NCBI RefSeq assembly: GCF_014203355.1
Contig: NZ_JACHIR010000001.1
Coordinates: 1,490,038-1,554,037, forward strand
Reading direction: 5' to 3'
DNA: 64,000 bases
Source of the DNA: Kutzneria kofuensis
GTDB taxonomy: Bacteria > Actinomycetota > Actinomycetes > Mycobacteriales > Pseudonocardiaceae
A program made the position numbers and the translations under genes. The first letter of the stretch is position 1. Each line of letters begins with the position of its first letter. The notes beneath the pieces were generated by a model. That model saw only the letters and a list, made by a program, of their open reading frames with translations, had not been told where the DNA came from and searched no databases. Shown here piece by piece: positions 1-64,000 of the stretch.

Positions 1-1079
1 TCGGTCGTCACTGAAGCCACGGAGCGTACTTGCAAGCCGGAGTCGGTCAACGCCTCGTCGTCCACGACCAGCCGCCAGGCCCCGTCGATGGCGGCGATCC
101 GCACCAGCCGACCGTCCTTGGTCCACGCCGGCACGCCCGGCATGATGTCGACCCAGTTCGGGTCGGTCTCCTCGTGCAGCACGGTCGTCGCGCCGGTGTC
201 GGGATCCACCGCCAGGATCCGCTGCGTCCGCTGGTCCCGGGTCTGCACCAGCAGCAGCGGCGCCCCACCCGACGACCAGTGTGCGGTCGCCACGTACGGG
301 AACTCGGCTCGGTCCCAGTCCACGTCGACCCGAGAGCCGTCGAGGCCCAGCACCGCCAGGCTGACGTCGGCGTTGGCCGTGCCCGCGGCCGGGTAGGCGA
401 TCTCGGCCGGCGCCGTTCCCGGGTTGGCCGGGTCGGCGATGTGCCAGCGCTGCACCGGCTTGTTGTCGACGCGGGCGGCCAGCAGCCGCTCCCCGTCCGG
501 CGCCCACCAGTAGCCGCGGTACCGGTCCATCTCCTCGGCGGCGATGAACTCGGCGACGCCCCACGTCACCTCGTCGCCGTCCGGCACGGCCAGCGCCCGG
601 TCGCCGGTGCCGTCCACGCCGACCACCCGCAGCTCGCCGGCCGCCACGGCGTACGCGACGTGGCGGCCGGTCGGGTCGGGCCGGGGGTCGATCACCGGGC
701 CGGGGGTGGCCAGCTCGGCGGTCGTGCCGGCGGCCAGGTCGGTCACGTGCACCTTGCCGGACAACGCGAACGCCGCCACGGTCAGCGCCGAGTCGGTGGC
801 ATAGCCGACGACACCGGCGGCCGACTCGCGGGTGCGCTCCCGCCGGGCCCGCTCCTCCGGCGACAGCTCCTCGTTGTCGGCGCAGGGGTCGAACAGCGGC
901 GTCTCCCGCCCGCTCTCGACGTCCAGGCTCCACAGGCCGGTGCGACGGTCGGTGCCCGACGCGGAGCGGAGGAACAGCACCCGGGATCCGTCCGGTGCGA
1001 CGGTGAACGCCCTGGGCACGCCCAGCGAGAATCGCTGCGTGCGGGCTTGCTGGCGGGGAAAGGACAGTTCAGCGGTCAC
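1..1079 (-). CDS. S9 family (DPP IV-like) peptidase, 5' part only
   Basis: The reading frame starts at GTG 1079 and is open to the left edge, giving the first 359 residues; the rest, including the alpha/beta-hydrolase catalytic domain, lies outside the window. Visible segments include TVAPDGSRVLFLRS, VTWGVAEFIAAEEMDRYRGYWWAPDG and WVDIMPGVPAWTKDGRLV, which match the eight-bladed propeller (DPPIV_N) of S9 dipeptidyl peptidases, with the EE pair that binds the substrate amino terminus in the EFIAAEEMDRYRGYWW stretch. No signal peptide is seen, so it is probably cytoplasmic and releases dipeptides from peptides. It is transcribed away from the SRPBCC gene, with about 60 bases between them. The start is supported by an AGGG stretch about ten bases upstream but is not certain. 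Confidence 0.85.
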   Translation of the reverse strand, partial: MTAELSFPRQQARTQRFSLGVPRAFTVAPDGSRVLFLRSASGTDRRTGLWSLDVESGRETPLFDPCADNEELSPEERARRERTRESAAGVVGYATDSALTVAAFALSGKVHVTDLAAGTTAELATPGPVIDPRPDPTGRHVAYAVAAGELRVVGVDGTGDRALAVPDGDEVTWGVAEFIAAEEMDRYRGYWWAPDGERLLAARVDNKPVQRWHIADPANPGTAPAEIAYPAAGTANADVSLAVLGLDGSRVDVDWDRAEFPYVATAHWSSGGAPLLLVQTRDQRTQRILAVDPDTGATTVLHEETDPNWVDIMPGVPAWTKDGRLVRIAAIDGAWRLVVDDEALTDSGLQVRSVASVTT

Positions 1080-1142
1080 AGCCGCTGACCCTATCCGGCC
1101 GCACCCCGGTCACGCCGCCGCGATGTTGGGCACACGGGGCGC

Positions 1143-1601
1143 TCACGCCCCGGCGACCTCGGCGTAGCCGCGCAGAATCCCGGCCCAGCCGCCGTCGCCG
1201 TTCACGCCGGTGGCGACCGCCTCCCAGTTGTCGCCGTGCCGCTCGAAGTGCCGGTGCTCCAGCTCGACCCGGGTCACGTCGGGGCCCTCGGCGATGAACC
1301 GGACCTCCACCTCGCTGGCCCTGGCCGGGTCCGGGTCGTACGCCCACTCGCCGTTGAGGTGCCAGCTGACCACCACGCGGTTCGGCGGGTCGTAGACCAG
1401 GACGCTGCCCCAGTCGCACTCGCTGCCGTCGACGCCACGCTCGTACCAGCGGCCACCCTCCCGCTGCTCCAGGATGGCCTCGGCCATGTCGGCCTTGCCG
1501 ATGTGGTGCGAGGACGGCCACCAGGTGGCGAACCCGGCGGTGAAGACCTTGAAGGCGTGCTGCTGTCCGGCCTTGACGGTGACGGTCTTGACGACGCTCA
1601 T
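1143..1601 (-). CDS. SRPBCC/AHSA1 domain protein
   Basis: A 152-residue protein of the START/Bet v1 fold (activator of Hsp90 ATPase homologue 1-like). It starts MSVVKTVTVKAGQQHAFKVFT, the usual first strand of the family, and shows ATWWP, GGRWYERGVDG and GWAGILRGYAEV, typical of AHSA1-type proteins. The start codon overlaps the stop of the upstream ArsR gene (ATGA at 1598-1601), so the two are translationally coupled. This ArsR-plus-SRPBCC pairing is very common in actinobacteria; the SRPBCC partner is thought to bind a small hydrophobic ligand, but the ligand here is unknown. Confidence 0.9.
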   Translation of the reverse strand: MSVVKTVTVKAGQQHAFKVFTAGFATWWPSSHHIGKADMAEAILEQREGGRWYERGVDGSECDWGSVLVYDPPNRVVVSWHLNGEWAYDPDPARASEVEVRFIAEGPDVTRVELEHRHFERHGDNWEAVATGVNGDGGWAGILRGYAEVAGA

Positions 1602-1918
1602 GACGGCTCCTCGGGTGTGTTCTCGACGGCGGCCGCGTAGGCGGCCAGTGCGCGGTCCCACACCAGGTCCAGGTAGGCGCGCAGCGCGGCGACCCCGCTG
1701 GGGTCGACCCGGTAGAGGCGCCTGGTGCCGACGGCGTCGTCGATCACCAGCCCGGCCTCCTTGAGCACCTTGAGGTGTTGGGACACGGCCGGACGGCTGA
1801 TCGGCAGCTCGCGGGCGAGTTCGCCGACCGCCTTGGGCCCGGTGGCGACCAGCTCGAACACTGCCCGCCGGGTGGGGTCCCCGAGCGCGCCGAGCCCGTC
1901 GGTTCGGTAAGTCGCCAC
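1598..1918 (-). CDS. ArsR-family winged-helix repressor
   Basis: A 106-residue DNA-binding protein. The winged helix is clear: LGDPTRRAVFELV, then VGELARELPISRPAVSQHLKVLKEAGLV as helix-turn-helix, then GTRRLYRVDP as the wing. No cysteine or histidine metal site is visible, so it is more likely a non-metal member of the family that controls the partner SRPBCC gene. The start is GTG 1918. A TAGCTT -10 box (1926-1931) lies seven bases before it and no Shine-Dalgarno is seen, so the mRNA is probably leaderless. The box sits between the two arms of a perfect inverted repeat, which points to autorepression. Confidence 0.93.
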   Translation of the reverse strand: MATYRTDGLGALGDPTRRAVFELVATGPKAVGELARELPISRPAVSQHLKVLKEAGLVIDDAVGTRRLYRVDPSGVAALRAYLDLVWDRALAAYAAAVENTPEEPS

Positions 1919-1941
1919 GAACCGTAAGCTACGACTTACCG
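1905..1941. promoter_or_regulatory. ArsR operator with embedded -10 box
   Basis: Two perfect 10-base arms, CGGTAAGTCG at 1905-1914 and CGACTTACCG at 1932-1941, flank a 17-base spacer that carries the minus-strand -10 box TAGCTT. The left arm extends into the first codons of the arsR gene. Binding would block transcription of arsR directly and could also affect the divergent gene at 1961. The assignment rests on position and symmetry only. Confidence 0.7.
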
Positions 1942-1960
1942 ATGCTCTCCGTCAAGTAGT

Positions 1961-2878
1961 GTGCGCGATGTGCAGCGGTTCATCACCGGTCCGGCCGTGG
2001 CCCGGCTGGAATGGGTGCTCGACGGCCTGGACGGGGCCCGCGGCTGGGGCGACGACGCCGCCGAGGTGCTCGCGCCGGAGTTCGCCGCCGTCGTCCCGCC
2101 CGAGCGGTACGTCCAGGTCACGCGGCGCCGGGCCGCCGACTACTCGCCGGTTGTCGTGGTCGGGCTCGACGTCGTGACCGACACGACCGCGCGGGCCCGG
2201 ATCCGCCGGCACGACGGCACGGTCGACGTCGTCTCGTGCACGGTGGAAAGCACTGCGCCGCACCGGATCGCCAGCACGTGGGTCACCGGACTCGTGCCCA
2301 CCGACCTGACGCCGCGATTGCCGGTCGACTTCGCCGACCACGATCTCCCCTACACCGCAACGGATGCGCGGCTGATCGTGTTCTCCGGCCTGCCCGGCAG
2401 CGGCAAGAGCACCCTGGCCGACGCCGCCGGCCTCGAACTCGGCGTCCCGGTGTTCGCCGCCGACTGGGTGCTCGGGGCGTTGACACCGTTCGGTGGCCGG
2501 CACTTCGAGTCGCCGCTGGCGATCGCCGAGGAGTTGCTGACCACGTTGGCGCTGCGGCAACTTGTCGCCGGCCAGTCGGTGATCCTCGATCATCCCGCCG
2601 AGCGGCTCGCCACCCGGGAACGCTGGCGCAGCCTCGCGCAGCGGACCGGCGCGGACTTCCGGGCGGTGGTGTGCCGGTGCTCCGACGCGGAGCTGCACCG
2701 CACGAGGTTGGAGAAGCGCCGCCGCGGCATCCCCGGCTGGCACGACGCCAGCGACTGGTCGAACGTGCGGCAGCGACAGGCGACGTTCCCGGGCTGGAAC
2801 GGCGAGGCGCTGGCCGTGGACACCGTGCAGCCGAAGGAGATGGTCTTCGCCGCCGTCATGCGCCACATCACGGAGTAA
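1961..2878 (+). CDS. P-loop kinase-like protein with an N-terminal accessory domain
   Basis: A 305-residue protein starting at GTG 1961. Residues 1-110 form an alpha/beta domain resembling SnoaL/NTF2-like or Cpe/LpqF N-terminal modules (RFITGPAVARLEWVLDGLD). Residues 135-305 are an AAA_33-type kinase: Walker A GLPGSGKST, a following ADWVLGAL, ILDHPAERLATRERW, and an arginine-rich lid (TRLEKRRRG). Such proteins phosphorylate small molecules, sometimes antibiotics or nucleotides; the substrate cannot be read from sequence. It is divergent from arsR across a 42-base gap, so the ArsR operator may affect it too. The fusion is unusual, and the N-terminal domain assignment is weak. Confidence 0.75.
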   Translation: MRDVQRFITGPAVARLEWVLDGLDGARGWGDDAAEVLAPEFAAVVPPERYVQVTRRRAADYSPVVVVGLDVVTDTTARARIRRHDGTVDVVSCTVESTAPHRIASTWVTGLVPTDLTPRLPVDFADHDLPYTATDARLIVFSGLPGSGKSTLADAAGLELGVPVFAADWVLGALTPFGGRHFESPLAIAEELLTTLALRQLVAGQSVILDHPAERLATRERWRSLAQRTGADFRAVVCRCSDAELHRTRLEKRRRGIPGWHDASDWSNVRQRQATFPGWNGEALAVDTVQPKEMVFAAVMRHITE

Positions 2879-2902
2879 CCGACTGTGACACCCCTGACGC
2901 TG

Positions 2903-2947
2903 GGAAGGGGGCATTCCTGGCGTTGAACGCCAGGAATGCGCCCTTCC
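2903..2947. terminator. Long palindrome, probable bidirectional terminator
   Basis: Arms GGAAGGGGGCATTCCTGGCGT and its near-complement pair over about 20 bases with a single mismatch around a 3-4 base loop. It lies 25 bases after the kinase-like gene, and a short minus-strand frame also ends just before it. There is no U-tract, as usual in this group. Confidence 0.6.
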
Positions 2948-2956
2948 GAAGGTTCC

Positions 2957-3046
2957 TCAGTCGTGCGGGTTCGAGATCGTGGTGTCGAGATACCGCTTCA
3001 CATCAACCTCCGGTGGGCGCAGGGCGGCGGCGGTTGGTGACGTCAT
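2957..3046 (-). CDS. Possible 29-residue small protein
   Basis: ATG 3046 opens a 29-codon frame ending at TGA 2957; the product ends VDVKRYLDTTISNPHD. An internal GTG (3001) has a perfect GGAGG five bases upstream, which would give a 14-residue peptide. Just before ATG 3046 is an interrupted palindrome, GTTAGGAGA-CTC-TCCTCTTAAC, of the kind bound by MarR/TetR regulators. The frame is followed at once by the hairpin at 2903-2947. A promoter-like site, a Shine-Dalgarno and a terminator around so short a frame suggest a small gene, or the remnant of a deleted one. No homologue is recognised. Confidence 0.3.
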   Translation of the reverse strand: MTSPTAAALRPPEVDVKRYLDTTISNPHD

Positions 3047-3086
3047 CAAGTTAGGAGACTCTCCTCTTAACATCGGGACGATAGAG

Positions 3087-3123
3087 CTGCGCGGCGCACC
3101 CGGTGAACGGGTGCGCCGCGCAG
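3087..3123. terminator. GC-rich hairpin after mmsA
   Basis: Arms CTGCGCGGCGCACCCG and CGGGTGCGCCGCGCAG pair perfectly over 16 bases around a 5-base loop, 12 bases after the dehydrogenase stop codon. It is the expected terminator of the two-gene aminotransferase-mmsA operon. Confidence 0.75.
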
Positions 3124-3135
3124 GGGTGAGCGGGT

Positions 3136-4623
3136 TCAGGAGTTCTGGGGGAAACCGAGGTTGATTCCGCCGTGCGACGGGTCGAGCCAGCGGCTGGTCA
3201 CGACCTTGGTCCTGGTGTAGAAGTGGACGCCTTCCGGGCCGTAGGCGTGCGAATCGCCGAACAGCGACTGCTTCCAGCCGCCGAACGAGTAGTACGCCAC
3301 CGGCACCGGGATCGGTACGTTCACGCCGACCATGCCCACCTCGACCTCGTGCTGGAACCGCCGCGCGGCCCCGCCGTCGTTGGTGAAGATCGCGACGCCG
3401 TTGCCGTACGGGTTGGCGTTGACCACTTCCACCGCATCCTCGTACGACGGCCGCCGCAGCACCGACAGCACCGGACCGAAGATTTCGTCCTGGTAGATGG
3501 ACATGCCCGGCTCCACGCCGTCGAACAGCGTCGGGCCGAGCCAGAAGCCGGCAGTATCCCCGTCGATTGTATGCTGTCGACCGTCCACCACCAGCCGGGC
3601 GCCCTCGGCCACGCCCGCGTCTACATAGGACGTGACCTTGTCCCGGTGCGCGCCGGTGACCAGCGGCCCCATCTCGCTGTCCGGCTTGCGCCCGTCGCCG
3701 ACCGACAACCCCGGAAGTCGCTCGGCGATCTTGGCGACCAGCTCGTCACCGATCGGATCCACCGCCACCACAACGGAAACGGCCATGCACCGCTCCCCCG
3801 CCGAGCCGAAGCCGGCGTTCACCGCGGCGTCCGCGGCCAGGTCCAGGTCCGCGTCCGGCAGCACCACCATGTGGTTCTTTGCGCCGCCGAGCGCCTGCAC
3901 CCGCTTGCCGGCGGCGGTGCCGGTCTCGTAGACGTAGCGGGCGATCGGCGTGGAGCCGACGAACGAGATCGCCTTGACGTCACGGTGTTCCAGCAGCCGG
4001 TCCACCGCCACCTTGTCGCCGTGCACGACGTTGAGCACGCCGGCCGGCAGCCCGGCCTTGGCCCACAGGTCGGCGATGAACATCGACGCCAACGGGTCCT
4101 TCTCGCTGGGCTTGAGCACAACCGTGTTGCCGCAGGCGATCGCGTTCGGCACGAACCACAGCGGCACCATGGCGGGGAAGTTGAACGGCGAGATCACGCC
4201 GACCACGCCGAGCGACTGCTGGATGGAGTACACGTCCACGCGGGTGGACGCGTTCTCGCTGAAACCGCCCTTGAGCAGCTGCGGGATGCCGCAGGCGAAC
4301 TCGACGTTCTCCAGCGCCCGCTGCACCTCGCCGGCCGCGTCGGACAGCACCTTGCCGTGCTCGGCGGTGATCAGCGCGGCCAGCTCGCCCTTGTTGGCAT
4401 TCAACAGTTCCCGGAACCGGAACAGCACGGTCGACCGGGCCGCCAGCGACGTCTCGCGCCAGGTCTGCCACGCCCGCGACGCCGCCGCGACCGCCTCGTC
4501 GACCACGTCCACCGACGCGAAGTCCACAGTGGACGCCACGGAACCCGTTGCCGGGTCGTACACATCGCCGCGACGCTCGGCCGTGCCGGTCCAGAGCTCG
4601 CCGTCGATCCAGTGCGTGGTCAT
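3136..4623 (-). CDS. mmsA: Methylmalonate/malonate-semialdehyde dehydrogenase (CoA-acylating)
   Basis: A 495-residue ALDH-superfamily enzyme that converts malonate or methylmalonate semialdehyde with CoA and NAD+ to acetyl- or propionyl-CoA plus CO2. The cofactor and active-site regions are intact: SPFNFPAMVPLWFVPNAI (around 145), FVGSTPIARYV, and the nucleophile C279 in GSAGERCMAVS. The residue that is Glu in ordinary ALDHs is Asn250 (GGAKNH), the hallmark of the CoA-acylating MMSDH group, which does not use water as the acceptor. The start overlaps the aminotransferase stop (ATGA at 4620-4623). With the upstream beta-alanine-type transaminase it would finish pyrimidine-derived beta-alanine or beta-aminoisobutyrate catabolism. 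Confidence 0.95.
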   Translation of the reverse strand: MTTHWIDGELWTGTAERRGDVYDPATGSVASTVDFASVDVVDEAVAAASRAWQTWRETSLAARSTVLFRFRELLNANKGELAALITAEHGKVLSDAAGEVQRALENVEFACGIPQLLKGGFSENASTRVDVYSIQQSLGVVGVISPFNFPAMVPLWFVPNAIACGNTVVLKPSEKDPLASMFIADLWAKAGLPAGVLNVVHGDKVAVDRLLEHRDVKAISFVGSTPIARYVYETGTAAGKRVQALGGAKNHMVVLPDADLDLAADAAVNAGFGSAGERCMAVSVVVAVDPIGDELVAKIAERLPGLSVGDGRKPDSEMGPLVTGAHRDKVTSYVDAGVAEGARLVVDGRQHTIDGDTAGFWLGPTLFDGVEPGMSIYQDEIFGPVLSVLRRPSYEDAVEVVNANPYGNGVAIFTNDGGAARRFQHEVEVGMVGVNVPIPVPVAYYSFGGWKQSLFGDSHAYGPEGVHFYTRTKVVTSRWLDPSHGGINLGFPQNS

Positions 4624-5927
4624 CGAGACAGCTCCTCGTTGGTGACGGCGATGGACTCGGCCAGGATCTCCAGCGCCTCGTCGGCCTCCGGCTCGGTCAG
4701 CGTCATCGGCGGCGCCAGCCGCAGCACGTTGCCGTTCAGGCCGCCCTTGCCGATCAGGAGGCCGCGCTTTCGGGTCTCCTCCAGCACTTTCACCGCCGCG
4801 CGGGCGCTCGGCTCGTCGCCGCCGGGCTCCACCAGCTCGACGCCGATCATCAGGCCCTTGCCGCGCACGTCGCCGACCACCGGGTTCTCGTCGCCGACGT
4901 GGCGCAGGCCGTTCATCAGCTTGGTGCCCAGCTTCAGGGCGTTGGCCTGCAGGTCGTGCTCGATCACGTAGTCGAGGGTGGCGTTGGCGGCCGCGGTGGA
5001 GATCGGGTTGCCGCCGAAGGTGGAGATCGAGTTGGCGGTCAGGCTGTCCATCACGTCGCCGCGGGCGACGACGCCGCCGATCGCGAAGCCGTTGCCCAGG
5101 CCCTTGGCGAAGGTCATCATGTCCGGCACGACACCGTGCGCCTGGATGCCCCAGAAGTGCTCGCCGGTGCGGCCCCAGCCGGTCTGGACCTCGTCGGCGA
5201 TCAGCAGGATGCCGGTCTCGTCCAGGACCTCCTTGAACGCCTTGAACAGGCCGTCCGGCGGGGTGGTGAAGCCGCCGACGCCCTGGATCGGCTCGGCGAT
5301 CATGCACGCCACGTCGCCGGCGGTGGCGGTGGCCAGCACCTCGCGCAGGTCGGCGACGCACGCCCTGATGTAGTCGGCGTCGGTGAAGTCCTTGAACGGC
5401 CCGCGGTTGCGGTTGCCGCCGTGCACGTAGCTGACGTTGACCGGGCTGAGCGAGGACGCCGACCAGCCGCGGTTGCCGGTGACGGCGATCGTGCCGAAGC
5501 CGCGGCCGTGGTAGGAGTTGCGCAGCGCCAGCACCTGGTTGCTGCGGCGGAACTGGGTGGCCAGCATCATCGCGGTCTCGTTGGCCTCGGTGCCCGAGTT
5601 GGTGAAGAACACCTTGGCGTCCGGGATGCCGGACAGCTCGGCGATCTTCTCCGCCAGCTCCACCTGCTGCCGGATCAGGTACAGCGTCGAGGTGTGCACG
5701 ACGCCGTTGGACAGCTGGGCGCGGACCGCGTCGGAGATCTCGGCGATGTCGTAGCCGACCGCGTTGGTCAGGATGCCGGCGAAGAAGTCCAGGTACTGGT
5801 TGCCCTCGGCGTCGGTGACCCGGCGGCCCTCGCCGCGCACGATCTCGATCGGCTCGTCGTAGTAGAGGGCGAGCCACCCCGGTAGCACGGCCTTGTGCCT
5901 GGCGAGCAGATCAGCGTGCGCCGACAT
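4620..5927 (-). CDS. Class III aminotransferase (probable beta-alanine or 4-aminobutyrate transaminase)
   Basis: A 435-residue PLP enzyme. The PLP lysine is K275 (MTFAKGLGNG), with the cofactor Asp in LLIADEVQTGWGRTG and the phosphate-contact motif TNSGTEANETA. It resembles the AGXT2/beta-alanine-pyruvate group. Pairing with mmsA argues that the product is malonate semialdehyde, so beta-alanine is the likely donor; 4-aminobutyrate or another omega-amino acid cannot be excluded. The start at ATG 5927 has a strong AGGAGG four bases upstream. The gene is divergent from pucR, and the structured repeat at 5944-6065 lies directly in its 5' leader. Confidence 0.9.
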   Translation of the reverse strand: MSAHADLLARHKAVLPGWLALYYDEPIEIVRGEGRRVTDAEGNQYLDFFAGILTNAVGYDIAEISDAVRAQLSNGVVHTSTLYLIRQQVELAEKIAELSGIPDAKVFFTNSGTEANETAMMLATQFRRSNQVLALRNSYHGRGFGTIAVTGNRGWSASSLSPVNVSYVHGGNRNRGPFKDFTDADYIRACVADLREVLATATAGDVACMIAEPIQGVGGFTTPPDGLFKAFKEVLDETGILLIADEVQTGWGRTGEHFWGIQAHGVVPDMMTFAKGLGNGFAIGGVVARGDVMDSLTANSISTFGGNPISTAAANATLDYVIEHDLQANALKLGTKLMNGLRHVGDENPVVGDVRGKGLMIGVELVEPGGDEPSARAAVKVLEETRKRGLLIGKGGLNGNVLRLAPPMTLTEPEADEALEILAESIAVTNEELSR

Positions 5928-5943
5928 CTTTCCTCCTCTTTCT

Positions 5944-6065
5944 CCGCGCGTCCCGCGCGGGGCGAGGCCGCCCAACGCGGCCGATGCCTTCCCTCGGCTT
6001 TTCTCGATCGATGGACAGACTCGATCGAGAAAAGCCCGCGGTCCAGGCATCGGCGGCGGCCTCGC
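5944..6065. repeat. Structured dispersed element, copy 1
   Basis: A 122-bp element. It begins with a CCGCGCG/CGCGCGG hairpin (5944-5960). An outer stem GCGAGGCCGCC/GGCGGCCTCGC follows, then a second stem GCCGATGCC/GGCATCGGC, an asymmetric internal loop (TTCCCT on one side, CGCGGTCCA on the other), and a 16-bp apical hairpin (5996-6011 with 6021-6036) closed by the loop TGGACAGAC. Copy 2 at 33564-33682 keeps the architecture and loop sequences. Five pairs in the apical stem differ between copies, all with compensating changes. Here it sits between the divergent aminotransferase and pucR genes, inside the aminotransferase leader. Confidence 0.85.
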
Positions 6066-6121
6066 ACGCCGGCCGAACCACTCCTGTCCCGATGTGAGTG
6101 TGCTGTCGCGGCACCATCGCC

Positions 6122-6131
6122 ACCATGGACA
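6122..6131 (+). promoter_or_regulatory. Shared ACCATGGACA motif upstream of pucR
   Basis: The 10-mer ACCATGGACA recurs exactly upstream of the NCS1 transporter operon at 12365-12374. Here it is about 35 bases before the pucR start. A shared site for the PucR regulator is an attractive reading, since both blocks serve pyrimidine breakdown, but two occurrences are thin evidence. Confidence 0.35.
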
Positions 6132-6153
6132 ACCTGTAGCGGGTTGACCGGCC

Positions 6154-6159
6154 TAGACT
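6154..6159 (+). promoter_or_regulatory. -10 box of pucR (leaderless)
   Basis: TAGACT ends six bases before GTG 6166, which puts the transcription start at or next to the start codon. No Shine-Dalgarno is present. A TGGACA stretch further upstream may contribute a -35 element, although the spacing is long. Confidence 0.55.
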
Positions 6160-6165
6160 GACACT

Positions 6166-7779
6166 GTGTCCAAGCTGGCGAAGAGCTCGGTGTTCCCGTC
6201 CGTGTCGGACGTGCTGACCATGCCGCTGATCCGGCGCGGCCGGCCGCGGCTGGCGGCCGGGTCGGCGGGGCTGGACCGCAAGGTGCGGTGGGTGCACGTG
6301 GCCGAGGTCGCCGACATCGGGCCGCTGCTGCGCGGCGGCGAGCTGGTGCTGACCACGGGGATCGCGCTCTGCGACGATCCGGCCGAGCTCACCGCGTACA
6401 TTGACGGCCTCGCCGACGCCGGCGCCAGCGGCGTGGTGATCGAGCTGGTCCGGCGGTGGACCGACGCGCTGCCGTCCGCGCTGGTCGCGGCGGCCGAACG
6501 GCGGTCACTGCCGGTCATCACGCTGGCCCAGGAGACCCGGTTCGTCGCCGTCACCGAGGCGGTGGTGGCGATGATCGTGGATGCCCAGCTGGCCGAGCTT
6601 CGGGCGGCCGAGCAGGTGCACGAGACGTTCACGGCGCTGACCGTGTCCGGGGCGGAGCCGTCGGAGGTGCTGCGCGAGGTGGCCCGGATGACCGGCGCAC
6701 CCGTGGTGTTGGAGACGCTCGGTCACGACGTGCTGGCGTACGACCCGGCCGGCGGCGAGGTCGCCGAGCTGCTGGCGAACTGGGCGGAGCGGTCGCGGGC
6801 CGTCAACGTCGCCGAGCGCACGGCGTATCACCCGGACGCCGGCTGGCTGGTGACCATCGTCGGGGCGCGCGGCAACGACTGGGGGCGGTTGGTGCTGGTC
6901 AGCCCGGACGAGCCGCCGCACCGGCTGGTCGTGGTGGCCGAGCGGGCGGCGTCGGCGCTGGCCGTGAACCGGCTCGTCGCCCGTGACCGGGAGAGCCTGG
7001 AACGGCACACCCATCGCACCCTGCTCACCGAGCTGCTGGCCACCGGCGCGCCGCCGGTGGATCTCGCCACCCGGGCCGGGGCGCTCGGTGTTCCCTTGGA
7101 GGGGCGGCAACTCGTCGGCATGGCGATCCGTCCCGAGACCACGCCCTCGGCGACGCAGGAGGCGCTGCGCGACCTGGCCGAGGCCACCGCGTCAGCCGCC
7201 CGCCGCACCAAGATCCCGGCCCTGGTCGGCGGGGTCGACGACATCTCCGTGCGGGCCCTGTTGTCGTTGCCCGCACAGTCCAATGTGGACTCCTCGTTGC
7301 GGCGGCTGGCTTCTCAGATCAGGAGTTCCCCGACGGCGATCCCCGTTGTGGTCGGTGTCGGCACGACCGTCCGTTCCATCACCGACGGCCGGCGCAGCAT
7401 GATCGAGGCCGCGCACGTCGCCAACGCCGCCTTGCGGTCCCCCGGCACGCGCAGCTACCACCGCCTCGACGATGTCCGGCTGCGCGGCCTGCTGCACCTG
7501 CTCCGCGAGGACGAGCGCCTCTCCGCTTTCGCCGAACGGGAGCTGGGGCCTCTGCTGGCCCGGGATGCCGCCCAGGGCAGCCGCCTGGTCGACCTGCTCC
7601 GCGTGTTCTGCGAGCACGGCGGCAACAAGTCCGCCGCGGCCGCCGCCGCGCACATGTCCCGTACCGCCTACTACCAGCAGCTCGCCCGGATCGAGACGGT
7701 TCTCGGTGTCTCCCTTGAGGATCCGGAGTCCATGCTGTCGCTCTACGTTGCCCTGCTGGCAATGGATCTTCCCTGCTAG
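6166..7779 (+). CDS. pucR: PucR-family transcriptional regulator
   Basis: A 537-residue regulator with the standard layout. The PucR N-terminal domain spans about 10-140 (PSVSDVLTMPLIRRGRPRLAAG, GELVLTTG). A middle region of about 150-420 includes a GGDEF-like CdaR segment (VVVGVGTTVRSITDGRRSMIEA). A C-terminal HTH_30 spans about 480-535 (VDLLRVFCEHGGNKSAAAAAAHMSRTAYYQQLARIE, in which the first helix pairs with HMSRTAYY). PucR proteins control purine, allantoin or pyrimidine catabolism. Divergent placement next to the aminotransferase-mmsA pair makes those genes, and perhaps the 12.4-17.3 kb operon, its likely targets. Confidence 0.92.
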   Translation: MSKLAKSSVFPSVSDVLTMPLIRRGRPRLAAGSAGLDRKVRWVHVAEVADIGPLLRGGELVLTTGIALCDDPAELTAYIDGLADAGASGVVIELVRRWTDALPSALVAAAERRSLPVITLAQETRFVAVTEAVVAMIVDAQLAELRAAEQVHETFTALTVSGAEPSEVLREVARMTGAPVVLETLGHDVLAYDPAGGEVAELLANWAERSRAVNVAERTAYHPDAGWLVTIVGARGNDWGRLVLVSPDEPPHRLVVVAERAASALAVNRLVARDRESLERHTHRTLLTELLATGAPPVDLATRAGALGVPLEGRQLVGMAIRPETTPSATQEALRDLAEATASAARRTKIPALVGGVDDISVRALLSLPAQSNVDSSLRRLASQIRSSPTAIPVVVGVGTTVRSITDGRRSMIEAAHVANAALRSPGTRSYHRLDDVRLRGLLHLLREDERLSAFAERELGPLLARDAAQGSRLVDLLRVFCEHGGNKSAAAAAAHMSRTAYYQQLARIETVLGVSLEDPESMLSLYVALLAMDLPC

Positions 7780-7782
7780 GGT
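7777..7782 (+). promoter_or_regulatory. -10 box of the methyltransferase gene
   Basis: TAGGGT overlaps the pucR stop codon and ends eight bases before GTG 7791. With no Shine-Dalgarno in the 11-base gap, an internal leaderless promoter at the end of pucR is likely. Confidence 0.4.
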
Positions 7783-7790
7783 CGTTCCCC

Positions 7791-8561
7791 GTGGTGGAGA
7801 CCTACGCGAGCGGCCCCTTTTCCGCCGAGCAGCCGACCGAGGCCCAGCGGCTGCGGATGCTGGAGCGGTTCCGCGACCCCGACACGTTCGCGATCCTGGA
7901 GTCGTTGCCGGTCAAGGAGTCCTGGCGGTGCCTGGAGATCGGCGCCGGCACGGGGTCGGTCACCCGCTGGCTCGCCGACCGCTGCTCCCACGTCGTCGCC
8001 GCCGACCTGGACGTGCGCCATCTGGAGCCCGCTGCCACCGTGTCGGTCCTCGAAACCGACATCACCGCGCATTCCTTCCCCACGGCGTCGTTCGACCTCA
8101 TCCACGCCCGTGCCGTGATGTGCCACCTGCCCGCTCGGGACGAAGTGGTCGCCCGTGCCCTGGACTGGCTCGCTCCCGGCGGTTGGTTCGTCGTCGAGGA
8201 CATCTACACCCTGCCCGTCGGCTCAAGCCCGTATCCCGCCATGAACGCCTACGCCAAGGCCGCCTTCGAGTCCGCCACCGCTCGCGGGGCCGACATGCAG
8301 TGGGGCACCCGGCTGCCCGGCATCATGGCCCAGCTCGGCTATGTCGACGTGCACGTGGAGACCAAGCCCCGGATGATCGGCCTCGGCGGCCTGGCCGACG
8401 ACCTGTGGCGGATGAACCTGCGTCAGGCCGGCCCCCACCTCATCGCCAAGGGCCTGTTCACCCCGGAGGCCCTGGACGAGTGCCTGGCCCTCATCGACGA
8501 CCCCGCGTTCGTGGACGTCCGCTACATCGGCATCTCCGTCTGGGCCCGCAAGGCCGGCTGA
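7791..8561 (+). CDS. Class I SAM-dependent methyltransferase
   Basis: A 256-residue enzyme with motif I CLEIGAGTGSVTRWL (about 44-58), the acidic end of strand 2 (VAADLD), motif II/III FDLIHARAVMCHLP and the post-III segment LAPGGWFVVEDIY. This is the generic Methyltransf_11/23 fold; the substrate is unknown. It follows pucR by 11 bases, but its function does not obviously relate to pyrimidine degradation, and it probably has its own promoter. GTG 7791 is used; GTG 7794 is an equally possible start. Confidence 0.88.
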   Translation: MVETYASGPFSAEQPTEAQRLRMLERFRDPDTFAILESLPVKESWRCLEIGAGTGSVTRWLADRCSHVVAADLDVRHLEPAATVSVLETDITAHSFPTASFDLIHARAVMCHLPARDEVVARALDWLAPGGWFVVEDIYTLPVGSSPYPAMNAYAKAAFESATARGADMQWGTRLPGIMAQLGYVDVHVETKPRMIGLGGLADDLWRMNLRQAGPHLIAKGLFTPEALDECLALIDDPAFVDVRYIGISVWARKAG

Positions 8562-8636
8562 CCCGCGTGGGCAGTCGTCGACGGTGACCTCGCGCAGCGG
8601 CTCGACGAAGTGGCGGGACCGGGCCCAGCGCGGCCC

Positions 8637-9071
8637 TCAGTCGAGACAGAACTCGTTGCCCTCGATGTCCTGCATCGCGATGCAGGACTCGTTGTAGCCG
8701 TCGGCGCGCAGTAGTTGCACGCGTACCGCGCCGAGCGCGACCAGTCGTGCGCACTCGGCCTCGAGTGCGGCGAGGCGCTCCTCACCCACGAGCCCGGTGC
8801 CGACCCGCACATCGAGGTGCTGCCGGTTCTTCACGACCTTGCCTTCAGGAACGCGCTGGAAGAACAGTCGCGGGCCCACACCAGTGGGATCGACGCAGGC
8901 GAACGCCGCCCCCTGGCGCTCGGCCGGCAGCGAGCGATCGAAATCGTCCCAACTGGCGAACCCCTCCGGTGGCGGCGGCACGACATACCCCAACACCTCG
9001 CACCAGAAGCGAGCGACGCGCTCGGGTTCTGCGCAGTCGAAGGTGACCTGGAACTGTTTGACCGACGCCAT
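8637..9071 (-). CDS. VOC-superfamily (glyoxalase-like) protein
   Basis: A 144-residue protein starting MASVKQFQVTFDCAEPERVARFWCEVLGY, the typical first beta-alpha-beta of the glyoxalase/bleomycin-resistance fold. The second half ends VLMQD-type, here IAMQDIEGNEFCLD, with the family's conserved terminal Glu and Cys. It matches the actinobacterial Glyoxalase_6 subgroup, whose substrates are mostly unknown. The start is chosen at ATG 9071 because the family begins there; the frame stays open upstream. The 75 bases between it and the preceding methyltransferase carry no convincing gene, although one minus-strand frame reads like a short coding fragment. Confidence 0.88.
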   Translation of the reverse strand: MASVKQFQVTFDCAEPERVARFWCEVLGYVVPPPPEGFASWDDFDRSLPAERQGAAFACVDPTGVGPRLFFQRVPEGKVVKNRQHLDVRVGTGLVGEERLAALEAECARLVALGAVRVQLLRADGYNESCIAMQDIEGNEFCLD

Positions 9072-9138
9072 CGGTCCACCATAGTGGCGCGGGCTGCTCG
9101 CCGAGGCCCGAGTGTCGTCGAGGTCTCCCCACCCGACC

Positions 9139-10305
9139 CTATCTCCGGTGCGCCGCCAGGCGGGATTCGCTGACGGTGGCGGCGAAGCGGTCGGTGCGGG
9201 GGTCGGTCCAGACGGCGGCGACGGAGCGGAGCCAGTGGAGCTCGGACTGGCCGTCGGTGCCACCCTGGCGCACGAGGTCGAGGGGGTCGGTGGCCATGGG
9301 GACGCCGGCGGCGTGCACGGTGATGGCGACCTTGAGCCAGCACGCGGTGGTCATGGGGGCCATCAGCTCGGGCGGGACGTCGGAGACGAAAACCTCGATC
9401 TGGGCGAGGTCGGCGGGCTGGACCCAGTCGTTCATGACGAGCATGCCGTCGCGGATCTCGACGAGGCGGCGGTGCAGGCGGAGCTGGCTGTTCTGGGGTA
9501 ACAGGGCGTCGACGAGCCGGGGGCGCGGCGGGTAGAGGGCGATGTGGGGAACGGCCGTGACGAGCGCCTTCCACAAGGGGTACAAGGCATTGCCGTTGCG
9601 CCAGGCGGACAGGCCCAGGAAGAACGGCACGAAGGCGGCGATGGAGCAGCCCAGGGAGACGCCGATGGTGTGCGGGGACGACACGTAGGTGCCGAAGGCG
9701 ACAGCAGAAGCGTAACCACCGAAGACGGCGAAGAAGCGGCTGCAGATGAACACGAAGAAGCCGACGGAACCGATGATCAGCAGCAGCACGGGGGTCCGCA
9801 CCAGCCACGAGCGGACGCGGCCGAAAGCCCGAACCAGCAACACCAACGTCGCCAGGGTGGCAACGCCTTGGTACGTAAGGTAGACGGCCCAGTACAGGTC
9901 CAGCACGGACAAGGTGCCGGGGACCGGGAAGAAGTGCGGGCGGGCCTTGCCGCCGCCGAGAGTGAAGATCACGAATGACGTGATCATCACGGCAATCGTC
10001 GCGCCGCACGAAATCCAGCGCAGCCATGGGGAGATGGACACCTCGGCGGCGCGGGCGGCGAAGGTGAGCAGCGTGGCGGCGACACCGACGGCCATCACGC
10101 TGGAGACGAGGTACTCCACGTTCGGGTCGCCGGTGACGGTCTGCAGAAAGGCGTTGGTGTCCTTCTGCAGCATGGTGATGCCGAGCGCCAGCATCAGCAG
10201 GGCGAACCACAGCGGCCGCTGGTTGCGGGAGCGCAGGGCGGAAACCCGTACGACAACGACGATCCAGCACAGATAGAGCAGGACCGTCTGAATCAGGTCA
10301 GTCAC
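9139..10305 (-). CDS. MAB_1171c-type multispanning membrane protein
   Basis: A 388-residue protein. The first 250 residues hold about seven hydrophobic segments (LIQTVLLYLCWIVVVVRV, PLWFALLMLALGITML, TIAVMITSFVIFTL, TPVLLLIIGSVGFFVFIC and others). The last 140 residues are soluble (RLHRRLVEIRDGMLVMNDW ... FVSDVPPELMAPMTTACWL). This layout and the AVWTDPRTDRFAA-type ending match the actinobacterial MAB_1171c/DUF6545 family, labelled a putative transporter but of unproven function. It overlaps the upstream ImmA/IrrE gene by eight bases (GTGACTGA), so it is co-translated. A seven-helix domain with a cytosolic tail would also fit a sensor. Confidence 0.8.
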   Translation of the reverse strand: MTDLIQTVLLYLCWIVVVVRVSALRSRNQRPLWFALLMLALGITMLQKDTNAFLQTVTGDPNVEYLVSSVMAVGVAATLLTFAARAAEVSISPWLRWISCGATIAVMITSFVIFTLGGGKARPHFFPVPGTLSVLDLYWAVYLTYQGVATLATLVLLVRAFGRVRSWLVRTPVLLLIIGSVGFFVFICSRFFAVFGGYASAVAFGTYVSSPHTIGVSLGCSIAAFVPFFLGLSAWRNGNALYPLWKALVTAVPHIALYPPRPRLVDALLPQNSQLRLHRRLVEIRDGMLVMNDWVQPADLAQIEVFVSDVPPELMAPMTTACWLKVAITVHAAGVPMATDPLDLVRQGGTDGQSELHWLRSVAAVWTDPRTDRFAATVSESRLAAHRR

Positions 10306-10885
10306 CGTCGTTGATCCCCAGAATCGTGCCGAGTCGACTGTCGGCGTCACCGAGCGCACGGGCGTGCCGGCGGGCGACCCGCTCCAGGATCAGGCTGGCC
10401 ACCAGCTCCGCGTCCTTCTCCTGCCCGGTGGTGTAGCTGGTCCGCGCCAGCACCTGCCGCACCAGCCCGGAATCGACGTCGCCGGCCCGCAGCGCGTCGG
10501 TGAGCGCGGGCGGCAGGTCCTCGGTCACGTGCTCGCACAGCATGTGGCCGATCTCGTGCAGGATGATGTGCTCCTGGTGGAACCGGCTGGTTCGGTGCTC
10601 GACGAAAACGTGGTCGGCGACGTCGGTGGCGATCCACATGCCGCACGCGTTCAGCCCGGACGACGGCGGCACGTTCAGCGGGTGCACGTGCAGCGGCCGC
10701 CCGCGCTGGGCGGAGATCACGCGGCACAGGGCGTCGACGGAGAACCGCTCCGAGGTCGCGTACTGGTCGGCGATCGCGCGCAGCCGGCGCTGGTTTCTCA
10801 CGGTGTCCGCCTCGTCGCCGGGGGATTCGAGCCTGTGCACCGGCGGGCACCGGTGGTACGGCGCCCGCACGGCGGGGTCAGTCAT
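10298..10885 (-). CDS. ImmA/IrrE-family metallopeptidase
   Basis: A 195-residue protein with the zinc-binding motif HEIGH at residues 110-114 and a third ligand region downstream (EKDAELVASLIL, the typical ExxA/D helix). ImmA and IrrE peptidases cleave repressors of mobile elements or stress responses. The N-terminal 50 residues are basic. The start ATG 10885 overlaps the stop of the XRE gene by eight bases (ATGACTGA). The likely substrate is the adjacent XRE repressor, by analogy with ImmA/ImmR, which would make this operon a relief switch. Confidence 0.88.
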   Translation of the reverse strand: MTDPAVRAPYHRCPPVHRLESPGDEADTVRNQRRLRAIADQYATSERFSVDALCRVISAQRGRPLHVHPLNVPPSSGLNACGMWIATDVADHVFVEHRTSRFHQEHIILHEIGHMLCEHVTEDLPPALTDALRAGDVDSGLVRQVLARTSYTTGQEKDAELVASLILERVARRHARALGDADSRLGTILGINDGD

Positions 10886-11279
10886 CGGCGTCGTCGAGCT
10901 TCTCGATCCGCCGGGCGCGCTCCACCAGCTCGAGGATGGCTCGCTGGCTCTGCTCGGACAGCCCGTCGGCGCGCAGCGCGATCATCCGCACGCCCTGCTG
11001 CCGCAGGCAGGCGGCCAGTTCCATGTCGGCGCTGGTGACCTCGTGGTCGAAGAAGTAGGCGGGCGGGCGGCCGAAGAACTTGGCCAGCGCCTGCAGCCGG
11101 TCGCCGGTCGGGTTGCCGCGCTGCCCGGTGCGCAGCATCCACAGGTAGCCGGTGGAGATGGACAGCCCCGTCTCGCGCCGGATCTCCCGTGCGATCGCGG
11201 CGTTGCCCGGCGGCTTGGGCAGGTCGCGCCAGCGCTCGTCGATCAGCGCGTTGATCTTGTCGGCGACGGACTCGGCCAT
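10878..11279 (-). CDS. XRE-family helix-turn-helix regulator
   Basis: A 133-residue DNA-binding protein. The HTH spans about 20-70: NAAIAREIRRETGLSISTGYLWMLRTGQRGNPTGDRLQALAKFFGRPPAYFF, the extended XRE form found upstream of ImmA/MAB_1171c operons and in EspR-like regulators. The C-terminal helix (LSEQSQRAILELVERARRIEKLD) probably dimerises. The start is ATG 11279; the longer frame upstream includes the promoter and is rejected. A canonical TTGACA promoter with an overlapping inverted repeat precedes it. Confidence 0.9.
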   Translation of the reverse strand: MAESVADKINALIDERWRDLPKPPGNAAIAREIRRETGLSISTGYLWMLRTGQRGNPTGDRLQALAKFFGRPPAYFFDHEVTSADMELAACLRQQGVRMIALRADGLSEQSQRAILELVERARRIEKLDDADD

Positions 11280-11311
11280 GCCCTTCCCCCAGGTGCTCCC
11301 CCAGAAACACC

Positions 11312-11345
11312 GTTCACGGTATTGAACACGGAACGCGCATGTCAA
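11312..11345 (-). promoter_or_regulatory. Promoter and operator of the XRE/ImmA/MAB_1171c operon
   Basis: On the minus strand a perfect -35 TTGACA (11340-11345) is followed after 18 bases by TACCGT (11316-11321). The inverted repeat GTTCA-N6-TGAAC (11312-11327) covers the -10. Operator on -10 with an XRE gene immediately downstream indicates autorepression, to be lifted if ImmA cleaves the repressor. Confidence 0.65.
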
Positions 11346-11473
11346 GAAACGCAGCGTGTTGACAGCGGGCAACCCGACTGCAAGGCTGGCCTCGGCGTCC
11401 ACCGGAATGAACAACCGCCAATGCGAGGGGTGTTCACCACGGCGGACGTCGTCACTGGGGCGATTGTCGAGCG

Positions 11474-11502
11474 GCAGGACGCGACCAGGGGGCGCGTCCT
11501 GC
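11474..11502. terminator. Hairpin after the esterase gene
   Basis: Arms GCAGGACGCG and CGCGTCCTGC (10 bp, loop of nine) stand just beyond the stop codon of the minus-strand esterase. This is a probable factor-independent terminator without a U-tract. Confidence 0.6.
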
Positions 11503-11507
11503 TGTGC

Positions 11508-12299
11508 TCACCCCAACACCCGGCCCAGATAGCCGAACGCGTCCGGCAGCACCCGCCGCCAGTAGCCGTCCGTGTGCTCGCCATGGTCGAACACCGCCGT
11601 CTCGGCGTGCGGCGCCAGCTCCCGGGCCGCGTCGTAGAACGGGTCCTCCTCGCCGCACCACACGCCGAAACGGCTCGGCAACGGATGCCGCAGCGGCTCG
11701 TACGACGACCAGTGCGCCTCATCGGCGAACGCATCGACGGTCCGGGCGTCATCCCATGATCGGAACAGCGCGGGACTCAACACCGCCGCGGGGAGCCCGG
11801 CCTGCCGGGCGTACACGAGACCGCCGAAACAGCCCATCGAGATGCCGAGCACCGCTCGCGGCTCCCCCAGCCCGGCCTCGCGCAGCCAGCCCGGCAACTC
11901 GTCCGACAACATCTTCTGCGGATCGTCGGCCGGCGAACGCGGCACCCAGTAGGAATCGCCGCCGTCAACCGCCACCACCGTCAACTTCGCCCGGGCAGCG
12001 GCCAGGAAGGCCGGCAACCCGAGCGTGACCATCCCCCGGGCGTTGTTCCCTCGGCCGTGCAGCACGACGCAGACCGGAAACCCGGTGACCGCGTTCATCG
12101 TCACGACGTCGACGGAACAGCCCCGCGCGGCCGACCGCCGCCGGGTCACGGAGACGGGAACCGGCTTCACCTCGGGCACCACCCCGTCCGGCCCGGTCCA
12201 CCCCAGCAGCCGCCGCAGCCGCGTCCGCTCGACCACCGCCCCGGCGACCGCGACCGCTCCCGCCCCGCCGCCGATGAGCAGCGCACGCCTGGAAATCAC
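11508..12299 (-). CDS. Exported alpha/beta-hydrolase, esterase family
   Basis: A 263-residue hydrolase. It starts MISRRALLIGGGAGAVAVAGAVV, a twin-arginine-like signal with a hydrophobic core, so export or membrane anchoring is likely. The nucleophile elbow is GISMGC and the oxyanion region HGRGNNARG; an Asp is in WCGEEDPFYDAA and the His in FDHGEHTDGYWRRVLP. This is the esterase D/mycolyltransferase-like set (Pfam Esterase). Known relatives include antigen 85-type and feruloyl esterases; the natural substrate here is unknown. GTG 12299 is chosen because the signal peptide starts there; the upstream part of the frame overlaps the promoter of the divergent transporter operon. Confidence 0.82.
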   Translation of the reverse strand: MISRRALLIGGGAGAVAVAGAVVERTRLRRLLGWTGPDGVVPEVKPVPVSVTRRRSAARGCSVDVVTMNAVTGFPVCVVLHGRGNNARGMVTLGLPAFLAAARAKLTVVAVDGGDSYWVPRSPADDPQKMLSDELPGWLREAGLGEPRAVLGISMGCFGGLVYARQAGLPAAVLSPALFRSWDDARTVDAFADEAHWSSYEPLRHPLPSRFGVWCGEEDPFYDAARELAPHAETAVFDHGEHTDGYWRRVLPDAFGYLGRVLG

Positions 12300-12364
12300 G
12301 GCCAAGAGACGCCCGATCGGGCCGACGGGTTCCCAACTGAACACATTGTTCGCGGTGGCGGCCA

Positions 12365-12385
12365 ACCATGGACAGTGTGACACTG
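12365..12385. promoter_or_regulatory. ACCATGGACA motif and perfect 13-base palindrome upstream of the pyrimidine operon
   Basis: ACCATGGACA (12365-12374) is identical to the motif upstream of pucR. It runs into the palindrome CAGTGT-G-ACACTG (12373-12385). A GATACT -10 candidate follows at about 12411-12416. The site is well placed for a regulator of the transporter operon. Confidence 0.4.
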
Positions 12386-12447
12386 CCCTTTCCCGCAGCC
12401 GGCACACACGATACTGACTTCTCGCTCAGGTGACGTCAGGAGCAGCC

Positions 12448-14013
12448 ATGGCACACTCCCCGGTCCCAGTCACCCCCACCGACGGCCGCCCGTCAGACCA
12501 TCGGGTCGACCTCGCCGACGACTCGGCGATCGCCGACAGCAGGTTCTCCAACCCCGAGCTGGCCCCGGTCCCGCTCGAACGGCGCACCTGGTCCACGTAC
12601 AACTTCTTCGCGCTGTGGATGGGCATGGCCCACAACATCCCCAGCTACACCCTGGCCGCCTCGCTGATCGCGCTGGGCATGGACTGGGTGCAGGCGTTCG
12701 TGACGATCACCCTGGGCAACCTGATCGTGCTGGTGCCGATGCTGCTCAACAGCCACGCCGGCACCAAGTACGGCATCCCGTTCCCGGTGTTCGCGCGCAG
12801 CTTCTACGGCGTGCGCGGCGCCAACCTGCCGGCGCTGCTGCGGGCGTTCATCGCCTGCGGCTGGTTCGGCATCCAGACCTGGGTCGGCGGCGAGGCGCTG
12901 TACGTGATCGTCGGCAAGCTGGTCGGCGGCGGCTGGACGAACGCGGCGCAGCTGGGCGGCCAGCCGTGGACGCTGTGGCTGTCGTTCGCGCTGTTCTGGG
13001 TCGTGCAGATGCTGATCATCTGGCGCGGCATGGACGCGATCCGCCGGTTCGAGAACTGGACCGCGCCGCTGGTCTCCGTCGGCTTCCTGATCATGCTGAC
13101 CTACGTGCTGGTCAAGGCGGGCGGATTCGGCCCGATCCTGTCGGAGCCGTCGAAGCTGGGCTGGGGCTCGGGCTTCTGGGCGGTGTTCGCGCCGTCGCTG
13201 ATGGCGATGATCGCGTTCTGGTCGACGCTGTCGCTGAACATGCCGGACTTCACCCGGTTCGGCGGCAGCCAGCGCAAGCAGTTCTGGGGCCAGATCCTGG
13301 GCCTGCCGACGACCATGTCGTTCATCGCGATCGTCGCCATCCTGACCACCTCCGGCGCGGTCTCCCTGTACGGCGAGGCGATCTGGGACCCGGCCCAGCT
13401 GGCCAGCCGCTTCGACAGCCCGGTGGTGGTGATCGTCGCGCTGGTCGCGCTGGTGCTGGCGACGATCTCGGCGAACCTGGCGGCCAACGTCGTGTCGCCG
13501 TCGTACGACTTCTCCAACGCGGTGCCCAAGCGCATCACGTTCGCCACCGGCGGCCTGATCACCGGCATCCTCGGCGTGGTGATCCAGCCGTGGCGGCTGA
13601 TCTCCGACCCGCACATCTACATCTTCACCTGGCTCGGCTTCTACGGCGGGGTGCTGGCGCCGGTGGCGGGCGTGCTGATCGCCGGCTACTGGCTGATCGA
13701 CCGCACCCGGCTTTCGCTGCCGGACCTGTACCTGGAGAACGGGAAGTACTGGTTCACCGGCGGCTGGAACTGGCGGGCGCTGGTCGCCACGGTGATCGGC
13801 TCCGTGATCGCCGTCGGCGGCGCGTACTCCGCGCCGGGCACCGGCCCGTTCCCCGCCGACGGCCTCATCCCGTTCCTCAAGCCGCTCTACGACTACAGCT
13901 GGGTGGCCGGCCTGGTCGCCGCCTTCCTGCTGTACCTGGTGCTGACGCCGAGAACGTCGGCGACCCCAGCAGTCGCGGCGCCCACGACAACCCCGGCGAC
14001 GCCGTCCAACTAG
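12448..14013 (+). CDS. NCS1 nucleobase:cation symporter
   Basis: A 521-residue integral membrane protein with about twelve hydrophobic helices. It begins after a polar 50-residue tail with RRTWSTYNFFALWMGMAHNIPSY, the NCS1 signature. Further family features are ACGWFGIQTWVGGEAL (helix 3, substrate contact), MIAFWSTLSLNMPDFTRF (helix 6) and ANLAANVVSPSYDFSN (helix 8, cation/substrate site). Members carry uracil, allantoin, hydantoins or cytosine with Na+ or H+. Being first in an operon with dihydropyrimidinase and ureidopropionase argues for uracil/thymine or dihydropyrimidine uptake. The start at ATG 12448 is fixed by AGGAG six bases upstream; the in-frame codon at 12430 is rejected. Confidence 0.93.
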   Translation: MAHSPVPVTPTDGRPSDHRVDLADDSAIADSRFSNPELAPVPLERRTWSTYNFFALWMGMAHNIPSYTLAASLIALGMDWVQAFVTITLGNLIVLVPMLLNSHAGTKYGIPFPVFARSFYGVRGANLPALLRAFIACGWFGIQTWVGGEALYVIVGKLVGGGWTNAAQLGGQPWTLWLSFALFWVVQMLIIWRGMDAIRRFENWTAPLVSVGFLIMLTYVLVKAGGFGPILSEPSKLGWGSGFWAVFAPSLMAMIAFWSTLSLNMPDFTRFGGSQRKQFWGQILGLPTTMSFIAIVAILTTSGAVSLYGEAIWDPAQLASRFDSPVVVIVALVALVLATISANLAANVVSPSYDFSNAVPKRITFATGGLITGILGVVIQPWRLISDPHIYIFTWLGFYGGVLAPVAGVLIAGYWLIDRTRLSLPDLYLENGKYWFTGGWNWRALVATVIGSVIAVGGAYSAPGTGPFPADGLIPFLKPLYDYSWVAGLVAAFLLYLVLTPRTSATPAVAAPTTTPATPSN

Positions 14014-14024
14014 AAGGAGACCCA

Positions 14025-14867
14025 GTGGCACAGATCGTCCGCGCCGGCCTCGTCCAGCAACGCTGGACCGGGGACAAGGAATCGATGATCGCGAACGCGG
14101 TGGCCGCCATCGCGACCGCCGCCTCGCAGGGCGCTCAGGTCGTCTGCCTCCAGGAGCTGTTCTACGGCCCGTACTTCTGCCAGGTGCAGGACGCGGACTA
14201 CTACTCCTACACCGAGCAGATCCCGGACGGCCCGACCACGCAGCTGCTGTGCGAGGTGGCCAAGCAGCACGGGGTGGTGCTGGTCGCGCCGATGTACGAG
14301 GAGGAGCAGCCCGGCGTCTACTACAACACCGCGGCGGTGATCGACGCCGACGGCAGGTACCTGGGCAAGCACCGCAAGAACCACATCCCGCAGGTGAAGG
14401 GCTTCTGGGAGAAGTTCTACTTCCGGCCCGGCAACCTGGGCTACCCGGTGTTCGACACGGCGGTCGGCCGGATCGGCGTCTACATCTGCTACGAGCGGCA
14501 CTTCCCGGAGGGCTGGCGGGCGCTGGGCCTGGCCGGCGCGAAGATCGTGTTCAACCCGTCGGCGACCAGCCGCGGCCTGTCCGAGTACCTGTGGCGGCTG
14601 GAGCAGCCGGCGGCCGCGGTGGCCAACGAGTACTTCGTCGGAACGATCAACCGGGTCGGGGTGGAACCGTTGGGCGACAACGACTTCTACGGCCAGACCT
14701 ACTTCGCCGACCCGCGCGGGCAGCTGGTCGGCGAGGCGGCGTCGGACACCGAGGAGGAGGTTGTCGTCCGCGACCTGGACATGGGCCTGCTGGCCGAGGT
14801 CCGCGACCTGTGGGCGTTCTACCGCGACCGCCGCCCGGACAGCTACGAATCGCTGGTGAAGCCGTGA
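14025..14867 (+). CDS. Beta-ureidopropionase (N-carbamoyl-beta-alanine amidohydrolase)
   Basis: A 280-residue nitrilase-superfamily enzyme. The catalytic triad is complete: E44 (CLQELF), K118 (KHRKNHIP) and C155 (YICYERHFPE). QELFYGPYFCQ and the insert after FWEKFYFRPGN match beta-ureidopropionase/N-carbamylputrescine amidase. It hydrolyses N-carbamoyl-beta-alanine to beta-alanine, CO2 and ammonia; the neighbouring dihydropyrimidinase supplies that substrate, so this assignment is favoured over the putrescine pathway. GTG 14025 has AAGGAG five bases upstream, 11 bases after the transporter stop, and its own stop overlaps the next start (GTGA). Confidence 0.93.
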   Translation: MAQIVRAGLVQQRWTGDKESMIANAVAAIATAASQGAQVVCLQELFYGPYFCQVQDADYYSYTEQIPDGPTTQLLCEVAKQHGVVLVAPMYEEEQPGVYYNTAAVIDADGRYLGKHRKNHIPQVKGFWEKFYFRPGNLGYPVFDTAVGRIGVYICYERHFPEGWRALGLAGAKIVFNPSATSRGLSEYLWRLEQPAAAVANEYFVGTINRVGVEPLGDNDFYGQTYFADPRGQLVGEAASDTEEEVVVRDLDMGLLAEVRDLWAFYRDRRPDSYESLVKP

Positions 14868-16252
14868 GCATTCTGATCAAGGGCGGCACCGTGCTCAGCT
14901 CGACCGGCTCGGTGACCGCGGACGTGGTCGTCGACGGAGAGCGGATCACCGCCGTCGTGGCGCCGGACTCGTGGCCGGGCAACGCCGACACGGTGATCGA
15001 CGCGACCGGCAAGTACGTGCTGCCCGGCGGCATCGACGGGCACACGCACATGGAGATGCCGTTCGGCGGCACCTTCTCGGCCGACACGTTCGAGACCGGC
15101 ACGACCGCGGCGGCCTGGGGCGGCACCACCACCATCGTCGACTTCGCCGTGCAGGCCAAGGGATCCTCGCTCTTGTCCACACTGGACAAGTGGCACGAGA
15201 AGGCCGACGGCAACTGCGCGATCGACTACGGGTTTCACATGATCGTGTCGGACGTCAACGACGGCACGCTCAAGGAGATGGACGCGTGCGTCGACGCCGG
15301 CGTGAACACGTTCAAGATGTTCATGGCCTATCCCGGCGTGTTCTACTCCACCGACGGCGAGATCCTGCTGGCGATGCAGCGGGCGCGGGCCAACGGCGGC
15401 ACGATCATGATGCACGCCGAGAACGGCATCGCGATCGACCAGCTGGTGGCGCAGGCGCTCGCGGCCGGGCGAACGGATCCGGTGCAGCACGGCCTGACCC
15501 GGCCGCCGGAGCTGGAGGGCGAGGCCACGCACCGGGCGATCCAGCTGGCCAAGGTCACCGGCGCGCCGCTGTACATCGTGCACCTGTCGGCGGCGCAGGC
15601 GCTGGAAGCCGTGGCCGAGGCCCGGAACACCGGCCAGAACGTGTTCGCCGAGACGTGCCCGCAGTACCTGTTCCTGTCCATCGAGGACCTGGCCAAGCCG
15701 GACTTCGAGGGCGCGAAGTTCGTCGCTTCCCCGCCGCTGCGGGAGAAGTCGCACCAGGGCGCGCTGTGGCAGGGACTGCGCACCAACGACCTGTCCGTGG
15801 TGTCGACCGACCACTGCCCGTTCTGCTTCGTGGAGCAGAAGGAGCTGGGGCGCGGCGACTTCTCCAAGATTCCCAACGGGATGCCGGGCGTCGAGCACCG
15901 GATGGACCTGATCTACCAGGGCGTGGTCGGCGGCGAGCTGACGCTGCAGCGCTGGGTCGAGGTCACGTCGACGACGCCGGCCCGGATGTTCGGGCTGTAT
16001 CCCCGGAAGGGCGTCATCGCACCGGGTTCGGACGCCGACATCGTGGTGTACGACCCGTCGGCCAGGCAGACGCTGTCGGCCAGCACGCACCACATGGCCG
16101 TGGACTACTCGGCGTACGAGGGCCTGGAGATCACCGGGCGGGTCGACACCGTGCTGTCGCGGGGCCGGGTTGTTGTCGACGGCGACGGCTGGCACGGCGC
16201 CAAGGGGCACGGCCGGTTCCTGTCCCGCGAACTGAACCAGTACCTGAACTGA
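14864..16252 (+). CDS. hydA: Dihydropyrimidinase (D-hydantoinase)
   Basis: A 462-residue cyclic amidohydrolase. The binuclear metal site is intact: H60 and H62 (GGIDGHTHMEMPF), the carboxylated K151 (VNTFKMFMAYPG), H184 (MMHAEN), H240 (YIVHLSA) and D316 (STDHCPF). It opens dihydrouracil or dihydrothymine to the N-carbamoyl-beta-amino acid; hydantoins are side substrates in this family. GTG 14864 overlaps the ureidopropionase stop by four bases. Length and composition are normal for the family. Confidence 0.95.
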   Translation: MSILIKGGTVLSSTGSVTADVVVDGERITAVVAPDSWPGNADTVIDATGKYVLPGGIDGHTHMEMPFGGTFSADTFETGTTAAAWGGTTTIVDFAVQAKGSSLLSTLDKWHEKADGNCAIDYGFHMIVSDVNDGTLKEMDACVDAGVNTFKMFMAYPGVFYSTDGEILLAMQRARANGGTIMMHAENGIAIDQLVAQALAAGRTDPVQHGLTRPPELEGEATHRAIQLAKVTGAPLYIVHLSAAQALEAVAEARNTGQNVFAETCPQYLFLSIEDLAKPDFEGAKFVASPPLREKSHQGALWQGLRTNDLSVVSTDHCPFCFVEQKELGRGDFSKIPNGMPGVEHRMDLIYQGVVGGELTLQRWVEVTSTTPARMFGLYPRKGVIAPGSDADIVVYDPSARQTLSASTHHMAVDYSAYEGLEITGRVDTVLSRGRVVVDGDGWHGAKGHGRFLSRELNQYLN

Positions 16253-16264
16253 GAGGGCCGAGCG

Positions 16265-17257
16265 ATGGACTTCGGCGTTGTGCTCCAGACCGATCCGCCG
16301 GCCCGGGACGTGATCGAGGCGATGAGGGCCGCGGAGGCCGGCGGCTTCCGCTACGGCTGGACGTTCGACTCGGTCGTGCTGTGGCAGGAGCCTTTTGTCA
16401 TCTACTCGCAGATCCTGGCGGCGACGGAGTCGCTGGTGGTCGGGCCGATGGTGACCAACCCGAGCACCCGCGACTGGTCGGTGACGGCGTCGCTGTTCGC
16501 CACCCTGAACGACATGTTCGGCAACCGGACGGTGTGCGGCATCGGTCGCGGCGACTCCGCGCGCCGGGTGATCGGGCAGAAGCCGGCGTCGCTGGCGACG
16601 CTGGGCGAGGCGATGACGGTGATCAAGGACCTGGCCGAGGGGCGGGAGGCGACCCATCACGGCGTGCCCGTGCGGATCCCGTGGGTTCGCGACGGCAAGC
16701 TGGAGATGTGGATGGCGGCCTACGGGCCGAAGGCGCTGAAGCTGGTGGGTGAGCAGGCCGACGGCTTCATCCTGCAGACCGCCGACCCGGACATCGCCCG
16801 CTGGACCATCGGTTCCGTACGGGAGGCCGCGGTCGCCGCCGGCCGTGATCCCTCGGCGGTCACGATCTGCGTCGCCGCGCCGGCCTATGTCGGCTCCGAC
16901 CTGGCGCACCAGCGGGACCAGCTGCGCTGGTTCGGCGGCATGGTCGGCAATCACGTCGCCGACCTGGTCAGCCGGTACGGCGAGGGCGGCGCGGTGCCGA
17001 AGGCGCTGACCGACTACATCCGGGGCCGGGAGGGCTACGACTACTCCCACCACGGCCGCGCCGGCAACCCGTCCACCGACTTCGTGCCCGACGACATCGT
17101 GGACCGGTTCTGCCTGGTCGGGCCGGAGTCGGCGCACGTCGAGCGGCTGGCGGAGCTGAAGGAGATCGGCGTCGACCAGTTCGCGCTGTACCTGATGCAC
17201 GACGACCGCGACAAGACCCTGGCGGCGTATTCGACCTCGGTCATTCCCGCGGTCTGA
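16265..17257 (+). CDS. LLM-class F420/FMN-dependent oxidoreductase, pyrimidine-operon type
   Basis: A 330-residue luciferase-like monooxygenase-fold protein: MDFGVVLQTDPPA at the first strand, PMVTNPSTRDWSVTAS, GIGRGDSARRVIG and WMAAYGPKALKLVGEQADGFILQ. It fits the family described as TIGR03842 (CPS_4043-like), which I recall as recurring beside dihydropyrimidinase genes; that recollection has not been checked. It starts 12 bases after hydA and ends the operon. No dihydropyrimidine dehydrogenase (preT/preA) or rut monooxygenase set is in the window, so reduction of uracil by F420H2 is a plausible role for this enzyme; this is inference. Confidence 0.85.
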   Translation: MDFGVVLQTDPPARDVIEAMRAAEAGGFRYGWTFDSVVLWQEPFVIYSQILAATESLVVGPMVTNPSTRDWSVTASLFATLNDMFGNRTVCGIGRGDSARRVIGQKPASLATLGEAMTVIKDLAEGREATHHGVPVRIPWVRDGKLEMWMAAYGPKALKLVGEQADGFILQTADPDIARWTIGSVREAAVAAGRDPSAVTICVAAPAYVGSDLAHQRDQLRWFGGMVGNHVADLVSRYGEGGAVPKALTDYIRGREGYDYSHHGRAGNPSTDFVPDDIVDRFCLVGPESAHVERLAELKEIGVDQFALYLMHDDRDKTLAAYSTSVIPAV

Positions 17258-17267
17258 TTTCGTCGCG

Positions 17268-17301
17268 GCGGGCGGTTCCCCTGATCAGGGGAGCCGCCCG
17301 C
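17268..17301. terminator. Terminator of the pyrimidine operon
   Basis: Arms GCGGGCGG-T-TCCCCTGA and the complementary TCAGGGGA-G-CCGCCCGC form a 17-bp stem with one T-G pair, followed by GTTGTTTC. It lies ten bases after the LLM gene. Confidence 0.8.
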
Positions 17302-17398
17302 GTTGTTTCACCCGGGCGTCGGCTATGCCCGGCCGACACCGGTGAGGATACTTCGCAATCGGCGATTTCCGTTGCACGGCAACCGATTGTGAGGACCG

Positions 17399-19144
17399 AT
17401 GAGAGCATCGACAGCGGTGATCGCCGCAGTCGTCCTGGCCGCCTGCCCCACTCCGCCGGCGCACGCGGCCGCCGCGCCGAAAACGCTGATCACCGGTGAC
17501 AGGGTCGTCGTCACAACGCCGGGGTCGACATCCCTGCGACTCGTGGTCCCACCGAAGCCGGCCGCGGCGACTCCGCACTTCCCGTTGACCACCCTGCAGA
17601 TCAACGCCGTGGACATCGGCGGCCATCCGGCGGATTCCTTGGCGTACCTGGTGAACACCGACGATGTGACGAGGGAGCAGGCGCTGGTGCCGGTGGCGGG
17701 TGGCATCGGCCGCATTGCCGTGCCGGCCGGCCACTACTTCGTCCTCGCCACCTTCACCGACTACGACGCCGACGACAACCAGGTCGCGAACCGCATGGCC
17801 GTGGTCAACGACTTCACCGTCGCGCCCGCGCCGGCCGTCAACGCCGTGACGATCGACGAGCGGACCGCCACCGCGCGGACCGGCGTCACCACGCCGAAAC
17901 CGGCGACGCAGGACGGCTCGATGCTCCAACTGGCCCGCCTCGACGCGGCCGGCGGCGGTGTCGGCGTCAGCCTGGCCAATCTCGGCGGCCCGAACCCGCC
18001 GCTCTACATCAGCCCGACGCCCGCGGCGGCCGTCGGCAAGCTGCACTACGTGTACCAGTGGGACGGCACCGGCGACGATTACCGATACGACGTGGCTTTC
18101 CCTTCCGACAAGGGAATTCCGGCCGATGAGGTGTTCGCCGTCAAGGCCGGGCAGCTCGCCACCGTGACCCAGCGGTTCGACGTGGACAAGCCCGGCACGG
18201 GCTCCTTCCTCAACGGCGCCACCGATCCGCTGCTGAGCCGGTTCGGGGTGGACGAGATCGGCAGCCTGGACGGTGTGCCGATGCCCCGGCAGTTCACCGA
18301 GTACCTCGGCACCGCCGACGGCGGGCAGTGGGTGCAAACCATGGCGACGCCGGACATCGCCGCCGAGTTCGACGGGGATGTCGTGACGTACCAAGCCCGA
18401 CGTGACTACCAGGTCTCCTGGGGACACGGGCCGCTCGCGCCGGGCTTCGGCAACTCGCGCGATCCGTCCCCGTACTGCGCGGCGTGCACCTCGGGCAGCA
18501 CGCTGGGCCTGCGTTTCAACGAGCTCAACGACAGCGTCGCCACGCACACCGGCCTGGCCTCCTCGGCCTCCGACCACATCCAGCTGTTCTGGAACGGCAA
18601 GAAGGTCGTGGACGACGAGGACACCGGTGCCGAGGCCGCTCTGCCGACCACACAAGGAGTTCTGCGCGCGGTACTGGACACCGATCGCGGCGGCGACCCA
18701 TCCGTCGTCCACGCCACGACCACCCACACGGAGATGACCGTCAAGGTCACCGGGTCCGACACCCCGATGCCGCCTGGCGGCCGATGCGCGGGCGATGCCC
18801 CCTGCCGCATCCTGCCGGCGCTGGCCGTGCACTACGACCTGGACACCGACCTGACCGGGACCAACAGGTCCGTGCTGCAGGCCATGTCACTGACCGTCGG
18901 CCACCTCAGCTACAACGGTGTCGGTTCGCACGCCCGGATCGCCTCGGCGGCGGTGTCCGTGTCGTTCGACGGCAAGGCCTGGCTGCCGGCGAAGGTCGTC
19001 GGCAGCAACGGAAAGTACGTCGCGCGCTGGCAGAATCCCGGTTCCGCCAAGGGAACCAAGCCCTCGCTACGCGTGACGGCCGCTGATGTCAACGGCAACG
19101 AGATCACCCAGACCATCGCCGATGCCTACACCTGGAGCGCGTGA
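17399..19144 (+). CDS. Secreted protein resembling the non-catalytic flanks of actinobacterial S8 peptidases
   Basis: A 581-residue protein with a Sec signal (MRASTAVIAAVVLAACPTPPAHAA). The mature N terminus KTLITGDRVVV is the usual opening of large Streptomyces-type subtilases (S8), and the C-terminal part is a beta-rich, secreted-protease-type module (VSVSFDGKAWLPAKV). No D, H or S catalytic block of S8 is present, so it is not a protease by itself. Two cysteine clusters (PYCAACTS; GRCAGDAPCRI) suggest disulfides. It ends TGATG-overlapping the next gene, an S53 peptidase, so the two are translated together. Confidence 0.7.
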   Translation: MRASTAVIAAVVLAACPTPPAHAAAAPKTLITGDRVVVTTPGSTSLRLVVPPKPAAATPHFPLTTLQINAVDIGGHPADSLAYLVNTDDVTREQALVPVAGGIGRIAVPAGHYFVLATFTDYDADDNQVANRMAVVNDFTVAPAPAVNAVTIDERTATARTGVTTPKPATQDGSMLQLARLDAAGGGVGVSLANLGGPNPPLYISPTPAAAVGKLHYVYQWDGTGDDYRYDVAFPSDKGIPADEVFAVKAGQLATVTQRFDVDKPGTGSFLNGATDPLLSRFGVDEIGSLDGVPMPRQFTEYLGTADGGQWVQTMATPDIAAEFDGDVVTYQARRDYQVSWGHGPLAPGFGNSRDPSPYCAACTSGSTLGLRFNELNDSVATHTGLASSASDHIQLFWNGKKVVDDEDTGAEAALPTTQGVLRAVLDTDRGGDPSVVHATTTHTEMTVKVTGSDTPMPPGGRCAGDAPCRILPALAVHYDLDTDLTGTNRSVLQAMSLTVGHLSYNGVGSHARIASAAVSVSFDGKAWLPAKVVGSNGKYVARWQNPGSAKGTKPSLRVTAADVNGNEITQTIADAYTWSA

Positions 19145-20238
19145 TGAGAATCGTTCTGGCGGCGACTCTCATCGCCGCTTTGGCACCTACCCCCGCAACC
19201 GCGATCGCCGACGCCTGCCCGCCCGCGCCCGCCGGGCACGCCCACTGTCTGGCCAAGGTCCGCGCCGCCGGGCACGACGGCTACGGCCCCGCCGACCTGC
19301 GCTCGGCCTACAACCTGCCGGCCACCGGCGGCGCGGATCAGACCGTCGCCGTCGTCGACGCGGGCGACGACCCGAACGCCGAGGCGGACCTGGCTGTGTA
19401 CCGGTCGGCCTACGGCCTGCCGGCGTGCACGATCGCCAACGGCTGCTTCCGCAAGGTGAACCAGCGCGGCAGCGCCGACCCGCTGCCGGACGACCAGGGT
19501 TGGGCGATCGAGATCGCGCTGGACATCCAGATGGTGTCCGCGGCCTGCCCCTCGTGCCGCGTCCTGCTCGTCGAGGCCGACGACGCCTCGTTCGCCAACC
19601 TGGCCACCGCCGTGAACACCGCGGTTCGGCTCGGCGCGACCGAGGTGTCCAACAGCTACGGCGCCCCCGAGCAGAACGGGATGCAGGACTTCCAGGCCGC
19701 CTACGGTCATCCCGGCGTGGCCGTGCTGGCGTCGTCCGGCGACGAGGGCTACGGCATTCCCAGCGTGCCGGCCGTGTTCCCGACGGTGGTCGCCGTCGGC
19801 GGCACCAGCCTGCGCCGGGCGGGCAACGGTTGGACCTAGACCGCGTGGGCCGGCGCCGGCAGCGGCTGCTCGGCGTGGGTGGCCAAGCCGGCCTGGCAGC
19901 ACGACACGAACTGCCCCGGCCGGATGACCACCGACGTGGCCGCCGTCGCCGATCCCCACACGGGTGTCGCTGTCTACGAGACCCACGACTATCCCGGCTG
20001 GATCGTGGTCGGCGGCACCAGCGCCTCCTCGCCGTACCTGGCCGGGGTGATCGCTTTGGCCGGCCATCCCGAGCGGTTCGGGGACGCCTCCCGCCTGTAC
20101 GCCGGCGGCCTGCGTGACGTCGTCGGCGGCAGCAACGCCCGGGCCACCGGCTGCGGCGGCGACTACCAGTGCACGGCCGTCCGCGGCTACGACGGCCCCA
20201 CCGGCAACGGCACTCCCGACGGCCTGACCGCCTTCTGA
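19144..20238 (+). pseudogene. S53 (sedolisin) peptidase interrupted by a single amber codon
   Basis: One frame runs from ATG 19144 to TGA 20236-20238 except for TAG at 19837-19839, after residue 231. The context GNGWT-stop-TAWAGAGSGCSAW continues in frame, and relatives have Glu at this point, so a single G-to-T change (GAG to TAG) explains it. The sedolisin catalytic set is otherwise complete: E123 and D127 (WAIEIALDIQM), oxyanion D200 (ASSGDEG), and S293 (GGTSASSP) beyond the stop. There is a signal peptide and no pro-domain. Without readthrough the nucleophile is lost. The downstream half still looks under codon constraint, so the lesion is recent, or the stop is read through. Confidence 0.88.
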
Positions 20239-20260
20239 CTTGCCACGTCCCGACTCCCGG

Positions 20261-20288
20261 TTTACCGTTACCTCGGGTAACAGGTAAC
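20261..20288. promoter_or_regulatory. Nested inverted repeat upstream of the lipid redox operon
   Basis: TTTACC-GTTACC on one side and GGTAAC-A-GGTAAC on the other are arranged around the centre TCG, so two half-sites are nested in one dyad. It lies 15 bases before ATG 20303, between the S53 stop and the operon's GGGAGG ribosome site. It looks like a TetR-type operator; no TetR gene is adjacent. Confidence 0.6.
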
Positions 20289-20302
20289 TCGGGAGGTCGG
20301 CG

Positions 20303-21169
20303 ATGACGGAACCCGACAGGCTGCTGCTGCACCCCCGCGACGTCCACTTCGACTGGTCCGAGCTGCCGATGCACTGGATCCCGCGGGAGCCGTTCGCCAC
20401 CCACGTGCTCAACGTGCTGCACCTGCTGCTGCCCGAGGGCGAACGCTGGTTCTGCCGGGCGTTCCAGCAGGCCCTGCCGCTGATCACGGACGACCGGCTG
20501 GCCGAGGACGTGCGCGGCTTCATCGGGCAGGAGGCGGTGCACGCCGAGGCGCACCAGGGGGTGCTGGCCCACCTGCCGGCCAAGGGCCTGGACCCCGACC
20601 CGTTCGTGGCCCAGGTGTCGTGGATCTTCCGGCGCATCCTCGGCGAGCGGCCGGCGCTGACCGTCCGCGGCCGCCAGGAGTACCTGATCGAGCAGCTCGC
20701 CCTGGTCGCGGCCATCGAGCACGTGACGGCGTTCCTCGGCGACTGGGTCCTCAACTCCCCCGGCCTCGACCGCGCCCAGGCCGATCCGACGATGCTCGAC
20801 CTGCTGCGCTGGCACGGCGCCGAGGAGGTGGAGCACCGCTGCGTGGCTTTCGACGTGATGCGCCACTTCGACGGCCGCTACCTGCGCCGCGTGCGGGCCA
20901 TGGTCATCGCCGGCCCGACACTGTGGATCATGTGGATCAAGGGCGTGAAGTTCCTGATGGCCAACGATCCCGAGCTGCCGCGCGGCACCGTGCCGACCTG
21001 GCGGGACTACCGCCGCGCGGTCCGCAAGGGCATGGTCCCGGGCCCGTGGCGGATCGCGAGGTCGATGTCCCGGTACTTCAAGCCGAGCTACTACCCCACG
21101 CAGGAGGGCTCCACCGCCCAGGCGGTGGCCTACCTGGCGAAATCCCCCGCCGCGCAGGCAGCGCACTGA
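20303..21169 (+). CDS. PF10118-type metal-dependent hydrolase (diiron-like helical protein)
   Basis: A 288-residue helical protein with ferritin/diiron-style carboxylate and histidine pairs: GQEAVHAEAHQ (about 74-84), QLALVAAIEHVTAF (about 133-146) and HGAEEVEHRCVAFDV (about 172-186). The spacing of E..H and EE.EH fits a diiron or two-metal site. Members are annotated as predicted metal-dependent hydrolases and sit beside flavin/iron-sulfur reductases and SDRs, as here, which suits an oxygenase-like role in lipid modification. The ATG has GGGAGG eight bases upstream. Its stop overlaps the next start (TGATG). Confidence 0.82.
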   Translation: MTEPDRLLLHPRDVHFDWSELPMHWIPREPFATHVLNVLHLLLPEGERWFCRAFQQALPLITDDRLAEDVRGFIGQEAVHAEAHQGVLAHLPAKGLDPDPFVAQVSWIFRRILGERPALTVRGRQEYLIEQLALVAAIEHVTAFLGDWVLNSPGLDRAQADPTMLDLLRWHGAEEVEHRCVAFDVMRHFDGRYLRRVRAMVIAGPTLWIMWIKGVKFLMANDPELPRGTVPTWRDYRRAVRKGMVPGPWRIARSMSRYFKPSYYPTQEGSTAQAVAYLAKSPAAQAAH

Positions 21170-22092
21170 TGCCGGACCGGTTCATCCGGGGCCTGGCCGG
21201 GTTCACGGACGTCTACACCCGGTCGCTGCCGTACTGGGGACGCAGCCGCAAGCAGGCCGGCCCGCTGGAGCGGCCGCTGAACCTCGTTGTCAGCGAACGG
21301 AAACTGGTTGCCGACGACGTCGTGAGCCTTCGGCTGGCCGGCGAGAATCTGCCGGTGTGGCATCCCGGCGCGCACATCGACCTGCACCTGCCGTCCGGGC
21401 TGCGCCGACAGTACTCGCTGTGCGGCGACCCCGGCGACTACACGTACCGGATCGCGGCCCGGCTGATCGGGCCCGGCTCGGCCGAGGTGCACGCCCTGCA
21501 ACCTGGTGCCCGTGTCACGGTTCGCGGCCCCCGCAACGCGTTTCCCTTCGTGGCCCGGGGAAAGGCGCTGTTCGTCGCGGGCGGTATCGGCATCACGCCG
21601 ATCCTGCCGATGGTCCGGATGGCCGACCGGCTGGGTTCGGACTGGCGACTCGTCTACAAGGGACGGTCGCTGCCGTTCCTCGACGAGTTGCCGCAGGGAA
21701 ACGTGGTGATCAATCCGGGCCGGGACGAGTTGCTGGCCCAGGCGCCGGCAGGTGGAGCGGTCTACGTCTGCGGACCCGCGCCGATGCTGGAATCCGTACG
21801 CAAGGGCTTCCGCGACTGCCCGGCGACCGGTCTGCACTACGAGCGGTTCGGGCCGCCGCCGGTCGTCGACGGCAGGCCGTTCGAGGTGCAACTGGGCGTC
21901 GACGGGCCGGTGCTGCCGGTGCCGGCCGACCGGTCTGCGCTGGCCGTGCTGCGGGATTTCCGGCCCAGTGTGCCGTACTCGTGCCAGCAGGGCTTCTGCG
22001 GCACCTGCCGGCAGCGCACGGTCGACGGCAATGACATCCTGGTGTGCGTCGAGCGCACCGACGGCGAGCGCTTGGTGCTGGAGGAGCGATGA
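21169..22092 (+). CDS. Phthalate dioxygenase reductase-type FMN/[2Fe-2S] reductase
   Basis: A 307-residue electron-transfer protein. It has a flavin domain (RQYSLCGDPGDYTYRIA, the RxYS FMN/FAD motif), an NAD domain (FVAGGIGITPILPM, YVCGPAPML) and a C-terminal plant-type ferredoxin domain with the cluster motif YSCQQGFCGTC plus a fourth cysteine in ILVC. This is the order FMN-NAD-[2Fe-2S] of the PDR family. It would pass electrons from NAD(P)H to an oxygenase; the upstream diiron-like protein is the likely partner, being translationally coupled (TGATG). Its own stop overlaps the start of the SDR fusion (ATGA). Confidence 0.9.
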   Translation: MPDRFIRGLAGFTDVYTRSLPYWGRSRKQAGPLERPLNLVVSERKLVADDVVSLRLAGENLPVWHPGAHIDLHLPSGLRRQYSLCGDPGDYTYRIAARLIGPGSAEVHALQPGARVTVRGPRNAFPFVARGKALFVAGGIGITPILPMVRMADRLGSDWRLVYKGRSLPFLDELPQGNVVINPGRDELLAQAPAGGAVYVCGPAPMLESVRKGFRDCPATGLHYERFGPPPVVDGRPFEVQLGVDGPVLPVPADRSALAVLRDFRPSVPYSCQQGFCGTCRQRTVDGNDILVCVERTDGERLVLEER

Positions 22093-23792
22093 AGAACAGG
22101 ACGGTGACCTCCGACGGCGTGCGCCTGGCCGTCTACGAGCACGGCGACCCGTCGAAGCCGACGGTGCTGCTGGTGCACGGCTATCCCGACACGCACCTGA
22201 TGTGGCAGGACGTGGTGACCCGCCTGGTCGAGGACTTCCACGTCGTCAGCTACGACACGCGCGGCGCCGGCAAGACCGGCAAACCGTCCACTTTGGAGAG
22301 TTATCGGCTCGAACACCTGGCCAACGACCTGATGGCCGTCGCCGACGCGGTCAGCCCGGACCAACCGGTGCACGTCGTCGCGCACGACTGGGGTTCCATC
22401 CAGGCGTGGGAGGCCGTCACCGAGCCCGCCAACGCCGACCGGATCGCCTCGTACACCTCGATCTCCGGGCCGTGCCTGGACCACGTCGCGCACTGGATGC
22501 GCCGGCCCGGCCTCAAGGTCGCCCGGCAGCTGCTGCACTCCTGGTACATCGGCTTCTTCCACCTGCCCGTGCTGCCGACGCTGGCGTGGCGGCTGTGGCT
22601 GGGCCGCAACTGGGGCCAGGTGATGAGCCTCGCCGACGGCGTTCCGCGCCGGCCGGGACATCCCGCGCCGACGATCACCAAGGACGGCATCAACGGGATG
22701 TCGTTGTACCGGGCCAACTTCCGGCCGGTGATGCGCAAGCCGCGGGAACGCCGCACCACGGTTCCGGTACAGGTCATCCACCCCGAGCGGGACCGGTACG
22801 TGACCGCGCCGCTGACCGAGAACCTGCAGAAGTGGGCCCCGAAGCTGTGGCGCCGGACGATTCCGGCCAGTCACTGGGTCGCGCTCACACACCCGGATGT
22901 CGTGGCCCGCATGGCGAGCGAGTTCATCCGGCACGTCGACGGCGCGCCGGCCACGAGGTCGCTGCGCCGGGCCGAGGTCGGCCGGCACCGGCCGCCGTTC
23001 ACCGACAAGCTCGTCGTGATCACCGGTGGCGGCAGCGGCATCGGCCGCGCGACGGCGCTGGCGTTCGCCAAGCAGGGCGCGGAAGTCGTGGTCTGCGACA
23101 TCAACCACGACACCGCGGCCGAGACCGCCGCGCTGGCCGGCGCGAAGGCGCACGCGTACCAGGTGAACGTGGCCGACGAGGGCGCGGTGGCCAAGTTCGC
23201 CGCCGATGTCGCCGCCGCGCACGGGATTCCGGACGTGGTGGTGAACAACGCCGGCATCGGGCACGCCGGCGCGCTGATGGACGCCACCACCGAGGAGTGG
23301 CAGCGGGTGCTGGACGTCAACCTGTGGGGCGTGATCCACGGCTGCAAGTCGTTCGGCGAGCTGATGATCGCCGGCGGCGAGGGCGGGCACATCGTGAACG
23401 TCGCCTCGGCCGCCGCGTACCTGCCATCCAAGGTGCTCGGCGTGTACTCCACCTCCAAGGCCGCCGTGTTCATGCTGTCCGACTGCCTGCGCGCCGAGCT
23501 GGCGTCGGCCGGCATCGGCGTGTCGACGATCTGCCCTGGCATCGTGAACACCAACATCGCCGGCACCACCACCTTCTCCGGCGTGACCGCCGCCGAGCAG
23601 GCCCGGAAGCAGGAGGCCAGCACGCGGGCGTACCGGCGGCGCAACTTCCCGCCGGAGCGGGTGGCCGCCGAGATCGTGCGGGCCGTGCGACAGCGGCGGG
23701 CGATCGTGCCGGTCACGGCCGAGGCGAAGGCCGCCCGGGTGCTGAGCCGGCTTTCCCCGACCGCGCTGCGGGGGCTTGCCGCTAGATTCTGA
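22089..23792 (+). CDS. Alpha/beta-hydrolase fused to short-chain dehydrogenase (EphD-like)
   Basis: A 567-residue two-domain protein. Residues 1-290 are an epoxide-hydrolase-type alpha/beta-hydrolase: LVHGYPDTHLMW (oxyanion HGYP), the nucleophile D in VVAHDWGS, and His in ASHWVALTHP. Residues 305-567 are a classical SDR: GGGSGIGRATALAFA, VVNNAGIGHAG, NVASAAAYLPSKVLGVYSTSKAAV with the Y-x-x-x-K pair, and PGIVNTNIAG. The order and length match mycobacterial EphD (Rv2214c), linked to oxidised mycolic acid metabolism. In this operon the diiron-like protein could oxidise a lipid and this enzyme process the product. Function by homology only. Confidence 0.9.
   Translation: MKNRTVTSDGVRLAVYEHGDPSKPTVLLVHGYPDTHLMWQDVVTRLVEDFHVVSYDTRGAGKTGKPSTLESYRLEHLANDLMAVADAVSPDQPVHVVAHDWGSIQAWEAVTEPANADRIASYTSISGPCLDHVAHWMRRPGLKVARQLLHSWYIGFFHLPVLPTLAWRLWLGRNWGQVMSLADGVPRRPGHPAPTITKDGINGMSLYRANFRPVMRKPRERRTTVPVQVIHPERDRYVTAPLTENLQKWAPKLWRRTIPASHWVALTHPDVVARMASEFIRHVDGAPATRSLRRAEVGRHRPPFTDKLVVITGGGSGIGRATALAFAKQGAEVVVCDINHDTAAETAALAGAKAHAYQVNVADEGAVAKFAADVAAAHGIPDVVVNNAGIGHAGALMDATTEEWQRVLDVNLWGVIHGCKSFGELMIAGGEGGHIVNVASAAAYLPSKVLGVYSTSKAAVFMLSDCLRAELASAGIGVSTICPGIVNTNIAGTTTFSGVTAAEQARKQEASTRAYRRRNFPPERVAAEIVRAVRQRRAIVPVTAEAKAARVLSRLSPTALRGLAARF
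23783..23788 (+). promoter_or_regulatory. -10 box of the MetF-like gene, inside the end of the SDR gene
   Basis: TAGATT ends six bases before ATG 23795 and overlaps the last codons of the SDR fusion. With no Shine-Dalgarno in front of the ATG, a leaderless internal promoter is likely. Confidence 0.45.
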
Positions 23793-23794
23793 CC

Positions 23795-24577
23795 ATGACT
23801 TCGCGCCCGTTCAAGGTCGTGTGTGAGATCGAGCCGCCGACCAGGCCCGATCTGATGCACGTGCGGCACCAGATCGGCACCCTGTCCAAGGTGGCCGACA
23901 CGTTTCTCATCCCCGACAACCACATCGGGCGGGCCACCGTGTCCAGCGTGGCCGTGGCGCACGAGGTGCAGGCGATGGGCGGGCGCAGCATCGCCTGCCT
24001 GAACTCGCGTGACCGCAACATGTTGGGCTTTCGGCGAGACCTGCTCACCGCCGCCGCGTACGGCGTCGAGGAGTTCCTGTTCGTCTACGGCGACAAGCCG
24101 GCGTCCGGCAGCCGGACCGGGCAGCTGACCGTACGGTCGATGATCGACGAGGTGCGGTCGCTGTCCGAGGACAAGGCGTTCGCCGGCGTCGCCCCGTTCC
24201 GGGTCGGCACCGCCGCCGGGCTGCGGCCCGTGCCGGCGTGGAAGCACGCCGCCGACTTCATGTTCGTGCAGGTCAGCTTCTCCCTCGACGCGCTGCTGCG
24301 GTGGCGCGACGCCAACCCCGTCGACATGCCCGTCTACGCCGGCGTGATGGTCATCGCCAGCGCCGCGCACGCCAACCGGCTGGCCGCCGCCATTCCCGAC
24401 ATCGACATCCCCGCCGACCTCGTCGACCGGCTCGACGGCGACCGCCTCGCCGGCGTCGAGTCCACGTGCGAGCAGGTGCTCAGGATCCGCGAGTCCGGCG
24501 CGTTCGACGGCGTGCACCTGGTGCCCGTCGCGCGCTACCGCGAGGTCGCCGCCCGACTGGAGCAGATGCTGAAGTGA
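23795..24577 (+). CDS. Methylenetetrahydrofolate reductase-family protein, short form
   Basis: A 260-residue TIM-barrel protein starting VVCEIEPPTRPD, the first strand of the MTHFR family, followed by ADTFLIPDNHIGRATVSSVAVAHEVQ, FVYGDKPASGSRTG (folate/flavin loop region) and MPVYAGVMVIASAAHANRLAA. It is shorter than the E. coli enzyme (about 296 residues) and closer to the short mycobacterial MTHFR-like proteins, reported to work without bound FAD. It could make 5-methyl-THF for methionine synthesis, or act on another one-carbon folate. Its stop overlaps the start of the next gene (GTGA at 24574-24577). Confidence 0.82.
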   Translation: MTSRPFKVVCEIEPPTRPDLMHVRHQIGTLSKVADTFLIPDNHIGRATVSSVAVAHEVQAMGGRSIACLNSRDRNMLGFRRDLLTAAAYGVEEFLFVYGDKPASGSRTGQLTVRSMIDEVRSLSEDKAFAGVAPFRVGTAAGLRPVPAWKHAADFMFVQVSFSLDALLRWRDANPVDMPVYAGVMVIASAAHANRLAAAIPDIDIPADLVDRLDGDRLAGVESTCEQVLRIRESGAFDGVHLVPVARYREVAARLEQMLK

Positions 24578-25197
24578 TCTCTTCTTTCCTCTCCGCCGCC
24601 CGCACGGCCGCCGTCCTGCTGCACTCCGCCGAGCTGGCCGAGTCGTGGACCAAGCCCAGCGCCCTGGCCGAGTTCCGGATCTCCGGCCTCGCCGGCCACC
24701 TCGCCGGGCAGGTGTCCAACATGCACCGCTTCCTCGACGCCGCCGTGCCGCCCGACCTGGTGCCGATGGATGCCGTGCGCTACTACACCCAGCACGGCGA
24801 TGTCGACGTCGACTCCGAGGTCGCCACCGGCATCCGCGTGCGCAGCGAAGAACACGCCGGCCCCTCCGCCGCCGACCTCGCCGCCCGCTACGACGCCGCG
24901 CTGGAGTCGGTCGCCGCGCGCCTCGACGGGCTCCCCCCGGAGCTGCCCGTGCTGATGTTCGACCGCTGGGTGCTGCCGCTGGACCAGTGCCTGCTGACCC
25001 GGATCCTCGAACTCGTCGTCCACGCCGACGACCTGGCCGTCAGCCTCGGCGTGCCCACCCCGTCGTTCTCCGACGACGTGGTGGATGCCGCCGTCACCAC
25101 CCTGGCCCGGATCTCGGTGGTCAAGCGGGGGCCGCTGCCGGCGCTGCGGGCCTTGTCCCGCCGCGAACGCGCCGACGGAATGGCCGCCGCGTTCTAG
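24574..25197 (+). CDS. Maleylpyruvate isomerase N-terminal / DinB-fold protein
   Basis: A 207-residue helical-bundle protein of the mycothiol-dependent maleylpyruvate isomerase superfamily. RISGLAGHLAGQVSNMHRFLDAA carries the first metal histidine, and ILELVVHADDLAVSLG the conserved H-x-x-D that completes the site. Such proteins use mycothiol, the actinobacterial thiol, for isomerase or transferase reactions, but the substrate is unknown. GTG 24574 overlaps the MTHFR-like stop, so the genes are coupled. Confidence 0.82.
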   Translation: MISSFLSAARTAAVLLHSAELAESWTKPSALAEFRISGLAGHLAGQVSNMHRFLDAAVPPDLVPMDAVRYYTQHGDVDVDSEVATGIRVRSEEHAGPSAADLAARYDAALESVAARLDGLPPELPVLMFDRWVLPLDQCLLTRILELVVHADDLAVSLGVPTPSFSDDVVDAAVTTLARISVVKRGPLPALRALSRRERADGMAAAF

Positions 25198-25211
25198 CCA
25201 CCCCCTCTTTC

Positions 25212-25264
25212 GCCACATGCGCTTCCCAGGTGGCACCTGGGCGCACATGGGAAGCGCATGTGGC
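25212..25264. repeat. Long palindrome, CCACATGCGCTTCCC family, copy 1
   Basis: Outer arms GCCACATGCGCTTCCCA and its perfect complement (25212-25228 with 25248-25264) enclose an inner palindrome CCAGGTG-G-CACCTGG. It lies between two convergent genes, 15 and 13 bases from their stops, and would act as a bidirectional terminator. The same outer arm recurs at 40413-40463. Confidence 0.75.
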
Positions 25265-25276
25265 AAGCAAGGGGGC

Positions 25277-26434
25277 TCAGAGCGGCAGCGTCATCACCGG
25301 CATGGGCGACTTCAGCGGCGTGCCGACGGCCTTGAGCAGGCCGGTGGCCTTGTCCACCCGGTAGCTCGTCACCGTGGCCGAGTCCTGGTTGGAGGAGAAC
25401 AGGAACGAGCCGGTGGGGTCGAGCCCGATGTGCCGGGGGTTCTTGCCGACGGGCGTGTTGGCGAGCAGCTTCAGCGACGCCCCGCCGTCGCCGACGGCGA
25501 ACACCGCGGCGTTGTCGGCGCCGCGGTTGGACAGGTACACGAACCGCCCGTCGGCGGAGATGACGATCTCGCCGGGGTAGTTGCGCACGCCGGCCGGGGG
25601 CGCGGCGGTGAGGGTGGTCTGCGGCTGGCCGGGGGTCAGGACGCCGGTCGCCGGGTCGTAGGCGGCGACGATGACCGAGTTGCCGAGTTCGTTGGCGATG
25701 TACGCGAACCGGCCGTTGGGGTGGAACGCCAGGTGCCGCGGCCCCTGCCCGGCGGGCACCTTCGCCTGGTGCACGAGCTTGAGCTTGCCGGCGCTGGACA
25801 CCGAGTAGGCGTAGACGGAGTCGGTGCCGAGGTCGACGGCATGCAGGTAGGCGCCGGCGCAGTCGGGCAGGACCTGGTGCGCGTGCGGCCCCTCCTGCCG
25901 GTCGGGGTCGGGCCCGGAGCCCTTGTGCTGCGCGACGTCGGTCGCGGCGCCGAGGCTGCCGTCCGACTTCACGGGCAGCACGACGACACTGCCGGAGTCG
26001 TAGTTGGCGGCCAGCACGTGCTTGCCGTCCGTGGTCACGCACAGGTGCGTGGGCCCGTCGCCCTTGCTGGACTGGCTGTTGAGCACCTTCAACGCGCCGT
26101 TCGAGACGGACAGGGCGGTCACGCGACCGCCCGCCTGCTCGTCGACGGCGTACAGGAACCGCTGCGACGGCGCGAGCGCCAGAAACGAGGGGTTGGACAC
26201 GGAGACCACGGACTTGGCGGTGAGCTGCCCGCTGGCCGGGTCCCAGGTGCCGACGCCGATGCCCTTGCCGGCGCCGTTCCCGTCCGTGTAAGTCCCGATG
26301 AACAGCGGCCGAGTGGTGGCCCGTGACCCGAACACCGGGCCGGCCTCGGCCACGCCACCACTCATCAGAACCGCTCCTCCGACCCCGGCCAGCAGCCCGC
26401 CCAGGAACCGCCGACGATCCAATCCAGGCACCAC
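25277..26434 (-). CDS. Exported lactonase-family beta-propeller (6-phosphogluconolactonase-like)
   Basis: A 385-residue seven-bladed propeller. The N terminus VVPGLDRRRFLGGLLAGVGG is a Tat signal (RRRFLGG). The mature protein opens PLFIGTYTDGNGAGKGIGV, the first strand of the Lactonase (YkgB/PgL) family. Repeated blades are of the form GP-THLCVTTDGKHVLAANYDSGSV, GPRHLAFHPNGRFAYIANE and NPRHIGLDPTGSFLFSSNQ, with the active-site GP.H histidines. Export makes a role in the pentose phosphate pathway unlikely; the real substrate may be an extracellular lactone. Start at GTG 26434, eight bases after AAGGGG; GTG 26431 is equally possible. Confidence 0.88.
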   Translation of the reverse strand: MVPGLDRRRFLGGLLAGVGGAVLMSGGVAEAGPVFGSRATTRPLFIGTYTDGNGAGKGIGVGTWDPASGQLTAKSVVSVSNPSFLALAPSQRFLYAVDEQAGGRVTALSVSNGALKVLNSQSSKGDGPTHLCVTTDGKHVLAANYDSGSVVVLPVKSDGSLGAATDVAQHKGSGPDPDRQEGPHAHQVLPDCAGAYLHAVDLGTDSVYAYSVSSAGKLKLVHQAKVPAGQGPRHLAFHPNGRFAYIANELGNSVIVAAYDPATGVLTPGQPQTTLTAAPPAGVRNYPGEIVISADGRFVYLSNRGADNAAVFAVGDGGASLKLLANTPVGKNPRHIGLDPTGSFLFSSNQDSATVTSYRVDKATGLLKAVGTPLKSPMPVMTLPL

Positions 26435-26501
26435 ACGCCCCTTTCGGCCAACAACGGCGGCGTGCCGCCACTGTGGCCTAGACCATCGCCGCAGGCAAGG
26501 C

Positions 26502-26596
26502 GTGCAACCAAGGTTGCACATTGCGCAACATCAGCTGCACGCAACGAATCGCCGTCAGATAATCGAACAGCGCAACAGACTGGTGCCATACGCAAC
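26502..26596. promoter_or_regulatory. Cluster of CGCAAC sites plus an 18-base palindrome
   Basis: The perfect palindrome GTGCAACC-AA-GGTTGCAC (26502-26519) is followed by TTGCGCAA (26521-26528). Four direct CGCAAC repeats start at 26524, 26540, 26571 and 26591, at spacings of 16, 31 and 20 bases, near whole or half helical turns. It lies between the divergent lactonase and ornithine aminotransferase genes. Multiple phased sites fit a wrapping regulator of the Lrp/AsnC type, which commonly controls rocD, but none is encoded nearby. Confidence 0.5.
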
Positions 26597-26629
26597 GTAG
26601 ACCGGATGAAATCACCGTCGGGGGCCATC

Positions 26630-26635
26630 TAGCCT
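26630..26635 (+). promoter_or_regulatory. -10 box of the ornithine aminotransferase gene
   Basis: TAGCCT ends six bases before ATG 26642 and no ribosome site precedes the ATG, so the mRNA is probably leaderless. The CGCAAC cluster lies immediately upstream. Confidence 0.5.
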
Positions 26636-26641
26636 TGGGAC

Positions 26642-27865
26642 ATGACCGCCACCATCGACACCCCCGCAACGGCCGCAAGTTTCATCGAGCTCGACGAGCG
26701 GTGGAGCACGCACAACTACCACCCGCTGCCGGTCGTCATCGCCGAGGGCGACGGCGCCTGGGTGACCGATGTCGACGGCAACCGGTACCTGGACTTCCTG
26801 TCCGGCTACTCGGCACTGAACTTCGGCCACCGCCACCCGGCCCTGGTCGCCGCCGCCGTCGAGCAGCTGGGCCGGGTCACGCTGACCAGCCGCGCCTTCC
26901 ACCACGACCAGTTCGGCCTGTTCTGCCGCGAGCTGGCCGAGCTCACCGGCACGGACCTGGTGCTGCCGATGAACTCCGGCGCCGAGGCGGTCGAGTCGGC
27001 GATCAAGGTCGCCCGCAAGTGGGCGTACCAGGTGAAGGGCCTGCCGGCGGGCACCGCGCAGATCGTGGTCGCCGGCTCCAACTTCCACGGCCGCACCACC
27101 ACCATCGTGTCGTTCTCCACCGACGACACCGCGCGCGCCGACTTCGGGCCGTTCACCCCGGGCTTCACCGTGGTCGAGTACGGCGACCTGGACGCGATGG
27201 CGGCCGCGATCACCGAGCACACCGCGGCCGTGCTGATCGAGCCGATCCAGGGCGAGGCCGGCGTGGTCGTGCCACCGGCCGGCTACCTGGCCGGCATCCG
27301 CCGGCTCTGCGACGAGCGCGACGTGCTGATGATCGCCGACGAGATCCAGTCCGGCCTGGCCCGCACCGGCGAGCTGCTCGCACTGGACCACGAGGGCGTG
27401 CGCGCCGACCTGTACACGCTGGGCAAGGCCCTGGGCGGCGGCATCATGCCGGTGTCGGCGGTGGTCGGCCGCGCCGACGTGCTCGGCGTGCTGCGCCCCG
27501 GCGAGCACGGCTCGACCTTCGGCGGCAACCCGCTGGCCTGTGCGGTCGGCCGCGCCGTGGTCAAGCTGCTGGCCACCGGCGAGTTCCAGCAGCGTTCCCG
27601 CGAGCTCGGCGCGTACCTGCACGAGCGGCTCGGCGAGCTGATCGGGCACGGCGCCGCCGAGGTGCGCGGCCGCGGCCTGTGGGCCGGCGTGGAGATCGCC
27701 CCCGGCGGTCCGGCCGGGCGCGCGGCCTCCGAGGCGCTGGCCAAGCGGGGCGTGCTGTGCAAGGAAACCCACGACACCACGCTGCGCGTCGCGCCGCCGC
27801 TGGTGATCACCCGCGAGGAGATCGATCGCGGCGTGGACGCGATCGCCAACGTTATAGGTAGGTAA
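26642..27865 (+). CDS. rocD: Ornithine aminotransferase
   Basis: A 407-residue class III PLP enzyme transferring the delta-amino group of ornithine to 2-oxoglutarate to give glutamate-5-semialdehyde. Ornithine-specific features are STHNYHPLPVVIAEGDG at the start (Tyr/His pocket), YLDFLSGYSALNFGHRHP, NSGAEAVESAIKVARKW, IADEIQSGLARTG and the PLP lysine K262 (YTLGKALGGGIMP). Length equals the family norm. It has no ornithine or arginine catabolic neighbours in the window. Confidence 0.95.
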   Translation: MTATIDTPATAASFIELDERWSTHNYHPLPVVIAEGDGAWVTDVDGNRYLDFLSGYSALNFGHRHPALVAAAVEQLGRVTLTSRAFHHDQFGLFCRELAELTGTDLVLPMNSGAEAVESAIKVARKWAYQVKGLPAGTAQIVVAGSNFHGRTTTIVSFSTDDTARADFGPFTPGFTVVEYGDLDAMAAAITEHTAAVLIEPIQGEAGVVVPPAGYLAGIRRLCDERDVLMIADEIQSGLARTGELLALDHEGVRADLYTLGKALGGGIMPVSAVVGRADVLGVLRPGEHGSTFGGNPLACAVGRAVVKLLATGEFQQRSRELGAYLHERLGELIGHGAAEVRGRGLWAGVEIAPGGPAGRAASEALAKRGVLCKETHDTTLRVAPPLVITREEIDRGVDAIANVIGR

Positions 27866-27908
27866 AATGCCGTACCGCATGTGACCCACGTCATGAGACG
27901 TTGGCCGC

Positions 27909-28733
27909 ATGGACACGGCTTCGGTGGCGCGGCTGGGCATCGACGACCTCGCCGCGTGTCTCGACCTGGCGGCCGACCGGCAGTGGCCGCGGGAACGGCG
28001 CAAGTGGTCGTTCCTGCTCACCGTCGGCGAGGCCTACGGCCTGCGGGATCGGGCGGACCTGGCCGGCTCGGTGGTGCTGAGCCGGTTCGGTCCGCGGCTG
28101 GCCTGGATCGGGATGATGCTGGTGGCGGAGCGCTGGAACCGCCGCGGCCTCGGCCGCGCGCTCATGCGGCACGCCATGGACAACGCCGGCGCCGGCACGA
28201 TCGCCTTGTACGCCACCGATGCCGGCCTGCCGCTGTACGAGTCGCTGGGCTTTCGGGCGACCGGAACCGTGTTCACCCACCGCGGCCGCTTCGCCGGCGC
28301 CGGCACGCGCACCGGCCGCACCCGGCCCTTCACCGGGGCCGATCTCGATGCCGTGCACCGTCTCGACGCCGAAGTCACCGGAGCCGACCGCGGTCGCCTG
28401 CTGACCGGATACCTCCGCTTCGCCGGCCAGGTCCGGGTTCTGGAGACCGACGGCATGATCACCGGCTACGCCGGCTCGTGGCGGGACGGCGAGACCGTGG
28501 TCATCGGCCCGGTGATCGCCGCTCGGATTTCCGACGCCCAGGCCCTGGTCGTCGACGTCGCGTCCACTGTGGACGGCCCGGTGCGCCTCGACACCGACAA
28601 CGTCGAGCTGGCGGCCTGGGCCGCCACCCGGGGCCTGCCCCGCTCGTTCGAGGCGACGACCATGGTGCGCGGCGACGACCTGCCCGGCGACCGGTCCCGG
28701 CTGTTCACACCTGTGATGCAGGCCCTGGGCTGA
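27909..28733 (+). CDS. GNAT-family N-acetyltransferase with C-terminal extension
   Basis: A 274-residue protein. The GNAT domain spans about 1-130, with acetyl-CoA loop RWNRRGLGRALMRHAM and the tail ATDAGLPLYESLGFRATG. The second half (140-274), starting RTRPFTGADLDAVHRLDAEVTGADRGRLL, matches the Acetyltransf_18-type partner domain. Two-domain GNATs of this kind are common in actinobacteria with unknown substrates. The 43-base gap before it holds TAAAAT at the end of rocD, a possible -10. A large NACHT gene follows 24 bases later on the same strand, but no functional link is evident. Confidence 0.85.
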   Translation: MDTASVARLGIDDLAACLDLAADRQWPRERRKWSFLLTVGEAYGLRDRADLAGSVVLSRFGPRLAWIGMMLVAERWNRRGLGRALMRHAMDNAGAGTIALYATDAGLPLYESLGFRATGTVFTHRGRFAGAGTRTGRTRPFTGADLDAVHRLDAEVTGADRGRLLTGYLRFAGQVRVLETDGMITGYAGSWRDGETVVIGPVIAARISDAQALVVDVASTVDGPVRLDTDNVELAAWAATRGLPRSFEATTMVRGDDLPGDRSRLFTPVMQALG

Positions 28734-28757
28734 CTCACCCGTCCGCCGTCTTGCCGG

Positions 28758-31700
28758 TTGCGACCGCTCAGCAGCAACCTCCTGTGGTCGGAGGGAGCCG
28801 TCATCATCGGACTGGACGCCGTCGCGGGAAAGATCGGTCAGGCTGTCGCCCAGCGGGCCGCGAAGGCATGGTTGGACAAGCAGCGCAAAGCCGGCGAACG
28901 CAGGTCGTCGCTGGCCGAGCTCGCCGCCGCGGAACTGTCGACCGCCCGTCAGCGGGACAAGCTGGCGCATCTCGTCGAAGGCATCAGTCACCAGGTCGGC
29001 GACCAGCTCGAACCCCTGCTGGTGGCCAAGTTCAGCGCGCTACCGGAGAACGAGCTGAACGCGGCACTTGACGCCGTGACAATCGCACTCGGCGACACGG
29101 ACCTGTCCGACCGCGCGATTCTCGACGTTGACGCCGATCCTGACGAGCTCGCCCGCCGGATCCGCCAGCACACACCGACCGACGCCGGACTGTCCGAGTC
29201 AGCGCACCGGCTCTACGACCTGGCACTCGATCAGGCATGTCGCTACCTGGTGCAGGTGGTTCGTCAACTGCCCGCTTTCCAGCCCAGGGCATTGGCCGAG
29301 GTGCTGAGCCGGGCGACAGCACAGGCCGCGCAGCTCGACGAGGTGCTGTCGCGGTTGCCACGAACGAGCCTGCGCGCGCCACAAGGCACCGACAACGACG
29401 ACGAGTTCACGGCCGAGTACCTGCGTTATGTGACGAACAATCTCGACCGACTGGAACTGCTCGGACTGAGCATGCGCAACCGCCCCAAGCTGGCGTTGAC
29501 CGTCGCGTACCTCAGCCTGACGGTCTCCGAGGAACAGAACCGGCACCGCAAGGACGCCGTCGACGCCGGCCGCTGGTTCGGTGCCGTCGAGGCCGATCGT
29601 GCGGGCACCCGTACGCGCGTTGAGGCCGCTCTCACTGATCGAACCCTGGTGCGCGGTGACGCCGGCTCGGGCAAGACCACCCTGCTCGACTGGCTCGCGG
29701 TCACCGCGGCGCGCGGTGCGTTCAGCGACCAACTACGGGAGTGGAACGGACACGTCCCGCTACCCATCCGGTTGCGTCGCTACGCCGATGCGCAGCTACC
29801 GCGCCCCGAACAGTTCCTCGACCACGCCGCCAGCTGGCTCGTCGGTGTGATGCCTGCGGGATGGGTGCACCGCTGTCTGCGTTCCGGCCGCGCGCTCGTA
29901 TTGGTTGATGGCGTCGACGAAGTGCGACCGAACAAACGCCATCAGGTCCGGGAATGGCTGCACGAACTCGGCACCACCTTTCCCGAGGTCAAGATCGTGG
30001 TCACGTCGCGTCCCGCAGCCGCCGACGAGCGTTGGCTCACCGCGCAGGGCTTCACTTCCGTGTTGCTGGAGCAGATGAGCCCCGCCGATGTGATGATCTT
30101 CCTCGATCGCTGGCACGAAGCCGCCCGCAACGCCGACGCCCTGCCTTGCCCCGTGGACGCGCTGCCGGCCGCACAGCGCCGTCTGGTGAGCCAGCTCGAC
30201 AGCCGCGAACACCTCCGCGCCCTGGCCGCGAACCCCTTGCTGTGTGCCATGTTGTGCGCTCTCAACCTCGGCCGCACGGCGCAGTTGCCGCACAACCGCA
30301 TCGAGTTGTACCAGTCGGCGCTGACCATGCTCCTGGAACTGCGCGACGCCGAGCGGGAGGTCTCCGGACTTCTCGGCGCCGCCGAGAAGTCCGTGTTGCT
30401 GCGGGACCTGGCGTGGCGGCTCACCATGGCCAACCGCAGCCAGCTTCCGACGGCCAAGGTGCGTGAACACGTCGGGCGCAAGGTCCGTTCGATGCCCAAC
30501 ACCACCGCCGAGCCAGCCGCCATCGTCACGCACCTGCTGGAACGCAGCGGCGTCATCCGGGAACCCGTCCCTGGTCAGGTCGACTTCGTGCATCGGACGT
30601 TCCAGGAGTATCTGGCGGCGGCCGAAGCCATCCAGGACAACCAGATCGAGACGCTGATCAGCCACGCCCACCTGGATTCGTGGTGGGAAACAGTGGTCAT
30701 GGCCTGCGGTCACGCCCAGCGGTCCCAGGTCGGAGAGCTGATCACCGGCATCCTCGACGCCGCCGACGCGGCGACCGGCAGGCGCGCCCGCCGGCTGCGG
30801 CTGCTCGCCGCGGCCTGCCTGGAAACGGTGACCGATGTCCAGGCCGAGGTCAACGACCGCCTGGACGAGGTGATCCGGGAACGACTGGTGCCGCCGAGGC
30901 ACGTCCGGGAAACGCGGTCCCTGGCCTCGATCGGCCCGCGGGTACTGCACTACCTGCCGACCAGTCTGTCCGGCATGTCGAATGCCGCGGCAAGGGCCAC
31001 GGTTCGCACTGTGGCCCTCACCGCCAGCCCGGAAGCCATGGCCAGGCTCGCGATGTACGCAGCCGATCCTCGATTCGAGGTGCAAGACGAACTCGCGATG
31101 GCATGGAAGTACTTCGACCCGGAACGGTACGCGCGGGACGTGCTCGCCGACGCCCCTCTGATCGACGGTCTCATCGAAGTGAGTTCCAAACGAATGATCA
31201 AGCACCTTTCGACGCTGAAGAATCTGAGATCGACCACGGTCTGGCTGCCCAACGAGGAGCCGCAGACCTCGCTGGACATACTTTCCGGCGTGCACAACCT
31301 GCGACACTTGAGAATGCAGCTCGATGGCGATATCGATGTGTCCCCACTGGAAGCACACCCCAAGCTCGAAACCGTGGCACTTTTCCAGGCAAACCGGTTC
31401 GCCAATCTCGACACGCTCGCAGGCCTACCCACCCTCTCCTACCTGAACCTGAGGCAGCTGTCCCCCCACCAAGAACTCAAGTTCCTCAACCTGCTCGGCG
31501 AACTGAAGGATCTCTCCCTGGGAGACCTGGCATCGACAATCGACACCACACCATTCGAAGGACTGCAGTCGCTCGAGAACCTCAGCATCGAACTCTGGCC
31601 GACAGAAATCGATCCACGAGTTCTCGGCAACCTAGGGCAACTCAGGCGGGTGCGCCTGGCCTGGCAAACCAGCCCTGAAGTACTTCCGAGATTCGCGGCC

Positions 31701-31931
31701 GCGCTACCCACTCTCGCCGAACTGGTGCTCGTCGGCAAGATCACAGCCGACCTCACTCCCGTCAAAAAGTTGACCAGCCTCAACCATTTGATAGTAATCG
31801 GACCCCACTGGGGCGCAACCGTCGACTTGCGACCGCTCGCCGGAATGTCGATACGACTAGAACTGTATCGCGACTCCTCGTACGACGGCGTTGACGAGCT
31901 GGGCCCCGATGTTTTGATTAAATGGCGCTGA
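28758..31931 (+). CDS. NACHT NTPase with C-terminal leucine-rich repeats (bacterial NLR-like)
   Basis: A 1057-residue STAND NTPase. The N-terminal helical domain (about 16-240; IIGLDAVAGKIGQAVAQRAAKAWL) matches the helical module that precedes NACHT in actinobacteria. The NACHT domain has Walker A GDAGSGKTT (300-308), Walker B VLVDGVDEV (381-389), sensor VVTSRP and the winged-helix end VDFVHRTFQEYLAAAEAI (about 610). Residues 820-1040 are leucine-rich repeats (LKNLRSTTVWLP, LRHLRMQLDGDIDVSPL, PTLSYLNLRQL, LKDLSLGDL). This is the domain order of eukaryotic NLRs; bacterial relatives are anti-phage proteins. The LRR part has visibly more A/T than its neighbours, suggesting transfer or fast evolution. 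The start is uncertain: TTG 28758 is the only standard in-frame option besides CTG 28782, while the best Shine-Dalgarno precedes GTC/ATC at 28800-28803. Confidence 0.9.
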   Translation: MRPLSSNLLWSEGAVIIGLDAVAGKIGQAVAQRAAKAWLDKQRKAGERRSSLAELAAAELSTARQRDKLAHLVEGISHQVGDQLEPLLVAKFSALPENELNAALDAVTIALGDTDLSDRAILDVDADPDELARRIRQHTPTDAGLSESAHRLYDLALDQACRYLVQVVRQLPAFQPRALAEVLSRATAQAAQLDEVLSRLPRTSLRAPQGTDNDDEFTAEYLRYVTNNLDRLELLGLSMRNRPKLALTVAYLSLTVSEEQNRHRKDAVDAGRWFGAVEADRAGTRTRVEAALTDRTLVRGDAGSGKTTLLDWLAVTAARGAFSDQLREWNGHVPLPIRLRRYADAQLPRPEQFLDHAASWLVGVMPAGWVHRCLRSGRALVLVDGVDEVRPNKRHQVREWLHELGTTFPEVKIVVTSRPAAADERWLTAQGFTSVLLEQMSPADVMIFLDRWHEAARNADALPCPVDALPAAQRRLVSQLDSREHLRALAANPLLCAMLCALNLGRTAQLPHNRIELYQSALTMLLELRDAEREVSGLLGAAEKSVLLRDLAWRLTMANRSQLPTAKVREHVGRKVRSMPNTTAEPAAIVTHLLERSGVIREPVPGQVDFVHRTFQEYLAAAEAIQDNQIETLISHAHLDSWWETVVMACGHAQRSQVGELITGILDAADAATGRRARRLRLLAAACLETVTDVQAEVNDRLDEVIRERLVPPRHVRETRSLASIGPRVLHYLPTSLSGMSNAAARATVRTVALTASPEAMARLAMYAADPRFEVQDELAMAWKYFDPERYARDVLADAPLIDGLIEVSSKRMIKHLSTLKNLRSTTVWLPNEEPQTSLDILSGVHNLRHLRMQLDGDIDVSPLEAHPKLETVALFQANRFANLDTLAGLPTLSYLNLRQLSPHQELKFLNLLGELKDLSLGDLASTIDTTPFEGLQSLENLSIELWPTEIDPRVLGNLGQLRRVRLAWQTSPEVLPRFAAALPTLAELVLVGKITADLTPVKKLTSLNHLIVIGPHWGATVDLRPLAGMSIRLELYRDSSYDGVDELGPDVLIKWR

Positions 31932-32065
31932 GCGGCCGCGCGATGCCAGCTCGACGACCTCGCAGACCCGAGCTCTTCGCTACGGGCAGTGAGCGAGGTT
32001 GCTCCACCACGGTTGTCTTCGAGTTAAACCTTGTCTCGGACGAAGTCTCGGTGTTGGGTCGCGCC

Positions 32066-33556
32066 ATGCGCACCCGAGTGCTGTTGACTCTCGCTGTCGC
32101 GGCCGCCGCGGCAGTCCTGCCGATCTCGAGCACGGCCACCGCCGCCCCGGCGGCGCCGGTGTCCCCGGCCCAGCCGCCGAATCCGACCACCGTGCACGAG
32201 TGGCTGACCACCCCGGGCGTGGAGACGCCGACGGACGTGCGGTTGCCGCTCAACAGCACCGTGACCAAGACCCCGGTCACCGTGCACGTGGACCCGAACG
32301 TCAGATACCAGACGGTGTCCGGCTTCGGCGCGGCGATCACCGACTCCTCGGCGCACGTGCTCTACGGCCTGACGCCGGAGAACCGGGCCGAGGTGATGAA
32401 GAACCTGTTCGACCCCGAGGCCGGCGCCGGCATCGACTTCCTGCGGCAGCCGATCGGCGCCTCGGACTTCGCCGTCGGCCAGGACTACAGCTACGACGAC
32501 CTGCCGGCCGGCCAGACCGACTACCAGATGCGGCACTTCTCCATCGCCCACGACGAGGCGCAGATCCTGCCGCTGCTGCGGCAGGCCCGGGGGCTCAACC
32601 CGCACATCCAGATCGTCGCCAGCCCGTGGAGCATGCCCGGCTGGATGAAGACGTCCGGCTCCATGATCGACGGCAAGCTGATCGACGACCCGAAGATCTA
32701 CCGCGCCTACGCGCTGTACCTGGTGAAGTTCGTCCAGGCCTACCAGCGGGCCGGCGTGCCGGTGGACTACCTCACCGTGCAGAACGAGCCGCAGGCGTTG
32801 GAGCGCAAGAACTATCCCGGCACCGACCTGTCCTGGGAGCAGGAGGCCAAGGTGATCGAGGCGCTCGGGCCGGCACTGCGCGCCGCCGGGCTGCGCACCA
32901 AGATCCTCGCCTTCGACCACAACTGGTCCGAGCACCCCGGTGACATCTCCTCACACCAGCGCGCCGACGAGGACCCGGAGCCGAACTACCCGTACGACCT
33001 GCTGGCCACCGACGCCTACCGCTGGGTCGCCGGCACCGCCTACCACTGCTACTACGGCGACCCGACCGCGCAGACCGGGCTGAAGGCGGCCTTCCCCGGC
33101 AAGGACATCTTCATGACCGAGTGCGAGGGCGGCGACTCCGCCACGATCATCGGCGTGATGCAGAACTGGGGCCGCAGCTCCATCGACTGGAACATCGCGC
33201 TGGACGAGAACCACGGCCCGCACCTGGGCGGCTGCGGCAGCTGCAACGGCACGATCACCGTCAACTCGGTGTCCAAGGCCGTGACCTACAACGACCAGTA
33301 CCGGGACATCGAGCACTTCTCCAAGTTCGTGCCGACCGGCGCCACGCACATCGCCAGCACCGTCGACACCAACTCCAGCAAGGGCGCGCCGCTGACCACG
33401 GTCGCGTTCACCAACCCGGACCGCTCCACCACCCTGGTGGCCCTCAACACCGGCACGACGACGCAGACCTTCACCGTCGTCTACGGCACGCACTCCTTCG
33501 ACGCCACCCTGCCCGCCGGCGGCACCGTCACCTACCAGTGGGCCCCCATCCACTGA
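32066..33556 (+). CDS. Secreted glycoside hydrolase family 30 enzyme
   Basis: A 496-residue exported enzyme with a Sec signal (MRTRVLLTLAVAAAAAVLPISS, cleaved near ATAAPAA). The GH30 opening is RYQTVSGFGAAITDSSAHVL. The acid/base Glu is in DYLTVQNEPQAL and the nucleophile Glu in FMTECEGGDS. The C-terminal beta-sandwich (about 420-496, THIASTVDTNS ... GGTVTYQW) is normal for GH30. Substrates in the family include beta-glucosyl, beta-fucosyl, xylan and beta-1,6-glucan; the loop set resembles the glucosylceramidase/endo-beta-1,6-glucanase group. The frame is open from 31922, but ATG 32066 begins the signal peptide. Confidence 0.92.
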   Translation: MRTRVLLTLAVAAAAAVLPISSTATAAPAAPVSPAQPPNPTTVHEWLTTPGVETPTDVRLPLNSTVTKTPVTVHVDPNVRYQTVSGFGAAITDSSAHVLYGLTPENRAEVMKNLFDPEAGAGIDFLRQPIGASDFAVGQDYSYDDLPAGQTDYQMRHFSIAHDEAQILPLLRQARGLNPHIQIVASPWSMPGWMKTSGSMIDGKLIDDPKIYRAYALYLVKFVQAYQRAGVPVDYLTVQNEPQALERKNYPGTDLSWEQEAKVIEALGPALRAAGLRTKILAFDHNWSEHPGDISSHQRADEDPEPNYPYDLLATDAYRWVAGTAYHCYYGDPTAQTGLKAAFPGKDIFMTECEGGDSATIIGVMQNWGRSSIDWNIALDENHGPHLGGCGSCNGTITVNSVSKAVTYNDQYRDIEHFSKFVPTGATHIASTVDTNSSKGAPLTTVAFTNPDRSTTLVALNTGTTTQTFTVVYGTHSFDATLPAGGTVTYQWAPIH

Positions 33557-33563
33557 GTTTTTG

Positions 33564-33682
33564 CCGCGCGTTCCGCGCGGGGCGAGGCCGCCATCAAGCC
33601 GGCGCCTTCCCTTGCCACAGCTCGATCGATGGAAAGACTCGATCGAGCTGTGGCCGCGGTCCAGGCTCCGGCGCGGCCTCGC
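33564..33682. repeat. Structured dispersed element, copy 2
   Basis: A 119-bp copy of the element at 5944-6065, in the same orientation. The 5' CCGCGCG hairpin, the GCGAGGCCGC/GCGGCCTCGC outer stem, the TTCCCT and CGCGGTCCA internal-loop sequences and the core CTCGATCGATGG are kept. The apical arms are GCCACAGCTCGATCGA (33614-33629) and its perfect complement (33639-33654), where copy 1 has GGCTTTTCTCGATCGA; all five differing positions are compensated. The second stem has one C-T mismatch. It starts seven bases after the GH30 stop and ends 15 bases before the stop of the convergent glutamate-binding gene. Confidence 0.85.
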
Positions 33683-33697
33683 GGGGACTGGCGACTT

Positions 33698-34540
33698 CTA
33701 CCGCTCCGTGATCTGGGGCGGGGAGGGGATCTTGTAGCCGGTGCCGCCGAAGTTGTGCTGCAGCGAGGAGTTCCAGGCGCCGGTGCTGATCATCTTGGTG
33801 AGCGCGTCGTCGATCTTGGCCACGGACGCCGTGTCGCCCTTCTTGACGCCGATGCCGTAGCGCTCCTGGGTGAACGTCTTGCCCACCACTCGGAGCAGTT
33901 CCGGGTTCTGCGCGGCGTAACCGGCCAGGATCAGGTCGTCGGTGGTGACCGCGTCCACGATGTTGGCCAGCAGCGCGGTGATGCACTCCGAGAAGTGCGC
34001 GTACTCCACCAGCTTGGTCTGCTGCGCGAACTTGTCCTTCACCTCCTGCGCGGAGGTGGTGCCGGCGACCGAGCACAGCCGCTTGCCGTTGAGCGACTCC
34101 GGGCCCTTGATCGAGGTGTCGGACAGCCGCACCAGCAGGTCCTGCCCGGCCACGAAGTACGGGCCGGCGAAGGAGATCACCTGCTTGCGCTTGTCGGTGA
34201 TGGAGTAGGTCTCCACCACCATGTCCGCGGAACCGTTCTCCAGCACGGTCTCCCGGTCGGCGCTGACCGTGCTGCGCCACGTGATGCCGCTGGGCTCGAC
34301 ACCCAGTTCCTTGGCCACGAACTGGGCCACGTCGATGTCGAAGCCGCTGTAGTCCCCGTTGAGGCCCTTGAGGCTGCTGCCCGGCTGGTCCTCGGCGATC
34401 GCGATGGTCAGATGCCCGCTGGAGGCCTTGCCGATCACGGTGTCGCCACCGCCGCCGCTGCCGCAGGCCGCCGCCACGAGCGCGGCGGCTAACAGGGCAG
34501 ACACGCGACGGGCGGAAGCGAACCACACCCTGGAGCTCAT
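33698..34540 (-). CDS. gluB: Glutamate ABC transporter substrate-binding lipoprotein
   Basis: A 280-residue family 3 solute-binding protein. The lipobox VAAACGSG follows a basic, hydrophobic signal (RRVSALLAAALVAAAC). The ligand fold shows LTIAIAEDQPGSSLKG, YSGFDIDVAQFVAKELGV, DMVVETYSITDKRKQVISFAGPYF and IDDALTKMISTGAWNSSL, all usual for the GluB/glutamine-glutamate group. The ATPase and permease genes gluA, gluC and gluD are not adjacent, so it works with a transporter elsewhere or in another role, such as signalling to a kinase (GlnX/KinX-type). The leader carries two GTTCACA direct repeats 27 bases apart (about 34617-34652), possible regulator sites. Confidence 0.88.
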   Translation of the reverse strand: MSSRVWFASARRVSALLAAALVAAACGSGGGGDTVIGKASSGHLTIAIAEDQPGSSLKGLNGDYSGFDIDVAQFVAKELGVEPSGITWRSTVSADRETVLENGSADMVVETYSITDKRKQVISFAGPYFVAGQDLLVRLSDTSIKGPESLNGKRLCSVAGTTSAQEVKDKFAQQTKLVEYAHFSECITALLANIVDAVTTDDLILAGYAAQNPELLRVVGKTFTQERYGIGVKKGDTASVAKIDDALTKMISTGAWNSSLQHNFGGTGYKIPSPPQITER

Positions 34541-34658
34541 CGTCCACCAAACAGTCGTCAGGTCGTCAGGAATCAGGCGAACCTAGGCGGTCACCCGGGG
34601 GACCGTCCAGACCAACCATGTGAACAATTCTGTCCTGACCGATTCTTGTGAACGAAAG

Positions 34659-36278
34659 TCACCTGGCGCGGACCACCCGGCCCTCGTCCCACACGGGTTC
34701 GGCCACCTCGTGAACTTTGCCGTCCGACCCGAACAGCAGGAACCGGTCGAACGACCGGGAGAACCACCGATCGTGCGTCACGGCGACGACGGTGCCGGTG
34801 AACTCCTCGAGCGCGTCCTGCAGCGCCTCGGCCGAGGTGAGGTCGAGGTTGTCGGTCGGCTCGTCCAACAACAACAGCGTGGCGCCGGACAGTTCGAGCA
34901 GCAGGATCTGGAAGCGCGCCTGCTGTCCACCCGAGAGTGTCTCGAACCGCTGGTCACCGCTGGCCGCCAGGCCGTAGCGGCTCAGCACGGACATCGCGGC
35001 GCCGCGGTCGAGGCCCTTGCGGCCGCCCTCCCCGTGCCACAACACATCCACGAGCGTGCGGCCGATCCACTCGGGATGCTCATGTGTCTGCGCGAACAGC
35101 CCCGGAACGACCCGCGCGCCCAGCCGGCACGACCCGGTGTGCGCGACGTCGCCGCCGCCCAGCAGCCGCAGGAAGTGGCTCTTGCCGGAACCGTTGGAGC
35201 CCAACACCGCCACCCGGTCGCCGAAGAACACCTCGACGTCGAACGGCTTCATCAGGCCGGTCAGCTCCAGCCGCTCGCACGTGATCGCACGGACGCCGGT
35301 GCGCGAGCCCCGCAGCCGCGGCTTGACCTCGTGCTCCTGGGGCAGTTCCGGCGGCCGCGGGCCCTCCTCGAACTTGCGCAGCCGGGTCTGCATGGCCCGG
35401 TACCGGGAAGCCATGTCCGGGCTGCTCGCCGCCTGCCGCTGCAGTTCCCGCACCAGGTCGATCAGGCGCTGGTGCTCCTCGTCCCACCGCTTGTGCAGTT
35501 CGGCGACCCGGGCCCAGCGCGCCGCGCGGGCCTCGTGCCAGGTGCCGAAACCGCCGCCGTGCACCCAGGTGGTCCGGGCCTCCAGCGCGATGATGTGGGT
35601 GGCGGCGTTGGCCAGCAGCTCGCGGTCGTGGCTGACCAGCAGCACGGCCTTGTTCGACTCGCGGAGCCGCTCCTCCAGCCAGCGTTTCCCCGGCACGTCA
35701 AGGTAGTTGTCCGGTTCGTCGAGCATCAGCACCTGATCGTTGCCGCGCAGCAACGCCTCCAGCACCAGCCGCTTCTGCTCGCCGCCGGACATCGTTCGCA
35801 CGCCCCGAAAGCGGGCCCGGTCGTACGGAATGCCCAGCGCCGCAACGGTGACGACGTCCCACAGCACCTCGAGGTCGTAGCCGCCGAGCTCGCCCCACGC
35901 CGCCAGCGCGTCGGCGTAGCGCATCTGCGTCGGCTCGTCGTCGACCTCCATCAACGCGAGCTCGACTTCGTCGAGTTCCTTCGCGGCGGCCCGCAGCGCG
36001 GGCGCGGCGACGGCGAGCAGCAGGTCGCGGACCGTGGACTCGTCCCGCACCGACCCGATGAACTGCGGCATCACGCCGAGCCCGCCCTGCACGACCACGC
36101 CGCCGTCGGCCGGCGTCAGCTCGCCCGACAGGATGCGCAGCAGCGTCGTCTTGCCGGCGCCGTTCTCGCCCACGACGGCGGCGACGTGGCCCTGCGACAC
36201 GCGGAACGTGACGTCACTGAACAGCTGCCGGCCGTCGGAGAGCTGATAGGCGAGCCCGCCGGCCTCTAGGAACCCCAT
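34659..36278 (-). CDS. ABC-F family ATPase
   Basis: A 539-residue protein with two ABC domains and no membrane segments. Domain 1 has Walker A GENGAGKTT, signature MSGGEQKRL and Walker B VLMLDEPDNYLD. Domain 2 has Walker A GSNGSGKSH, signature LSGGQQARF and Walker B LLLLDEPTDNLD. The linker (about 240-310; ARAARWARVAELHKRWDEEHQRLIDLVREL) is the charged helical pair that reaches the ribosomal peptidyl-transferase centre in ABC-F proteins. Members rescue stalled ribosomes or give resistance to ribosome-binding antibiotics; the class cannot be told here, and the domain-2 Walker A has His after the Ser. Confidence 0.92.
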   Translation of the reverse strand: MGFLEAGGLAYQLSDGRQLFSDVTFRVSQGHVAAVVGENGAGKTTLLRILSGELTPADGGVVVQGGLGVMPQFIGSVRDESTVRDLLLAVAAPALRAAAKELDEVELALMEVDDEPTQMRYADALAAWGELGGYDLEVLWDVVTVAALGIPYDRARFRGVRTMSGGEQKRLVLEALLRGNDQVLMLDEPDNYLDVPGKRWLEERLRESNKAVLLVSHDRELLANAATHIIALEARTTWVHGGGFGTWHEARAARWARVAELHKRWDEEHQRLIDLVRELQRQAASSPDMASRYRAMQTRLRKFEEGPRPPELPQEHEVKPRLRGSRTGVRAITCERLELTGLMKPFDVEVFFGDRVAVLGSNGSGKSHFLRLLGGGDVAHTGSCRLGARVVPGLFAQTHEHPEWIGRTLVDVLWHGEGGRKGLDRGAAMSVLSRYGLAASGDQRFETLSGGQQARFQILLLELSGATLLLLDEPTDNLDLTSAEALQDALEEFTGTVVAVTHDRWFSRSFDRFLLFGSDGKVHEVAEPVWDEGRVVRAR

Positions 36279-36321
36279 AACGGGTCATGGTGACCTACTG
36301 GACCCGCCATGTCCTAACCGG

Positions 36322-37278
36322 TTACTTGCTGGGGTCCAGCACGAGCTTGCCGACGGTCTTGCGGGAGCGGATGTCGACGTGCGCCTGGGCCACGTCGGTG
36401 AGCGCGTAGTCGCCGCCGAGCAGCGGCTTGAGCTTGTTGGTGGCGACCAGCCCGAACAGCTCGCTCATCGCGTCGCGCATCATCGCGGGGCGGCGGAAGC
36501 AGTCCTGCAGCCAGAAGCCGATCACCGACTTGGAGTGCGCCATCAGCTTGTTCGGGGCCACCGGCGTGCCCATGGTGCGGGACGCCGCGCCGTAGGCGAC
36601 GAGGCGGCCGAAGCTGTCCAGGGCGCTCAGCGACGCGTCGAACACGCCGCCGCCGGTCATCTCCAGCACGATGTCGACGCGCTTGCCGTCGTTGGCCTCG
36701 ATCAGGCGCTCGGCCAGCGTGTCGGCCGGGTCGGCGTCGATCGCCACGTCCGCGCCGAGGTCGACAGCCAGGCCCCTTTTGCCGTCCGAAGAGGCAGTCC
36801 CGATGACCCGGCCGGCGCCCCACAGCTTGGCCAGCTGCACGGCCAGCGTGCCGACGCCGCCGGCGGCGGAGATCACCACGACGGACTCGCCGACCTGCAT
36901 GTGCGACGAGGTGCGCAGCAGGTGCCAGGCGGTCGTGCCCTGCACGATCAGCGCGAGCGCCGCCGCGTCGGAGACGCCGTCCGGGACCTCGAAGGCCAGG
37001 TGCTCGTGGGTGAGGGCGTACTCGGCGTAGCCGCCGCCGGCGCTGAGCGCCACCACGCGGCGGCCGTCCTCGGTGCGGCCGACGATCTCGCCGCCAGGGA
37101 TGAACGGCAGCTTCTGCTGGGCCAGGTACGAGTTCTCGGCCTGGTGGGTGTCGGCGTAGTTGATGCCGGCCCGGTCCACCTTCACCAGCAGCTGGCCGTC
37201 GGCCGGCACCGGCTTCGGCAGCTCCACCACCTTCAGCACCTCGGGCCCGCCGAACTCGCTGACCTGCACCGCACGCAC
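36322..37278 (-). CDS. NADPH:quinone oxidoreductase-type MDR enzyme
   Basis: A 318-residue medium-chain reductase without the structural zinc loop. Features are the MRAVQVSEFGGPEVLKVVE start, AGINYADTHQAENSY, FIPGGEIVG, GTTAWHLL and the nucleotide motif ISAAGGVGTLAVQLAKLWGAG. It probably reduces quinones or enones with NADPH. GTG 37278 has AAGGAG eight bases upstream; the long open frame beyond it overlaps the divergent TetR gene and is not used. A shared operator lies between the two genes, so the TetR protein is its likely repressor. Confidence 0.9.
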   Translation of the reverse strand: MRAVQVSEFGGPEVLKVVELPKPVPADGQLLVKVDRAGINYADTHQAENSYLAQQKLPFIPGGEIVGRTEDGRRVVALSAGGGYAEYALTHEHLAFEVPDGVSDAAALALIVQGTTAWHLLRTSSHMQVGESVVVISAAGGVGTLAVQLAKLWGAGRVIGTASSDGKRGLAVDLGADVAIDADPADTLAERLIEANDGKRVDIVLEMTGGGVFDASLSALDSFGRLVAYGAASRTMGTPVAPNKLMAHSKSVIGFWLQDCFRRPAMMRDAMSELFGLVATNKLKPLLGGDYALTDVAQAHVDIRSRKTVGKLVLDPSK

Positions 37279-37301
37279 CGTTTGACTCCTTCGTCGCCGT
37301 T

Positions 37302-37328
37302 CCGTACGGTGTACGGTACAGTGTACGG
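37302..37328. promoter_or_regulatory. Operator between the quinone reductase and TetR genes
   Basis: Outer arms CCGTAC (37302-37307) and GTACGG (37323-37328) enclose an inner palindrome TGTAC-G-GTACA. The plus-strand -10 box TACAGT (37317-37322) is inside the repeat, seven bases before ATG 37330, so binding would block the leaderless TetR transcript as well as the divergent gene. Confidence 0.75.
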
Positions 37329-37329
37329 C

Positions 37330-38001
37330 ATGGAGACGACAGCCCGGACGAGGGTGCCCCGCAACACACTGAGCGCGGAGCTCGTCGTCACGGCCGCGCT
37401 CACCCTGCTCGACCGGGTCGGCGTCGAGGCGTTCAGCGTGCGCGCCCTGGCCAAGGACCTCGGGGTCGCGCCGATGACGCTGTACACCTACTTCCGCGGC
37501 AAGGACGAGCTGCTCGACGCCGTACGCGATCACGCGCTCGGGGCCGCCACGCTGACCACCGCGTACGGCGGCTGGCAGCACCAGGTGCGCACTATCTGCC
37601 GGCGGCTGCGCGGCCAGATCCTGGAGCACCCGTGCCTGACCGCGCTGCTGCAGCAGCGCCCGCTGGCCGGGCACGAGTCGGCGGAGTCGTCCGAGTCGCT
37701 GCTGCGGGCCCTGGTCGAGGCCGGTTTCAACGCCGAGAACGCGGCACGCGCGTACACCACGGTCCTCGGCTTCGTCGTCGGCGTGACCACGCTCGAGGTC
37801 CGGCTGCTGGAGGAGAACCGGGACCCGGAGCGGCGGGAGAAGGTGCGGCAGATAATGACCGGCCTGCCGGCCGAGCGCTATCCCACGCTGGTCGAGCACG
37901 CCGCGGCGCTGCGCCAGACCGTCGGCGGCGACGCCCAGTTCGAGTTCGGGCTGGACCTGCTGATCGCCGGCATGGAGCAGCGTTTGATACTTAGCCCATG
38001 A
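37330..38001 (+). CDS. TetR-family repressor (TetR_C_1 type)
   Basis: A 223-residue regulator. The HTH spans about 15-60: LSAELVVTAALTLLDRVGVEAFSVRALAKDLGVAPMTLYTYFRGKDELLDAV, with the recognition helix APMTLYTYF. The C-terminal half is the TetR_C_1 ligand domain (ARAYTTVLGFVVGVTTLEVR). It is divergent from the quinone reductase and sits on a clear operator, so it probably represses that gene and itself and responds to an electrophile or quinone-like ligand. No Shine-Dalgarno is present. Confidence 0.92.
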   Translation: METTARTRVPRNTLSAELVVTAALTLLDRVGVEAFSVRALAKDLGVAPMTLYTYFRGKDELLDAVRDHALGAATLTTAYGGWQHQVRTICRRLRGQILEHPCLTALLQQRPLAGHESAESSESLLRALVEAGFNAENAARAYTTVLGFVVGVTTLEVRLLEENRDPERREKVRQIMTGLPAERYPTLVEHAAALRQTVGGDAQFEFGLDLLIAGMEQRLILSP

Positions 38002-38014
38002 AGGAAGTTGTCAC

Positions 38015-38545
38015 GTGAACAAGGTGGAGCTGCCTGAAGGCGCGACGCTGCCCGTGCGGCACCCGGACGCACCCGCGCCCGGCGAAGAACTGCCCGTGCA
38101 CTACTCGCAGTGCTTCGGCTGCGGCGACAACGAAAGCGGCCTGCACATGCGGGTCCGGGCCGGCGAGGGGCTGACCCTGCACGGCCGGTTCCTGGTCACC
38201 GACCACCACCAGGGCGCGCCCGGGCTGGCCCACGGCGGGCTGCTGGCGTGCGCGTTCGACGAGATGCTCGGCATGTTGGGCATGCTCACACACATCCCGG
38301 CCGTCACCGGCCGGCTGGAGACCGACTTCCGGCGCCCGGTCCCCGTCGACTCCACGCTGCACATCCGGGCGCAGGTGGACGGCGTGCTCGGCCGCAAGAT
38401 CTACACCAGCGCCGTCGGCCGCCTGAACGCCGAGGACGGGCCGGTGGCGCTGACCGCCCAGGGCCTGTTCATTGAGGTCGGGCTGGAGCACTTCAGCAAG
38501 CACGGCCGCGGGCTCGAGGGCCGTGACTTCGAGGTCAACCCCTGA
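38015..38545 (+). CDS. Hotdog-fold thioesterase (PaaI/THEM4-like)
   Basis: A 176-residue protein with the THEM4/PaaI layout: QCFGCGDNESGLHMRVRAGEGL opens the fold, followed by HHQGAPGLAHGGLLACAFDEMLGM, where HGG and the following acidic helix form the CoA-thioester site. Segments TGRLETDFRRPVPVDSTL and GRKIYTSAVGRL are typical. It should hydrolyse acyl-CoA thioesters of unknown chain. It begins 13 bases after the TetR stop, so it may share that transcript. Confidence 0.88.
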   Translation: MNKVELPEGATLPVRHPDAPAPGEELPVHYSQCFGCGDNESGLHMRVRAGEGLTLHGRFLVTDHHQGAPGLAHGGLLACAFDEMLGMLGMLTHIPAVTGRLETDFRRPVPVDSTLHIRAQVDGVLGRKIYTSAVGRLNAEDGPVALTAQGLFIEVGLEHFSKHGRGLEGRDFEVNP

Positions 38546-38546
38546 T

Positions 38547-38599
38547 GCTCGGAAAGCGCCTTTCCTCAACTCCGAGTAGAGGAAAGACGCGTTCCGAGC
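38547..38599. terminator. Long imperfect palindrome between convergent genes
   Basis: GCTCGGAA-GCG-CTTTCCTC pairs with GAGGAAAG-CGC-TTCCGAGC, with three internal mismatches. The 3' arm reaches the zapE stop codon and the 5' arm starts one base after the thioesterase stop. The loop region TTCCTCAACTCCGAGTAGAGGAA resembles the element at 59385-59429, so the two belong to one family. Confidence 0.7.
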
Positions 38600-38600
38600 G

Positions 38601-39614
38601 TCACTGGGCCTCGCGGGAGAGGGCGATCAGGCGGGAGACCGCGCGCAGGTACTTCTTGCGGTAGCCGCCGCGCAGCATCTCGTCGGTGAACATCTCCGAC
38701 AGCGGCAGCCCCGACACCGCGACCGGCACGGCCCGGTCGTAGAGACGGTCGGCGAAGGCGACCAGGCGCAGCGCCACGTCCTGGTCCGGGGCGGCGTGGA
38801 CGTGCTTGAGGTGCACCGCCGTCACGTCGGTGACCAACCGGCCGTAGCGGGACGGATGCAACTTGGCCAGGTGGGCGCACAGTGCGTCGAAGTCGTCGAG
38901 CGTGGCGCCGGGGGTGGTGTCGGCGCTGGTGATCAGCTGCTCGTCGGTCATCGGTTCCGGCGCGTCCGGCAGCCCGCGGTGCCGGTAGTCCGGGCCGTCG
39001 ACCCGTACGACGTCGAACTGCTGCGAGAGGCTGCGGATCTCGCGCAGGAAGTCGTCCGCCGCGAACCGCCCCTCCCCCAGCTTCTCCGGCAGCGTGTTCG
39101 ACGTCGCCGCGACGAACGTGCCGGCCGCGGTCAACTCCTGCAGGAGACGGGTCACCAGCGTCGTGTCGCCGGGGTCATCCAGCTCGAACTCGTCGATCGC
39201 CAGCAACCGGTGCTCGGACAGCCTCTTGACCGCCTCCATGAAGCCGAGGGCGCCAACCAGGTGCGTCAGCTCCACGAACGTGCCGTACGCCTTCGGGCCG
39301 GGGACCGCGTGCCAGAGCGAGGCCAGCAGGTGCGTCTTGCCGACGCCGAAGCCGCCGTCGAGGTACAGGCCGCGCTTGCCCTGTTCCTTCGCCGCGAACA
39401 GGGACTTCACCCAGGACCTGGACTTCGCCGCCGCCGCGACCTTGTCGGCGAAGTCCTTGCCGCTCCGCACCGCCGCCGCCTGGCTCGGCTCGTCCGGGTT
39501 GGGCAGGTAGCTGTCGAAGCTGACGTCGGAGAAGCGGGGCGGCGGGACCATCGCCGCCACGATCTCGTCCCCGCTGATCGTGGGGTGCCGGTCGATCAGG
39601 CGCGGGGTGGTCAT
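38601..39614 (-). CDS. zapE: ZapE/AFG1-like AAA+ ATPase
   Basis: A 337-residue P-loop ATPase: Walker A YLDGGFGVGKTHLLASLWH (about 85-103), Walker B LLAIDEFELDDPGDT, sensor ATSNTLPEKLGEGRFAADDFLREI, and the C-terminal LSEMFTDEMLRGGYRKKYLRAVSRLIAL typical of the family. In E. coli ZapE binds FtsZ at the constricting ring; actinobacterial forms are uncharacterised, and the family also acts in protein quality control. The start ATG 39614 follows a TACGAT -10 by six bases with no Shine-Dalgarno. The divergent neighbour is the RibD-like reductase. Confidence 0.92.
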   Translation of the reverse strand: MTTPRLIDRHPTISGDEIVAAMVPPPRFSDVSFDSYLPNPDEPSQAAAVRSGKDFADKVAAAAKSRSWVKSLFAAKEQGKRGLYLDGGFGVGKTHLLASLWHAVPGPKAYGTFVELTHLVGALGFMEAVKRLSEHRLLAIDEFELDDPGDTTLVTRLLQELTAAGTFVAATSNTLPEKLGEGRFAADDFLREIRSLSQQFDVVRVDGPDYRHRGLPDAPEPMTDEQLITSADTTPGATLDDFDALCAHLAKLHPSRYGRLVTDVTAVHLKHVHAAPDQDVALRLVAFADRLYDRAVPVAVSGLPLSEMFTDEMLRGGYRKKYLRAVSRLIALSREAQ

Positions 39615-39620
39615 GCCCGA

Positions 39621-39626
39621 ATCGTA
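39621..39626 (-). promoter_or_regulatory. -10 box of zapE (leaderless)
   Basis: On the minus strand TACGAT ends six bases before ATG 39614. The short 33-base gap to the divergent gene leaves no room for a separate leader. Confidence 0.55.
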
Positions 39627-39647
39627 GTGTCGTGTTGGGATTGACCC

Positions 39648-40397
39648 GTGCGCATGCTGCTGCCCCACGACGGTGACATCGACGACATCGAGCTGGAACG
39701 GCTCTACGACTACCCGTCGGACCTCGCCCGGCCGTGGGTGCAGGTGAACTTCGTCTCCAGTCCCGACGGGGCCGTCACCGTCGGCGGCAAGTCGCACGGC
39801 CTGTCCGGACCCGCCGACAAGAAGGTGTTCATGCTCGGCCGCACCCTGGCCGACGTGGTGCTGGTCGGCGCCGGCACCGCCACCATCGAGGGCTACGGCG
39901 GCGTCAAGACCGGCGAGGTGCGGGCCGCCGTCCGCTCCCGCCTCGGGCTCAGCCCCGTTCCTCCCATCGCCGTCGTCACCCGGCGGGCCACCATCGCCCC
40001 CGACTCGCCGCTGGTGACCGAGACCGTGGTCCCCGCCATCATCCTCACCTGCGAAGCCGCCGCCGCCGACCGCCGCGCCGCGTTGTCCGACGCCGGCGCG
40101 GACGTCGTGGTCGCCGGTGATTCGGACGTCGACCTCCCCACCGCCCTCGCCGAGCTGGACAAGCGGGGTCTCCGCCGCGTCAGCTGCGAAGGCGGGCCGC
40201 ACCTGTTCGGCGGCCTCATCGAGGCGGGCTTGGTGGACCAGCTCTGCCTCACCATCTCGCCCCTGCTGGCCGGCGGCGACGCCAGCCGCATCGCCTTCGG
40301 CCGAACCCCGGCCGCCCCGCGTGAGTTGGAGCTGGCGTCGGTGCTGACCGACGACAGCTTCCTGATGCTCCGCTACCGCGCCCGCCGCTCCGGCTGA
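39648..40397 (+). CDS. RibD C-terminal-type pyrimidine reductase
   Basis: A 249-residue dihydrofolate-reductase-fold protein. The N-terminal RPWVQVNFVSSPDGAVTVGGKSHGLSGPADKKVFMLGRTLADVVLVGAGTA is the standard opening of stand-alone RibD_C proteins. The NADPH-binding region VSCEGGPHLFGGLIEAGLVDQLCLTISPLLAGG is intact. Members reduce the ribosylamino group in riboflavin or related pathways. It is not in a riboflavin cluster and lacks the deaminase domain, so the substrate may differ. Start at GTG 39648. Confidence 0.85.
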   Translation: MRMLLPHDGDIDDIELERLYDYPSDLARPWVQVNFVSSPDGAVTVGGKSHGLSGPADKKVFMLGRTLADVVLVGAGTATIEGYGGVKTGEVRAAVRSRLGLSPVPPIAVVTRRATIAPDSPLVTETVVPAIILTCEAAAADRRAALSDAGADVVVAGDSDVDLPTALAELDKRGLRRVSCEGGPHLFGGLIEAGLVDQLCLTISPLLAGGDASRIAFGRTPAAPRELELASVLTDDSFLMLRYRARRSG

Positions 40398-40412
40398 CCC
40401 CTCCTGCTTCCC

Positions 40413-40463
40413 CCACATGCGCTTCCCCTGTGGCATCAGGCGCCACAGGGGAAGCGCATGTGG
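40413..40463. repeat. Long palindrome, CCACATGCGCTTCCC family, copy 2
   Basis: Two perfect 22-base arms (40413-40434 with 40442-40463) begin CCACATGCGCTTCCCC and are separated by seven bases. The first 15 bases of the arm are the same as in the copy at 25212-25264, but the inner part is different. It stands 16 bases after the RibD-like stop and probably ends that transcript. Confidence 0.75.
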
Positions 40464-40677
40464 CGTTGGGGGTGGGGGCTTGCCGACGCGCCACTGCCAG
40501 CGCCGACGCGCTTGTGGCATCGGCGGTTCAGCCCGTCCGGCGGCCGATGTTGGGCCGTTCGCGGGCTGACCCCGGGACCGGTTTCTGCCGATACGATCGG
40601 CTCGACGAGCCCGCGCCGGTCGATGACGTGATCTAATGATCTTGTTGTCGGCTGAAGCAGTTCGGTCGGGGGTGAGC

Positions 40678-41208
40678 ATGCCGCGTCATGTCCAGCCGCG
40701 GGCCGGGTCGAGGGCCCGCACCGAGGCCTGCCTCGTGGACTGCCTGGTCGCGCTCGCCTGGCTGCTGCTGCTCGGCGGCGTGGCGATCGGGCTGCGGGCG
40801 TTAGGCCTGGAACCGCACTGGAGCGCCACCAGCGAACTGTCCGCCGACCTGGCCGCCCTCGCGATCGGGCTGGTGCCGGTCGGCATCTACCTCGTGCTGT
40901 CGGAGAACAGCCGGTCGCAGGGCAGCCTCGGCAAGCGCCGGGTGGGCCTGCGCGTCGTCCGGGCCGACGGCTCCAAGGCCAACGCCGGGCAGCTGGCGCT
41001 GCGCACGGCGATCAAACTCTTCCCCTGGTTCCTCGCCCATCTCGGGCTCAGCCGGCTGTGGATGCATCTCGGCACCGAGCAGACCGCGTGCTTCTGCCTC
41101 GCCTGCGTCTACGTCATCGTGCCGATCAGCATCGGCCTCGCCCTCGTGCACCCGCAGCGCCGGGCCCTGCACGACTGGCTCACCGGCACCCGCGTCGTCG
41201 CCGACTAG
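40678..41208 (+). CDS. RDD-family membrane protein
   Basis: A 176-residue protein with three to four hydrophobic segments. The family signature is present in modified form: ARTEACLVDCLVALAWLLLLGGVAIGL replaces the R-D-D helix start, KRRVGLRVVRADG follows the second segment, and it ends RRALHDWLTGTRVV, the conserved C-terminal H-D motif. Function unknown; some RDD proteins act as cation/proton antiporters. ATG 40678 is preceded by GGGGGTGAGC; the frame is open from 40636 (ATG), which would add 14 residues. The 214 bases upstream (40464-40677) hold a TACGAT -10 candidate and nothing else. Confidence 0.82.
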   Translation: MPRHVQPRAGSRARTEACLVDCLVALAWLLLLGGVAIGLRALGLEPHWSATSELSADLAALAIGLVPVGIYLVLSENSRSQGSLGKRRVGLRVVRADGSKANAGQLALRTAIKLFPWFLAHLGLSRLWMHLGTEQTACFCLACVYVIVPISIGLALVHPQRRALHDWLTGTRVVAD

Positions 41209-41463
41209 GGCCGCTTCGCCTTCGGCAGCTTGGCGACGATCTCCTCGTACGAGCGGTCCAGCAGCTCGCGGATACCGCTGCCGCCAGGCGTCGGCCTCCT
41301 CGGCCGTCCTCCCGCACTTCACGCCGACGCTGCGGCTGTCCATGCCGATGAACGCGAACGCCTTGTCGCCGACCTTGCAGACCAGCTCCCCGTCACCCCA
41401 CGGATAGGTCTCCCGCGCCCCGGGCTTGGCCAGGCAGTGGGCGATCACCGCGTCCAGATCCAT
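41205..41463 (-). pseudogene. MmcQ/YjbR-family gene with an internal out-of-frame deletion
   Basis: From ATG 41463 the frame gives MDLDAVIAHCLAKPGARETYP and continues PWGDGELVCKVGDKAFAFIGMD to WRQRYP (residue 65), which is the expected first half of a YjbR protein. At about 41270-41275 it then jumps to another frame, reading IRELLDRSYEEIVAKLPKAKRP and a stop at 41205, which is the expected C terminus. About 28 residues of the middle (the YIGRYGWN region of relatives) are missing, with a change of frame. It is therefore a deletion pseudogene, or a sequencing/assembly gap. The stop overlaps the RDD stop by four bases. Confidence 0.88.
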
Positions 41464-41514
41464 GCCTCACCGTAAGGGGCGGGCGGCGGCGCCCACCCCC
41501 GTGACCGGTCAGCA

Positions 41515-43668
41515 CTACTTCAGGCCGGCGGCGTCCATGCCGCGCAACTCCTTCTTCAGGTCGGCGATCTCGTCCCGGATCCGGCCGGCCAGCTCGAACT
41601 GGAGGTCCCGCGCGGCGGCCATCATCTGGTCGGTCAGCTGCTGCACGAGGTCCGCCAGCTCGGCCCGGGGCATGGTCTTCACGTCCCGCTCGACCAGCAC
41701 GCCCGACGACACGGCCTTGCCGCCCTCGGTGCCGGTGGCCCGCTTGCCGCGGGAGGCGTTGCGGCCGGAGCCGCCGACCTTCACCTCTTCGCTGTCCTCG
41801 GCCTCGGCGTACACCTTGTCGAGGATGTCGGCGATCTTCTTGCGCAGCGGCTGCGGGTCGATGCCGTTCTCGGTGTTGTACGCGATCTGCTTGGCCCGCC
41901 TGCGGTTCGTCTCGTCGATGGCGTACTGCATCGAGTCGGTGATCTTGTCGGCGTACATGTGCACCTCGCCCGACACGTTACGGGCGGCGCGGCCGATGGT
42001 CTGGATCAGCGACGTCCCCGACCGCAGGAAGCCCTCCTTGTCGGCGTCGAGGATCGCGACCAGCGACACCTCGGGCAGGTCGAGGCCCTCCCGCAGCAGG
42101 TTGATGCCGACCAGCACGTCGTAGTCGCCCAGCCGCAGCTGCCGCAGCAGCTCGACCCGGCGCAGGGTGTCCACCTCGGAGTGCAGGTACCGCACCCGGA
42201 TGCCCAGCTCCAGCAGGTAGTCGGTGAGGTCCTCGGCCATCTTCTTGGTCAGCGTGGTGACCAGCACCCGCTCGTCCCGCTCGGCCCGCACCCGGATCTC
42301 GTGCACCAGGTCGTCGATCTGGCCCTCGGTCGGCTTGATCACCACCTGCGGGTCGACCAGGCCGGTCGGCCGGATCACCTGCTCGACGAACTCGCCGCCG
42401 GCCTGCCCCATCTCGTACGGGCCGGGCGTCGCCGAGAGGTACAGCGTCTGCCCGATCCGGTCCTGGAACTCCTCCCAGGTCAGCGGCCGGTTGTCCAGCG
42501 CGCTGGGCAGCCGGAAGCCGTGCTCGACCAGGTTCCGCTTGCGCGAGGCGTCGCCCTCGTACATGCCGCCGATCTGCGGCACGGTCACGTGCGACTCGTC
42601 GATGACCAGGAGGAAGTCCTCCGGGAAGTAGTCGATCAGCGTCGCCGGGGCGCTGCCGGCGCCGCGGCCGTCGATGTGCCGCGAGTAGTTCTCGATCCCG
42701 GAGCAGAAGCCGACCTGGCGCATCATCTCGATGTCGTACGTGGTGCGCATCCGCAGCCGCTGCGCCTCCAGCAGCTTGCCCTGCTTCTCCATCCTGGCCA
42801 GCGACTCGGCCAGTTCGGCCTCGATGCCGGCGATGGCCTTCTCCATCCGCTCCGGCCCTGCCACGTAGTGGGTCGCCGGGAAGATGCGCAGCTCGTCGAC
42901 CTCGCGCACCACCTCGCCGGTCAGCGGGTGCAGGTAGTAGAGCCGGTCGATCTCGTCCCCGAAGAACTCGACCCGCACGGCCAGCTCCTCGTACGCCGGG
43001 ATGATCTCCACGGTGTCGCCGCGCACCCGGAACGTGCCGCGGGCGAAGGCGATGTCGTTGCGGGTGTACTGCACGTCGACCAGGGCGCGCAGGAACAGGT
43101 CGCGCTCCACCTCGCCGCCGACCTTCAGCTGAACCGACCGGTCCAGGTAGGACTGCGGCGTGCCCAGGCCGTAGATGCACGACACCGAGGCGACCACGAT
43201 GGTGTCCCGCCGGGTCAGCAGGCTCATCGTCGCGGAGTGGCGCAGCCGCTCCACGTCCTCGTTGATCGAGGAGTCCTTCTCGATGTAGGTGTCCGTCTGC
43301 GGGATGTACGCCTCGGGCTGGTAGTAGTCGTAGTAGCTGACGAAGTACTCGACGGCGTTGTCCGGGAAGAAGCCCTTCAGCTCGTTGGCCAGCTGCGCGG
43401 CCAGCGTCTTGTTCGGCGCCATCACCAGCGTCGGCCGCTGCAGCTTCTCCACCAGCCACGCCGTCGTCGCGGACTTGCCGGTGCCGGTGGCGCCCAGCAG
43501 CACCACGTCCGGCTCGCCCCGCTTCAGCCGCTGTTCGAGCTCGGCGATGGCCTGCGGCTGGTCGCCCGACGGCTGGTAGTCGGCGACCACCTTGAACCGG
43601 CCGTCCGCGCGCGGGATGTCGCTGACGGGCCGGAACTGCGAGGACGCGAGCACAGGTGAATCTGCCAC
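41515..43668 (-). CDS. uvrB: Excinuclease ABC subunit B
   Basis: A 717-residue DNA-repair helicase-like subunit. Walker A is GATGTGKSA (59-67), the damage-probing hairpin region [23 protein letters not shown] is present, helicase motifs include VIDESHVT and [16 protein letters not shown], and the C-terminal UVR domain ([34 protein letters not shown]) binds UvrC. Together with UvrA it finds lesions and loads UvrC. GTG 43668 ([17 protein letters not shown]) is chosen: a TACCCT -10 lies seven bases upstream and the longer frame enters a palindrome. No LexA box was seen in the leader. Confidence 0.97.
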
Positions 43669-43675
43669 GCCTCCC

Positions 43676-43681
43676 AGGGTA
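43676..43681 (-). promoter_or_regulatory. -10 box of uvrB (leaderless)
   Basis: TACCCT on the minus strand, seven bases from GTG 43668. The intervening GGGAGGC could alternatively be a ribosome site on a longer transcript. Confidence 0.45.
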
Positions 43682-43756
43682 GGACGACCCCCCGACACTT
43701 TTCCGGCGAAGGCCCCCGCCAACCCAGGAGATCGACCCCGCCGGACCAGTTGGAAA

Positions 43757-43873
43757 CGCGTGTCGCGCTCTCGGGTTAGCGAGTCCCGCTCTCGGGACAC
43801 CACCCACACGACGCACCACGCTCGCACTGTCCCGAGAGCGGGACTCGCTGCGGTCCCGAGAGCGCGACACGCG
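43757..43873. repeat. Large compound inverted repeat upstream of uvrB
   Basis: In the 351-base gap between uvrB and the next gene, arms at 43757-43798 and 43828-43873 are complementary over about 40 bases. Each arm is built of two related blocks (GTCGCGCTCTCGGG and GAGTCCCGCTCTCGGGAC), separated by TTAGC on one side and by GCTGCGGT on the other. The 29-base loop is C/A-rich. Such a stem could form a cruciform; it resembles REP-type repeats rather than a terminator, since both flanking genes point away from it. The rest of the gap (43874-44019) holds the promoter region of the lipoprotein gene and nothing else that I can name. Confidence 0.8.
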
Positions 43874-44019
43874 GGGTTCCCCCGAGGTTCATCGCCTGTA
43901 ATCCAGATCACATGGCGTCAACCTAATGGCCGCATGAACATCCTCCAAGTATCAGATCCACCACGGCAGGGCGATATTTGATCCACAATTCGCCGCGCCG
44001 CGAAGTCGGGGAGAACACC

Positions 44020-44670
44020 ATGCGTTCCACCATTGCTGTCGGAGTGGCCTGCGTCGCCGGCGCGTTCGCGCTGAGCGCCTGCGGCGGTGCCCAGATCTCC
44101 GCCACGGTCACGCCCATCACCAGCGGAAACGCCACCACGAGCGCGTCCACGCCGACCACACCGGCACAGTCGGTCGACACCGGAACCGACGCGCCGCAAA
44201 CGGGCAACAATGACCCACAGCCGGTCGTGGCCAGCAATCCGTCGAACTGCAAGTCGAGCGAGCTGAAACTGTCCTTCGGCCACGACTCCGACCACGCCAT
44301 GCAGAAGACGTACACCTCGCTGCAGTTCACGAATGTCGGCCAGCGCACCTGCACTCTGCAGGGTTTCCCCGGCGTCTCGTATGTCACGGGTGACAGCGGC
44401 CAGCAGGTCGGCCTGCCGGCCAACCGCAGTGGCAACCTCGGCCCGGCGGTCACGCTCCGTCCCGGCGGCAGCACCACCGCCGGCCTGGTCATGGTCAACC
44501 CGGACCCGTACCCGGCCGACCAGTGCAAGCGGGTCGACGTGCGCGGCCTGCGGGTCTACCCGCCGAACGAGACCGCCGCGATGTTCCTGCCGACGGCGGG
44601 CGAGAGCTGCTCCGGCAACGTCGGCCCGCTGCTCACCGTGAGCAGCGTCGGAAAGTCGGCCACCAGCTGA
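44020..44670 (+). CDS. DUF4232 lipoprotein
   Basis: A 216-residue exported protein. The lipobox ALSACGG follows a short signal. A low-complexity Ser/Thr/Pro linker (about 30-70) leads to a DUF4232 beta-sandwich (NCKSSELKLSFGHD ... LQFTNVGQRTCTLQGFPGVSYVTGD ... VRGLRVYPPNETAAMFLP) with four cysteines that probably form two disulfides. Proteins of this type are common at the actinobacterial cell surface and of unknown function. ATG 44020 is chosen because the signal begins there; GGGGAGAA lies just upstream. Confidence 0.85.
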   Translation: MRSTIAVGVACVAGAFALSACGGAQISATVTPITSGNATTSASTPTTPAQSVDTGTDAPQTGNNDPQPVVASNPSNCKSSELKLSFGHDSDHAMQKTYTSLQFTNVGQRTCTLQGFPGVSYVTGDSGQQVGLPANRSGNLGPAVTLRPGGSTTAGLVMVNPDPYPADQCKRVDVRGLRVYPPNETAAMFLPTAGESCSGNVGPLLTVSSVGKSATS

Positions 44671-44754
44671 CCGAACGCCACCGTCCGGCAGCGGTCGGAA
44701 TATGACCCTGCCGGAGGATGGCAGCGACGGCCCCGCAGGTCAGACGATGTCCAC

Positions 44755-45306
44755 ATGACCGTCCAGCTGCCCATCCAGGTCCGGGGCGACGCCCACGTCC
44801 ATCCGCCGAAGGTCGAGCTGTTCGATCTGGCCGCGATGACCAACACGGACCCCAAGCGTCAGGTGCGCGCGGTCGACGAGTACCGGCTCGCCGAGCACGG
44901 CCTGTACATGTCGCGGGCCGTGGTCGGGCACCCGAAGCTGAAGCACTTCGAGTCGTGGCTGCTGCCGTCGCACGGGCTACGCGTCACCAAACAGAGCTGG
45001 TGGCCCGGGCACGAGCGGGACTTCGACTTCTACGTCGACGTGGTCCGCGTGCAGCCCGGCGAGCAGGTGTGGCGGACCGTGGACCTCTATCTGGACCTGC
45101 TGGTGCGTACCGGCCGCGAGGTGGAGGTGCTGGACACCGACGAGCTGATGGCCGCGGTGCGACTGGGAGTGCTCGGCGCGCAGGACGCGCAGGCGGCCCT
45201 GGAGGACACCTACCGGGCGGTGGCCGGGATCGCTGCGCACGGTTACGACATCCAGCGGTGGCTGGCCGCCGAGGGCGTCGAACTCACCTGGGCCAATAGC
45301 CGATGA
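44755..45306 (+). CDS. DUF402-family protein, paralogue 1
   Basis: A 183-residue protein. ESWLLPSHGLRVTKQSWWPGHERDFDFYVDVVRVQPGEQVWRTVDLYLDLLVRTGREVEVLDTDELMAAV is the DUF402 (FomD/Ntdp-like) beta-barrel pattern, including the D-x-D pair near DFDFYVD. Relatives hydrolyse nucleoside di- or triphosphates or act in antibiotic pathways, but this copy has no clear catalytic assignment. The C-terminal helices (AQAALEDTYRAVAGIAAHGYDIQRWLAAEGV) are shared with the next gene. Its stop overlaps ATG 45303 of the longer downstream frame. Confidence 0.7.
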   Translation: MTVQLPIQVRGDAHVHPPKVELFDLAAMTNTDPKRQVRAVDEYRLAEHGLYMSRAVVGHPKLKHFESWLLPSHGLRVTKQSWWPGHERDFDFYVDVVRVQPGEQVWRTVDLYLDLLVRTGREVEVLDTDELMAAVRLGVLGAQDAQAALEDTYRAVAGIAAHGYDIQRWLAAEGVELTWANSR

Positions 45307-45429
45307 CGGGAATCACGGTCAAGAGCCGTTCGACTGATGGAGACGCTCGCAACCCATTCGGTATCCAAACGGCCACAATGCGTGATGTAACGAATCGACC
45401 CGGACGGTCACCGGACGAACACCTACGGC

Positions 45430-45435
45430 TACCCT
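45430..45435 (+). promoter_or_regulatory. -10 box of the second DUF402 gene
   Basis: TACCCT ends eight bases before GTG 45444. The 45310-45410 stretch upstream is less GC-rich than its neighbours, as expected for a promoter. Confidence 0.45.
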
Positions 45436-45443
45436 CGGGTCGC

Positions 45444-45962
45444 GTGGGAACGGTCATCACTCCGCAGCTGGTCGACACCGTCGACACCTTCACCGGGGTC
45501 CGCACCTATTCGTCCGGTGGCACCCGACACCTGACGACGTGCGTGGTGGAACGGTGGGGGCTCCGGATGGAATGCCCAACGCCGGAGGATCCGTTCATCG
45601 ACTGCGAGGTCACCTGGCTGCTGCCCGACCTGGGGCTGCGCCTGACCCACCAGCGCCCGCGCTCCCGGCACGGCCGGCCGACGCCGAGCACGCTGACCGC
45701 GGTTCGGGTGCAGCGCGACACGCGGTCCTGGCGGACCACGGACCTGCTGCTGGGCCTGGCCGTTCCCGGCGGCACCACCGCCCGAATCGTGCGCTCCGAG
45801 GAGTTCGCCGCCGCCGTCGCCGGCCGCGTGCTGCGTCCCGGCGACGCCGACCTGGCGCTGCGCACCGTGCACCGCACGCTCGAGGAGATCAGCCACTTCC
45901 GCCACGACCTCAACGCGTGGCTGAACCACCTGGACATCTTCGACGTCTGGCCGCCCCTGTAA
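45444..45962 (+). CDS. DUF402-family protein, paralogue 2
   Basis: A 172-residue protein aligning along its length with the gene before it: CEVTWLLPDLGLRLTHQRPRSRHG, WRTTDLLLGLAVPGGTTARIVRSEEFAAAV and DLALRTVHRTLEEISHFRHDLNAWLNHLDI. The D-x-D residues of DUF402 are lost here. The frame is open from ATG 45303, overlapping the preceding stop, which would add 47 residues. Those residues have no counterpart in the paralogue, and the DNA there looks like a promoter, so GTG 45444 is preferred. Confidence 0.65.
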   Translation: MGTVITPQLVDTVDTFTGVRTYSSGGTRHLTTCVVERWGLRMECPTPEDPFIDCEVTWLLPDLGLRLTHQRPRSRHGRPTPSTLTAVRVQRDTRSWRTTDLLLGLAVPGGTTARIVRSEEFAAAVAGRVLRPGDADLALRTVHRTLEEISHFRHDLNAWLNHLDIFDVWPPL

Positions 45963-46060
45963 GGACTTCCTCGCCCGGTAGCGCGTCCCGGGCGAAGTCG
46001 CAGTGGTCGTTCCCCGCCCGGCCACGCTTGCGGCTCCGTTAGGCGGGGACCAACTTCGGT

Positions 46061-46086
46061 GTGTCGCCGGGGGAATCCGGCGACAC
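46061..46086. terminator. Hairpin after coaE
   Basis: GTGTCGCCGG pairs perfectly with CCGGCGACAC around the loop GGGAAT, 18 bases beyond the coaE stop on the minus strand. The 140 bases between the DUF402 gene and coaE also hold weaker G/C-rich pairings (GTTCCCCGCC with GGCGGGGAC). Confidence 0.65.
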
Positions 46087-46103
46087 CGGCGGCTCCTGGT
46101 GGA

Positions 46104-47300
46104 TCAGGCGGCGGGGTCCGGCGTCCAGCCTTCCCGCTCCGCCCAGGCCTCGGCCCGGGCGTCGGCCTGCGCGAACCAGGGCTCCTTGGCGTCGGCGTAG
46201 GTCGGGATGTCGGCGAAACGCGATGCCGTCTCACGTTTCACGGCTTCGTACTCGGCGCGAGCCTCGTCGTCGGCACGCAGCCAGGCCGGGAACAGCAGGG
46301 CGTAGCGCCGGCCGGGCGAGCCGGCGGCGCGGATGTGCAGATTGGCCCAGCGGCCCGGGTCCGCGCTGACGTGCATGCGCTTGCGCCAGTGCTCCGGGTC
46401 CGGGTCCGTCGCCTTGGGAGTGTCCCGGGTGAACTCCGGCCGCACCGGGAATCCCGCTCCGGTAAGGGTTTCCGCCAGCGCGTCGGCGTCGTCGAGGCTG
46501 GCGACCGTCATCTGCAGATCGATGACGTCCTTGGCGGCCAGGCCCGGCACGGCGGTCGAGCCCACGTGGTCGACGCGCAGCGCCTTGTCGCCTGCGGCCA
46601 GTTTGAGGCGGGCGATCAGGCGGCGGGCCTGGCGGGGCCACTCCGGGTCGTAGTCCACGATCTTCGGGCCGCCGCGCTCCGGGTACGTGCCCTCGCGGAC
46701 GTGCCGCTCGAACGGCAGCAGCCGGTTGTGCCACAGCTCGTCCACCGCCGCCCGGATGTCCTCCTCGGCGCCGCTGTTGTCCAGCCACACGTCCGCCGCC
46801 TCGCGGCGCTGCTCCTCCGACGCCTGCGCGGCGATTCGCGCCCGTACGTCCTTTTCGTCCATGCCCCGGCTGGTGGTCAGCCGGTGCACCCGCAGCTCCA
46901 CGTCCGCGTCGACCACCACGACCAGGTGAAACGCCGGCGCCATGCCGTTCTCCACCAGCAGCGGGATGTCCTGCACCACGATGCCGTCAGCTGGGGCTTT
47001 GCCCGTCAGCTCCACCGCCCGGTCCCGCACCCGCGGGTGCACGATCGAGTTGAGTCGGGCCCGGTTCTCCTCGTTGCCGAACACCTTCGCGGCCAGCGCC
47101 GGCCGGTTCAGGCTGCCGTCCTCGGCCAGGACGTCGTCCCCGAAGGCCGCGACGATCTCCCGCAGGCCGTCCGTGCCCGGCTCCACCACCTCCCGGGCGA
47201 TCCGGTCCGAGTCGACCACCGTCGCCCCGAGCTCGGCCAGCCGCCTGGCCACGGTCGACTTCCCCGCCCCGATCCCACCCGTCAACCCCACCTGCAACAT
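46104..47300 (-). CDS. coaE: Dephospho-CoA kinase fused to a GrpB/UPF0157 domain
   Basis: A 398-residue two-domain protein. Residues 1-200 are dephospho-CoA kinase: P-loop GGIGAGKS (8-15), [24 protein letters not shown] and [10 protein letters not shown], which adds the 3' phosphate in the last step of CoA synthesis. Residues 225-395 are a GrpB/UPF0157 nucleotidyltransferase-like domain ([43 protein letters not shown]). The same fusion occurs in Mycobacterium (Rv1631), where the second domain helps folding of the kinase. The start ATG 47300 has CACAAT six bases upstream and no Shine-Dalgarno. Confidence 0.95.
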
Positions 47301-47306
47301 GCGCCG

Positions 47307-47312
47307 ATTGTG
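47307..47312 (-). promoter_or_regulatory. -10 box of coaE (leaderless)
   Basis: CACAAT on the minus strand, six bases before ATG 47300. Confidence 0.4.
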
Positions 47313-47330
47313 GCAGCTCGCATCGGGGGT

Positions 47331-47378
47331 CCGGGGGCTTGCCCCCCGGCGTGGGGGTGTGGGGGCTCGGCCCCCACA
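47331..47378. repeat. Two short G-tract hairpins
   Basis: CCGGGGGC-TT-GCCCCCCGG (47331-47349) and TGTGGGGG-CTCGG-CCCCCACA (47358-47378) stand next to each other between rpsA and coaE. Runs of five or six G could also form a quadruplex on the plus strand. They lie between the rpsA terminator and the coaE promoter. Confidence 0.55.
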
Positions 47379-47383
47379 AGACA

Positions 47384-47433
47384 CGACTGAGGGACCTGGC
47401 TCGCGCTTTCCGCGAGCACAGGCCCCTCAGTCG
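47384..47433. terminator. Terminator of rpsA
   Basis: A 50-base hairpin: CGACTGAGGG-CCTG and CTCGCG on one arm pair with CGCGAG-CAGG-CCCTCAGTCG, two single mismatches, loop CTTTC. It stands 20 bases after the rpsA stop. Confidence 0.75.
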
Positions 47434-47453
47434 CTCAGCTGACTACCGGCTAC

Positions 47454-48923
47454 TCACTGACCGCCGGAGAGCTTCTCGCGCAGGGCGGCGAGCTGCTCGT
47501 CGCTGGCGAGGGTGCCGCCGCTCTGAGCAGGAGCCTCGGTGCTGCCGGAGGAGTAGTTGGTCTCCCCCTGCGCCTCGGCGTCGGCCTCGGCGGCCTTGGC
47601 GATCTGCTTCATGTGGGCCTCGTAGCGCTGGTGGGCCTCGGCGTACTGCCGCTCCCACTCCTCGCGCTGCTTGTCGAAGCCTTCCTGCCAGTCCTGGGTC
47701 TCCGGGTCGAAGCCCTCGGGGTAGATGTAGTTGCCCTCGGCGTCGTACTCGGCGGCCATGCCGTACTGGGTCGGGTCGAACTCGGTCTCCGTGGTGAAGC
47801 CCTCGTTCGCCTGCTTCAGCGACAGCGAGATCCGGCGACGGTCCAGGTCGATGTCGATGACCTTGACCATGACGTCGTCGTTGACCTGGACGACCTGCTC
47901 CGGGATCTCCACGTGGCGCTCGGCCAGCTCGGAGATGTGGACCAGGCCCTCGATGCCCTCGTCGACCCGGACGAACGCGCCGAACGGAACCAGCTTGGTG
48001 ACCTTGCCCGGCACGATCTGGCCGATCGCGTGGGTCCGGGCGAACTGGCGCCACGGGTCTTCCTGGGTGGCCTTCAGCGACAGGGACACGCGCTCGCGCT
48101 CCATGTCGACGTCCAGCACCTCGACGGTGACCTCCTGGCCGACCTCGACGACCTCGGACGGGTGGTCGATGTGCTTCCAGGACAGCTCGGACACGTGCAC
48201 GAGGCCGTCCACGCCGCCCAGGTCGACGAACGCGCCGAAGTTGACGATCGAGGAGACGACGCCCTTGCGGACCTGGCCCTTCTGCAGCTGGTTGAGGAAC
48301 TCGCTGCGGACCTCGGACTGGGTCTGCTCCAGCCAGGCACGGCGGGACAGGACCACGTTGTTGCGGTTCTTGTCCAGCTCGATGATCTTGGCCTCGAGCT
48401 CGCGGCCGACGTACGGCAGCAGGTCGCGGACCCGGCGCATCTCGACGAGGGACGCGGGCAGGAAGCCGCGCAGGCCGATGTCGAGGATCAGACCGCCCTT
48501 GACCACCTCGATGACCGTGCCCTTGACCGGCTCGTCCTTCTCCTTGAGGGCCTCGATGGTGCCCCAGGCGCGCTCGTACTGGGCGCGCTTCTTGGAGAGG
48601 ATCAGGCGACCTTCCTTGTCCTCCTTCTGCAGGACAAGGGCCTCGACCTCGTCGCCGACGCTGACGACCTCGTTCGGGTCGACGTCGTGCTTGATCGACA
48701 GTTCGCGCGAGGGGATGACGCCCTCGGTCTTGTAGCCGATGTCGAGCAGGACCTCGTCCCGGTCGACCTTGACGATGGTGCCCTCGACGATGTCGCCGTC
48801 GTTGAAGTACTTGATCGTCTTGTCGATAGCGGCGAGGAAGTCCTCCTCGGTGCCGATATCGTTGACGGCGATCTGCTGCTTCGGGGTCGTCGAAGCCGGG
48901 ACAATGGTGGTGTCGGTGGACAT
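47454..48923 (-). CDS. rpsA: 30S ribosomal protein S1
   Basis: A 489-residue protein with four S1 RNA-binding domains (about 35-105, 122-190, 208-280, 294-365): GDIVEGTIVKVDRDEVLLDIGYKTEGVIP, VKGTVIEVVKGGLILDIG-LRGFLPASL, RKGVVSSIVNFGAFVDLGGVDGLVHVSELS and VPGKVTKLVPFGAFVRVDEGIEGLVHISEL. This is the usual actinobacterial four-domain form, with an acidic/glutamine-rich C-terminal tail. It binds mRNA on the 30S subunit. The start MSTDTTIVPAS at ATG 48923 is preceded by a leader of over 100 bases. A TACGAT/TTTGCC pair (about 49062 on the minus strand) is a promoter candidate, and a TTGACA nearer the gene lacks a good -10. Confidence 0.97.
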   Translation of the reverse strand: MSTDTTIVPASTTPKQQIAVNDIGTEEDFLAAIDKTIKYFNDGDIVEGTIVKVDRDEVLLDIGYKTEGVIPSRELSIKHDVDPNEVVSVGDEVEALVLQKEDKEGRLILSKKRAQYERAWGTIEALKEKDEPVKGTVIEVVKGGLILDIGLRGFLPASLVEMRRVRDLLPYVGRELEAKIIELDKNRNNVVLSRRAWLEQTQSEVRSEFLNQLQKGQVRKGVVSSIVNFGAFVDLGGVDGLVHVSELSWKHIDHPSEVVEVGQEVTVEVLDVDMERERVSLSLKATQEDPWRQFARTHAIGQIVPGKVTKLVPFGAFVRVDEGIEGLVHISELAERHVEIPEQVVQVNDDVMVKVIDIDLDRRRISLSLKQANEGFTTETEFDPTQYGMAAEYDAEGNYIYPEGFDPETQDWQEGFDKQREEWERQYAEAHQRYEAHMKQIAKAAEADAEAQGETNYSSGSTEAPAQSGGTLASDEQLAALREKLSGGQ

Positions 48924-49113
48924 TAGGTGGGTTGCTCCGGTACGGATTGGGTTAAGGGCCTGAAGTTGTCGTGCTGCGTGCGCCACCGAAACTCCAGGCC
49001 GTTGTCAAGAAGCACTGAGTCCAAAGTTCTGGGCAGCGCAGAACCTACTACGCGGCCCATATCGTACGCGCGCCCGTGACGGCCGGGCAAACCCGGTCCC
49101 CAGAAGGAGCAGT

Positions 49114-49953
49114 GTGAGCACGCAAGAACGCTACGCAGGCGCCGAGGACGTGCTCGGCACGGCGGGCGCGGCCAAGCGCGAGGTGGGCGGCGCGGAGTCC
49201 CGCAGCGCGAGTATTGCCTGGTGGGACGCTGACGCGGACGACTACCAGGCCGAGCACGGGGCCTTCCTCGGCGACGCCGACTTCGTCTGGTGCCCGGAGG
49301 GCGTCCGCGAGGCGGACGCCGGCTATCTCGGGGACGTGACCGGCCGCTCGGTGCTGGAGGTCGGCTGCGGCGCGGCCTCCTGCGGCCGCTGGCTGGCCGC
49401 CCAAGGCGCCAACGCGGTCAGCTTCGACATCTCGGCCGGCATGCTGCGCCACGCCGTGGCCGGCAACGAGGCCACGGGCCTGCATCCGGCGCTGGTGCGA
49501 GCCAGCGCCGACCAGCTGCCCTTCGCCGACGAGAGCTTCGACGCCGCCTGCTCGGCGTTCGGCGGCGTGCCCTTCGTGGCCGACGCCGGCGCGGTGTTCC
49601 GGGAGGTGGCCCGGGTGCTGCGGCCGGGCGGCCCGTGGGTGTTCTCGGTGACGCACCCGATGCGCTGGATCTTCCCGGACGACCCTGGCCCGATGGGCCT
49701 GACCGTCGTGCAGTCCTACTTCGACCGCACTCCCTATCTGGAGGTGGACGGGGACGGCAACGCCACGTACGTGGAGCATCACCGCACCCTCGGTGACTAC
49801 GTGCGCCAGCTCGCCGGCGCCGGCCTGCTGCTGGAGGACCTGGTCGAGCCGGAGTGGCCGGCCGGGCACGACCGCGAGTGGGGCCAGTGGAGCCCGCTGC
49901 GCGGCCGGCTGTTCCCGGGCACGGCGATCTTCCGCTGCCGACGGCCGGCATGA
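49114..49953 (+). CDS. Class I SAM-dependent methyltransferase
   Basis: A 279-residue enzyme: motif I VLEVGCGAASCGRWLAAQG (about 72-90), FDISAGMLRHA, SADQLPFADESFDAACSAFGGVPF and VARVLRPGGPWVFSVTHPMRW, followed by DYVRQLAGAGLLLEDLVEPEWP. It matches the Methyltransf_11 group common beside rpsA/polA in actinobacteria; the substrate is unknown. AGAAGGAG lies ten bases before GTG 49114. The stop overlaps the next gene's start (ATGA at 49950-49953). Confidence 0.9.
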   Translation: MSTQERYAGAEDVLGTAGAAKREVGGAESRSASIAWWDADADDYQAEHGAFLGDADFVWCPEGVREADAGYLGDVTGRSVLEVGCGAASCGRWLAAQGANAVSFDISAGMLRHAVAGNEATGLHPALVRASADQLPFADESFDAACSAFGGVPFVADAGAVFREVARVLRPGGPWVFSVTHPMRWIFPDDPGPMGLTVVQSYFDRTPYLEVDGDGNATYVEHHRTLGDYVRQLAGAGLLLEDLVEPEWPAGHDREWGQWSPLRGRLFPGTAIFRCRRPA

Positions 49954-50876
49954 CGGTCACGGACACCTTGCTGGCCGCGCAGGAGGAGCACTTCGCGCGG
50001 TTGGACCGGGTGCTGCCGCCCGCGCCGGCGCCGGAACCGGGCGAAGTGATCAACGCCGCACTGCCGGACGGCACGCGGGTCGCGGCGGTGGTCGCGCGCC
50101 AGACGGTCAGTCCGGGCATGCCGTCGTGGTTGTGGTCGGCCGCCGACACGTACGAACTGCAGCCGCTGGTCGGCACCACCGGCGCGGCCGGCATGGACGC
50201 GGTGCTGCGAGCCTTCCGACACTGGCTGGACCGGGTCGGCGACCGCGGTGTCGACACGGCGGCGACGGTGGTCTGGCCGAGCCGGGACGTCGACTGCACC
50301 CGCGTCTTCCTCGATCACGGCCTGCAGCCGCTGACGGTCACGGCGGTGCGGCGGCCGACCACGGTCCGGCCGCCCGCGCTGACCGTGAACGTTCGCCCGG
50401 CGCTGGCGTCGGACGAGGACGCCGTCGTGGAACTGGCCATGGCGGAGGTCCGGTTCTCGGCCAAGGTCGGCGCGGCGATCGTGCGCCCCGAGGCGGAGCA
50501 GATGCGCCGGGCGTCGGTCGCCGGCCGGCTGGGCATGAACGACGACGTGTGGGTGGCCGAGCGGGACGGAGTCGTGGTGGGCCTCGCCGAGACGGGGATC
50601 ATCGCCAACACGCCCGTCACGAAGACCAGCCGGCAGCTGCCGATCGGCCTGTGGGGATATGTGAACTGTCTTTCGGTGCTTCCGGGGGCAAGGGGCGCCG
50701 GAATCGGCCAGCAGCTGATGGCGGTCGTGCACAATCACTTCGCCGGCCATCGGACCGTCGGCTACTTCCTGCACTACAACCCGCCGAACCCGCTGTCGTC
50801 GGTGTTCTGGCCCCGGCAGGGCTACCGGCCGCTGTGGACCCAGTGGGAGGTGCGCCCGGCGGGCGCGCTTCGATGA
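49950..50876 (+). CDS. GNAT-family N-acetyltransferase
   Basis: A 308-residue protein. The GNAT core is the C-terminal half: LTVNVRPALASDEDAVVELAMAEVRFS, VWVAERDGVVVGLAETG, and the acetyl-CoA loop VLPGARGAGIGQQLMAVVHNHF followed by PLSSVFWPRQGYRPLWTQWE. The first 140 residues form a partner domain without clear assignment. It is translationally coupled to the methyltransferase, so the two may modify the same molecule. Confidence 0.85.
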   Translation: MTVTDTLLAAQEEHFARLDRVLPPAPAPEPGEVINAALPDGTRVAAVVARQTVSPGMPSWLWSAADTYELQPLVGTTGAAGMDAVLRAFRHWLDRVGDRGVDTAATVVWPSRDVDCTRVFLDHGLQPLTVTAVRRPTTVRPPALTVNVRPALASDEDAVVELAMAEVRFSAKVGAAIVRPEAEQMRRASVAGRLGMNDDVWVAERDGVVVGLAETGIIANTPVTKTSRQLPIGLWGYVNCLSVLPGARGAGIGQQLMAVVHNHFAGHRTVGYFLHYNPPNPLSSVFWPRQGYRPLWTQWEVRPAGALR

Positions 50877-50944
50877 CCTGCGGGACGCTGGGGTCGAGAT
50901 CACGTCGTCCCGGCTTGCGACGCGGCACCGGGGTACCCCACTAT

Positions 50945-50966
50945 TTGAACTGACCAGTCAGTTCAA
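50945..50966. promoter_or_regulatory. Perfect 22-base operator of the YhgE/TetR operon
   Basis: Arms TTGAACTGACC and GGTCAGTTCAA are exact complements with no spacer. It directly precedes the AAGGAGG ribosome site of the first gene, and a weak TTGCGA-N18-CACTAT promoter overlaps its left edge. The TetR gene ending the operon (53560-54153) is the obvious ligand. Confidence 0.8.
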
Positions 50967-50975
50967 GGAGGCTCG

Positions 50976-51638
50976 GTGGAGATCCACGTCCAGAGCGTCG
51001 GCATCGACGGGGCGCACGGCCCGTTGCTGCAGCCGACCTCGCTGCGCGTGCGGACGGGCGAACTCGCCCTCGTCGCCGGGGAGCCCGGCACCGGCCACAC
51101 CGCCCTGGCGCTGGCGCTGGGCGGCCGGATGAAGCCGAGCGTCGGGTCGGTGCTGCTGGACGGCGAGGCCGACGACGCGGGCCTGCGCCGGCGGGTGGCG
51201 ATCGTGGACGCGCCGGACGTGTCGGCCCCCGAGGAGGCGCTCACGCTGGGCGTCGTGATCGGCGAGGAGCTGGCGTTCGCGCACCAGCCGGCCAACCGCA
51301 AGGCCGTCGCCGACTGGCTGCTCGCACAGGACGCCCGTGAGCACGCGACCGTCCGCTTCGAGTCGGTGCCGGCCGAGGTCCGCACCCGCCTGCTGGTCGA
51401 GGCCGCGAGCCAGCGGCCCGGCACCGAGGCGCTGGTGCTCGTGCTGCCCGACCGGCACGGCGCCGGCCCGCACACCTGGTGGAACACCGCCGCCAAGGCC
51501 GCCGAGAAGGGCCTGGCCGTGGTGGTGCTGTGCAGCGAGACCTCCGCGCGGCTGCTGGACGTGCCCGCGGCCCGCATCGGCGACCGCGAACAGCCCGAGA
51601 CGTTGGCATTCATGCCGGTTCAGGAGGACGACCAGTGA
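50976..51638 (+). CDS. Degenerate ABC-type ATPase subunit
   Basis: A 220-residue protein that starts like an ABC domain (LLQPTSLRVRTGELALVAGEPGTGHTALALALGGRMKPSVGSVLLDG). In its Walker A motif the catalytic lysine is replaced by histidine (GEPGTGHTA, about 35-43). No LSGGQ signature is seen, and the Walker B place reads ALVLVLPDRHG without the catalytic Glu. ATP hydrolysis is therefore doubtful, and it may be a structural or nucleotide-sensing partner of the next gene, with which it is coupled (GTGA overlap at 51635-51638). This pseudo-ATPase next to YhgE/Pip seems to be a conserved arrangement in actinobacteria. Confidence 0.8.
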   Translation: MEIHVQSVGIDGAHGPLLQPTSLRVRTGELALVAGEPGTGHTALALALGGRMKPSVGSVLLDGEADDAGLRRRVAIVDAPDVSAPEEALTLGVVIGEELAFAHQPANRKAVADWLLAQDAREHATVRFESVPAEVRTRLLVEAASQRPGTEALVLVLPDRHGAGPHTWWNTAAKAAEKGLAVVVLCSETSARLLDVPAARIGDREQPETLAFMPVQEDDQ

Positions 51639-53563
51639 GCCCCATCCGGTTGGCGGCCACCGAGTTGCGCCGCATCACCGCGGGCAAGCTGCCCAAGATC
51701 GCCGTGGTCGCGCTGGTCATCGTGCCGCTGCTGTACGGCGCTATGTACCTGTACGCGAACTGGGACCCGTACAACAACCTCAAGTCGCTGCCGGTCGCCC
51801 TCGTCGTGGACGACAAGGGCGCGGAGGTCAACGGCAAGCAGCTCAACGCCGGCAACGAGGTCGCCGACGAGCTGCTGCACAACGCGCAGTTCGACTGGCA
51901 CCGGGTCAGCGACGCCGAGGCCGAGGCCGGCGTGCGGGACAACAGGTACACGTTCGCGCTGACGCTGCCGGCGGACTTCTCGCAGGCGCTCACGTCGCCG
52001 GCGAAGAACCAGCCCCGCCAGGGCGTCATCCAGCTGACCACCAACGACTCCAACAACTATCTGGCCCGCACGATCGCCGACAAGGTCGTGGACGCGGTGC
52101 GGGCGGCGGTGGCGAAGAAGGTCGGCACGACCGCGGCCGACCAGCTGCTCACCGGCTACGCGACGATCCGCAGCAGCACGTTGCAGGCCGCCGACGGCGC
52201 GACCAAGCTGGCCGACGGCGCGGCCAAGGCCAACGACGGCGCGCAGCAGCTGGCCACCGGCAGCGCGGACCTGGCCACCGGCGAGCACAAGCTGCTGGAC
52301 GGGGCCAACCAGCTGGTCAACGGCCTGGACCTGCTCAAGAGCAACACCGCCAACCTGCCGAGCCAGACCCAGCAGCTGGCCAACGGGGCCAGGCAGGTCG
52401 CCGACGGCAACGCCCAGGTCGCGGCCGGCGGGTCGGCCATCGCCACGGCCTCGCAGACGTTCAACAGCAACCTGGACGGCCTCCGCTCCGACATCCAGGC
52501 CCGGTTGCAGGCCGACGGGCTGACGCCGGACCAGGTCAACCAGGTGCTGTCGGCGTTGGACAACGCCCGCAAGCCGCTCAACGACGCCAACGGCCAGATC
52601 CAGACCGTCAGCGGCAAGCTCCAGCAGCTGGCGTCCGGCTCGCGGCAGGTCGCGGACGGCGCGTCGCAGCTCGCGGCGGCGGCCCCGCAGCTGGCCGGCG
52701 GCATCGCGCAGGCCGACAGCGGTGCGACGCAGCTCCGTGACGGCCTGAAGACCGCCACCGACGGCGCCGACAAGTTGTCCAGCGGGGCGGCGCAGCTGGC
52801 GTCCGGCACGAAGCAGCTCGCCGACGGCAGCGCGCAGCTGCGGGACGGGCTGAACGAGGGCGCCGGCAAGATCCCGGACCCGAACGACCCGACCAAGACC
52901 GCCAACACCATCGGCGACCCGGTGACCGTGCAGGCGGTCGGGCAGGCCACCGCGGCCACCTACGGCGCCGGCCTCGCGCCGTTCTTCCTCGGCCTGGCCA
53001 CGTGGATCGGCGCGTTCGTGCTGTTCCTGCTGCTGCGCCCCTTGTCCCGGCGGGCGCTGGCGGCGCGGCAGCGGCCCGGCATCGTGGCCCTCGGCGGCTG
53101 GCTGCCGGCGGCGCTGCTCAGCTTCCTGCAGGTGGTGCTGCTGTTCGCCGTCGTGACCACGCTGGTCGGCGTGCACCCGTCGAATCCCTTGGGCACCTTG
53201 GGTTTCCTCGTGCTGACCGGTTTCGCGTTCACCGCGATGCTGCACGGGTTGAACGCTCTGCTCGGCGCCGTCGGCAAGTTCCTCGGCCTGGTGTTGCTGG
53301 TGTTGCAGCTGACCACGGCCGGCGGCACGTTCCCGTGGCAGACCATCCCCGGGCCGTTGCAGCCGCTGCACATCGCGCTGCCGCTGGGCTACGTGGTCGA
53401 CGGCCTGCGGCACCTGCTCTACGGCGGAACCCTGTCCACCCTCGGGACCGATCTTGCGGTGATCGGGGGCTATCTGGTGGTGGGGCTGGCGCTGTCGGTG
53501 TTGGCCGCGTACAAGCAGAGGGTGTGGACGCCCTCTCGCCTCAAGCCGGAACTCGTGCTGTGA
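51635..53563 (+). CDS. YhgE/Pip-type membrane protein (ABC-2 family)
   Basis: A 642-residue protein. An N-terminal membrane helix (KIAVVALVIVPLLYGAMYLYANWDPYNNL) is the YhgE/Pip_N signature. Residues 60-440 are extracytoplasmic and contain many imperfect LADGAxQLA-like heptads (DGATKLADGAAKANDGAQQLATGS and so on), which would form a long helical stalk. Five to six helices at the C terminus (AFVLFLLLRPLSRR, LLSFLQVVLLFAVVTTLVG, FLGLVLLVLQLTTAGGTFPW) form the ABC-2 permease part. Bacterial relatives are phage receptors (Pip) or ESAT-6-like/type VII-related secretion parts (EsaA). The partner ATPase-like gene is upstream; the TetR gene overlaps downstream. Confidence 0.9.
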   Translation: MSPIRLAATELRRITAGKLPKIAVVALVIVPLLYGAMYLYANWDPYNNLKSLPVALVVDDKGAEVNGKQLNAGNEVADELLHNAQFDWHRVSDAEAEAGVRDNRYTFALTLPADFSQALTSPAKNQPRQGVIQLTTNDSNNYLARTIADKVVDAVRAAVAKKVGTTAADQLLTGYATIRSSTLQAADGATKLADGAAKANDGAQQLATGSADLATGEHKLLDGANQLVNGLDLLKSNTANLPSQTQQLANGARQVADGNAQVAAGGSAIATASQTFNSNLDGLRSDIQARLQADGLTPDQVNQVLSALDNARKPLNDANGQIQTVSGKLQQLASGSRQVADGASQLAAAAPQLAGGIAQADSGATQLRDGLKTATDGADKLSSGAAQLASGTKQLADGSAQLRDGLNEGAGKIPDPNDPTKTANTIGDPVTVQAVGQATAATYGAGLAPFFLGLATWIGAFVLFLLLRPLSRRALAARQRPGIVALGGWLPAALLSFLQVVLLFAVVTTLVGVHPSNPLGTLGFLVLTGFAFTAMLHGLNALLGAVGKFLGLVLLVLQLTTAGGTFPWQTIPGPLQPLHIALPLGYVVDGLRHLLYGGTLSTLGTDLAVIGGYLVVGLALSVLAAYKQRVWTPSRLKPELVL

Positions 53564-54153
53564 AGCCGCGGCCCGCCCGCACCTCGGCGACGAAGCAGAA
53601 GCTGTTCGACGCCGCGCTGCGCCTCGTCGGCGAGCGCGGGGCGGCCGGCGTGACCGTCGACGAGATCGCCGCCGAGGCGGGCGTGGCCAAGGGAACCGTC
53701 TACTACAACTTCGGCAGCAAGGACGGCCTCGTCGACGCCCTGCTCCGGCACGGCGTCGAGCTGCTGGCGGCGCGGCTGCGGGCCGCCGAGGACGTCGACG
53801 ACACCGGCGAGGCGCTGGAGACCCTGGTCGACGGGGCGCTGGGGTTCTTCGCCGAGTACCCCGCGTTCGCGCAGTTGCTGGTGAGCGAGATGTGGCGGAC
53901 GCCAGGGCAGTGGCACGGCACGTTGAGCCTGCTGCGGGACGACATCGTGGCGATCGTGCGCCAGGTGGTGCAGCGGCGGGCCGATGCCGGTGCTTTACCG
54001 CCGGACGTTCCGGTGGGCACGGCGTCGGCGGCGCTGTTCGGCACGCTGCTCGTGGTGGCGCTGGACTGGCAGGTGTTCCAGCCGCAGCGGAGTCGGCGCG
54101 AGGTCCGCGAGTCCGTGATCATGCTGGTACGGGGAGTGTCCGAGCGGCCCTGA
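53560..54153 (+). CDS. TetR-family regulator of the YhgE operon
   Basis: A 197-residue repressor. The HTH spans about 10-55: KLFDAALRLVGERGAAGVTVDEIAAEAGVAKGTVYYNFGSKDGLVDALLRHG. The ligand domain runs from about 70 and ends VRESVIMLVRGVSERP. It is coupled to the YhgE gene (GTG 53560 overlaps its stop) and most likely binds the 22-base palindrome before the operon. Its last 35 bases overlap the 3' end of the convergent DJ-1 gene. Confidence 0.92.
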   Translation: MKPRPARTSATKQKLFDAALRLVGERGAAGVTVDEIAAEAGVAKGTVYYNFGSKDGLVDALLRHGVELLAARLRAAEDVDDTGEALETLVDGALGFFAEYPAFAQLLVSEMWRTPGQWHGTLSLLRDDIVAIVRQVVQRRADAGALPPDVPVGTASAALFGTLLVVALDWQVFQPQRSRREVRESVIMLVRGVSERP

Positions 54154-54742
54154 AGCCCACGTTGCGCAGGGCCCGGTCGATGTACTCCTCCTGCTCACCG
54201 ACGGGGGCGACGTAGCGCAGCGCCTTCTCGGCGGCTGCCGGGCTCTCCAGGCGGGCGATGAGCCAGGTGGCCAGGTAGTGCGAGGCGAGACAGCCGCCGG
54301 CCGTGGCGACGTTGTCCTTGCTGTGAAAGGGCTGGTTGAGGACGTCGACGCCGGCGGCGACGACCCACGGCTTGGACTTGAGATCGGTGCAGGCGGGAAC
54401 CCCGTCGAGCAGCCCCAGCCTGGCCAGCACGAGCGCGCCGGAGCACTGGGCGGCGAGCAGTTGCCTACTCGGGTCGAGGCCCCGCAGCACGGCCATGATC
54501 TCGGGGTTCTCGACGACTTCCCTGGTCTTCGACCCGCTCCCCACGATGACGGCGTCGGCGGCGCAGGCGTCCCGCAGGGTGGCCATGGACTCGATCAGCA
54601 CGCCGTTCATCGACCGGACGGTGGGCGTGGGGCCGGCGATCGACACCCGCCAGTCGGGGCGGTCGACCCGGTTGAGGATGCCGAGGGCGATGAGCGAGTC
54701 GAGTTCGTTGTATCCGTCGAAGGTCAGGATCGCGATGTGCAT
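54119..54742 (-). CDS. DJ-1/PfpI-family protein
   Basis: A 207-residue class I glutamine-amidotransferase-like protein. The nucleophile elbow is AAQCSGALVLARLGLLDG (Cys at about 99) and the opening strand IAILTFDGYNELDSL has the Glu that lowers the Cys pKa. The group includes AraC-type ligand domains, glyoxalase III, isonitrile hydratase and chaperone-like deglycases; the activity here is unknown. It is divergent from a MocR regulator with a 61-base gap, so the regulator may control it. The 3' end overlaps the convergent TetR gene by 35 bases. Confidence 0.9.
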   Translation of the reverse strand: MHIAILTFDGYNELDSLIALGILNRVDRPDWRVSIAGPTPTVRSMNGVLIESMATLRDACAADAVIVGSGSKTREVVENPEIMAVLRGLDPSRQLLAAQCSGALVLARLGLLDGVPACTDLKSKPWVVAAGVDVLNQPFHSKDNVATAGGCLASHYLATWLIARLESPAAAEKALRYVAPVGEQEEYIDRALRNVGFRAARTLPVPA

Positions 54743-54748
54743 GAGCGC

Positions 54749-54798
54749 AGGCTAGGTGCGCGTAGGCAGGACAGTCGAAGAATTGTCATGCATACAAT
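54749..54798. promoter_or_regulatory. Divergent leaderless promoters with an ATTGT/ACAAT repeat
   Basis: For the DJ-1 gene, TAGCCT (54749-54754, minus) lies six bases before ATG 54742. For the MocR gene, TACAAT (54793-54798, plus) lies five bases before GTG 54804. Arms ATTGT (54782-54786) and ACAAT (54794-54798) overlap the latter, a likely autoregulatory site. Confidence 0.55.
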
Positions 54799-54803
54799 CG
54801 GCT

Positions 54804-56108
54804 GTGCGGATTCCCCGGTACAAGCGCGTGGTGGACGCTCTCGCGGCGGAACTCCGGTCGGGGCGCTGGCCGGTGGGGACGCGCCTGCCGACGCACCGCG
54901 AGCTCGCCGCCCGTGAGGGCATCGCGCTGGTGACCGCGACCCGGGTGTACGCCGAGCTGGAGGCGATGGGCCTCGTGACCGGCGAACAGGGCCGGGGCAC
55001 GTTCGTCCGTGACACGGCGCTGCTGTCGGGGCAGGGCATCGACGAGCAGCTGGTGGCGACCGACGCCGTCGACCTCCGCTTCAACTACCCCGCCGTCCCC
55101 GGCCAGGCGGACCTGTTGCGGCAAGCGTTGAGGGAGCTGTCGACCGCCGGCGACCTGGAATCGTTGCTGCACTACCAACCCCACGCCGGGCGGCTAGAAG
55201 CCCGAACGGCCGTCGCGCGGCACCTCGGCCGACGCGGACTGACCGTGGACGCCGCGCAGGTGCTGATCGTCAGCGGTGCGCAGCACGGCCTCGCGGTGAC
55301 GGCCATGGCCATGTTGCGGCGCGGGGACGTCGTGGCGGTGGATTCCTTGACGTACACCGGTTTCAAGGTGCTGGCCGGCACGCTGGGCCTGGAGCTGGTG
55401 GCCACGTCCGATCTCGACGAGCTCTGCCTCCGGCGGCCGGTCCGGGCCGTCTACACGATGCCGACGCTGCACAACCCGTTGGGCACCGTCATGTCGCTCA
55501 AGGCCCGCAAGCGGCTGGTGGCGACCGCGCGCCGGCACGGCCTGCTGATCATCGAGGACGCCGCTTACGCCTACCTGGTCGAGGATTGCCCGCCGCCGCT
55601 GGCCGCGCTGGCCCCGGAGCGCACGGTCTACGTCTCCAGCCTGTCCAAGAGCGTGGCCACCGGCCTGCGGGTCGGTTTTGTGGTGGCGCCGGAGGTTCCG
55701 CCGATCGAACGGGTCATCCGCGCCACCACCTGGAACACGCCCGCCCTCAACGTCGCTCTGGTCCGCCGCTGGCTGGAGGACGGCACCGTCGATCGGCTGG
55801 AGGCCCACAAGCGCACCGATGCCCACATGCGGCAGGCCATCGCCCGTGACGTCTTCGCCGGGCTGCCGGTCCGCAGCCACCCGTCGTCGTACTTCCTCTG
55901 GCTGCCGCTGGCCGAGAACGCCCGGGCCGACCGCATCGCCGCTTCCCTGGCCCGGCAACGGATCTCCGTCTCCACGGCCGAGCAGTTCGCCACCACTGCC
56001 CTGGTGCCGCAGGCACTTCGACTCGCCCTGGGATCGGTGCCGGTGCCCGAACTCCGCCGAGCCCTGACCACCGTCCGGTCAGTGATGGGCGACGACGCCT
56101 ACCACTGA
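54804..56108 (+). CDS. MocR-type GntR regulator with aminotransferase domain
   Basis: A 434-residue protein. The first 70 residues are a GntR winged helix (IPRYKRVVDALAAELRSGRWPVGTRLPTHRELAAREGIALVTATRVYAELEAMGLV). The remainder is a class I aminotransferase fold with the PLP lysine in VYVSSLSKSVATGLRVGFVV and the Asp/Tyr of EDAAYAYL. MocR regulators sense PLP, amino acids or amine compounds and regulate adjacent genes. The DJ-1 gene is the divergent neighbour. GTG 54804 begins the HTH; the longer open frame from 54756 runs through the promoter. Confidence 0.92.
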   Translation: MRIPRYKRVVDALAAELRSGRWPVGTRLPTHRELAAREGIALVTATRVYAELEAMGLVTGEQGRGTFVRDTALLSGQGIDEQLVATDAVDLRFNYPAVPGQADLLRQALRELSTAGDLESLLHYQPHAGRLEARTAVARHLGRRGLTVDAAQVLIVSGAQHGLAVTAMAMLRRGDVVAVDSLTYTGFKVLAGTLGLELVATSDLDELCLRRPVRAVYTMPTLHNPLGTVMSLKARKRLVATARRHGLLIIEDAAYAYLVEDCPPPLAALAPERTVYVSSLSKSVATGLRVGFVVAPEVPPIERVIRATTWNTPALNVALVRRWLEDGTVDRLEAHKRTDAHMRQAIARDVFAGLPVRSHPSSYFLWLPLAENARADRIAASLARQRISVSTAEQFATTALVPQALRLALGSVPVPELRRALTTVRSVMGDDAYH

Positions 56109-56162
56109 CCGGTCTGCCCGAAACCTACATTCGGGGTGCCTGAGAGCGTGACTCGCGGGGGT

Positions 56163-58865
56163 TCAGTGGGCGGCGTCGTCCCAGGTGCGGCCGTAGCCGA
56201 CCGAGACCTCCAGCGGGACCGCGAGCTTGTAGGCGTTGCCCATGTTCTCCCGGACCAGGGCCTCCACCTGCTCGTGCTCGCCCTCGGCCAGTTCCAGCAC
56301 GAGTTCGTCGTGCACCTGCAGCAGCACCCGGCTGCGCAGGCCGGCTTCCTTCAACGCCTTGTGCACGCCGAGCATGGCGACCTTGATGATGTCGGCGGCG
56401 CTGCCCTGGATCGGGGCGTTCAGCGCCATCCGCTCGGCCATCTCGCGGCGCTGCCGGTTGTCGCTGTTGAGGTCGGGCAGGTAGCGCCGACGGCCGAGGA
56501 TGGTCTCGGTGTAGCCGTCCTCGCGGGCCTTGCGCACGACGGCCTGCAGGTAGTCGCGGACCGCGCCGAACCTCGCGAAGTACGCGTCCATCTGCTCGCG
56601 GGCCTCGTCGTTGGAGATCCGCAGCTGCTGCGCGAGGCCGTACACCGACAGGCCGTAGGCCAGGCCGTACGTCATGGCCTTGACCCGCCGCCGCAGCTCG
56701 CCGGTGACCTCCTCGGTCGGCAGCGAGAACGCCTGCGACGCCACGTAGGTGTGCAGGTCCTCGCCGGTGTTGAAGGCCTCGATCAGGCTGGCGTCCTGGG
56801 ACAGGTGCGCCATGATCCGCATCTCGATCTGGCTGTAGTCCGCGGTCATCAGCTCGGCGTAGCCGCCGCCGACCACGAACGAGTGCCGGATCCGGCGGCC
56901 CTCCTCGGTGCGCACCGGGATGTTCTGCAGGTTCGGCTCGGTCGAGGACAGCCGGCCGGTGGCGGCGATCATCTGGTTGAACGTGGTGTGGATGCGGCCG
57001 TCGTCGGCCACGGACTTCAGCAGACCGTCCACAGTGGTCTTGAGCCGGGTGGCGTCCCGGTGCTCCAACAGGTGCGCCAGGAACGGGTGCTCGGTGGTTT
57101 CGTACAGCGTCTGCAGCGCCTCGGCGTCGGTGGTGTAGCCGGTCTTGGTGCGCTTGGTCTTCGGCATGTTGAGGTCCTCGAACAGCACGACCTGCAACTG
57201 CTTGGGCGAGCCGAGGTTGATCTCCTTGCCGATCACCGAGTACGCGTCCTGCGCCGCCTGCTTCACCCGCCCGGCGAAGTGCGCCTCCAACTCGGTGAGG
57301 TGCTCGACGTCGACGCAGATGCCGGCTTCCTCCAGGTCGCCCAGCACTCCGAGCAGCGGCAGCTCCAGCTCGTCGAGCAGCCGCCGGCTGCCGATCGACT
57401 CCAGCGCCGTGTCGAGCGCGTCGGCCAGCTCCGCGACGGCCTTCGCCTTCACGATCTGTGTCTTCGCCGCGGCCTCCGCGTCGGCGGCCTCGTCGGCCAG
57501 CAGCGACAGCTGGCCGTCGTCGGCGCCTTCCTCGGCGCGCAGCTCCCGCTTCAGGTAGCGCAGCACGAGGTCGTCCAGCTCGAACGAGCGCTGCCCCGGC
57601 CGCACCAGGTACGCCGCCAGCGCGGTGTCGCTGGTCCAGCCCTGGGGGTCCCAGCCGCGGGCACGCAGCGCATGTGCGGGGCCTTTGAAGTCGTGTGCCG
57701 CCTTGGCCACCTTCTCGTCGGCGAACCACGCCGCGAGCGCCTTCTCGTCGGACTCGGTCAGTGCGGTGACATTGACGTAGCCGCCCTCGCCGGATGACGT
57801 CGCCAGCGCGATGCCCTCGATGTCGCCGGTGCCGCTGCCCCACGTGCCCTTGAACGCCAGGCCGACGCGCTCGCCGGTGCGGGCGTGCTGCTCCAGCCAG
57901 GCCGCCAGCTCGCCGGTGGGGATCGCGCCGCCGGTCACGTCGAAGCCCTCGTCGGCTTCCGGCTCGGCGCTGGTCAGCGTGGCGAACAGGCGGTCGCGCA
58001 GTACCCGGAACTCCAGGTCGTCGAACAGCCGGTGCACCTGGTCCCGGTCCCACGGCTGCACCGCGAGGTCGTCCGGTCCGACGCCGATCTCGACGTCCTT
58101 CACCAGCTCGGTGAGCTGCCGGTTGAGCAGCACGTTGGACAGGTTGGCCCGCAGCGCGTCACCGGTCTTGCCCTTGACCTCGTCGACCCGGTCCACCAGG
58201 TCGCCGAGCGAGCCGAACTCACGGATCCACTTGGCCGCAGTCTTCTCGCCGACGCCGGGGATGCCGGGCAGGTTGTCGGAGGGGTCGCCGCGCAGCGCCG
58301 CGAAGTCCGGGTACTGCTGCGGGCTCAGGCCGTACTTCTCCTGCACGGCGTCGGGCGTAAACCGGGTCAGGTCGGAAACGCCCTTGCGTGGGTAGAGCAC
58401 CGTGACCTGCTCGCTGACCAGCTGCAGCGCGTCGCGGTCGCCGGTGCAGATGAGCACCTGGTAGCCCTGCCCGGACGCCTGCGTGGTCAGCGTGGCGATG
58501 ATGTCGTCGGCCTCGAAGTTGTCCTTGGTCAGCACCGGGATGCCCAGCGCGCCCAGCATGTCCTGCACGATGCTGACCTGGCCGCGGAACTCGTCCGGGG
58601 TGGCCGACCGGTTGGCCTTGTAGTCGGCGAACGCCTCGGAGCGGAACGTCTTGCGCGAGACGTCGAAGGCCACCGCCAGGTGCGTGGGCTTCTCGTCGCG
58701 CAGCAGGTTGATCAACATCGAGGTGAAGCCGTAGACCGCGTTGGTGGTCTGCCCGGTCGTCGTCTTGAAGTTCTCCGCGGGCAGCGCGAAGAACGCCCGG
58801 TAGGCCAGCGAGTGGCCGTCGAGCAGGAGAAGACGGTTGTCCTGGTGGGCTGCGACCTGGTTCAC
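56163..58865 (-). CDS. polA: DNA polymerase I
   Basis: A 900-residue polymerase. Residues 1-290 are the 5'-3' exonuclease (LLLLDGHSLAYRAFFALP, FEADDIIATL, TGDRDALQLV, GDPSDNLPGIPGVGEKTA). Residues 310-490 are the 3'-5' exonuclease fold, lacking the acidic metal ligands, as usual in actinobacteria. Residues 500-900 are the polymerase, with motif A TADYSQIEMR, the O-helix RRRVKAMTYGLAYGLSVYGLA and motif C LLQVHDELV. It works in Okazaki processing and repair. GTG 58865 follows a TAGACT box by seven bases; upstream open frame belongs to the divergent thioesterase. Confidence 0.97.
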   Translation of the reverse strand: MNQVAAHQDNRLLLLDGHSLAYRAFFALPAENFKTTTGQTTNAVYGFTSMLINLLRDEKPTHLAVAFDVSRKTFRSEAFADYKANRSATPDEFRGQVSIVQDMLGALGIPVLTKDNFEADDIIATLTTQASGQGYQVLICTGDRDALQLVSEQVTVLYPRKGVSDLTRFTPDAVQEKYGLSPQQYPDFAALRGDPSDNLPGIPGVGEKTAAKWIREFGSLGDLVDRVDEVKGKTGDALRANLSNVLLNRQLTELVKDVEIGVGPDDLAVQPWDRDQVHRLFDDLEFRVLRDRLFATLTSAEPEADEGFDVTGGAIPTGELAAWLEQHARTGERVGLAFKGTWGSGTGDIEGIALATSSGEGGYVNVTALTESDEKALAAWFADEKVAKAAHDFKGPAHALRARGWDPQGWTSDTALAAYLVRPGQRSFELDDLVLRYLKRELRAEEGADDGQLSLLADEAADAEAAAKTQIVKAKAVAELADALDTALESIGSRRLLDELELPLLGVLGDLEEAGICVDVEHLTELEAHFAGRVKQAAQDAYSVIGKEINLGSPKQLQVVLFEDLNMPKTKRTKTGYTTDAEALQTLYETTEHPFLAHLLEHRDATRLKTTVDGLLKSVADDGRIHTTFNQMIAATGRLSSTEPNLQNIPVRTEEGRRIRHSFVVGGGYAELMTADYSQIEMRIMAHLSQDASLIEAFNTGEDLHTYVASQAFSLPTEEVTGELRRRVKAMTYGLAYGLSVYGLAQQLRISNDEAREQMDAYFARFGAVRDYLQAVVRKAREDGYTETILGRRRYLPDLNSDNRQRREMAERMALNAPIQGSAADIIKVAMLGVHKALKEAGLRSRVLLQVHDELVLELAEGEHEQVEALVRENMGNAYKLAVPLEVSVGYGRTWDDAAH

Positions 58866-58872
58866 GGGGGCG

Positions 58873-58878
58873 AGTCTA
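58873..58878 (-). promoter_or_regulatory. -10 box of polA (leaderless)
   Basis: TAGACT on the minus strand is followed by seven bases and then GTG 58865. No ribosome site is present. Confidence 0.55.
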
Positions 58879-58910
58879 GGGTGAGGGTCTGACAAGAGTT
58901 GGAGGTGGCG

Positions 58911-59342
58911 GTGACCGACACCGCGCAGGCGCGCTCGGACGAGCTGGCCGCGCTGCCCGAGCAGCTGCCGGCGAAGATGGGCATCGAGGTGACCGACTGG
59001 AACCGGGACCGGCTCGTCGGCACCATGCCGGTGGCCGGCAACCGCCAGCCGTACGGGCTGCTGCACGGCGGCGCCAGCGCGGTGCTGGCCGAGACCCTGG
59101 GCTCCATCGCCGCCGCCATGCACGCCGCCGACCACGGCCGGATCGCGATGGGCGTGGAGCTGAACTGCACCCACCACCGGGGCGTGGTGGCCGGTGTCGT
59201 CACCGGCGTGGCCACGCCGCTGCACGTCGGCCGCACGATGTCGTCGTTCGAGGTCGTGATCACCGACGAGTCGGGGAAGCGGGTCTGCACCGCCCGGCTC
59301 ACCTGCGCCATCCGCGAGACCACCGGCGCCAAAACCACCTGA
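58911..59342 (+). CDS. Hotdog-fold thioesterase (PaaI-like)
   Basis: A 143-residue protein with the hotdog core KMGIEVTDWNRDRLVGTMPVAGNRQPYGLLHGGASAVLAETLGSIAA, where HGG and the Glu (ALAE-type VLAE) form the thioester-binding site, and ELNCTHHRGVVAGVVTGVATPLHVGRT. It matches the PaaI/YdiI group (aryl- or acyl-CoA, 1,4-dihydroxy-2-naphthoyl-CoA). GTG 58911 has GGAGGTG four bases upstream, which fixes the start against TTG 58899. It diverges from polA. Confidence 0.88.
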   Translation: MTDTAQARSDELAALPEQLPAKMGIEVTDWNRDRLVGTMPVAGNRQPYGLLHGGASAVLAETLGSIAAAMHAADHGRIAMGVELNCTHHRGVVAGVVTGVATPLHVGRTMSSFEVVITDESGKRVCTARLTCAIRETTGAKTT

Positions 59343-59384
59343 TCGAGCTACCCCACCGCCACCTTCGGCCACGACGTGAAGATA

Positions 59385-59429
59385 GGAACGGACCATTCCT
59401 CAACTCGGAGTTGAGGAATGGTCCGTTCC
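59385..59429. repeat. Perfect 45-base palindrome between convergent genes
   Basis: Two 22-base arms (GGAACGGACCATTCC at the outer part, CTCAACTC toward the middle) pair without mismatch around one G. It lies 42 bases after the thioesterase and 19 bases after the livF stop, so it can terminate both. The inner part matches the palindrome at 38547-38599. Confidence 0.8.
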
Positions 59430-59448
59430 GAACTCGCTCGGGGCGGGG

Positions 59449-60203
<755 letters not shown>

Positions 60204-60207
<4 letters not shown>

Positions 60208-61016
60208 GGCGTTTCTCCCTCCTGCACGGCCTGCAGCTCGGCCTCGACTTCCTCGGGCGGCTTGCCCAGGTACGCCTCGACGACCCGGGGGTCGCCGCGC
60301 ACCACGTCCGGGGTGCCTTCGACCAGCAGCTCACCCTGCACCAGCACGGACACCTGGTCGCACAGCGTGAAGATGAACTTGGTGTCGTGCTCGATGACCA
60401 CCACCGAGATGCCCAGGTCGCGAATCCGGAAGATCAGCTGCCGGGCCGCCTCGGTCTCCTGCGGGTTCATGCCGGCGGTCGGCTCGTCCAGCAGCAGCAC
60501 CGCCGGGTCGGTGGCCAGCGCGCGGGCGATCTCCAGCCGCCGCTGGTCGCCGTAGGGCAGGTTGCGGGAGAGCTCGTCCTCGACCTTGCCCAGTCCGACG
60601 AACGCCAGCAGCTCGCGGGCCCGGTCCCGGGCGGCGGCCTCGCCGCGACGGAACGAAGGACCGTGGAACAGCGACGCCAGCGGCCCCTGCTTCATCCGCA
60701 CGTGCCGGCCGAGCAGCACGTTCTCCAGCACGGTCATGCTGGGGAACAGCCGGATGTTCTGGAACGTGCGGGCGATGCCGGCCGCGGTGACCGCCGCCGG
60801 GTCGCCGGGCAGCACGTTGCCCTTGAGCAGCACCTGGCCGGTGGTCGGCGTGTAGAGGCCGGTCAGGCAGTTGAAGAACGTCGTCTTGCCGGCGCCGTTC
60901 GGCCCGATCAGCCCGACGATCTTGCCCTCTTCCAGGGTGAGGGACACGTTCCTCAGCGCCGAGAGGCCACCGAAGACCATGGACACGTCCCGTGCCTGCA
61001 ACACCGGGGTGCTCAT
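60204..61016 (-). CDS. livG: Branched-chain amino acid ABC transporter ATPase
   Basis: A 270-residue ABC ATPase: Walker A GPNGAGKTTFFNCLTGLYTP, LivG-type GIARTFQNIRLFPSMTVLENVLLGRH, the signature NLPYGDQRRLEIARALA and VLLLDEPTAGMNPQE. The NLPYGDQRRLE signature is characteristic of LivG. It pairs with LivF as the other half of the ATPase heterodimer. The start overlaps the livM stop (ATGA), and its stop overlaps livF (GTGA). Confidence 0.95.
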
Positions 61017-62728
61017 GCGCCGGCCTCCTTGGCTCCCGCGACGGCGACCGGTTCCTTGATCACCGTGTCGTCCAGTGACTCACCGGTCACGTCCTCGTCG
61101 GCCAGCTCGGCCCGGCGGTGCCGGTCCGCGATCAGGCCCTGCGGCCGGAACCGCATGATCACCACCAGCGCCAAGCCGAAGACCAGCAGCCGGAAGTTCT
61201 GGAACTGGCGCAGTTCCTCCGGCAGCACGGTCAGCAGCGCGGCGCCGAGCACCGCGCCGGGAATCGTGCCCATGCCGCCCAGGATGACCGCGGCCAGCAG
61301 GGTCACCGACCAGTTGAACTGGAAGCTGTCGTACGAGGCGGTGGCCAGCTTGTGCGCGAACACCGCGCCGGCCAGACCGGCGGTCGTGGCGCCGGTCATG
61401 AAGGCGAGGATCTTCAACTTGCCGGTCTTGACGCCCATCGCGCGGGCGACGTCCTCGTCCTCCCGGATGGCGATCCAGGCCCGGCCGATGCGGCTGTTCT
61501 TGAGGTTGCCGAAGACGAACATCACCAGCGCCACCAGCAGCACGATCAGGAAGTAGTACAGCACGCCGCCCGGCAGCTGGAGGCCGCCGATGGTGAGCGA
61601 GTCGCTGAACTGCGCCCCGAACAGGCTCAGGTCCGGGATGTTCGGAATGGCGTTGGAACCGCCGGTCAGGCCTCCGATGTTGTTCTGCGAGACCCGGACG
61701 AAGATCTCACCGAAGGCCAGCGTGACGATGGCCAGGTAGTCGCCGCGCACCCGCAGCGTCGGGGAACCGACGACGGCGCCGAAGATGCCGGCCACGATGC
61801 CGGCGGCGATCGCGGCCACGATGAAGGGCAGCCGGATGCCGAACTCGGAGGCGACGGCGCCGGACAGGTTGGCCGCGACGAACGCGCCGATGCCCATGAA
61901 CGCCACGTAGCCGAGGTCGAGCAGGCCGGCCAGGCCGACCACGATGTTCAGGCCGATGGCCGTCGCCGCGTACACGCCGATGTTTGCGGTGATCGTCATC
62001 CAGTAGTCGTTGCCGACCGAGGTGAGCGGCACGGCCACCGCGCACAGCACCAGCACGACGATGCTGAAGATGCGGTGCCGCTCGGACATGTCCGAGATCC
62101 ACTTGGTGACGCCGAAGGCGTACAGCACGCCGAGCAGGCCGCCGGCCGCGCTGAGATAGGACAGGAACAGCGGGCCGATGTACGGGTCGGACACGCCGCT
62201 GTGACCGCCTGCGGTCAGCGTCTCGGTGATCAGGAACAGCATCGCCACGAACGACACCAGCAGGATCAACCACTCCGCCCACCATGGCAGCTTCGGGTTG
62301 ATCACCCTCAGCGGCTCCGGCGGCAGCTGGTACGCGCCGTACAGCAGGACGGCCGCGCCGACCACCGCCACGATGCTGCCGAAAGCGGGCACGCCGTCGG
62401 CCATCGTGATGGCGCCGAGGCCGCCGCCGTCCCCGGCGATGAACAGCAGGTTGACGATGGCGATGCCGCCGGCGCCCCAGCCGATCGCCTTGAGCACCCG
62501 GATCTTGCCGCGGACCGGCAGGAAGGTGAACACCAGCCCGGCCAGGCCGAAGATCTCCAGGTACAGCCGGAAGGACGTCAGCCCGAACGGGGCGTCGAAG
62601 AACTCGAGCGTCGCCTTGTCCGGGTACGCGCCGTCGTTGAGCACGAAGGTGGCCCACGGCAGCAGGGCGCCGATGATCAGCACCACCGAGCCGATCGCGG
62701 CCAGGGGACGAGCCATCGCGGTTTTCAT
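61013..62728 (-). CDS. livM: Branched-chain amino acid ABC transporter permease, extended N terminus
   Basis: A 571-residue permease. The C-terminal 320 residues are the LivM domain: LNIVVGLAGLLDLGYVAFMGIGAFVAA, SPTLRVRGDYLAIVTLAFGEI, the conserved cytoplasmic EAA-like loop NSRIGRAWIAIREDEDVARAMGV and PQGLIADRHRR. The first 240 residues hold six or so additional hydrophobic segments (GSVVLIIGALLPWATF, LEIFGLAGLVFTFLP, WAEWLILLVSFVAMLFLITETL), more than the usual LivM (about 330-420 residues). The extension is known in some actinobacteria and has no proven role. ATG 62728 overlaps the livH stop. Confidence 0.93.
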   Translation of the reverse strand: MKTAMARPLAAIGSVVLIIGALLPWATFVLNDGAYPDKATLEFFDAPFGLTSFRLYLEIFGLAGLVFTFLPVRGKIRVLKAIGWGAGGIAIVNLLFIAGDGGGLGAITMADGVPAFGSIVAVVGAAVLLYGAYQLPPEPLRVINPKLPWWAEWLILLVSFVAMLFLITETLTAGGHSGVSDPYIGPLFLSYLSAAGGLLGVLYAFGVTKWISDMSERHRIFSIVVLVLCAVAVPLTSVGNDYWMTITANIGVYAATAIGLNIVVGLAGLLDLGYVAFMGIGAFVAANLSGAVASEFGIRLPFIVAAIAAGIVAGIFGAVVGSPTLRVRGDYLAIVTLAFGEIFVRVSQNNIGGLTGGSNAIPNIPDLSLFGAQFSDSLTIGGLQLPGGVLYYFLIVLLVALVMFVFGNLKNSRIGRAWIAIREDEDVARAMGVKTGKLKILAFMTGATTAGLAGAVFAHKLATASYDSFQFNWSVTLLAAVILGGMGTIPGAVLGAALLTVLPEELRQFQNFRLLVFGLALVVIMRFRPQGLIADRHRRAELADEDVTGESLDDTVIKEPVAVAGAKEAGA

Positions 62729-63654
62729 GCGCGCACCCTTTCCACCTCGCCGAACAGGCCCTGCGGCCGGAACACGAGCACGGCGATCAGCAGGATGAAG
62801 ATCCATACGTAGTCGTACGCGGTGCCGCCGGGCAGCCAGATGTCGGCGATATTCTTGATCAGGCCGATGACGAACGCGCCGATCACCGCGCCGCGGATGC
62901 TGCCGATGCCGCCGAGCACGGCCGCGGCGAAGGCGAACAGGCCGTTCTGGAAGCCGATGTACGGGTCCACGTTGTGGATGTAGGTGCCGTACAGCACGCC
63001 GCCGACGCCGGCCAGCACCGCGCCGATGGCGAAGGTCAGCACGATCACCCGGTCCGGGTTGATGCCCATCAGCCGGGCGGTGTCCGGATCCTGCGCGGTG
63101 GCGCGCATCGCCCGCCCCATGCGGGAGCCGTTGACGTAGGTCTCGAGCACGATCGACAGCACCACCGACACGACCAGCATCAGCAGGCCGCTGGCCGGGA
63201 TCGTGACCGACCCGATGTGCAGCGGAGCGCTGATGAAGGCGTTCGGGAACGGCACCGCCGAGCTGGCACCCGGGAAGAAGATCCGCATCGCTTCCTGAAG
63301 GAACACCGACACGCCGAGCGCCGTGATCAACGGCGCCAGCCGGGGCGCGTTGCGCAGCGGCCGGTAGGCGAAGCGCTCCATCAGCAGCGCCACGACCAGT
63401 GCGACGATCGCGCCGCCGACCAGCATCGCCGGCAGCGCGACGTACCAGATCTGCTGGGCGGCCGGGGGCAGCAGCCAGGAGTAGACCGCCAGGCCGCCGA
63501 AGGCGCCGGTCATGAAGACCTCGCCGTGCGCGAAGTTGATGAGCTGGATGATCCCGTAGACCATCGTGTAGCCCAGGGCCACCATGGCGATCAGGCCGCC
63601 GAAGATGAGCCCGTTGGCTATCTGTTGCAACAGGGTTCCCACTGCTACCTCCAT
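62725..63654 (-). CDS. livH: Branched-chain amino acid ABC transporter permease
   Basis: A 309-residue permease with about eight membrane helices. The typical LivH start is LLQQIANGLIFGGLIAMVALGYTMVYGIIQLINFAHGEVFMTGAF. The cytoplasmic EAA-type loop is SRMGRAMRATAQDPDTARLMGINPDRV, and it ends LVFRPQGLFGE. It forms the membrane pore with LivM. Spacing to the substrate-binding gene is about 70 bases, with a hairpin in between. Confidence 0.95.
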   Translation of the reverse strand: MEVAVGTLLQQIANGLIFGGLIAMVALGYTMVYGIIQLINFAHGEVFMTGAFGGLAVYSWLLPPAAQQIWYVALPAMLVGGAIVALVVALLMERFAYRPLRNAPRLAPLITALGVSVFLQEAMRIFFPGASSAVPFPNAFISAPLHIGSVTIPASGLLMLVVSVVLSIVLETYVNGSRMGRAMRATAQDPDTARLMGINPDRVIVLTFAIGAVLAGVGGVLYGTYIHNVDPYIGFQNGLFAFAAAVLGGIGSIRGAVIGAFVIGLIKNIADIWLPGGTAYDYVWIFILLIAVLVFRPQGLFGEVERVRA

Positions 63655-63657
63655 AGA

Positions 63658-63697
63658 CGGCGGGGGCGAGGCCCTTGTGAGGCACCCACCCCCGCCG
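63658..63697. terminator. Hairpin between livK and livH
   Basis: CGGCGGGGG pairs with CCCCCGCCG (nine bases each) around a 22-base loop, 27 bases after the stop of the substrate-binding gene. It may reduce read-through or protect the upstream mRNA, so that the binding protein is made in excess over the permeases. Confidence 0.55.
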
Positions 63698-63723
63698 AAA
63701 CCGTGCTCATGTCAGTAGAGCGG

Positions 63724-64000
63724 TCAGCCCTCGAAGGGACCCGTCTGGACTGCCTTCCACTCCTTGCCAGTCACCTGGTAAACGGTCAGCACCTTGTTCG
63801 TGCTGTCGCCGTACTGGTCGAACGCCACCGACCCGGTCGCACCGTTGCCCTTGTACGAGCCCACGTTCGTCAGCAGCTTGTCGCGCTGCGAGTCGCTCCA
63901 GGTGCCGCCGTCGCCCAGGGTCGCCGCCAGGCTCGCGATGATCGCGTTGGCCGCGTCGTAGGAGAAGGCGCCGTAGGCCGCGTACGGGTCCTTGTAGCCC
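63724..64000 (-). CDS. livK: Branched-chain amino acid-binding protein, C-terminal part
   Basis: Only the last 91 residues are in the window, read from the right edge to TGA 63724. DPYAAYGAFSYDAANAIIASLAATLGD, NGATGSVAFDQYGDSTNKVLTVYQVTGKEWKAV and QTGPFEG are the standard end of type 1 periplasmic-binding (Peripla_BP_6/LivK) proteins. It is the first gene of the liv operon within view and provides the transporter's extracellular receptor, here a lipoprotein by analogy. Confidence 0.88.
   Translation of the reverse strand, partial: GYKDPYAAYGAFSYDAANAIIASLAATLGDGGTWSDSQRDKLLTNVGSYKGNGATGSVAFDQYGDSTNKVLTVYQVTGKEWKAVQTGPFEG

Follow-up and report, generated by a model that had tools for sequence, protein, structure and literature searches.

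A hairpin sequence present twice in a 64,000-nucleotide stretch of the Kutzneria kofuensis genome (the window) belongs to a family with many copies in this and other actinomycetes. We favor, with a probability of about two in three, the view that these copies are a non-autonomous mobile palindromic DNA element of ∼135 bp whose arms are kept Watson-Crick complementary as DNA. Tens of intergenic copies are present per genome, the equivalent sites in sister species are mostly empty, units occur head to tail, and copies show no strand bias. Moreover, the stems are almost exclusively Watson-Crick paired, and their changes at sites shared between species are paired ones.

Architecture and distribution of the family

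A preliminary description of this DNA had placed two structured copies at positions 5944-6065 and 33564-33682. These coordinates are correct, and the pieces described (a CCGCGCG/CGCGCGG 5′ hairpin, two nested stems, an internal loop with TTCCCT on one strand and CGCGGTCCA on the other, and a 9-nt loop closed by a 16-bp apical stem) are found in both copies. Likewise, each of the five apical differences between them (GGCTTTTC versus GCCACAGC) is matched on the opposite arm. The predicted fold is stable on both strands of both copies (z −5.4 to −7.3), with none of 200 shuffled sequences equally stable. The complete plan comprises a 13-nt lead, a 7-bp hairpin, and then a long hairpin whose internal loop (TTCCCTC/GTCCA) is conserved and whose apex is variable (Table 1).

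Table 1. Parts of the two element copies in the window.
Feature	Positions	Strand	Basis
Copy 1 lead, degenerate: TCCTCTTTCT versus consensus CTGTGCTTTTG / CTGTGTTTGATTG	5931..5943	+	lead alignment across copies; sequence
Copy 1 hairpin 1, CCGCGCG TCC CGCGCGG	5944..5960	+	fold; covarying helix 1
Copy 1 outer stem (stem 2) 5′ arm; partner 6056-6065	5962..5971	+	fold, covariation
Copy 1 stem 3 5′ arm; partner 6046-6054	5980..5988	+	fold, covariation
Copy 1 internal loop 5′ strand TTCCCTC, a sequence also kept in other families of the class	5989..5995	+	
Copy 1 apical hairpin: 16-bp stem, 9-nt loop TGGACAGAC, variable 8-mer GGCTTTTC and exact complement	5996..6036	+	sequence, fold
Copy 1 internal loop 3′ strand CGCGGTCCA	6037..6045	+	
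Copy 1 stem 3 3′ arm (6046-6054) and outer stem 3′ arm (6056-6065); element 3′ end	6046..6065	+	
Copy 2 lead CACTGAGTTTTTG; contains TGA stop of upstream glycosyl hydrolase gene	33551..33563	+	
Copy 2 hairpin 1	33564..33580	+	sequence, fold
Copy 2 outer stem 5′ arm (33582-33591) and stem 3 5′ arm (33598-33606)	33582..33606	+	
Copy 2 internal loop 5′ strand TTCCCTT	33607..33613	+	
Copy 2 apical hairpin: 16-bp stem, 9-nt loop TGGAAAGAC, variable 8-mer GCCACAGC and exact complement	33614..33654	+	
Copy 2 internal loop 3′ strand CGCGGTCCA (33655-33663), stem 3 3′ arm (33664-33672), outer stem 3′ arm (33673-33682)	33655..33682	+	

Searches of the genome and of other Pseudonocardiaceae reveal that these two copies are part of a family of many. 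A DNA search yields 24 matches in the K. kofuensis genome (G000), and a covariance model built from 26 copies (R1) yields 46 at E ≤ 0.01. Five other genomes of the genus carry the family, including those of Kutzneria sp. CA-103260, K. buriramensis and Kutzneria sp. 744. With a model that includes the lead (R2), matches are present in 89 of 390 Pseudonocardiaceae genomes, representing 8 of 46 genera, and in 6 further genomes from a class-wide sample (five in one family and one in another), although the E-values of these models are rough and the numbers of matches per genome in these scans are capped. Plasmids and phages gave no family match, and two pattern hits in viral contigs were judged to be chance. 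Rfam contains no match at the gathering score and nothing credible at relaxed thresholds, and no named repeat in the papers that could be searched matches the family.

Some copies are short (∼120 nt), others differ in their apex, and long forms have an extended apical arm. Among 14 short copies there are 13 different variable 8-mers, nearly always accompanied by the exact complement. The 13-nt lead 5′ of hairpin 1 is conserved as CTGTGCTTTTG in Kutzneria and as CTGTGTTTGATTG elsewhere. In head-to-tail arrays of genome G183 the terminal GGCCTCG joins CTGTGTTGGATTG directly, and more tandem arrays are present in genomes G019 and G183. Tandem units measure 131 and 136 bp and have the end of one joined to the lead of the next. 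Such arrays show that the lead is part of the element. The internal-loop strands TTCCCTC and GTCCA are kept in families far from Kutzneria; this sequence is conserved in most branches, while some members in other genera form a continuous stem that lacks the loop.

Genomic context and site occupancy

Copies are intergenic. Among 55 whose neighborhoods were called with a home-made gene finder, 16 lie between convergent genes, 15 are same-sense, 16 are antisense and 8 lie between divergent genes, with no orientation preference relative to the neighboring genes. Unrelated housekeeping genes adjoin tens of copies. Copy 1 has a class-III aminotransferase gene on one side and a divergent PucR-type regulator on the other, and the convergent genes around copy 2 encode a GH30 hydrolase and a solute-binding protein. 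Two copies (L043 and L045; G000:C1:1523601 and 6313858) are beside the 3′ ends of related solute-binding-protein genes, and a third such case is present in G109. Elements of different genera (L066 and L076) also occur at the stop codon of apparently the same gene, both ending in TACTGAG.

The site of copy 1 is empty in five relatives. At the site of copy 2 the element is absent from four relatives, which carry a different perfect palindrome between the same convergent genes. When 22-23 further sites were traced into the relatives G142 and G057, most were found empty, several with just 1-20 bp between the flanks; polarity (gain here versus loss in the relatives) is assumed for most of these sites. 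Exact insertion boundaries are unreadable because the intergenic flanks are too diverged, and no target duplication was seen at comparable sites with such flanks. In one case (L139:770-800 of G142) an apparent internal-deletion remnant is present where G000 carries a full copy. In K. buriramensis (L032:4686-5882), two inverted copies 1 kb apart flank a gene with a MerR-like start, and each has ∼20 bp of matching flank on both sides. Similar extended flanks are present at L079, L089 and L037.

Stop codons adjoin many copies, sometimes inside the lead, and of 31 upstream genes read in the same sense, about 19 stop within 16 nt of the element. Such proximity would suit a bidirectional transcription terminator or 3′-end protector whose folding in the transcripts of both strands restricts its pairs to Watson-Crick, with spread being secondary. 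The same can be said of the convergent genes around copy 2 and the substitute palindrome of the four relatives, of a shared site (L038/L137) that holds an inverted copy in G142 and a plain terminator-like hairpin in G057, of the placement of five of the seven long palindromes in the window between convergent genes, and of the bidirectional transcript ends known in Streptomyces (PMC8269248). However, location is not restricted to gene ends, as the eight copies between divergent genes include copy 1 of the window, and no U-tract follows the element. Moreover, a palindrome is present at just 6 of 31 empty sites versus 12 of 180 random windows, and the conserved lead, the internal-loop sequence and the head-to-tail arrays are left unexplained. 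We therefore regard this explanation of the family as unlikely, although at some sites the element may act as a bidirectional terminator for its host. A general rule of insertion into terminators was likewise rejected, since palindromes are only weakly enriched at empty sites.

Other palindromes are also present in the window. A second family (CCACATGCGCTTCCC ... GGGAAGCGCATGTGG) with a variable apex occurs at 25212-25264 and 40411-40465, each copy ∼14 nt past a stop codon. Long palindromes of a GGAAGG type lie between convergent genes at 2903-2947 and 59383-59431. This type is also found at the copy 2 site of the relatives, where it varies with near-exact complementarity.

Several sites shared between species hold different subfamilies (L039/L138, L042/L140, L061/L154 and L062/L155). 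Together with the inverted copy at L038/L137, these imply re-use or conversion of sites. Such occupancy is not expected from simple insertion and counts against the mobile-element reading. It would be accommodated if the sequence were not mobile as such and instead spread and were replaced by ectopic gene conversion between hairpin sites, as the mosaic copies at L061/L154 also suggest. However, many sites in relatives are without any hairpin, leaving nothing to convert, and the element ends are conserved in tandem arrays. Conversion as the sole means of spread is accordingly quite improbable.

Covariation and pairing chemistry

Both arms of the stems change together far more often than chance predicts. 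In 26 short copies, 113 cells are changed on both sides compared to 33 in shuffled controls, and a wider set of copies gives 302 double-change cells compared to 81 in shuffles and 41-71 in slid controls. Conserved loops accompany this covariation, so the copies are not simple palindromes. The preliminary description took covarying stems and conserved loops as the mark of a selected structure; both are indeed present, but covariation alone is no proof of selection on an RNA in this case.

The pairing chemistry bears directly on this point. Across 3570 pair cells from 86 distinct rows, 95.2% are Watson-Crick, 0.9% are G-T (33) and 1.3% are A-C (45). By contrast, the acceptor and T stems of 29 tRNAs from the same genome contain 24 G-T and no A-C combinations in 348 cells (Fisher p 1e-7 for the contrast). 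Although the alignment was fitted to the model, this fit gives no reason for A-C to equal G-U in frequency. The covariation is real but is not RNA-like, as G-U is no commoner than A-C. Selection for an RNA fold on one strand should favor G-U over A-C, and the pairing of the element thus speaks against a structured non-coding or cis-regulatory RNA selected for its fold. A strong and stable fold, huge covariation and a conserved internal-loop sequence are features that such an RNA would share. However, the absence of strand bias relative to genes and of an Rfam match, the tens of copies beside unrelated housekeeping genes, and the variable presence at a given site between species make such an RNA very improbable. 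Of the three options originally offered, the two RNA alternatives fare poorly on these grounds and because of the copies between divergent genes, while a mobile element recognized as a hairpin gains from the dispersed copies, the empty sister sites and the tandem units.

At three sites G000 and a sister species carry the same element (L040/L069, L044/L141 and L041/L092). Comparison of these copies reveals seven double changes and one single change in 126 stem pairs versus nine changes in 111 unpaired positions. For five of these double changes a G-U intermediate is impossible (T-A to G-C three times, G-C to C-G, and C-G to G-C). That double changes arise at about the single-site rate suggests, from these few events, that both arms were changed in one event, for example by template switching (PMC8794818) or by hairpin repair. 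Inversion of the loop, which is a mark of template switching, was not found among short-form copies, where the number of inverted strings (seven) equals the number of antisense matches (seven). Template switching across the whole loop is thus not seen.

With tens of copies per genome in many species, the family offers a large body of natural data on the ways in which long palindromes remain exact. Because paired changes are about as frequent as unpaired ones in the shared copies compared, and most have no possible G-U intermediate, correction of one arm to the other in a single event is directly testable. The family also serves as a warning that strong covariation need not imply a functional RNA.

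Proposed mobilization and relation to known systems

For the mobile-element reading, we envision a trans-acting enzyme that would recognize a folded single strand or cruciform through the lead, hairpin 1 and the TTCCCTC/GTCCA internal loop. This enzyme would insert the element between genes, often beside stop codons or at the foot of another hairpin, without clear target duplication. Complementarity of the arms might be maintained by copying one arm onto the other, through template switching or hairpin repair, at replication or at transposition. In addition, selection might possibly favor a hairpin that functions in either direction.

The family, which is absent from Rfam, implies a mobilizer in antibiotic-producing actinomycetes. 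No mobilizing enzyme was found in our searches, and gene-bearing copies are not known. Full-length PF01797 (Y1/RAYT) protein is absent from 13 of 14 carriers tested, including K. kofuensis, whose only match is a 33-position fragment; 12 of the 13 other carriers have no match at all. The Y1/RAYT transposase was therefore rejected as the mobilizer. Inspection of intervals between close copies, where an autonomous version might reside, revealed only housekeeping genes, and a 4-kb interval in G723 has no transposase-like ORF by eye. A parent insertion sequence with the same ends was sought through apical-stem patterns, whose hits were known elements or chance-like. More tentatively, the family could represent a RAYT-independent and previously undescribed class of actinomycete mobile hairpin DNA, in which the enzyme reads the lead and internal loop and the arms are rewritten pairwise in single events, so that sequence drift leaves the palindrome exact.

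Among known repeats, MITEs of DDE insertion sequences are non-autonomous, gene-less and present in many copies with inverted repeats. The Kutzneria element shares these attributes, but no parent insertion sequence was found and no clear target duplication seen, and it differs in its one-sided lead and head-to-tail joints. No integron attC core consensus was noticed by eye in the element.

Other systems resemble the element in part. Mitochondrial double-hairpin or repetitive hairpin-forming elements are repeated hairpins that invade intergenic regions (PMC2800124), although they reside in organelle genomes and the likeness is one of description. Actinomycete bidirectional transcript ends carry GC-rich 3′-end hairpins on opposite strands (PMC8269248), whereas the element also lies between divergent genes and has a fixed multipart architecture with a conserved lead. 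Hairpins corrected by template switching, with both arms changed to match in one event, have been described for RNA genes (PMC8794818), while the present case concerns a mobile repeat in which no loop inversion is seen.

In style, the element resembles REP and REPIN sequences moved by Y1 (RAYT, IS200-like) transposases in Pseudomonas and E. coli, which are short dispersed extragenic hairpins with tandem clusters and compensatory changes in a variable stem (PMC3116915). The Kutzneria family likewise consists of dispersed extragenic palindromes with clusters and compensatory changes. However, membership fails because nearly all tested carriers lack the transposase, and this reading is largely refuted and very improbable. 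The element also differs in its length of ∼135 bp, its separate 5′ hairpin and its conserved internal loop, and has its 13-nt lead where REPs carry a GTAG-type tetranucleotide. It is best filed as REPIN-like in behavior but not as a REPIN, and thus as a variant form of mobile hairpin DNA.
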